Below are positions 1 to 32,411 of a stretch of DNA of 32,411 nucleotides, piece by piece. The notes under the pieces were generated by a model that had not been told where the DNA came from, searched no databases, and saw only the letters and a list, made by a program, of their open reading frames with translations. The DNA lies in contig SVSK01000023.1 of assembly GCA_015064345.1 (NCBI GenBank), forward strand, positions 1 to 32,411. Reading direction: 5' to 3'. Source of the stretch: Oscillospiraceae bacterium. GTDB taxonomy: Bacteria > Bacillota > Clostridia > Oscillospirales > CAG-272. The first letter of the stretch is position 1. Each line of letters begins with the position of its first letter. The position numbers and the translations under genes are program-made.

Positions 1-108
1 GTCCTGAACGAGGATGTCACCGAACTTTTCGTCGGGAGCATACCATCTGGAATCCCAGTTTTTGATTACACCAACACGGAGACCGTGGGGATTAACTTTC
101 TGTCCCAT
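1..108 (-). CDS. rpsC: 30S ribosomal protein S3, N-terminal part (truncated by window edge)
   Basis: Reverse translation [36 protein letters not shown]; lies directly after rplV in S10 operon order. Confidence 0.95.
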
Positions 109-121
109 TATGCTTTCCTCC

Positions 122-457
122 TCATTCCTTCTCAGCCACAGCGATTGTGATGTGGCTTGTTCTCTTTAAGATTCTGTCAGCGGAACCCTTTGCGCGGGGC
201 ATGATTCTCTTAAGAGTCATACCGGGGCATACGAAGCAATCCTTAACGTAAAGCTTCTCGGTATCCATCTGGAAGTTGTGTTCTGCATCTGCCGCAACCT
301 TTGTAAGGAGCTTCAGTACGTGCTCGCTTGCAGCCTTAGGAGTATTCTTGAGAATACCTACTGCGATAGCGAGGTCCTTGCCTCTGATGAGGTCGAGGAC
401 GATCTTTACCTTACGAGGAGAGATGCGGATGTGCTTCTGAGTAGATCTTGTTTCCAT
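122..457 (-). CDS. rplV: 50S ribosomal protein L22
   Basis: 111 aa, [19 protein letters not shown]...[34 protein letters not shown]10 operon synteny. Confidence 0.97.
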
Positions 458-475
458 CTTATTCTTTCTCCCTCG

Positions 476-760
476 TTATCTCTTACCGTTATTGGATGTC
501 TTGCTGCCTGCGTGACCCTTGAAGGTTCTTGTAGGAGCAAATTCACCGAACTTATGACCAACCATGTCCTCGGTAACATATACCGGAACGTGCTTTCTTC
601 CGTCGTGAACAGCAACTGTGTGTCCTACGAATTCAGGGAAGATTGTAGAGGCTCTTGACCATGTCTTGAGCACTTTCTTTTCGCCCTTTTCGTTCATCTC
701 GCAAACTCTCTTGTAGAGCTTTTCTTCGATGTAGGGTGCCTTTTTCAAACTTCTGCTCAT
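476..760 (-). CDS. rpsS: 30S ribosomal protein S19
   Basis: 94 aa [15 protein letters not shown]...[51 protein letters not shown]. Confidence 0.98.
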
Positions 761-778
761 ATTATGTTGCCTCCTTCC

Positions 779-1609
779 TTATTTACCGTTTCTGCGCTTT
801 ACGATCATCTTATCGGTTCTAGCCTTCTTGTTACGAGTCTTGTAACCGAGAGCGGGCTTACCCCAAGGAGTAACCGGGCCGGGACGACCGATGGGAGAAC
901 GACCTTCACCACCACCGTGAGGGTGATCGCAGGGGTTCATTACGGAACCGCGTACTGTAGGACGGATGCCCATGTGACGCTTCTTACCGGCTTTACCGAT
1001 CTTTACTGTATCGTGTTCGATGTTACCGATCTGACCGATTGTTGCCTTGCAGTCAGAGCGAACGTAGCGCATTTCACCGGAGGGGAGACGAACCATTGCG
1101 AGGTCACCTTCTCTACCCATGAGCTGTGCCTGTGTACCTGCAGAACGAACGAGCTGACCGCCGTTGCCGGGGTAAAGTTCGATGTTGTGGATGAAGGTAC
1201 CAACGGGGATGTTTGCAAGGGGAAGTGTGTTACCGGGAACGATATCTGCGTTCTCACCGGAGTACAGAACCTGACCGTCTGTTACGCCTACAGGAGCGAG
1301 AATGTAGCTCTTCTTACCTGCTTCGTCCTGAAGGAGAGCAATGTAAGCTGTTCTGTTGGGGTCGTATTCAACACCGATAACAGTCTGAGCCAGAGTGTTC
1401 TGTCTCTTGAAGTCGATGATACGGTACTTCTGTCTGTTTCCGCCACCCTTGTGACGTACTGTGATGCGGCCGTAGGAGTTACGACCTGCGTTCTTTTTCT
1501 TTTTAGCAAGAAGACTCTTCTCGGGGGTAAACTTTGTTACTTCCTCGAATGAAGGAACGGACATATGTCTTCTCGCCGGAGTAGTCGGCTTATACTTGAT
1601 TGTAGGCAT
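779..1609 (-). CDS. rplB: 50S ribosomal protein L2
   Basis: 276 aa; [101 protein letters not shown]. Confidence 0.98.
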
Positions 1610-1628
1610 TTGTACTTTCCTCCTTTAA

Positions 1629-1925
1629 TTAGTTCATACCTTCAAAGAACTCGATTGTCTTGGAGTCCTCTGTGAGGGTTACGATGGCCTTCTTCCAAGC
1701 AGCAGTCTTACCGGCCTGGTAACGAACTCTCTTGGTCTTAGCCTTCATGTTGATTGTGTTTACGGAAGCAACCTTTGTGCCTTCGAACATTGCTTCAACA
1801 GCCTTTGCGATCTCGGGCTTTGTTGCGTTCTTTGCAACTTCGAAGCAGTACTTTCTTTCGCTGATCATGTCCATGGACTTTTCAGTGATAAGAGGCTTCT
1901 TAATGATGTCCTGAATGAATTTCAT
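1629..1925 (-). CDS. rplW: 50S ribosomal protein L23
   Basis: 98 aa, DIIKKPLITEKSMDMISERKYCFEVAKNATKPEIAKAVEAMF; operon position. Confidence 0.96.
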   Translation of the reverse strand: MKFIQDIIKKPLITEKSMDMISERKYCFEVAKNATKPEIAKAVEAMFEGTKVASVNTINMKAKTKRVRYQAGKTAAWKKAIVTLTEDSKTIEFFEGMN

Positions 1926-2548
1926 TACGCATATACCTCCTCAATCTTTTCAACAGCAGCCTTAGCTACGATGAAAGAGTCACAGTTAAGAATGTCGTAA
2001 ACATTCAGGGTGTTGTAAAGAGCTGTCTTTACGCCGGGGATGTTTGCAAGGCTTGCGAGAACCTTTTCGTCCTTCTCAGCGAGAACTACGAGAACCTTCT
2101 TTGCTGCGCCTACTGCTGCAAGCATCTTAACCATTGTCTTGGTCTTGTATTCAGCTGTTTCGATCTTGTCGATAACAACCATTTCGTTACCTGCTACCTT
2201 GCTTGAAAGTGCGGAGAACATTGCGATACGAGCAACCTTCTTGTTCATCTTTGTCTTGTAAAGGCGAGGCTTAGGACCAAGTGCTACGCCGCCGTGTGTC
2301 CACTGAGGAGATCTTGTGGAACCCTGTCTTGCACGACCTGTTCCCTTCTGTCTCCAGGGCTTCTTACCGCCGCCGGATACTTCGGTACGAGTAAGTGTGG
2401 ACTGTGTACCCTGTCTCTGGTTACCCAGATATCTCTTTACTGCCGCATGGAGGACAGCACCGTTAATGTCGGCTGCGAAGATAGCGTCGGACAGATTCAT
2501 TGTACCAACTGCTTCGCCTGCCATGTTTAATACTTTAATTTCGGGCAT
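1925..2548 (-). CDS. rplD: 50S ribosomal protein L4
   Basis: 207 aa, RQGTQSTLTRTEVSGGGKKPWRQKGTGRARQGSTRSPQWTHGGVALGPKPR. Confidence 0.97.
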   Translation of the reverse strand: MPEIKVLNMAGEAVGTMNLSDAIFAADINGAVLHAAVKRYLGNQRQGTQSTLTRTEVSGGGKKPWRQKGTGRARQGSTRSPQWTHGGVALGPKPRLYKTKMNKKVARIAMFSALSSKVAGNEMVVIDKIETAEYKTKTMVKMLAAVGAAKKVLVVLAEKDEKVLASLANIPGVKTALYNTLNVYDILNCDSFIVAKAAVEKIEEVYA

Positions 2549-2568
2549 TTTTTCTTCCTCCTTCCGAC

Positions 2569-3201
2569 TTATGCTTTAACGCTGTCACGGATGAATACGA
2601 TTCCGCCCTTACCGCCGGGAACTGCGCCCTTGATAGCGATGAGGTTCTTCTCTGTATCAACCTTAACAACTTCAAGATTTAATACTGTAACCTGTTCGTT
2701 ACCGTACTGACCTGCCATCTTCTTGTTCTTGTAGATTCTGGAAGGTGTGGAGTTCTGACCGAGAGAACCGCCGTGACGATGGATAGGACCACCGCCGTGT
2801 GTTATTCTCTTGATCTTGAAGTTCCATCTCTTTACTACGCCGCTGTAACCGTGACCCTTTGTAATACCTGTAATGTCGACCTTGTCGCCTGCTGCGAAGG
2901 TATCGGCGGCTATTACATCGCCAACGTTAAGTGCGGAAATATCCTCGAGACGGAATTCCTTAAGGTGACGCTTTGCATTTACGCCAGCCTTCTTGAAGTG
3001 ACCAGCCGCGGGCTTGTTAACGAGCTTTTCGCGGATGTCTTCGAATGCGAGCTGTACAGCTTCATAGCCGTCAGTCTCAACTGTCTTCTTCTGTGTAATG
3101 GAGCAGGGACCTGCTTCAATCACAGTTACCGGGGTAACAGATCCGTCTTCATTGAAGATCTGTGTCATACCCAGCTTCTTTCCGATGATACCTTTTTTCA
3201 T
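2569..3201 (-). CDS. rplC: 50S ribosomal protein L3
   Basis: 210 aa, [33 protein letters not shown]...[68 protein letters not shown]. Confidence 0.98.
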
Positions 3202-3386
3202 CGAAGTCTTCCTCCTATAATAGGTTATTGGTTGACCGTTCGAATTTTACCGGAGCTACCCGGCACAGTCAACGTGACCCGACCGCCATCAAGCTCCTGA
3301 GTGTCGCGCCGGAATAAGCACTCTTCAGATACGCTCTGTACGGTGTTCGGTTTAGCTTTTTCAGTGTTAATAATTAAATGAAGTGA

Positions 3387-3698
3387 TTAGAGCTTTACGT
3401 CGATGTCCACGCCAGCGGGGAGTTCAACGGACATAAGAGCTTCTACAACCTTCTGAGAAGGCTTCTTGATCTGGATAAGTCTCTTGTGGGTTCTCTGTTC
3501 GAACTGCTCACGGCTGTCCTTGTACTTGTGAACCGCACGGAGAATTGTGATGATCTCCTTCTCTGTAGGAAGCGGAATAGGACCGGATACCTCTGCGCCG
3601 TTGCGCTTTGCGATATCTACGATCTTAGCTGCTGCCTGGTCTGCGAGTGTGTGCTCGTAGCTTCTGATCTTAACGCTGATTTTTTCCTGTACTGCCAT
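3387..3698 (-). CDS. rpsJ: 30S ribosomal protein S10 (start placed at internal Met of the longer ORF 3387..3983)
   Basis: [85 protein letters not shown] immediately upstream. Confidence 0.97.
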
Positions 3699-3985
3699 TT
3701 TTGTTTGCCTCCTTTGAGCTATACTTTTGAAATAGTTTGAGGCGATGAACACGGCTCCGGGTGTGTCGAGCGGGTACTTAATGAATCCGAACCATGGGTT
3801 TCGCTGGGAAATCGCAGGGCTCGGTAAACACAGCGAGACTATTGCCACGCTGCAAAACCCGTCATACACGGGGAGACTGTTCGTCTTCGCCCGATTTACT
3901 CGGACATACTCCACGGAAATTACCTGCAATTCGTCTGACAGTATTTGACGAAAGCAGCAACCTCCCGCTTCTACGCACATCAAGC
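3699..3985 (-). promoter_or_regulatory. Long structured 5' leader of the S10 ribosomal protein operon
   Basis: About 290 nt between the promoter -10 and the rpsJ ATG; contains TTCGTC..GACGAA, CCCGT-GTATG-ACGGG and CAGCG..CGCTG inverted repeats on the minus strand. S10 operon leaders can mediate r-protein autoregulation (L4 in gamma-proteobacteria); function here is inferred. Confidence 0.5.
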
Positions 3986-3991
3986 GGAGTT

Positions 3992-4020
3992 ATTTTACCA
4001 TATATATAAGTAAAAATCAA
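3992..4020 (-). promoter_or_regulatory. Sigma-A type promoter of S10 operon
   Basis: Minus strand TTGATT-N17-TAAAAT with extended -10 TGG. Confidence 0.8.
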
Positions 4021-4150
4021 GGTTTTCCTCGAAAAAAGGTGCAAAATTTGTGTGTAGAATTTTTAACGAAGTTTTTGTAGGTGTTTTGTGTATTTTGCAC
4101 AAAAGCGGGGTTTGGGGTGGTTTTTTTAGCGTTCTCTTTATTGTTTAGCT

Positions 4151-4335
4151 GAACTTGTTTGTTTAACCAAAGTCCCCACTCTCGTGGGGAGCATAAGAGG
4201 TGTAAGCGCAGACACCTCTTATGAATCACCCTGCGCTTAAGGATAGGGGAAAGTCACTTCGTTCTATTTCCCCTCCTTAAGAATCCAACCCCTTTGACTC
4301 TGCTTTTGCCAAAACATAAAGCGACTCACGCCAAT
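4151..4335 (+). repeat. Family A structured intergenic repeat, copy A1
   Basis: Hairpins CCCCAC-TCTC-GTGGGG (4174-4189), CATAAGAGGTGT-N8-ACACCTCTTATG (4192-4223), AATCACC, CTTAAGGA..GGGGAAA..TTTCCCCTCCTTAAG (4236-4281), 3' end CATAAAGCGACTCACGCCAAT; parts recur at 4400-4693(-), 22489-22748 and 28927-29190. Confidence 0.85.
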
Positions 4336-4399
4336 GGGGTAATCCGTGTTTGCGGCTGACACGTCTGTTAAGTTTGAACTTGTTTGTGGAGTTCGATTG

Positions 4400-4693
4400 A
4401 CATGGTTAATAAATCGGCTCGTTTGCTTACAGTTTTTAGCGAAACGAAAAGCCAAGAAGGGGATCCTTAAGGGGAAGAATCAGAGAAGTTGCAGTGAATT
4501 CTTCCAATGCAGTAATAATTGGCGGGATTCAGTCGCTTGAGAGTACAGGCAATATTATATATCCCGTCCTCCTTCCCCTTAAGTGGACGGTGATTCACAA
4601 GAGGTGTGGACATGGAACACCTCTTGTGCGCCCCACGCGTAGTGCAAAAATTATGTTAAACAAAAAAGTTCGGTTGAAGAGTAAAGCGGCATG
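4400..4693 (-). repeat. Family A structured intergenic repeat, copy A2 (inverted relative to A1)
   Basis: Reverse complement reads CATGCCGCTTTACTCTTCAACCGAAC..TTTTTGCACTACGCGTGGGGCG-CACAAGAGGTGT-N9-ACACCTCTTGTG-AATCACC-..CTTAAGGGGAAG..CTTCCCCTTAAG. Confidence 0.8.
4521..4569 (-). repeat. B-like unit (B6) inside the loop of A2
   Basis: Minus strand GGACGGGATATATAATATTGCC...ATCCCGCC; resembles B1 GGGTAGGGGATTATAATATC and has paired termini. Confidence 0.45.
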
Positions 4694-4756
4694 AATTGAG
4701 TGGGTATTTTCCCACACAAGAGGAAGAAACACACAAAACAAAAAACTTTTAATAAA

Positions 4757-4787
4757 AATCTACATTATTTTAATATAAATGTAGATT
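4757..4787. promoter_or_regulatory. 10-bp perfect dyad overlapping -35 of gdpP promoter (candidate operator)
   Basis: AATCTACATT-N11-AATGTAGATT. Confidence 0.6.
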
Positions 4788-4810
4788 CTCGCGCAGTTTT
4801 GTGCTATAAT
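4782..4810 (+). promoter_or_regulatory. Candidate extended -10 promoter for gdpP-rplI-dnaB
   Basis: TGC-TATAAT at 4802-4810; weak -35 TAGATT at 4782-4787, 17-nt spacer. Confidence 0.6.
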
Positions 4811-4908
4811 ATATGGTAAAGTACAATTATCATGGGTCAATATACGAAAAAACAAACGAAGAATATCCTATCAGTTGAATAAAACAAAAGAAAGGCTGAT
4901 TTGATCTT

Positions 4909-6924
4909 ATGACAAAAAACAGTAAAGATAAAAATGACCTCAGAAGAATACGGCAAGAAACCGGTATAGCTGCCGCAGCAAGCGGAGCTGTCTTCATCAT
5001 CGTCTTCGCCATACTGGCACTCCTCACAGAACTCCCACTTGCACCCTTCGGAGTGCTCTTCTTCCTGCTTCACTGCGGTGTGTGCGTGGGTGCGTACTTC
5101 TTCTTTGAAAAGCAGGCTCGGCGAGGTGCCGTTGACGAAAATCTGGCTCCCGTTATGGGACGCATCATGTTCGACGCAGTGGTAAAGATGAATTCTCCCG
5201 TGTTTATATGTAACTCCGCAGAGCGTGTGGTTTGGTTCAACTCTGCAATGGAATCAATGTATCCCGAGAAGAGCAAACTGCACGGTACTCACATAACCGA
5301 CCTGTGCGGCGTCAGCCTCGGCGAGATCAGAGAAGACAGAAGCACCGACGGCGCAAGGCTGGTCATTGGGGAACGCTCATTTTCCGCAAAATACAATCAT
5401 ATCCGCACAGAGGAAGATGATTTCGCGCTTATCATTACGACGGAAACCACAGAGCTTGACGCGCTCTCCGAAAAAATGGCGGGAGACGAGATCGTGATCT
5501 GTTATATCATCATCGACAACCTCGGTGAAATGATGCAGTACGATAGCGAGCAGTACAGACCCGCATCCTCAAAGATCGACGAGATACTCCGCGCATGGGC
5601 AGGTGAATACGGCGGCATACTCAAGGAGTACGAGCGCGACAAGTATCTGTTCATCACAGAAAACAGAGTGCTCCACGAGCTTATTATCCAGAAATTCGAC
5701 ATCCTCGACAGAGTCCGCGGTGTTACGGTAGGCGACACTAACCTGCCCCTGACCATTTCCATGGGCGTTTCCGCTATCCACGGCACCTTCGAGGAAAAAG
5801 AAAAAGCAGCCCACGCGGCTCTCGATATGGCTCTTCAGCGAGGCGGTGACCAGGCGGCTGTAAAGAGCGACGAGTCAATGGACTTCTTTGGCGGTGTGAC
5901 AAAAACCGTTCAGAAGAGAACCAACGTCCGCGCACGAGTAGTATCCAACGCGCTTATGGCGGCAATGAAGAAGGCTTCAAACGTGCTCATCATGGGCCAC
6001 AGATACGCTGACTTCGACGCCTTCGGCTCATGCGTGGGACTTGCCAAGCTGGCTATGTTCTGCGGTGCCAAGGTTAACGTGATCATCGACACAGCCGACC
6101 GCAATCTCCTCGGTTGCCGACAGATGCTTGAAAACGAAGAAGAGTTTGGCGGTGTGTTTATCGACGCAGCCCACGGACTTGATCTGCTCCGCACAGACAC
6201 GCTGGTGATCCTCTCCGACGTAAATAACCTTAAGATCTGCGAATGTCCCGAGCTCGCTGACCGCACAGACTCCCTCGCAGTCATCGACCACCACAGAAAG
6301 GTGTCCGAATTTGAAAGCGAGCCTGATGTTGAGTACATCGAGCCCTCCGCTTCATCCGCTTGCGAGCTTGTGGCGGAAATGCTTGAGCAGGTTCTCCCGA
6401 AGGATGCGCTCTCGTCCGCAGTTGCAAGCGTTATGCTGGCGGGCATCACCCTTGACACAAAGCAGTTTACCAAAAATACAGGTACACGAACATTCTCCTC
6501 AGCCATGTATCTCCGTGACAGAGGCGCCGACCCCACAGCAGTACGCGCGCTGTTCAAGGAAAGCTTCGACGACTATATGCGCGAGGCGAAATTCCGCGGA
6601 AACGTGGATATTTACCGTGGCATTTGTGCCATCACCATCGTTGACGATATCAGCGAAGAGGACGGCGGCTTCAGAATCATCGCGGCAAAGGCGGCAGACA
6701 ATCTCCTCATGGTTGACGGAGTAAAGGCATCATTCGCCATCATTCGTCTCGGCGAGGTGGTACACATCTCCGCAAGAAGTGCCGGCGGAATCAACGTCCA
6801 GCTTATTATGGAAGAGCTTGGCGGCGGCGGTCACTTCGACGGTGCGGCGGCTCAGATACGCGAACAGACCATGGACGAGGTGCTCGCATCTCTCAAGAAA
6901 TCCATTGATAAAATAGTAGGATAA
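4909..6924 (+). CDS. gdpP: GdpP-type cyclic-di-AMP phosphodiesterase (2 TM, PAS/degenerate GGDEF, DHH-DHHA1)
   Basis: 671 aa; GHRYADFDAFGSC, VIDHHRK, C-terminal GGGGHFDGAAAQ; followed by rplI-dnaB as in many Firmicutes. Confidence 0.93.
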   Translation: MTKNSKDKNDLRRIRQETGIAAAASGAVFIIVFAILALLTELPLAPFGVLFFLLHCGVCVGAYFFFEKQARRGAVDENLAPVMGRIMFDAVVKMNSPVFICNSAERVVWFNSAMESMYPEKSKLHGTHITDLCGVSLGEIREDRSTDGARLVIGERSFSAKYNHIRTEEDDFALIITTETTELDALSEKMAGDEIVICYIIIDNLGEMMQYDSEQYRPASSKIDEILRAWAGEYGGILKEYERDKYLFITENRVLHELIIQKFDILDRVRGVTVGDTNLPLTISMGVSAIHGTFEEKEKAAHAALDMALQRGGDQAAVKSDESMDFFGGVTKTVQKRTNVRARVVSNALMAAMKKASNVLIMGHRYADFDAFGSCVGLAKLAMFCGAKVNVIIDTADRNLLGCRQMLENEEEFGGVFIDAAHGLDLLRTDTLVILSDVNNLKICECPELADRTDSLAVIDHHRKVSEFESEPDVEYIEPSASSACELVAEMLEQVLPKDALSSAVASVMLAGITLDTKQFTKNTGTRTFSSAMYLRDRGADPTAVRALFKESFDDYMREAKFRGNVDIYRGICAITIVDDISEEDGGFRIIAAKAADNLLMVDGVKASFAIIRLGEVVHISARSAGGINVQLIMEELGGGGHFDGAAAQIREQTMDEVLASLKKSIDKIVG

Positions 6925-6967
6925 AATATATTTCTAAAAACACATACCCATTTCGGAGGAAAAAATA

Positions 6968-7411
6968 ATGAAAGTAGTACTTTTACAGGACGTTAAAGGA
7001 CAGGGCAAGAAGGACGAAGTGATCAACGTATCCGACGGATATGCTCGCAACTTCCTCTTCCCGAAGAAATTAGCAGTTGAGGCTGATGCGAAGATCCTCA
7101 ACGACATAAAGAACAAGGAAGCGGCAAGGCTCCGCAAGATCGAGCTTGAAAAGGCAGCGGCAAGAGAAACAGCCCAGCAGCTCCAGGCTCTTATCGTAAA
7201 GATCAAGATCCAGCAGGGCAACGACGGCAAGTTCTACGGCTCCGTTACCACAAAGGACATCGCAGAGGCACTTCTCGCACAGCACAAGATCGAGATCGAC
7301 AAGCGCAAGATCGTTATGCAGAACCCCATCAAGGCATACGGCACATACACAGTTGACGTAAAGCTTTACCCCGAGATCGCCGGCAAGATCAACGTGCTGG
7401 TTTGTGAGTAA
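6968..7411 (+). CDS. rplI: 50S ribosomal protein L9
   Basis: [40 protein letters not shown]. Confidence 0.97.
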
Positions 7412-7431
7412 GTCGAGGTCAGACCTTAGCC

Positions 7432-7593
7432 TGTCATCCCGAGCGAAGTACATAGTACGTAGCAGAAGGATCTAATAGAGATTCTTCGATTTGGGTAGGG
7501 GATTATAATATCAAACCCCACACGTTACGCCGACCCTACCCGCGAGAACTTCGTTCTCGTCATGTTCTTCCATGATTTCCGCTCAGAATGACA
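7432..7593. repeat. Family D inverted-end repeat, copy D1 (contains B1)
   Basis: TGTCATcccGAGCG ... CGCTCagaATGACA ends; GGATCTAATAGAGATTCTTCGA core shared with D2. Confidence 0.8.
7493..7559 (+). repeat. Family B structured repeat, copy B1
   Basis: GGGTAGGG..CCCTACCC then hairpin CGAGAAC-TTC-GTTCTCG; closely similar to B4 at 26152-26217. Confidence 0.85.
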
Positions 7594-7643
7594 AAGTGTA
7601 ACTTTTTAATACAATTTCACTTTTCGAACCATAGTGAGAAAAG

Positions 7644-7762
7644 CCGGGTGGAATATTTACGGTACGATAACATGGAGTTAGTCCGAGGTTGCGTAGCAAC
7701 TCGACGAGTTCCCTATGACAAGGAGGGAACTCGGTCTATTCCACCCACGAGACTTCGTCTCG
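7644..7762 (+). repeat. Family B structured repeat, copy B2 with two extra hairpins
   Basis: GGGTGGAAT..ATTCCACCC then CGAGAC-TTC-GTCTCG; internal hairpins 7684-7703 and 7705-7733 absent from B3. Confidence 0.85.
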
Positions 7763-7825
7763 GTTATTTTAGCTTAACTTCTTCACTCTTCACTCTTACC
7801 TATTACTTCATTTTCGGGAGTTCAT

Positions 7826-9163
7826 ATGAATACGAACTTTGACAACATCGAGAGGCGAATGCCCTTCTCCCTTGAGGCGGAGCAGTCACTTCTCGGATCA
7901 ATAATGATAGACCCATCCTGCATGGACAACCTTGCGGCAATAATCAGCGCGGATGACTTCTATCTCCCCGAGCACAGCGAAATTTTCTCCGCAATGCAGT
8001 CAATGTATCTCAAATCCAAGAACATTGACGTTGTTACCCTCATCGAAGAGCTTGTTCAGAGCGGTACATACGATGAGGCAGGCGGCAGAGAATATTTGAA
8101 GCTCGTTGCCCAGGCTGTTCCCGCGGCGGTCAATGCCGTGGACTACGCAAAGATCGTTCGCGACAAGGCGATCCTCCGTCAGCTTGTTGAAGCGGGTGAA
8201 GATATTGCCGAAGCGGCTTATGCGGGAGACGACGAAACGGAAGCGCTTCTTGAGTATGCCGAGGGCAAGGTATTCCGCATCGCTGAAGGCAGAGAAAACA
8301 AGAGCTTTGTCCACATCCGCGACGCGCTGGTACAGGTGTACGACCGTCTGACCAAGCTTTCACAGGATCCCGAGGCTCTGCGCGGTACTCCCACAGGCTT
8401 CAAGGCTCTTGACAACGTAATCGTTGGTATGGGCGACTCTGACCTTGTGCTTATCGGCGCACGTCCCGGTATGGGTAAGACCTCTTTTGCCATGAATATT
8501 GCAACAGAGGCGGCAATCAAAACGAAAAAGACCGTCTGCGTATTCAATCTGGAAATGTCAGCAGAGCAGCTTGCCAACCGTATGCTTTCAAGCGAGGCTC
8601 AGATCGACAGCTACAAGATGCGCTCGGGTGAGCTTTCCGGAGACGACTGGAAGGCCATTGCTCACGCTTCCTCACGCCTTTCCGAGACAGAGATCCTCAT
8701 TGACGACACCCCCGGTATCACCGTTACTGCAATGAAGTCAAAGCTTCGCCGGGTGAAGAATCTCGGCCTGGTGGTAATCGACTATCTCCAGCTGATGCAG
8801 AGCGACCGCCACACGGAAAACCGAGTAAACGAAGTAGCTGACATCTCCCGCGGACTCAAGCTTCTCGCAAAGGAGCTTGGCGTGCCCGTTGTTTGCTGTG
8901 CACAGCTTTCCCGTGGACCTGAGAGCAGAGTGGACAAGCGACCCATGCTTTCCGACCTTCGTGACTCCGGTGCCATCGAGCAGGACGCGGACATCGTAAT
9001 GTTCCTCTACAGAGACGAATACTACAAGGACGAGGTAGTGGATCAGTCCGTTGCCGAGGTCATCGTTGCGAAAAACCGTCACGGCTCCCTTGATAAGGTA
9101 AAGCTTGGCTGGATCGGACGCTACACCAAATTCACAAATCTCGCAAGAGAAGCAGGCGAATAA
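7826..9163 (+). CDS. dnaB: Replicative DNA helicase DnaB
   Basis: 445 aa; RMPFSLEAEQSLLGSIMID, GARPGMGKTSFAMNIA, VVIDYLQLM, SDLRDSGAIEQDADIVMFLYRDEYY. Confidence 0.97.
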   Translation: MNTNFDNIERRMPFSLEAEQSLLGSIMIDPSCMDNLAAIISADDFYLPEHSEIFSAMQSMYLKSKNIDVVTLIEELVQSGTYDEAGGREYLKLVAQAVPAAVNAVDYAKIVRDKAILRQLVEAGEDIAEAAYAGDDETEALLEYAEGKVFRIAEGRENKSFVHIRDALVQVYDRLTKLSQDPEALRGTPTGFKALDNVIVGMGDSDLVLIGARPGMGKTSFAMNIATEAAIKTKKTVCVFNLEMSAEQLANRMLSSEAQIDSYKMRSGELSGDDWKAIAHASSRLSETEILIDDTPGITVTAMKSKLRRVKNLGLVVIDYLQLMQSDRHTENRVNEVADISRGLKLLAKELGVPVVCCAQLSRGPESRVDKRPMLSDLRDSGAIEQDADIVMFLYRDEYYKDEVVDQSVAEVIVAKNRHGSLDKVKLGWIGRYTKFTNLAREAGE

Positions 9164-9179
9164 GCCTATATATAATAAT

Positions 9180-11021
9180 ATGAAGATTTTAGATAATATC
9201 ACCTCTCCCGAGGATGTGAAAAAGCTTAGTCAAAATGAGCTTCCCATCCTCGCCGAGGAGATACGGGAAAAGATCATAGAAACTGCGGTGAAGGGCGGCG
9301 GTCATCTCGCTTCCAATCTTGGAATAGCAGATGCGACTGTAGCTTTGCACCGCGTCTTTTCATGCCCTGAGGACTCAATCATCTTCGACGTGGGTCACCA
9401 GGCATACGCACACAAGCTGCTCACAGGCAGAGCGGCGGATTTCCATACACTCCGTCAGGCAGGAGGCATTTCGGGATTCACCAACCGAGGGGAAAGCAAG
9501 TACGACGCAGTCACCGCAGGTCACTCGGGCACTTCCATCTCCACAGCAGTGGGAATAGCCGAGGCAAACCGACTTGCAGGCAGAGACAACTGGGCTGTGG
9601 CAGTCATTGGCGACGGCTCATTTACAAACGGCATGGTGTTCGAGGCACTGGAGCAGCTCTCGGGATCGGATCTGAAGCTCGTTATTCTCCTTAATGATAA
9701 CGAAATGTCCATCTCCAAAAACGTGGGCGGTTTTTCACGTTATCTTTCCACTATCCGAACCTCCGAGAGATACTACACCTTCAAAATTCGGCTGAACAAG
9801 CTGCTCCGCTCTATCCCGCTGATCGGCGAGGCGGTTGCTGTGGGCGCGTATCGGGTTAAGGAATTTCTGAAGCGACTTTTCGGCGCGGAGACTTGGTTTG
9901 AATCCCTCGGACTTGAATACATCGGCCCACTCGACGGAAACGATATCGCAAAGACAGTCTCCGCCCTTGAAGAAGCGAAGATAATGAACTGTCCCGTTAT
10001 CGTGCACATCAAAACGAAAAAAGGCCTCGGATTTGCCCCGGCAGAGGAGCATCCCGAGAAGTATCACAGCACAAGCGCATTTGTCCTTGAACCCGAGGCG
10101 GCAGAAAAAGCAGAGAAAAAGCGCACGTTCACAGATGAGCTGTCGGATTTCCTCTGTGAAAAAGGTGAGGCTGACCCCGCCCTCGTGGGAATCACCGCGG
10201 CTATGACTGACGGATGCGGTTTTGGCAAGTTTTCGAAAAAGTACCCGGAGCGGTTTTTTGACGTGGGTATCGCAGAGGAGCACGCGGTAACTACTGCGGC
10301 AGGTCTGGCAATCGGCGGAAAGAGTGAGGGACTCACACCTGTGCTCGTTTTGTACTCCACATTCTCACAGCGAGTTTTCGACCAGCTTTGGCACGACGTA
10401 GCCCTGCAAAAGGACGTACACGTGGTGCTGATGCTCAGTCATGCAGGTATCGTACCGAATGACGGCGTAACTCATCAGGGAATTTACGATGTTCCCCTGC
10501 TTACAGCCATCCCGGGCACAACTGTGTACTCCCCCGATGATTTTGACGCCTTCCGCAAGTCGGTAAACGAGGCTTACGGCGGCAAGGGACTGACTGTCGT
10601 GCGCTATCCCAAGGCAGGCGAGGCAAAATATGACGTTGATTTCACCGATCACGGCACGTGGAAAGTGAGCGGATGTGGCAAAACAGTAGTCGTCACCTAC
10701 GGCAGAGTAGCGGAAAACGTGGCAGCGGCAATTCGCAAAGCGGGAATCGACTGCACTCTCGCGGTACTGCGGCAGATACATCCCCTGCCCGACGACCGAG
10801 AGTTTATGACGCTGATCAATTCAAGTGATCGAGTGCTCTTTATCGAGGAGTCAGTTCGCAGCGGCGGCATCGGTGAACATCTTGCATCCGCTGACTGGGT
10901 GGAGAAAAAGGTACATGTCAAGGCGATTGACGACCCGTTCATTCCCCACGGCGACATGGAATATCTGATACGTTACGCAGGACTGGACGAAGAAAGCATA
11001 GCGGGATGGATTAAAGAATAA
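9180..11021 (+). CDS. dxs: 1-deoxy-D-xylulose-5-phosphate synthase (start placed at MKILDNITSPEDVKKL)
   Basis: GGGHLASNLGIADATVALHRVF, FDVGHQAYAHKLLTGR, VIGDGSFTNGMVFEAL, DVGIAEEHAVTTAAGLA. Confidence 0.96.
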   Translation: MKILDNITSPEDVKKLSQNELPILAEEIREKIIETAVKGGGHLASNLGIADATVALHRVFSCPEDSIIFDVGHQAYAHKLLTGRAADFHTLRQAGGISGFTNRGESKYDAVTAGHSGTSISTAVGIAEANRLAGRDNWAVAVIGDGSFTNGMVFEALEQLSGSDLKLVILLNDNEMSISKNVGGFSRYLSTIRTSERYYTFKIRLNKLLRSIPLIGEAVAVGAYRVKEFLKRLFGAETWFESLGLEYIGPLDGNDIAKTVSALEEAKIMNCPVIVHIKTKKGLGFAPAEEHPEKYHSTSAFVLEPEAAEKAEKKRTFTDELSDFLCEKGEADPALVGITAAMTDGCGFGKFSKKYPERFFDVGIAEEHAVTTAAGLAIGGKSEGLTPVLVLYSTFSQRVFDQLWHDVALQKDVHVVLMLSHAGIVPNDGVTHQGIYDVPLLTAIPGTTVYSPDDFDAFRKSVNEAYGGKGLTVVRYPKAGEAKYDVDFTDHGTWKVSGCGKTVVVTYGRVAENVAAAIRKAGIDCTLAVLRQIHPLPDDREFMTLINSSDRVLFIEESVRSGGIGEHLASADWVEKKVHVKAIDDPFIPHGDMEYLIRYAGLDEESIAGWIKE

Positions 11022-11039
11022 AGAATAAAGAATAAAGAA

Positions 11040-11092
11040 AAGGTACGGTCGGAGGATAACGAAATCTTCCGACTGTACCTTAATTTTTTATT
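11040..11092. terminator. Bidirectional terminator-like hairpin E1 at convergent dxs / ABC-F junction
   Basis: AAGGTACGGTCGGAGGAT-AACGAA-ATCTTCCGACTGTACCTT flanked by A-rich and T-rich heptamer tracts. Confidence 0.8.
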
Positions 11093-11145
11093 TATTATTT
11101 ATTATTTTTTATTTATTCTTTTACAAAAAGCCTTTAGGTTTTTTG

Positions 11146-13083
11146 TCACATCTCTTCCTCTTCCTCGTACAGCGCCATGAGCCTGTCCTCAACCACTATT
11201 TTGCGGTCTGTCAGCTCAGCGGCGCGGATGTAGTCGGTGGCCGCCTCGCCAAAGAGCAGATCGTCTATCTCAACAAGCTCCCTCTCCAGCTTAGCAATCT
11301 CCCGCGCCACTTCAGCCTTGCGTTTTTCCGCTTTTCTGCGGTCTGCATTGGACTTTTTCCGTTCGAGATACTCTTCCTTGCCACTCTCTCGTGCGGGCTT
11401 TTCATCCTTGAAGTAACCTTCCGCCCCTCTCGCCGCTCTCCACGCCATGTACTCGTCGTATGTGCCGTTGAACTCCCGTCCGCCGTCTCCAAGATCAATA
11501 AATCTCGTCGCAAGCTGGCGTGAGAAGTATCTGTCGTGGGAAACTGTGATGATCGTGCCGTCAAACTCCCGCAGTGCGTTCTCGAGAGCCTCACGTGACT
11601 CGATGTCAAGGTGGTTTGTAGGCTCGTCGAGAATCAGAAGATTCATCCTCGAGAGGATCAGCTTCGCAAGAGTAAGCCGCGCCCTCTCACCGCCCGAAAG
11701 AACAGATACCGATTTCTCAATATCCTCCCCGCGGAACATGAACATAGCGAGAGTATTGCGTATCTCCGTCTGAGTCAGATCGGGATAAGTGTTCCACAGC
11801 TCGTCAAGGACTGTGTTCGCAGGGTCAAGATTCTGGTTTTCCTGATCGTAGTAGCCTACCGTTACATTGTAGCCAAACTCGATCTCGCCACCCAGAGGCT
11901 CAAGCTGACCGAGAAGTATTTTAATAAATGTAGACTTTCCGCAGCCGTTGTGGCCTGTGATGAACAGCCTGTCTCGCTTTTTCACCATAAAGGACACGCC
12001 GCGGAAGAGAATGTTGTCGCCAAATCCCATGGTGACGTTCTTGATCTTCGCCACCTCGTTGCCCGATTCACCGGACGAACTCAGCGCAAATCTGATGGAC
12101 TTCGGAGCGGCTTTCGGCTTTTCCACCTTTTCCATTCGGGCAATCGCCTTTTCACGGGACTCTGCCGCTATGATGTTGCGCTCTCTGTTCCAGCGCCTCT
12201 GCTGTTCGATATACGCTTCAAGTCGGGCGATCTCACGCTGCTGAAGCTCGTAACGCTTTTCCTGCTCGCGGCGGAATTTTTCTTTTTCTTCCACATATTT
12301 GGAGTAGGGCACCTTGTAAAGCTTTGCCCGCTGATTTTCGATGTCGAGAGTCTTGTTTGTGACTCTGTCAAGGAAAAGTCGGTCGTGGGAAACGAGGATG
12401 ACCGTCTTGTTTTTGGGGTACGCCGCAAGATGCTCCTCAAGCCACAGCATTGTGTCAAGGTCAAGGTGGTTGGTCGGCTCGTCAAGAATGAGAATATCAG
12501 GCTCACGGGAGAGAAGACGGGCCAATGCAAGACGGGTCCTCTGTCCGCCGCTCATGCTGGAGACGGGAAGAGACCAGTATTCCTCACCAAAACCGAGACT
12601 CGTCAGAATACTGCGACAACGGGACCGGTAGTAAAGCCCACCGTCGCGAATGTAGCGGTTGTTCAGATTGGTGTATTCGGTGGAGAGTCGGTTGAGCGTT
12701 TCCGTGTCGCCCGCATCGGTGGAGTCAAGCTGAGACTGAATGGCCTCAAGCCGCACCTCCATATCGCAAAGCTCGGCGAAAACGGCGTACATCTGTCCCA
12801 GTACCGTGCCGTCAATGGGGGAGCTTTTGCCGCCTCTGCCTTCGAGTATGTTAAATGCGTCATCCTGGTGGAGCATGCCGACAGTTTTATCCTTGGCGAT
12901 GAACACGTTTCCCTCGTCAGGCTCGTATTCGCCGCAGAGCATCTTAAGCAAGGTGGACTTGCCACTGCCGTTGACTCCCACTATAGCCAAACGGTCCCCT
13001 TCCTCAAGGGAAAAGGACACGTCTGCGATTATTTCTCTCGTTCCAACGCGGAATGCGAGATCACTTGTGCTTATGGATATCAT
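11146..13083 (-). CDS. ABC-F family ATP-binding protein (two ABC domains)
   Basis: 645 aa; GVNGSGKSTLLKML, SGGQRTRLALARLL, LDEPTNHLDLDT, GHNGCGKSTFIKIL, LSGGERARLTLAKLILSRMNLLILDEPTNHLDIES. Confidence 0.95.
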   Translation of the reverse strand: MISISTSDLAFRVGTREIIADVSFSLEEGDRLAIVGVNGSGKSTLLKMLCGEYEPDEGNVFIAKDKTVGMLHQDDAFNILEGRGGKSSPIDGTVLGQMYAVFAELCDMEVRLEAIQSQLDSTDAGDTETLNRLSTEYTNLNNRYIRDGGLYYRSRCRSILTSLGFGEEYWSLPVSSMSGGQRTRLALARLLSREPDILILDEPTNHLDLDTMLWLEEHLAAYPKNKTVILVSHDRLFLDRVTNKTLDIENQRAKLYKVPYSKYVEEKEKFRREQEKRYELQQREIARLEAYIEQQRRWNRERNIIAAESREKAIARMEKVEKPKAAPKSIRFALSSSGESGNEVAKIKNVTMGFGDNILFRGVSFMVKKRDRLFITGHNGCGKSTFIKILLGQLEPLGGEIEFGYNVTVGYYDQENQNLDPANTVLDELWNTYPDLTQTEIRNTLAMFMFRGEDIEKSVSVLSGGERARLTLAKLILSRMNLLILDEPTNHLDIESREALENALREFDGTIITVSHDRYFSRQLATRFIDLGDGGREFNGTYDEYMAWRAARGAEGYFKDEKPARESGKEEYLERKKSNADRRKAEKRKAEVAREIAKLERELVEIDDLLFGEAATDYIRAAELTDRKIVVEDRLMALYEEEEEM

Positions 13084-13124
13084 TTTGCTTCCTTGTGGAT
13101 CAATAAAGCTTCATCGACCCGTAG

Positions 13125-13195
13125 TGTTTATAAAAGTTTTGATCAATCTTTTCAAAAGTTTGCGGGTTTTTAGGGCAGAGCCCTGAATCGGCAAC
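13125..13195. repeat. Intergenic repeat-like segment with GGGC-AGA-GCCC hairpin
   Basis: AAAAGTTTTGATCAATCTTTTCAAAAGTTTGCGGGTTTTTAGGGCAGAGCCCT; resembles intergenic repeats I recall from Clostridia; single copy in this window. Confidence 0.4.
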
Positions 13196-13241
13196 CGCAG
13201 TCGTCGAAATACCCATGCGTTCGAAAAAGTTCCTCTTTTTG

Positions 13242-13292
13242 TTACTTTGCATTTACTTGTAAATGCGCTCCTCGCTAAAGGAGAAAAAGTAA
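13242..13292. repeat. Small three-way-junction inverted-repeat element (F)
   Basis: TTACTTT-[GCATTTAC TT GTAAATGC]-G-[CTCC TCGCTAAA GGAG]-AAAAAGTAA. Confidence 0.6.
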
Positions 13293-13308
13293 GTATTGCG
13301 GTTAGGAA

Positions 13309-14313
13309 TCAATAATTATAATCGTTGTAATCGTTGTAATTGCCGTAGCCGCCCTGTCCGTTTCTGCCGCTCTGCTGATTCTGGCGGGGACGTCTCGGTG
13401 TGCCGTCAGCGTTGTAGATCTGGTTGGGGTTCCGGCCGGGTCGTCTCTGCTGATTTGCACCGTTCCCGGGATTTCTCGGGCGCTGAGAGTTATTCTGAGA
13501 ATATCCCTGACGCTGAGAGCCACTCTGCGGACGCTGACCCTGTCTCTGATTACCGCTTCTGCTACCGTAAAGACGCTCGTCATAGTATGCAGGTGCGGGA
13601 TTTGTCTTGCCGCGACGGAAAACGTACTTCTGCAAAATCGCCGCCGCGTCATCGTTGAACATGGCAACAACAAAGAGAATGATAAACGCCGCAAGTGCAA
13701 AGAGCGCTATGTAAAGGATAACCTTGAGAATACCAACCAGCACCGCGCCAAAGGTAGTGCCCTCGTTCTTCTCTTTTTCCTCATCGTCACTACTGCTGCC
13801 GGATGAGGGAACCTCGTCGAGATCCGCTTCAAGCTCGGATGCAAGCTTTGACACAGTCTTAATTACGCCGCTGTCAATGTTGCCGGATGCAAAATCCTCT
13901 TCCAGGTAACCGTCACGGATGAAGGTCAGATCCTCATTGGTGATGGACTCGTCAATGCCTGTGCTCTGTACGATGTAGTAATTCTTGTCCTCGGACGCGA
14001 TGAGCAGAAGAACACCCTCTCCCATCTTCCATTCGGTGAACAGCTCGCGGGCATACTCGGCAATGGGAGTGCCGTCAGTGGTCTCTATGGTGCAAACTGC
14101 AATGGTGACACCGACGCTGTCCATAAGATCCTTGTTCGTCTTCTTTATCTGGCGAATGGTGGACTCGGAAAGAACTCCCGCCTCGTCCGCAACAAAATCA
14201 TCCGCCTTCGGATATGCCGCAGAGACGGAAACTGCCATTGCTCCGATCATCAGAGCGACAAGCAACCATGCTACAATGCGGCTGATGCTGATTTTTTTCG
14301 TCATTTTTCTCAT
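13309..14313 (-). CDS. TPM domain protein (YgcG-like), signal peptide/TM, Q/N/G/R-rich C-terminus
   Basis: VSAAYPKADDFVADEAGVLSESTIRQIKKTNKDLMDSVGVTIAVCTIETTDG..WKMGEGVLLLIASEDKNYYIVQSTGIDESI; second TM then low complexity tail. Confidence 0.85.
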   Translation of the reverse strand: MRKMTKKISISRIVAWLLVALMIGAMAVSVSAAYPKADDFVADEAGVLSESTIRQIKKTNKDLMDSVGVTIAVCTIETTDGTPIAEYARELFTEWKMGEGVLLLIASEDKNYYIVQSTGIDESITNEDLTFIRDGYLEEDFASGNIDSGVIKTVSKLASELEADLDEVPSSGSSSDDEEKEKNEGTTFGAVLVGILKVILYIALFALAAFIILFVVAMFNDDAAAILQKYVFRRGKTNPAPAYYDERLYGSRSGNQRQGQRPQSGSQRQGYSQNNSQRPRNPGNGANQQRRPGRNPNQIYNADGTPRRPRQNQQSGRNGQGGYGNYNDYNDYNY

Positions 14314-14333
14314 TTCCTATACTATCAGGATTA

Positions 14334-15482
14334 TCAGGAGCGGATGCCGATGAGCTTTGCCTTCAGCTCGGATTCAATTCGACCAAGCTCTGCCTCAGCG
14401 GCAACTCTCTTTTCCCGTCCTTCCTTCTGGATGTTCTGGATCTCGTCAAGAGTTGCAATAAGATCTGCGTTTGTCTGTGTAAGTGTCTCAATATCAACGA
14501 TTCCGCGCTCTGCCTCACGAGTGATGTCAACAGTTGCCTGCTTCAGCGCCGCGGAGTTCTTCTTCAGAAGCTCATTTGTCATGTCGGTTACAGCGCGACC
14601 TGCTTCCATAGCCTGACGGGAGTGCTCGATGCCCAGCGCGATGACCATCTGGCTCTTCCACAGGGGAATTGTGTTCATGATAACTGTCTGAATCTTCTCG
14701 GTCATCATGGTGTCGTTGTTCTGCACCAGGCGGATCTGGGGAGACATCTGAATGGATACCATACGGGTCAGTTCAAGATCGTGAAGCTTGCGCTCGAAGC
14801 GAACGCACTGCTCCGCGAAGTCGTTTGCCGCCTGTGCATCCTCGGGGAGACCGGTCTCTTTTGCCTTTTCGGTAAGCTCCTTCAGAGTGGTGTTTCTTTC
14901 ATGCTCCAGCTTCTTCTTGCCGGCAACGATATACATTGACAGCTCCTTGAAGTAGGAGAGATTCATCTCGTACAGCTCGTCGAACATGGAGATGTCCTTC
15001 AGCAGAGTGATCTGATGCTGCTCGAGAACGGAAACGATGGAATTTACGCTGTTCTCGCACTTGTCGTACTTGAGCTTGATATTTCTGATCTTGCGCTTGG
15101 TGTTATTGAAAAGCTTGAAAAAGCCCTTGTCCTCTGTTGCGCCGTTCATGTCCTTGAGATCGGAAATAAGGCCTGTTACCATCTCGCCAACCTCGCCGAA
15201 ATCCTTGTTGCGAACGCCGCCCAGTGCTGTATCGCTGAAATCGGATATCTTCTTCTGTGCCGCAGAGCCGTAACCGAGGATCATTGCGGAGTCGGTTATA
15301 TCGATCTGGTGGGAGAAATCGTCGATCACCTTGCGTTCAGCTTCTGTGAACTGTGATTCGTCAAGGATCTTAAGTCCCTCTGCAGATGCGTCGATCTCAG
15401 GTGCCGCCATAGCAGCTGCCGCAGTTGCAGGGGTCTCAATGCCTGCTTTAGGGTCCAGGGTAAGCTTGATTTCGTTATCCAT
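14334..15482 (-). CDS. TelA family (toxic anion resistance) protein
   Basis: 382 aa; DITDSAMILGYGSAAQKKISDFSDTALGGVRNKDFGEVGEMVTGLISDLK..IPLWKSQMVIALG. Confidence 0.9.
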   Translation of the reverse strand: MDNEIKLTLDPKAGIETPATAAAAMAAPEIDASAEGLKILDESQFTEAERKVIDDFSHQIDITDSAMILGYGSAAQKKISDFSDTALGGVRNKDFGEVGEMVTGLISDLKDMNGATEDKGFFKLFNNTKRKIRNIKLKYDKCENSVNSIVSVLEQHQITLLKDISMFDELYEMNLSYFKELSMYIVAGKKKLEHERNTTLKELTEKAKETGLPEDAQAANDFAEQCVRFERKLHDLELTRMVSIQMSPQIRLVQNNDTMMTEKIQTVIMNTIPLWKSQMVIALGIEHSRQAMEAGRAVTDMTNELLKKNSAALKQATVDITREAERGIVDIETLTQTNADLIATLDEIQNIQKEGREKRVAAEAELGRIESELKAKLIGIRS

Positions 15483-15533
15483 AGTAGTTCTCCTTAATTT
15501 CGATATTTATATAAGTGTTATTGTTTTCGGTAG

Positions 15534-16415
15534 TTATTTTGTCTCAGCTTCAGCCTCGGGCTCAACTTTGGTCTCGGTGAGCACTTTCGGGAGAGAGAGG
15601 AGTCGGTCTATTGCAACACATCCCACGGCAATGTAAAGAGCAAGTCTGGTGATGGATTCGCCGGGGGTAGCGGAAGAAAGTGCGGTTATTTTGTAGATAA
15701 CACCGCCGAGAGAGAAGCCGAGTCCCACAGATGCCGCCACAGAGTTGGCAAAGATGTAGAAGCGAGCTGTAATTCTCTCGCCAAAAGCAAGTCGGGCTTC
15801 GGACAAGAGGAACAAGAGCACCGAACAATGGACCATGATCGCTATGTTGCGAATGGGACCGTTGAGAGGCTGGCTGAAATCAAAGTAGCGAGCGAACATT
15901 GTCAGATTGATGGAGAGAGGTGCGAGGACTGCGGCGATCTTGTGGGAAGCTTTTCCGCGTTGTGAGTTGATGCAGTAAAGTACAATAACTGCACCAAGCG
16001 CGAGAATGGTCACGCTACCGATAAGCTGCATATAAAGCACGGGCTGTGCCTTGCCGAGAGTCTCTTTTGCCACGCGGATGGCTTCTCTGCTGCTTTTGAT
16101 CTCTGTCGCAAAGATCACCACGGAAACAATAGCGGAGAGCATCCCACCAAACAGGGAAAGCGGTCTCGGTGCGGGAACAGCGGAAAGCGTTGCGTTTTTC
16201 GGGCAAACCAGTGTCAGAACGATCGCAAGCAGAGCCGCAACGCCTGCAGCAATCGCAAAAAGTAAAAACGCAAGTGAATCGGTAGAAAAATGCGCTATGT
16301 CGAAGTCAAAATCGAACTTCAGCGCGAGGAAGTATGCCCCCGCCATAACTGCCGCAAGGGCAAATAGCACGGTTGAAATTATCTTGTGTAAGGGCAAAAA
16401 TGACTTGTTGTTCAT
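15534..16415 (-). CDS. Multi-pass membrane protein of unknown function
   Basis: 293 aa with about 8 hydrophobic segments; start preceded by AAAGGGG SD. Confidence 0.75.
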   Translation of the reverse strand: MNNKSFLPLHKIISTVLFALAAVMAGAYFLALKFDFDFDIAHFSTDSLAFLLFAIAAGVAALLAIVLTLVCPKNATLSAVPAPRPLSLFGGMLSAIVSVVIFATEIKSSREAIRVAKETLGKAQPVLYMQLIGSVTILALGAVIVLYCINSQRGKASHKIAAVLAPLSINLTMFARYFDFSQPLNGPIRNIAIMVHCSVLLFLLSEARLAFGERITARFYIFANSVAASVGLGFSLGGVIYKITALSSATPGESITRLALYIAVGCVAIDRLLSLPKVLTETKVEPEAEAETK

Positions 16416-16457
16416 ATCGCCACCCCTTTCGCTGCTAAACCTAAATATACATAATAT

Positions 16458-16486
16458 ATAATACCATAAAATTCGAGAAATAACAA
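16458..16486 (-). promoter_or_regulatory. Promoter for membrane protein/TelA/TPM operon
   Basis: Minus strand TTGTTA-N17-TATTAT with TGG extended -10. Confidence 0.6.
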
Positions 16487-16513
16487 GAGGGAAAAAGAAA
16501 ATGATGTCTTTAT

Positions 16514-16583
16514 TGTAGGGGCGTTATCGAACTTGTTCGATGGTTGTTCGTTCGACTGAAGGGGCAAGCCGCCATCCCCTACA
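16514..16583. repeat. Inverted-end element C
   Basis: TGTAGGGG..CCCCTACA ends, internal ATCGAAC-TT-GTTCGAT hairpin (16526-16541). Confidence 0.6.
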
Positions 16584-16655
16584 GGTTGCAGCATCGAAAA
16601 AACAGCGGTAAAATTTGGGCAGAACGGCTTCCAAAATATAAAACCGCGAAAGCAC

Positions 16656-16684
16656 TTGTAAAATCCCGCGAAATATGATAAAAT
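16656..16684 (+). promoter_or_regulatory. Promoter for GT2 gene
   Basis: TTGTAA-N17-TAAAAT, about 20 nt upstream of AGGAGG SD. Confidence 0.65.
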
Positions 16685-16758
16685 ATAATCGAATTTTGGT
16701 ATAGGAGGGATGAAAAACGGATATTTTACTTATTCTTAAGACGATTTGCGCCACAGCA

Positions 16759-17988
16759 ATGTCGGTAATCGGAGCTATATACGCCTACAGAACAATATTT
16801 ACCGTTGTTGGTTTTTTCTTCACAAAGAAATTCACTCCGGCAAAGAATTTACATAAATACGCTGTTGTCATCTCCGCCAGAAACGAGTCCGCAGTAATCG
16901 GAAACCTCATCGAGAGCATCAATTTGCAGGACTACCCAAGGGAGCTTGTCACGGTATTCGTTGTTGCGGATAACTGCGACGACAATACAGCCGAGATAGC
17001 CCGTGCTCATGGGGCAGTCTGCTACGAAAGATTCGATAAGGACCACGCAACAAAGGGATTTGCACTTCAGTTCTTGTTTGAGCAGATCGAGCGGGACTAC
17101 GGAATCCTAAGCTTTGAGGGATATTTCGTGTTCGACGCGGATAACCTACTCAAGCGTGACTTTATCAGCCGCATGAATGATGCATTTGACTCAGGTGAGC
17201 GAATCATCACATCCTACAGAAACACAAAAAACCTGGACGACAACCTTATCGCCGCAGGTTATGCACTGCATTGGCTTCGCACAGCTCGATTCGAGAGCCG
17301 CGGCCGCTCGGTGCTGAACTTCTCCACACGTCTCCAGGGAACAGGCTATCTTGTGGCATCCGATCTGCTTCGTGACGGTTGGCATCACACCTCCCTTACC
17401 GAGGACAGAGAGTTCTCCACAGTTGCCGCCGCAAAGGGTGTCCGCATCAGCTATCAGCATCTTGCGGAATTTTACGACGAGCAGCCCACAAATCTGAAGA
17501 TCGTTTGGCGACAGAGAACACGCTGGGCGAAGGGCCATCTTTACGCATTCACCCATTGCTTCCGCGATCTTATGCATGGCGTTGTACACCACAAGAACAT
17601 ACTTAAAAAGCTCATCTGCTTCGATATGAATCTTCTCAACACACCCTATGTGATGATCATGGTTCCCTTAAAGCTGTGCTCCGCAGTTCTGGCGATACTC
17701 ACCGCAACGGGAGACACGGCATGGTGGAAGCTGGCGTATGATATAATGAACATCATCATCTTCGAGCATTTCGGTATCATCCCCATAGGACTCCTTCTGT
17801 TCATCACGGAGCGTAAGCGTATCCAGAAGATCAGCTTCTTCAAAAAGATACTCTACGCTCTCACATTCCCCCTCTTCAGCATGATAGGCGACGCGGCAAC
17901 CTGGGTGGCATCGGTCACACACGTTACCTGGCAGCCCATTCCTCATGACGCAAAGGTGAAGATCGAGGAACTGGAGAAGAAGATATAA
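16759..17988 (+). CDS. Family 2 glycosyltransferase, membrane anchored (true start probably upstream)
   Basis: YAVVISARNESAVIGNLIESINLQDYP..VFVVADNCDDNTAEIARAHGAVCYERFD, FDADNLL, RQRTRWAKGH; C-terminal TM segments. Confidence 0.9.
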   Translation: MSVIGAIYAYRTIFTVVGFFFTKKFTPAKNLHKYAVVISARNESAVIGNLIESINLQDYPRELVTVFVVADNCDDNTAEIARAHGAVCYERFDKDHATKGFALQFLFEQIERDYGILSFEGYFVFDADNLLKRDFISRMNDAFDSGERIITSYRNTKNLDDNLIAAGYALHWLRTARFESRGRSVLNFSTRLQGTGYLVASDLLRDGWHHTSLTEDREFSTVAAAKGVRISYQHLAEFYDEQPTNLKIVWRQRTRWAKGHLYAFTHCFRDLMHGVVHHKNILKKLICFDMNLLNTPYVMIMVPLKLCSAVLAILTATGDTAWWKLAYDIMNIIIFEHFGIIPIGLLLFITERKRIQKISFFKKILYALTFPLFSMIGDAATWVASVTHVTWQPIPHDAKVKIEELEKKI

Positions 17989-18030
17989 ATGTTTAGAGAA
18001 TAGATAATAAATAATAAATAAAAGAGAATA

Positions 18031-18086
18031 AATATTGGTGCAGCAGGAAGATTTCGTCAGCCTCCGACCGCACCAATATTTTTTAT
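18031..18086. terminator. Bidirectional terminator-like hairpin E2 at convergent GT2 / GT4-CsaB junction
   Basis: AATATTGGTGC..GCACCAATATT with T/A-rich heptamer flanks; core similar to reverse complement of E1. Confidence 0.8.
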
Positions 18087-20407
18087 TTATTCTTTCTTCT
18101 TTCTTCTTTATTCTCTATTCTATTCAGCAATTGCTTTATTGCGAGAAGGTCGGCTCTGCATTTCTCACGCATCTCATCTGCGCGGAGTGAGAGCTCATTT
18201 GCGATATCCTCCCGCTTTTCCATGACACAGTCGGCATATGAGGTAACAGATGAGGCAAAATCAAGACTGCCAAGGGTGAGATCCACCATATAAGCCTGAG
18301 AAAGGCAACGCATCATTGACTTAACCTTCGGGTCGTATGAGAGTCCGATAACGGGCACACCTGCGGAGGACGCGAAAATAATGGAGTGGAGTCTCATTCC
18401 AAGGGCAAACTGCGCGCCGCCAAGGACACCGATCATCTCTGCGGCGTTCTCGGGGGAGTACGAGCGAGCAGCTACTCCCAACTCGCCCAGTCTGTCGCGG
18501 ATGATCTTGCAGATCTCGCTATCCTGTGCCGCCTGCATGGGGATAAGCAGGGGAGTCAGCGAGTGCTTTTTCGCAATATCACTGCAAACGGCAACTATTT
18601 CGTCGGAGAGTCGCTTGTCCTCCTCAGTCATCTGATGCTTTCCTCGCCCACCACCTTTCAGCGGTCTTACGGACACAGCAAAATATTTACCGTTCACGCC
18701 CACGGAGTCAAGCACCTTTGCAAGACGGGACGCAGAGCACGGTTCAATAAGGAACGCAGGGTCGGCTGTGACGTTTATTTTTTCTTCCGTCACGCCAAGG
18801 GAAACAAGCTCATCCTTCGAGTCACCGTCGCGGACCGAAACGTAGTCAGCCTCACCGATGACCTCTGCTGTGAGGCGTTTGTTGGATTCATAATTCACAG
18901 GCCCGATACCGTTTGCCAGTACACACACCTTTGCCCCTGCCTTTTTCGCCATTTTCATGACACCTGCATAGTATCCGAGGCTTCGGTGGCTGGTTGAGTC
19001 CTGCAGCAAGCTTCCGCCGCCTGAAATGAGTATCTTTGAGCGTGAAAGAGTTCTGTAAACGGACAAAACATTGAATCTCGACACGGAAGCGAGACCTGTG
19101 CGCTCTCTGTCCTCCCGTGGAGATCTTGTCAGCACCGCCAGCTTCACATCGGGGATAGTCTGTGCAAGGGAGCGGGTGATTATTTCAAGAAGACTTTCGT
19201 CTCCGAGGTTTCCAAAGCCGTAGTAACCGCTGAGGGTGATGTCAGGTGCGCCCTTTTTGAGGTTGAACTGAACGGGGTCTGCAAGTGTTCTCTCATACAT
19301 TCGGAGGTAGTCCTCAGTCATTCGGCGAGCGGTGTATTTTTGGAGAATAAACTCTCGGTTGTATTTTCCCATTTTGCCGAGCGCGTCGGGGGTGGAATCA
19401 AGCAGCGCGGAGAGATCGGAAAGGAGCATTTCCTCAGTCGCAACCGGATATCCGCGGCAGCAGAAGTTGGTGAGGATGCCTGCCTCCGTTTTGCTTTCGT
19501 CGAATATGCCGAGGCTTCCCTGGTTTCCTGCAACGATAACGGGCTTTTGTGCCGCCATTGCTTCAAGGAGAGATCGGGAAACTCCCACGAAAACATCCGC
19601 CGCGGCACAGTATTCGTTGGTGTTTGACACAGCGCCCGTAACGGTGACGTATTCTCTGCCGATCTTTCGATTTGTTTCTGCGGCAAGTGCGCGGATCCGC
19701 TCAAGCTCGTTACCGCCGCCAACCAGAATGAGGTCCGTGTCGGGATACTTTTCGGCAAGAGTGGGTGCGATATTAATCAGTCGGAATGCGGGGTCAGCAC
19801 GGTCGGAGTCAAGTCGGCTCATGTAAACGATGCGGCGGTGATCCGGGTCAAGGCTGTGCTTGGCTATGATGCCGCTGTAGTCGATCTCGGGAGAGAATTT
19901 TTCGGTATCTATACCGTTTATCGTAAGGTGGATGCGGTCTCTGCGGTAGCCGTATTCGTTCACTAAGTAGTCGGCTATATCGTCTGAGACTGCCATAGAG
20001 CGCTCACCCCAACGTGAAATGCGCCGAAGCAGTGCATTTGTGGAAAAGTTCAGATGAGCGGAGGTGACAAAACGGAACTTTCTGCCGCCTTCGAATGTAA
20101 GTCTGTCGTGTAGCAGTCCCACGATGAATGCGGGAATTCTCGCGTGAGCGTGGACGATGTCGAATTTTTCTTCGGTTATCAGCTTTTTCAGTCCGTAATA
20201 TGAGCGCAAAACTGCGGATATTTCTTTTGTGTGCAGTGGCAGCTTGACATGGCGCACGCCAAAGGAGACAGCTTCATCAGCGTACACTCCGCCGCCACCG
20301 GCAAGCGTTACATCATGGCCGAGAGAAATAAGCTCACGGCACAGCTCAAGTATATGAGTCTCCGCTCCGCCGATATTCATTGCCATGGTCACCATGAGGA
20401 TTTTCAT
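18083..20407 (-). CDS. Bifunctional protein: GT4 glycosyltransferase fused to CsaB-like polysaccharide pyruvyl transferase
   Basis: 774 aa; N-term MKILMVTMAMNIGGAETHILELCRELISLGHDVTLAG..VSRSLLEAMAAQKPVI; C-term ITLSGYYGFGNLGDESLLEII..SGGGSLLQDSTSHRSLGYYAGVM..VLANGIGPV. Confidence 0.9.
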   Translation of the reverse strand: MKILMVTMAMNIGGAETHILELCRELISLGHDVTLAGGGGVYADEAVSFGVRHVKLPLHTKEISAVLRSYYGLKKLITEEKFDIVHAHARIPAFIVGLLHDRLTFEGGRKFRFVTSAHLNFSTNALLRRISRWGERSMAVSDDIADYLVNEYGYRRDRIHLTINGIDTEKFSPEIDYSGIIAKHSLDPDHRRIVYMSRLDSDRADPAFRLINIAPTLAEKYPDTDLILVGGGNELERIRALAAETNRKIGREYVTVTGAVSNTNEYCAAADVFVGVSRSLLEAMAAQKPVIVAGNQGSLGIFDESKTEAGILTNFCCRGYPVATEEMLLSDLSALLDSTPDALGKMGKYNREFILQKYTARRMTEDYLRMYERTLADPVQFNLKKGAPDITLSGYYGFGNLGDESLLEIITRSLAQTIPDVKLAVLTRSPREDRERTGLASVSRFNVLSVYRTLSRSKILISGGGSLLQDSTSHRSLGYYAGVMKMAKKAGAKVCVLANGIGPVNYESNKRLTAEVIGEADYVSVRDGDSKDELVSLGVTEEKINVTADPAFLIEPCSASRLAKVLDSVGVNGKYFAVSVRPLKGGGRGKHQMTEEDKRLSDEIVAVCSDIAKKHSLTPLLIPMQAAQDSEICKIIRDRLGELGVAARSYSPENAAEMIGVLGGAQFALGMRLHSIIFASSAGVPVIGLSYDPKVKSMMRCLSQAYMVDLTLGSLDFASSVTSYADCVMEKREDIANELSLRADEMREKCRADLLAIKQLLNRIENKEERRKNK

Positions 20408-20418
20408 AGTTGGTCTCC

Positions 20419-20462
20419 TTTTGAGTTATGGGTTATGGGTTATGAGTTATCAACTTATAACT
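20419..20462. repeat. Heptamer tandem repeat (GTTATGR)n with palindromic end
   Basis: GAGTTATGGGTTATGGGTTATGAGTTATCAACTTATAACTAATC; related tracts at 25732-25754 and 25840-25858. Confidence 0.6.
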
Positions 20463-20464
20463 AA

Positions 20465-22420
20465 TCACTTTCTCTTGCCTTTTGTGTTCTTTCCACTCGG
20501 CTTGCCGCTTTGTTTTCTACCGGGTCTTGCACCGGGTTTTCCACCGGATTTTGAGGACGCCTGTTTTCCCTGAGGCTTCTGTTGTTTTGGTGCGCGCGGC
20601 GTGTCCTCTCTTGGCATACCGAGAAGCTCACGAAGATCCTTAACGCCCTCTTCAGTGCAATAGTTCATCGCTTCGTATATCTTACGACGGTTTTCGGGCT
20701 TGCGCCACTGAAGCAGAGCACGCTGAAGCTGTTTTTCGTGATAATCGGTAACGGTATAAACCGATTTTCCCGTAAAGGGGTCGATTCCCGTGTAATACAT
20801 TACTGTGGAAGCCGTTCCGGGGGTGGGGTAGAAGTCCTGCACCTGCTCCGGAGCAAGTCCTATCTTTTTGGTGTACAGGGCAAGGCGAGCCGCGTCATCC
20901 ATTGTGCATCCCGGGTGGGATGACATGAGATAAGGCACGATGTACTGCTTTTTGCCGCACTCCTCGGACAGGCGCATATATTTTTCGCGGAATTTGTCGT
21001 ACACTTCAACGCTCGGCTTACCCATCATGTTAAGAGCATTTTGTGCACAGTGCTCGGGAGCTACCTTAAGCTGACCGCTGACGTTATCGCGCACCAGCTT
21101 TCTGAAAAACGCATCGGACTTGTCCGCCATCATGTAGTCAAAACGGATACCGGAGCGCACGAATACTCGCTTTACGCCCTTTACAGCCTCGATAGATTCA
21201 AGGAGCTTGATGTATTCCGAGTGGTCTGCATTGAGATTCTTGCAAGGGCGCGGGAACAGGCATCTCTTACCTGTGCAAACGCCGTGTTCTATCTGCTTAT
21301 CGCAGGCAGGATGACGGAAGTTAGCTGTCGGTCCGCCTACGTCGTGGATGTATCCCTTGAAGTCGGGCATTGCGGCGATCTGTTCTGCTTCTTTTACGCA
21401 GGATTCAATGCTTCTGGAGCGCACCGCACGACCCTGATGGAACGCCAGCGCGCAGAAGTTGCATCCGCCGAAGCAGCCTCGGTTATGAGTGATCGAAAAC
21501 TTCACTTCGGTAATGGCAGGAACGCCTCCCATTTCCTCATACATGGGGTGATATGTGCGGGTGAATGGCAGGGCGTAAACTCGGTCCAGCTCATCCCTTT
21601 CCAGCGGCGGCTGAGGCGGGTTAACAACGAGCATTTTGTCGTCGTAATACTCAACGATAGCCCGTCCGCTTACTGCGTCATTGTTGTTGTACTGTATCTT
21701 GAAAGCCTTTGCGTAGGCACGTTTGTCATCTTTCAGTTCGTCGTAAGTGTAGCCGTTGGGGAGACCCTCTTCGTCAACTCCCTCTGCACAGTCAAAGAAT
21801 ATTTTGTCCTCTTTTTTCGATACGTAAGCAGTACCGCGGACGTCACGGATCTTTTTTACGGGAACGCCCTTGTCAAGGAGCTGTGCAAGTCGTACCACGG
21901 AGCGCTCACCCATACCGTACATGAGGATATCCGCTCGGCTGTCGATGAGAATGGAGCGGCGCACCTTGTCGGACCAGTAGTCGTAGTGAGCAAAGCGGCG
22001 CAGGGATGCCTCAAGTCCGCCTACAAGGATCGGAACATCTCCCCAAGCCTCGCGAATTCGGTTGCAGTACACGATAACAGCGCGATCGGGGCGCAGTCCT
22101 GCCTTGCATCCGGGGGAGTAGTAGTCCTCGCTTCTTCTCTTTTTTGCGGCTGTATAGTGTGCCACCATTGAGTCGATATTACCGGAGGACACAAGGAAGC
22201 CAAGTCGCGGACGACCGAATTTTTTGAAGTCGGTGGTATCGCGCCAGTCGGGCTGTGGAAGCATTGCAACGGTAAATCCCGCGTCCTGTAGCACTCGACC
22301 GATTATTGCCGCGCCAAAAGACGGGTGATCCACGTATGCATCCCCGTTAACATATACAAAATCCGGCTGACCGGTGAGCTCTTCCGGTGTTGTTGGCAGG
22401 AATTTCAGTTCTTTTTCCAT
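20465..22420 (-). CDS. YgiQ family radical SAM protein with basic C-terminal tail
   Basis: 651 aa; GGLEASLRRFAHYDYWSDKVRRSILIDSRADILMYGMGE, RGCFGGCNFCALAFHQGR, YLMSSHPGCTMDDAARLALY, QVQDFYPTPGTASTVMYYTG. Confidence 0.95.
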   Translation of the reverse strand: MEKELKFLPTTPEELTGQPDFVYVNGDAYVDHPSFGAAIIGRVLQDAGFTVAMLPQPDWRDTTDFKKFGRPRLGFLVSSGNIDSMVAHYTAAKKRRSEDYYSPGCKAGLRPDRAVIVYCNRIREAWGDVPILVGGLEASLRRFAHYDYWSDKVRRSILIDSRADILMYGMGERSVVRLAQLLDKGVPVKKIRDVRGTAYVSKKEDKIFFDCAEGVDEEGLPNGYTYDELKDDKRAYAKAFKIQYNNNDAVSGRAIVEYYDDKMLVVNPPQPPLERDELDRVYALPFTRTYHPMYEEMGGVPAITEVKFSITHNRGCFGGCNFCALAFHQGRAVRSRSIESCVKEAEQIAAMPDFKGYIHDVGGPTANFRHPACDKQIEHGVCTGKRCLFPRPCKNLNADHSEYIKLLESIEAVKGVKRVFVRSGIRFDYMMADKSDAFFRKLVRDNVSGQLKVAPEHCAQNALNMMGKPSVEVYDKFREKYMRLSEECGKKQYIVPYLMSSHPGCTMDDAARLALYTKKIGLAPEQVQDFYPTPGTASTVMYYTGIDPFTGKSVYTVTDYHEKQLQRALLQWRKPENRRKIYEAMNYCTEEGVKDLRELLGMPREDTPRAPKQQKPQGKQASSKSGGKPGARPGRKQSGKPSGKNTKGKRK

Positions 22421-22488
22421 TGGATTCTCCTATGGTTTGGTTTGTTTTTATTTTTCTCTTGTTAGTCTGGGGTTTGGGTTAATGTATT

Positions 22489-22748
22489 TACGCCGCTTCA
22501 CTCTTCAACCGAAATTGCTTATTCAACCTATTTTTGGCACTACGCGTGGGTGCGATTGATTGCTAACGCAGGTTCCAAAGGATGCTCGTGCCGAATTTCA
22601 CTGTGCGTGGGGCACTCAAGAGGCGTCAATAGCTACGCCTCTTAAGAATCACCAGCCACCACAGGGGGAAAGGCTAACGCAATTTCCCCCTTTTGGATTA
22701 CCCCCTTTGACTTTGCTACAGCCAAACCATAAAGCGACTCACGCCAAT
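22489..22748 (+). repeat. Family A structured intergenic repeat, copy A3
   Basis: TACGCCGCTTCACTCTTCAACCGAA..GCACTACGCGTGGGTGCG..CTCAAGAGGCGT-N8-ACGCCTCTTAAG-AATCACC..GGGGGAAA..TTTCCCCC..CATAAAGCGACTCACGCCAAT. Confidence 0.85.
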
Positions 22749-22750
22749 AT

Positions 22751-22806
22751 TATTTATTCTTTATTCTTTATTCTCTATTCTTTATTCTCTATTCTCTATT
22801 CTTTTC
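22751..22806. repeat. Heptamer tandem repeat (TYTATTC)7
   Basis: TTTATTC TTTATTC TTTATTC TCTATTC TTTATTC TCTATTC TCTATTC; overlaps 3' end of tadA. Confidence 0.85.
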
Positions 22807-23348
22807 TTCTTAAAGAACATCTGGAGCATTGTTTTGGACTCCTCTTCCAGCACGCCGAAGGTTAGCTCCGGTTTGTGATTGAGGGGGTATTCATTCAAGT
22901 CAAGCAGCGTGCCGTACACACCTGCTCTCAGATCCCGTGCTCCGATAACCACTCGCGGCACTCTCGCACACCAGATAGCACCACCGCACATGGGGCAAGG
23001 CTCAAGTGTAACGTACAAAGTGGAGCGAGTCAGTCGCCATCCGCCAAGCAGCCTGCCTGCCTTTGATATAGCCGCAGTTTCGGCGTGGTACGTGGCGTCC
23101 CCCCACACTTCACGTCCGTTACATTCTGCCGCAATAATATGCCCGTCACGCACGATCACGCATCCCACAGGCACGTCGTCGTATTCTTCAGCCAGAGAGG
23201 CAAGATCCAGCGCCGCCATCATGTAAAATTCATCTGCCGCAGTCTGATCCTCAAGCATAGCGGGGTTTTCCGCCGCCGCCTGCTCGTATCGCGCCACGAT
23301 CTCGTCAATTCTCGCCTGTCTTTCGGCAATTATTCTGTCTCTGTCCAT
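22782..23348 (-). CDS. tadA: Nucleoside/tRNA adenosine deaminase (TadA-like)
   Basis: DDVPVGCVIVRDGHIIAAECNGRE..TYHAETAAISKAGRLLGGWRLTRSTLYVTLEPCPMCGGAIWCARVPRVVIGARDLRAG. Confidence 0.88.
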   Translation of the reverse strand: MDRDRIIAERQARIDEIVARYEQAAAENPAMLEDQTAADEFYMMAALDLASLAEEYDDVPVGCVIVRDGHIIAAECNGREVWGDATYHAETAAISKAGRLLGGWRLTRSTLYVTLEPCPMCGGAIWCARVPRVVIGARDLRAGVYGTLLDLNEYPLNHKPELTFGVLEEESKTMLQMFFKKKRIENRE

Positions 23349-24088
23349 TGAATTTCTCCTTCAGGCTCCGCTTTTTTCGGCGCGGTGGGGATGTTTTTCA
23401 GTATCAGAAGCACCAAAAACGCAGCAAAACCTGCCGAAATAATTCCTATGTCGATACCCTGGCGGATCGTTTCATTCTCCGCGATGACCTTGATATACAC
23501 AAGTGAGCGGAGATTTATAAGTATATGTGCGAGAACGGGCACCCAATGTCTGCCTGTTTTTTCAGTTGTGAGTCCGAGGAAGATTCCCGCTACCAGAGCA
23601 TAAGTCATGCCGTCTATGCTGTCGTGAATGATGGCGAACATAATAGCCTGGGCGATAATGCCGAAAATGGGGTTGATCTTCCGCAGCTCCCCGTAAAACA
23701 GTCCGCGGAAGAGGTATTCCTCAACGATCGGATGGATCAGCAGTACGGACACCACATAGATAGGCGTGACGCTTACGGTTTTTGCGGTATAATGCTCGGT
23801 GACAATAGCCGTGATATACATGGTGGTCACAAGCATCGCGATGCAGAACAAAAGGTGCAGCACACTTTTTACTATACCTGCACGAGGGGTCTTGTCTCCG
23901 CCCACGGGATTTGTCAGCGTGAAGAAAATTATCGCCGCCGCAGACGCGATAACGAATGAGATAAGCTCACTTGTTGTGCCCTCAAAGTCTATTCTGCCCC
24001 AAAGAAGCCTGAGCAGATTCTGTATCATTACCATAATGACAAAGGGCACAAAAACGTGAAGCAGACGGTTTATATTGTTCTTTTCCAT
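23330..24088 (-). CDS. CPBP family intramembrane metalloprotease
   Basis: 252 aa multi-TM; HPIVEEYLFRGLFYGELRK, AIMFAIIHDSIDGMTYALVAGIFLGLTTEKTG. Confidence 0.9.
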   Translation of the reverse strand: MEKNNINRLLHVFVPFVIMVMIQNLLRLLWGRIDFEGTTSELISFVIASAAAIIFFTLTNPVGGDKTPRAGIVKSVLHLLFCIAMLVTTMYITAIVTEHYTAKTVSVTPIYVVSVLLIHPIVEEYLFRGLFYGELRKINPIFGIIAQAIMFAIIHDSIDGMTYALVAGIFLGLTTEKTGRHWVPVLAHILINLRSLVYIKVIAENETIRQGIDIGIISAGFAAFLVLLILKNIPTAPKKAEPEGEIQWTETE

Positions 24089-24091
24089 GTC

Positions 24092-24910
24092 TTACCTCCT
24101 CTCGTAATCGTCAAGGAACGAGCAGTGCCTGTCCCCAAGCTTGTATCCAACCAGCGTATCCACATTGGCGCGGTGGATGGAGTTGAATATATTCTTTTCC
24201 ACGTCGGGATTTGTCTTTTTCAGCTCACGAATGAGCGCTTTTGTCTCGCGTCGCTTTGATGCGTTCTCGTCGATGACTGCGGTTTCCGTCATTCTGCAGG
24301 CGCAGGCAAGAAATTCAAGCTCGCAGTATCGCGCCCATGCGATGATCGAGTCCTCGTGGACCTTGTAAAGAGGGCGGATAAGCTCCATTCCCTCGTAGTT
24401 GGTGCTGTGCAGCTTCGGGAGCATGCCTTGAATCTGCGATCCCCAGAGCATACCCATGAGAGTCGTCTCGATCACGTCGGAAAAGTGGTGACCGAGGGCA
24501 ATTTTGTTGCACCCAAGCTCGCGTGCATAGCTGTAGAGGTGACCCCGTCTCATTCTCGCGCAGAGGTAGCAGGGGTTTTTCTCCGTTTTCTCAGTTACCG
24601 AGAAGATGTCAGTCTCAAACATCTTCACAGGCAAGTCCAGCAGTCGGCAGTTTTCTGTGAGCCGTGCGCGGTTTGCCTCAGAGTAGCCCGGGTCCATTGA
24701 GATATACTCCAGCTCAAAGGGCACGTCGGAATGTCGCTGCAGCTGGCGCATAAGGACAGCCAAAATAGCGGAGTCCTTGCCGCCTGACATGCAAACTGCT
24801 ATCTTATCACCCGACCGGATGAGCTTGTATTCTTTCACCGCGGAGATAAAGGGTCCCCAGATCTCCTTGCGGTATTTTTTCAGTATACTGTTGATGATTT
24901 TTTCGTCCAT
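24092..24910 (-). CDS. TtcA-like PP-loop tRNA thiolation ATPase
   Basis: 272 aa; KIAVCMSGGKDSAILAVLM, PCYLCARMRRGHLYSYARELGCNKIALGHHFSDVIETTLMGMLW. Confidence 0.88.
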   Translation of the reverse strand: MDEKIINSILKKYRKEIWGPFISAVKEYKLIRSGDKIAVCMSGGKDSAILAVLMRQLQRHSDVPFELEYISMDPGYSEANRARLTENCRLLDLPVKMFETDIFSVTEKTEKNPCYLCARMRRGHLYSYARELGCNKIALGHHFSDVIETTLMGMLWGSQIQGMLPKLHSTNYEGMELIRPLYKVHEDSIIAWARYCELEFLACACRMTETAVIDENASKRRETKALIRELKKTNPDVEKNIFNSIHRANVDTLVGYKLGDRHCSFLDDYERR

Positions 24911-24919
24911 TTTATTCTC

Positions 24920-25666
24920 TTATCTGTTTTTCAGAGATTCTTCGATTTCATTTTTGCAAAGATCCTTAATTACCTCGCCTGCGATGATAAGTCCGCTGAC
25001 CGAGGGCACGAATGCGCAGGATGCAGGTGGGATCTTTTTGCTCGGGCTACTATCCTGGGCCTCACCCTCGGGTATATATTCTGGCTTTACACGCTCTTCC
25101 TTTGAGTAGACGACCTTGAGGTGATTTATTCCGACCTTGCGAAGTTCTCTGCGCACTACCGCTGCAAGGGGGCAAACGGTGGTTTTGGATATGTCCGCCA
25201 CCTCAAAACGGGTGGGGTCAAGCTTGTTTCCCGCTCCCATTGCGGAGATGACGGGAGTGCCCGTTTCGTGACAAGCTTTGATTATTGCAAGCTTAGCAGA
25301 CACGGTGTCGATTGCGTCCACTACGTAGTCGTATTCGGAGAAGTCGAACTCGGCGATGCTTTCGGGCAGCACAAACTCCTGTCTGAGGTGCAGTACACAT
25401 TCGTCACTTATCTCGCGGATGCGCAATTCTGCAGCTTCGGTTTTGTTCATGCCTACGGTAGATCGAGTGGCGAATATCTGTCGGTTCAGGTTTGACTCTG
25501 CTACGGTGTCGCCGTCGATGAGGGTAAGCTCCCCTACGCCTGAGCGCACAAGCGCCTCGACTGTGTGACCGCCCACTCCGCCAAGTCCGAATACTGCCAC
25601 ATGGCAACTTTTCAGTTTATCCGTTCCTGCCTTACCAATCAGCATTGATGTTCTCTCGGTATTCAC
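24920..25666 (-). CDS. tcdA: TcdA/CsdL-like E1-superfamily enzyme (tRNA threonylcarbamoyladenosine dehydratase)
   Basis: 248 aa; VAVFGLGGVGGHTVEALVRSGVGELTLIDGDTVAESNLNRQIFA, DYVVDAIDTVSAKLAII. Confidence 0.88.
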   Translation of the reverse strand: MNTERTSMLIGKAGTDKLKSCHVAVFGLGGVGGHTVEALVRSGVGELTLIDGDTVAESNLNRQIFATRSTVGMNKTEAAELRIREISDECVLHLRQEFVLPESIAEFDFSEYDYVVDAIDTVSAKLAIIKACHETGTPVISAMGAGNKLDPTRFEVADISKTTVCPLAAVVRRELRKVGINHLKVVYSKEERVKPEYIPEGEAQDSSPSKKIPPASCAFVPSVSGLIIAGEVIKDLCKNEIEESLKNR

Positions 25667-25754
25667 CTTCTGCCCTCCGCTCTCAAAGTATATTCCATTA
25701 TATTATATCACATTTCATGGGGAGTTTGCAAGGGTTATGAGTTATAAGTTATGG

Positions 25755-25823
25755 GCCGGGTGGAATATATACGGTTCAATAACATGGTGTTAGCCAATTC
25801 CACCCCCGAGGACTCCGTCCTCG
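25755..25823 (+). repeat. Family B structured repeat, copy B3
   Basis: GCCGGGTGGAAT..ATTCCACCC then CGAGGAC-TCC-GTCCTCG. Confidence 0.85.
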
Positions 25824-25905
25824 TAAAGTATTTTGCAAATGGGTTATGAGTTATGAGTTCACTTCGTGAAAGTGATGTTGCCTTTGGCAGTGAGTGCTTC
25901 ATTTC

Positions 25906-25958
25906 TTCTCTATTCTTTATTCTTTTAGCGAAGCGCTCGTTTTCTTTTAGCGCAGCGC
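25906..25958 (+). repeat. 53-bp perfect direct repeat, copy 1
   Basis: TTCTCTATTCTTTATTCTTTTAGCGAAGCGCTCGTTTTCTTTTAGCGCAGCGC, identical to 26295-26347. Confidence 0.95.
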
Positions 25959-26011
25959 TCCCCCTCCCGCGATGAAATTCAAACCTGTTCGACGGGAGGA
26001 TCGCTTTACCT

Positions 26012-26075
26012 TGTCATTCTGAGCGGAACACGGAGTGTGCAGTCGAAGAATCTCGAATAGATCCTCAGGATGACA
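26012..26075. repeat. Family D inverted-end repeat, copy D2 (opposite orientation to D1)
   Basis: TGTCATTCTGAGCG..GTCGAAGAATCTCGAATAGATCC..ATGACA; apical ACAC-GGA-GTGT hairpin. Confidence 0.8.
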
Positions 26076-26149
26076 GACTTTGGGGATTGACGCTCTTGGG
26101 TGGAGAAATTCAGATTTGAACGACGGGAGGGAAGACCCCTCCCCTACGG

Positions 26150-26217
26150 CCGGGTAGGGTATTATGATAACAAAACCCATACATTACACTGACCCTACCC
26201 CTGAGGACTACGTCCTC
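26150..26217 (+). repeat. Family B structured repeat, copy B4
   Basis: GGGTAGGGTATTATGATAACAAAACCCATACATTACACTGACCCTACCC then GAGGAC-TAC-GTCCTC. Confidence 0.85.
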
Positions 26218-26294
26218 TTTGAGTTTTGCTGTTTTTCTGTCAGCGGACAGACGTACATTTTCCGCTACACCAAATATTTCTTCTTTATTATTTA

Positions 26295-26347
26295 TTCTCT
26301 ATTCTTTATTCTTTTAGCGAAGCGCTCGTTTTCTTTTAGCGCAGCGC
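26295..26347 (+). repeat. 53-bp perfect direct repeat, copy 2
   Basis: Identical to 25906-25958. Confidence 0.95.
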
Positions 26348-26350
26348 AAC

Positions 26351-26379
26351 AAAAAAACCTCTGACCGAAATCAGAGGTT
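26351..26379 (-). terminator. Rho-independent terminator of the secreted Cys-rich protein gene
   Basis: Minus strand AACCTCTGA-TTTCGG-TCAGAGGTT followed by T run. Confidence 0.9.
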
Positions 26380-26411
26380 TGTAATTCATTTTTATTTTGG
26401 AGCTGTTTATC

Positions 26412-28601
26412 TTAGTTTACGGAATACTTCAGACCCTTGATGAGGTAGCAAACAGATGCAAGGTCGTATCTTGTGAGAGTACGGTTCTTTGTGTAGCCGT
26501 TTTCTGTTGCAAGACCGATGGAAACAGCGTTTGCGAGAGCTTCAGCTTCGCTATCAAAGCCAACGAACTGAACGCCGCTCTGCTTCTGAACGTACTCGAG
26601 GTATGTGTCAACGATGCGGCAAGCTGTCTGAACGTCGATAGCCTGGTCTACCTTGTCTGTGGAGATGATGAGACCCAGCTGCTTAGCCAGTGCTTCTCTC
26701 TGAGCTTCAGTGTTAAGAGTTCCCTTAACGTCTGCCATTTCAACGAGAGCCATAGCGAATGTCTTAACGCTTACCATGTTTGTGCCACCGAAGTAGGGCT
26801 TGTTTCTCACGTAGCTGAGAGGTTCCATGATGCCTGTTTCAGTTACGTATTCAACAGCCTTTTCGTAGCCGGATGCGATGAAGTTGTAGGGGTTGTTCCA
26901 CTCGAATTCAACGTAAACAGTGTGGCTTTCTCTAACTGCCTTGAATGTGTAAGTGCTTACAGCGCCAACAGACTTACCGTCGATCTTAACGTCAACGATC
27001 TTATAGTTTGCGGACTTGGGAGTGAACTTGTAAGTGATCGTATCAGCTGTGCTTACCTTAATAGCAGTTGCGTCAGCAGCCTTGCCGTTAAGTGTAGCTG
27101 TGATAGTACCGTTACCGTTTGAGGAAGCTGTGATAGCATAGTTCTGTGCTGTGGAAACAGGCATGAAGTACGCACAAACAACAGTATTGGATGTGATCTT
27201 GATCGTGAGCTTTTCTTCAGCGCCTACGTTCCGGCCGTTAACTGTTACACCTGCAAGAATGTAGCCTGCCTTGGGAGAGAATGTGATGGTCTTGTACTGA
27301 CCGTAGGTAGCATAGTTGCCGCCTGCGATGGAGTATGTGCCGCCAACACTTGCCATAACGTTTACGATGTAGAAGTTACCGATGGAAGGAGTGCATACGT
27401 AGGAGTAGAGAGGATATGCGGCTTTGTGGCCGTTTTCGCACTCGTAGTGACCGTAAAGCTTACCGTTCAGAGTGAAGTAGTAGAGGTACTCTACCTTCTT
27501 GTCGCACTCTGCACAGTCGTAGCTTTCCCTGATTCCGGGAAGTGTATAGTCGGGATATGTGAATCCGGGATCGATGATGTCGCAACAACCTGTGCAGCTG
27601 TACTTACCGCAGTAGCTGCAAGCTTTTGTGGGAGCGATAATGTTACCGTTTACAACAGCGAAAGAGTAGGAGTGGCCGTTTGCACACTTGTAGTATGCAT
27701 ATGTTACGCCTGACTGTGAGTAAGTGAACTGATACTGGAGTTCCTTATCGCAGCTGAAGCAATCGTATTCGGGAATTGTTCCGGGATAAATACCGCCCAT
27801 GTAGCAGCCGCCTGTGCAAGTAGACTTACCGCAGTAGTAGCAGTATACTGTAGGCTTTATAACTGTAGCGGACTTCTTGGGATATGCATGAGCGTGACCG
27901 TTTGAGCACTTGAAGAAGCCGTACTCTGTATCGCCGTATGTGTAGTAGAACTGGAGAGTCTGCGCGCCCTTACAGTCGGGGCACTTGCCTGTGTAATCTT
28001 CAAAGCGTGAATGAATTATACCGCAAAATGTGTTGCCGATGGAGGGGGTGCAGAAGTAGCAGTAGCGGTGATTGTGGCAGATAGTACAAGTGGGCTTGTG
28101 GCACGCATTACAGCTGGGCTTTGTTACGTATGCAACCTCCTTGTAGAAGGAATAATTACAGGTTGTGCAGAAGTAGCTGCAGTTGAGCTTACCGTTCAGG
28201 TAGCCTGTAGCAGTGTAAATTGTGTTTGTATCCTTTCCGCAGTTGGGGCATGTTTCGCCCTTGTACCAGCTGGGAATGGTAATAGAACCGGTTGTTTCAA
28301 AGATGGGTGTGAAGCCCATCTCGTCGGGATTGTCGAGGCAGTACCAAATGATCTTGCCTTCGTATGTGAAGAATTCAGCGAGGCCGTCGCAAGCGGGGCA
28401 TTCGTCATACCATGTGCCTGTGAGGGGTTCAAAGTTACCTATCTGGCAGCCATAGAGGTAATACCACTTATGGTACTCGATAAGGGTGTCAAGTCTGTTG
28501 TCATTGCAGTCGTTCTTAAAGGGAACAGTGATAGCGGATGCGGAGATTGCAAGAGATGCCAGCATCAGCACTGCAAGAACGAGAGAGAGAATTTTTTTCA
28601 T
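26412..28601 (-). CDS. Secreted protein with tandem Cys-rich zinc-ribbon-like repeats, InlB B-repeat-like segments and possible SLH-like C-terminus
   Basis: Signal peptide MKKILSLVLAVLMLASLAISASA; repeated CxxC...[YF]xCxNGH...YCGKxxCTGxC motifs; SPKAGYILAGVTVNGRNVG-type repeats; C-terminal YEKAVEYVTETGIM..LTRYDLASVCYLIKGL. Confidence 0.75.
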   Translation of the reverse strand: MKKILSLVLAVLMLASLAISASAITVPFKNDCNDNRLDTLIEYHKWYYLYGCQIGNFEPLTGTWYDECPACDGLAEFFTYEGKIIWYCLDNPDEMGFTPIFETTGSITIPSWYKGETCPNCGKDTNTIYTATGYLNGKLNCSYFCTTCNYSFYKEVAYVTKPSCNACHKPTCTICHNHRYCYFCTPSIGNTFCGIIHSRFEDYTGKCPDCKGAQTLQFYYTYGDTEYGFFKCSNGHAHAYPKKSATVIKPTVYCYYCGKSTCTGGCYMGGIYPGTIPEYDCFSCDKELQYQFTYSQSGVTYAYYKCANGHSYSFAVVNGNIIAPTKACSYCGKYSCTGCCDIIDPGFTYPDYTLPGIRESYDCAECDKKVEYLYYFTLNGKLYGHYECENGHKAAYPLYSYVCTPSIGNFYIVNVMASVGGTYSIAGGNYATYGQYKTITFSPKAGYILAGVTVNGRNVGAEEKLTIKITSNTVVCAYFMPVSTAQNYAITASSNGNGTITATLNGKAADATAIKVSTADTITYKFTPKSANYKIVDVKIDGKSVGAVSTYTFKAVRESHTVYVEFEWNNPYNFIASGYEKAVEYVTETGIMEPLSYVRNKPYFGGTNMVSVKTFAMALVEMADVKGTLNTEAQREALAKQLGLIISTDKVDQAIDVQTACRIVDTYLEYVQKQSGVQFVGFDSEAEALANAVSIGLATENGYTKNRTLTRYDLASVCYLIKGLKYSVN

Positions 28602-28650
28602 GTCGAATTCCTTTCTTACCTTTGCTAGGTTTGGAAACTTTTACAAGTAC

Positions 28651-28686
28651 AGTATAGCATATCCTAATCTTGTAATTGTTAACAAT
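28651..28686 (-). promoter_or_regulatory. Extended -10 promoter with upstream 12-bp palindrome
   Basis: Minus strand TGC-TATACT (-10 at 28651-28656); ATTGTTAACAAT palindrome at 28675-28686 covers the -35 position. Confidence 0.55.
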
Positions 28687-28926
28687 GTGTTTATTTTTGG
28701 TAGATTTTCACTGATTTTGCTTATTTTTTTCGTTTCAGCGGCGCAAAGTCAGTTTCCTATATTATATTAGACGACGGAAATGGGAAAAAGTTCCCGACTT
28801 TGGGAAATTTTAGCGGAGTTTTTGTGGTATTGCTGTTCTCCCGACGTCGCAAACCCGTAGGGGAGCCATCAAACTGCGTTTGATAAATCATCCTCCCGTC
28901 GAACAAGGTCAGGCTTTCCTCTATTT

Positions 28927-29190
28927 CATGCCGCTTTTTTCTTCAACCAAACTTGCACTTTCATCCTTGTTTTTGCACTGCGCGTGGGTGCGCACCCGGT
29001 CAGGGTATGCAGAGCACAAAAATCGTATATATAGTTAACCCTGCCCACGAGGACTGCGTCCTCGGTTAGATAACTTAGAGTCCTTGTGAAACCAGGCACT
29101 TAAAGAGGGGAAAGTCACTTCGTTCTATTTCCCCTCTCTAAGAACTCTCCCCTTTGTCTTTCGTGCAACTTTGGATTTTCGCATTTCTCC
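28927..29190 (+). repeat. Family A structured intergenic repeat, copy A4 (hairpin region replaced by B5)
   Basis: CATGCCGCTTTTTTCTTCAACCAAACTTG..TTTTTGCACTGCGCGTGGGTGCG [B5] TTGTGAAACCAGGCACTTAAAGAGGGGAAAGTCACTTCGTTCTATTTCCCCTCTCTAAG. Confidence 0.8.
28998..29064 (+). repeat. Family B structured repeat, copy B5, nested in A4
   Basis: GGTCAGGGT..ACCCTGCC then CGAGGAC-TGC-GTCCTCG. Confidence 0.75.
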
Positions 29191-29238
29191 TATTTATTCT
29201 TTTTTATTTATTCTCTATTCTTTATTCTTTATTCTTTC
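29190..29238. repeat. Heptamer tandem repeat (TYTATTC)n
   Basis: ATTTATTCTTTTTTATTTATTC TCTATTC TTTATTC TTTATTC. Confidence 0.75.
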
Positions 29239-29257
29239 AGCTCCGTGCATTTCCCTC

Positions 29258-29286
29258 TTGAAAAAATCTGCGGAATATATTATACT
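29258..29286 (+). promoter_or_regulatory. Promoter of xylBA
   Basis: TTGAAA-N17-TATACT; AGGAG SD just before the xylB ATG. Confidence 0.75.
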
Positions 29287-29327
29287 ATTTCTATATATGG
29301 CATAATCCGTAAAACAGGAGACCTCAT

Positions 29328-30827
29328 ATGAACAATAACAAATACTATATAGGCATCGACCTTGGCACGTCTGCCGTAAAGCTTCTCCTCGTTGACAGCT
29401 GCGGCAATGTGATTCGCACCGAGAGCCGTGAATATCCGCTGATCTTCCCTAATCCCGGTTGGTCGGAACAGCGCCCCGAGGAATGGTGGAGTGGTGTAAA
29501 GTCCGGTCTTGCCGCGCTGCTCGACGGCATTGACACCTCGCTCATCGAGGGTATCGGCTGCGGCGGTCAGATGCACGGACTTGTGGTGCTTGACGAAGAT
29601 GACAATGTTATCCGCCCGGCAATTCTCTGGAACGACGGCAGAACCCAGGCAGAGGTGGACTACCTCAACGGCGAGATCGGTAAGGATAAGCTCTCCGCTC
29701 TTACTGCCAACATTGCGTTTGCAGGCTTTACCGCACCGAAGATCCTTTGGATGAAGAATAACGAGCCTGAAAACTTCGCGAAGATCAAGAAGATCATGCT
29801 TCCGAAGGACTATATAAACTATCTTCTCACAGGCGTACATTGCTGTGACTACTCCGACGCGTCCGGTATGCTCACACTTGATGTTGAACACAAGCGCTGG
29901 TCCCGTGAAATGCTCGCGATCTGCGGTGTTACGGAAGACGTGATGCCCGCACTTTACGAAAGCTCCGATGTGGTTGGCACACTTCTTCCCGAGATTGCGG
30001 CTGAGCTTGGTCTCCCCGAGGGAATCAAGGTAGTGGGCGGTGCAGGAGACAATGCGGCAGCGGCAGTCGGCACAGGAATCGTCGGCGAGGGTGGATGCAA
30101 CATCTCCCTTGGCACATCCGGTACTGTGTTTATTTCCTCAACCAAATTCGGAGTTGACCCGAACAATGCACTTCACGCTTTTGCTCACGCAGACGGCGGC
30201 TATCATCTCATGGGATGTATGCTCTCCGCCGCAAGCTGCAACAAGTGGCTCTGCGAGGATATTCTCGGAACAACCGACTACGCAGGTGAGCAGCGTGACA
30301 TCACCGACGACGATCTGGGTAATAACCGCGTATTCTTCCTCCCCTACCTCATGGGTGAGAGAAGCCCCATCAATGACGTAAACGCACGCGGCACTTTCAC
30401 CGGTATGTCAATGGACACTACCCGCAAAGATATGGTACTTGCTGTGCTTGAAGGTGTAGCGTTCGCTATCCGAGACAGCGTTGAGGTTGCCCGTTCACTC
30501 GGCATCAAGATCGATCGAAGCAAGATCTGCGGCGGCGGAGCAAAGTCTCCTCTGTGGAGACGGATCATCGCAAACGTGCTTGGCATTTCCCTTGACATTC
30601 CCCAGACCGAGGAAGGACCCGGATACGGCGGCGCAATGCTGGCAATGGTAGGCTGCGGCAGGTTCGGTTCAGTAATCGAGGCGGCTGAAGCACTTACAGG
30701 TGTATCTGCGACAGTTGACCCCGATCCCGAGATCACAGCCCGCTACGAAGCAAAGTATCAAATTTTCAAAAAAATATATCCCACAATGAAAAACCTGTTT
30801 TCTGAAATGAAGGAGGAAACAAAATGA
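29328..30827 (+). CDS. xylB: Xylulokinase
   Basis: 499 aa FGGY kinase; [65 protein letters not shown], followed by xylA. Confidence 0.95.
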
Positions 30828-32143
30828 GCGAGATCTTCAAAAACATTCCCGAAATAAAGTACGAAGGACCCCAGAGCAAGAATCCCCTTGCGTTCAAGTA
30901 TTATGATCCCGACAGAATAGTGCTCGGCAAGAAGATGAGCGAGCATCTGCCCTTCGCTATGGCATGGTGGCACAATCTCGGCGCGGCAGGTACAGATATG
31001 TTCGGTCGCGACACCGCTGACAAGTCCTTTGGGGCAAGCGAAAAGGGTACAATGGAGCACGCACGCGCTAAGGTTGACGCAGGCTTTGAATTTATGAAAA
31101 AGCTGGGCATCAAGCTCTTCTGCTTCCACGACGTTGACCTTGTTCCCGAAGCTGATGACATTAAGGAAACAAACCGTCGCCTTGACGAGATCACCGACTA
31201 CATACTCGAGAAGATGGAAGGCACAGACATCAAGTGCCTCTGGGGTACAGCGAATATGTTCTCCAACCCTCGCTTCATGAACGGTGCAGGCTCTACCAAC
31301 TCCGCTGACGTTTACTGCTTCGCTGCGGCACAGATCAAGAAGGCACTGGAGCTGACAGTTAAGCTCGGCGGTCGCGGATACGTATTCTGGGGCGGACGTG
31401 AAGGCTACGAAACTCTCCTCAATACTGACGTTAAGTTTGAGCAGGAAAACATCGCTCGCCTCATGCACATGGCAGTTGATTACGGCCGCAAGATCGGATT
31501 CAAGGGCGACTTCTACATTGAACCCAAGCCGAAGGAACCCATGAAGCATCAGTACGACTTCGACGCGGCTACCGCTATCGGTTTCGTTCGTCAGTACGGT
31601 CTGGATAAGGACTTCAAGATGAACATTGAAGCTAACCACGCAACTCTCGCAGGTCACACCTTCCGTCACGACCTCCGCATCTCCGCCATCAACGGCATGC
31701 TGGGCTCAATTGACGCTAACCAGGGCGACTACCTCCTCGGTTGGGACACAGACGAGTTCCCCTTCGACGCATACGAGGCAACATGGTGTATGTACGAGGT
31801 GCTGAAGGCAGGCGGTCTCACAGGCGGCTTCAACTTTGACGCAAAGTCCCGCAGACCCAGCTACACAATGGAAGACATGTTCGAGAGCTACATTCTCGGC
31901 ATGGACACCTTCGCACTCGGTCTCATTAAGGCTGCTGCTATCATTGAAGACGGCAGACTGGATGAGTTCGTAAAAGAGCGTTACTCCAGCTTCGGTACAG
32001 GCATCGGCAAGAAGATCATCGACGGCGAAGCAGATCTTTGCACACTTGCGGCATATGCTGAGGAAATGGGTGCACCCGAGCTCCCCGGCAGCGGCAAGCA
32101 GGAGAGACTTGAGGGCATCGTAAATCAGATAATGTTTCAGTGA
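30824..32143 (+). CDS. xylA: Xylose isomerase
   Basis: 439 aa; [83 protein letters not shown]. Confidence 0.97.
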
Positions 32144-32193
32144 TAAATAAAAAGACCCCGAGGCTCTGCAAATTTAGCGGTAAAATTGAATTT

Positions 32194-32222
32194 AGCCATC
32201 ACATTTTCGTGATGGCTTTTTT
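32194..32222 (+). terminator. Rho-independent terminator after xylA
   Basis: AGCCATCAC-ATTTTC-GTGATGGCT then TTTTTT. Confidence 0.9.
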
Positions 32223-32268
32223 CATACGCAGAAAGCAAAGAAGAAGCCCCCCGAGGCGGGTCGATATA

Positions 32269-32411
32269 TCAATTATTTGCAAGCTGTTGAAATTTGCTAA
32301 GTTCTCTAATAGCGTCAAAACACTTACCTGATAACCACCACTTAAAGTTATCGATGCGCTTATTGTCCTCAAGAGAACCGTATACTAATAGATCTGCTGA
32401 ATCAAAGCTCA
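32269..32411 (-). CDS. 3' end of an unidentified gene (truncated by window edge)
   Basis: Open minus-strand frame ...SFDSADLLVYGSLEDNKRIDNFKWWLSGKCFDAIRELSKFQQLANN*. Confidence 0.5.
   Translation of the reverse strand, partial: SFDSADLLVYGSLEDNKRIDNFKWWLSGKCFDAIRELSKFQQLANN

Follow-up and report, generated by a model that had tools for sequence, protein, structure and literature searches.

Short intergenic hairpins in which a C-G pair closes a GNA loop (TNC on the complementary strand) are strongly and non-randomly concentrated in the genome of a member of the Clostridia from the ruminant gut. The pattern, which a first-pass annotation had noticed at nine sites of one contig, is confirmed as real and is wider than was then seen. 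The loop is a strong preference and not a rule, and the stems that carry it are arbitrary in sequence, mostly perfect, and altered on both arms. We tentatively interpret the hairpins as a structural module common to several families of short, dispersed, palindromic intergenic elements that would fold as DNA, a reading to which we give slightly less than even credence.

Hairpins of the window and their excess in intergenic DNA

The window, by which we mean the whole stretch of 32,411 nucleotides analysed here (features are on its forward strand unless stated otherwise), does contain all nine of the C(TNC)G or C(GNA)G hairpins attributed to it. An exact scan recovers eight of them, and the ninth (26028-26038), whose 4-bp stem is under the limit of the scan, was confirmed by reading.

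Perfect triloop hairpins with stems of at least 5 bp were counted in the host (G000), a ruminant-gut Clostridia MAG whose assembly comprises 2.02 Mb in 84 contigs and is 79% complete. With the window included, 662 kb were covered, of which 104 kb are intergenic; 40 stretches were sampled, and genes were called by codon usage. Because six stretches and the window come from contigs known for one of the element families (family A, below), the rest being mostly from unselected contigs, these counts overstate the density in the whole genome, but leave the contrast between coding and intergenic DNA unaffected. The intergenic sample holds 34 C(GNA)G and 38 C(TNC)G hairpins, 72 in all, against 2.25 expected from dinucleotide shuffles, and when gene calling and shuffling were repeated the figures were 72 and 1.4; coding DNA contains 14 against 17.7 expected. 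The comparison with shuffled sequence had been proposed in the annotation, and the contrary outcome that it had named, a lack of intergenic excess, did not occur. Loops of other sequence, the second point on which it had proposed to judge the pattern, are far less in excess, the other intergenic triloops numbering 194 against 132 in dinucleotide shuffles.

The closest named relatives by DnaB are ruminant-gut MAGs of the Clostridia and Oscillospiraceae. G002, G006, G027 and G030 are strongly enriched in their intergenic DNA, and G062, G049 and G031 weakly so; the samples of G007, G016, G032, G033, G036 and G039 show no enrichment, nor do those of Ruminiclostridium/Acetivibrio and of Thermoanaerobacter/Halanaerobacter/Clostridium; an E. 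coli sample and a gammaproteobacterial sample contain two and four hairpins, respectively. Pooled over the five dense genomes, intergenic DNA holds 168 hairpins against 4.6 expected, a 36-fold enrichment, and 48 are left after those in related context are dropped (the filter retains hairpins with fewer than three 10-mers in common).

The likeness to the d(GCGNAGC) DNA mini-hairpin, drawn at the outset, is upheld, in that loop and closing pair are identical, c(GNA)g and also c(GNNA)g. Stable DNA mini-hairpins have GNA and GNNA loops, and d(GCGAAGC) melts at 78 C and is nuclease resistant (PMC4686876, where Hirao 1994 and Yoshizawa 1997 are cited for d(GCGNAGC)). That motif is a biophysical one of short oligonucleotides, whereas here it recurs at the tip of long, variable stems in natural repeats.

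Element families with conserved flanks and variable stems

A single family, A, accounts for five of the nine sites, which begin at 7543, 7748, 25807, 26203 and 29048 and each represent its 3' hairpin; the description of the repeats as unrelated therefore overstates their independence, while the sharing of one loop grammar by different families stands, for at least six of them. In family A, about 30 nt are enclosed by a 9-bp helix, GGGTRGGRT...AYYCYACCC, and after a further 1-3 nt comes the hairpin. Copy 1 (7493-7559), with the helix GGGTRGGR...ACCCTACCC and the hairpin CGAGAAC TTC GTTCTCG, is nested in a family B element (7432-7593) that has the terminal inverted repeat TGTCATCCCGAG...CTCAGAATGACA and a GTAC ATA GTAC arm. 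In copy 2 (7646-7762) the helix strands are split by a family E insert, CCGAG...CTCGG (7683-7734), which bears the hairpin GTTGC GTA GCAAC (7688-7700), and the 3' hairpin is CGAGAC TTC GTCTCG (7748-7762). The corresponding hairpins are CGAGGAC TCC GTCCTCG (25807-25823) in copy 3 (25758-25823), GAGGAC TAC GTCCTC (26203-26217) in copy 4 (26152-26217) and CGAGGAC TGC GTCCTCG (29048-29064) in copy 5 (28998-29064).

Elsewhere in the window, a family B copy (26012-26075) carries ACAC GGA GTGT (26028-26038), and a further repeat carries ATCAAAC TGC GTTTGAT (28868-28884), the identical hairpin recurring with similar flanks at L050:17764. A T-rich repeat is present in two copies that are 98% identical (25901-25958, with AGCGAAGCGCT and AGCGCAGCGC at its end, and 26290-26347), and GCGAAGC and GCGCAGC do occur in both of them, as had been noted. 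The window also has an S10-Clostridia ribosomal protein leader (3887-3982, reverse strand; RF03136, 41.8 bits), and (TATTCTT)n-like 7-mer runs in both orientations at many of its gene ends (11009-11123, 17975-18131, 22748-22810, 26272-26316 and 29174-29249).

In the 2.02-Mb host assembly the family A hairpin pattern has 22 matches, and the pattern read backwards has none. The arms match in all 22, though the pattern left one pair free. Among the 21 distinct copies 97% of the cells are paired; six pairs are altered on both sides (20 cells, which fall into few classes of stem change and are not 20 events), and changes on one side only are confined to 2 cells. There are thus almost no G-U intermediates, as would be expected if the arms change together. 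The 22 exact hairpins are confined to eight of the 84 contigs (C17, C21, C28, C32, C41, C43, C51 and C74), which reflects either chromosomal clustering or a mixed bin. Family A is often nested in family B, which is bounded by the terminal inverted repeats TGTCATYCTGAG...CTCAGRATGACA, a feature also of MITEs of DDE transposases; inspection by eye showed no obvious target-site duplication.

The 72 intergenic hairpins of the host sample belong to at least six kinds of element, in which the flanks are conserved and the stems differ. In family C, CAGAC GNA GTCTG stands between GGAAGGTGG and ACGGAAGGAG; in family D, GTCACC GNA GGTGAC stands between AGGGAGCT and TGAGGGAG; in family E, TTCGAC GNA GTCGAA stands between CCGAGA and CTCG; and family F comprises arrays with ATTTCAC or ATATCAC spacers. 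Composite copies of C and D retain their flanks, and both hairpins vary in stem and in the middle nucleotide of the loop. For family C and the ATATCAC arrays we searched with patterns of flanks only, which removes the bias of choosing hairpins by their loop. Of 59 genomes of the order, 15 contain the family C flanks, and the 56 distinct inserts so chosen have C(GNA)G as their most frequent loop class. Literature searches yielded no description of families A-E, nor did Rfam match them in the loci scanned; 7434-7600 has no match among phage records and 25750-26350 none among plasmid records.

Two further observations concern unusual units. Several family C inserts of G027 and G071 have the stem GCGACC GCA GGGAGC, with tandem G.A mismatches, and tandem G.A is a stable motif in its own right. 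At L052:6900-7620 (G000:C51), downstream of a tRNA-Met gene, lie about four tandem units of about 155 bp that combine a T-arm-like GGAGGTTCGAGTCCTC with GACGC GAA GCGTC hairpins; ARAGORN recognises no tRNA among them.

ATATCAC arrays and Gut-1

The ATATCAC arrays are restricted to the order: ATATCAC-N9-21-ATATCAC is present in 64 of its 117 genomes, with up to 54 occurrences per genome and the reversed pattern near zero, and in a set of about 100 genomes from across the phylum it is at background outside the order, with inserts there unlike these hairpins. Among the distinct array inserts listed, 93 of 127 contain a centred hairpin, against 22% of shuffled inserts; their triloops are C(GNA)G in 29 of 53 cases and C(TNC)G in one of 53, and 20 of 25 tetraloops are c(GNNA)g, comprising 14 GNRA and six non-GNRA loops. 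The arrays are inverted about a centre, with GTGATAT spacers and TNC-loop hairpins on one side and ATATCAC spacers and GNA-loop hairpins on the other. The spacers are predicted to pair mutually, which would give branched ladders of four-way junctions, and the predicted fold of L255 has an energy of about -100 kcal/mol for 321 nt under DNA parameters.

These arrays lead to a recorded RNA family, and in this sense the pattern is partly known already. The ATATCAC/ATTTCAC arrays match Gut-1 (RF01706) at 53-67 bits, the gathering threshold being 50; matches above it lie in ten loci (L042, L066, L069, L254, L255, L256, L257, L259, L261 and L263) of six genomes, the host and its nearest relative among them. 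The palindromic array at L255:150-391 (G096:C34) matches Gut-1 twice, at 150-231 on the forward and 313-391 on the reverse strand. In 2010 Gut-1 was described as a candidate noncoding RNA, known from human gut metagenomes alone, and was graded 'certainly' an RNA (Weinberg et al., PMC2864571); a full-text literature search on its name returned no other paper. The arrays described here share with it the spacing by GTGAWAT/ATWTCAC, but differ from the report in being found in many genomes of one order, head to head on the two strands of a palindrome, with variable stems and with DNA-stable GNA/GNNA loops on the complementary strand.

The hairpins of the window itself have no Gut-1 match (the window at E up to 1, and 25700-26420 at E up to 5). 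A hairpin pair at 25858-25889, TTCAC TTC GTGAA (25858-25870) and TGCC TTT GGCA (25879-25889) with a GTGATG-like spacer between them, nevertheless looks like a worn array of the Gut-1 type. The rplI-dnaB gap is occupied by a Gut-1 array (L069) in the nearest relative, G006, and by families A and B in the host, which indicates that the locus turns over quickly; with so diverged a relative the comparison gave no clean boundary and no empty site.

Possible folding as DNA and the competing explanations

Several lines of evidence bear on the level at which the hairpins act. T-tracts stand beside 14 of 123 GNA hairpins and 22 of 187 other hairpins, hence no more commonly, and hairpins with T-tracts on both sides were not found. 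Ordinary terminators do adjoin some arrays, and gaps between convergent genes hold 38 hairpins against 23.5 expected (divergent gaps 20 against 33), but on the T-tract counts we reject intrinsic transcription termination, which we regard as most improbable for these hairpins. The convergent excess also fits elements residing in the 3' ends of transcripts, as in a structured RNA, though REPs show it likewise. An RNA reading, in which the elements would be transcribed and act in RNA as proposed for Gut-1, with either GNA or its complement functional, draws further on the ten Gut-1 loci and the published grading of that family, and on the intergenic enrichment of the tetraloops c(GNRA)g and c(UNCG)g (6.9-fold and 10.8-fold in the five genomes); the covariation seen here fits it as well. 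Against it, GNA lies on the sense strand in 37 and on the antisense strand in 44 hairpins between tandem genes, giving no bias towards the transcribed strand, and the L255 array matches Gut-1 on either strand, in a back-to-back arrangement. The 36-fold enrichment of c(GNA)g is, moreover, about five times that of GNRA and three times that of UNCG, and since selection for RNA stability would put these tetraloops ahead, the lead of the triloop counts for DNA. The lack of Rfam matches to families A-E in the scanned loci and the scarcity of G-U intermediates in family A point the same way, and we consider the RNA reading possible, if somewhat unlikely. Mismatch polarity, used to look for the working strand, gave 12 G.T against 6 A.C (p = 0.24) and does not decide between the two levels. 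The ViennaRNA DNA set assigns equal energy to every triloop listed, and neither its DNA nor its RNA parameters helped to rank the loops. Taken together, loop type, absent strand bias and absent T-tract enrichment lean towards folded single-stranded DNA, without amounting to proof, over terminators or a strand-specific RNA.

The first-pass annotation had likewise suggested recognition or replication as folded single-stranded DNA, and this part of its proposal fits the data better than terminators do; the link that it drew to REP/RAYT and IS200/IS605 HUH systems is unsupported. End hairpins of IS200/IS605 elements are small and read as single-stranded DNA. The present elements resemble REPs and REPINs in being short, dispersed, intergenic and palindromic, often in inverted pairs, and commoner at convergent gene ends; part of the genus has Y1 genes (a strong PF01797 match in 5 of 24 other genomes), and GNA hairpins lie near an IS200 gene at L023. 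That locus, however, is the only one of five examined Y1 loci with such a hairpin nearby. No PF01797 match turned up in the host assembly; at 79% completeness this proves little alone, and the argument is carried by the comparison of genomes: the domain is absent from G002, G027 and G030 (94, 98 and 98% complete), which have the highest hairpin density, G007 and G032 hold four and five Y1 genes and none of these hairpins in the sampled DNA, and among 117 genomes of the order the share with a Y1 match is 11 of 27 where arrays are abundant and 30 of 90 where they are scarce (Fisher p = 0.50). Three Y1 proteins of relatives score 155-156 bits on the IS200 TnpA model NF033573; their RAYT scores of 33-39 bits are below that model's cut-off of 80, and no RAYT was found. 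Nor does a GTAG or CGTC tag lie 0-2 nt from the GNA hairpin in any of the 22 family A copies, GTAG/GTGG being confined to the other helix, where three copies have GCAG/TCAG. In addition, the loop rather than the stem is constant across the families, and published REP loops are mostly TY or CMA (PMC3733652). Movement by a Y1 HUH enzyme, whether RAYT or IS200 TnpA, that reads the folded hairpin is thus rejected as a dependence of present activity; as a current process it is largely refuted, and we hold it to be very unlikely.

A different view requires no advantage for either the host or the elements: stable GNA mini-hairpins, formed on a nascent or a template strand, would nucleate fold-back template switching, and palindromes outside genes would be perfected and renewed as a mutational by-product. 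The arbitrary, mostly perfect stems, the fixed loop and the lack of coding enrichment agree with this, and quasi-palindrome template switching is an established type of mutation (PMC3820800). Yet flanks and 7-bp spacers remain identical while stems vary, the dispersal of units of 60-300 bp is unexplained, and the distribution is patchy between close genomes. Loss of the hairpin nuclease SbcCD was also considered as a cause. SbcD lacks a match above the family cut-off in G027, G030, G033, G049 and G062 (77-98% complete), but G033 has neither SbcD nor hairpins, and G000, G002 and G006 have SbcD plus many GNA hairpins; this candidate was rejected, since the presence of SbcD does not track the hairpins, which also speaks against the by-product view. 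We judge the latter decidedly unlikely.

Our preferred reading, a DNA-folding module, would take in the Gut-1 arrays as well as families A-E, within part of a clostridial order, with fold and DNA-stable loop, c(GNA)g and also c(GNNA)g, as the features kept and stem sequence left free. On opening of the duplex, for instance during replication, the GNA strand would snap into mini-hairpins and the palindromic elements would fold into branched structures; a process of replication, repair or element copying would then encounter this folded form. Stems that are rewritten and still paired would be most simply explained by fold-back template switching, in which one arm is copied from the other and which a stable cap would help, with selection for pairing acting alongside. 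Template switching leaves the conserved spacers unexplained, which suggests that they are read by something; the elements may be spread by some enzyme, although none that moves them was found.

The most far-reaching form of this proposal is a so far undescribed hairpin system at the DNA level, in which many unrelated intergenic elements of one clostridial order, Gut-1 included, would function as single-stranded DNA folds and would need for this nothing beyond a paired stem with a DNA-stable cap. One arm would continually serve to rewrite the other, and a dedicated enzyme, not a Y1 transposase, would copy or read the elements; we consider this system distinctly doubtful as a whole. Covariation is routinely taken as evidence of RNA, and here covarying stems carry caps for which stability as DNA is the best explanation. 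If the DNA reading is correct, some catalogued structured RNAs, Gut-1 first among them, would be folded DNA, REP-like elements would be able to spread without a RAYT, and these genomes would constitute a natural record of the rewriting of stems under kept pairing.
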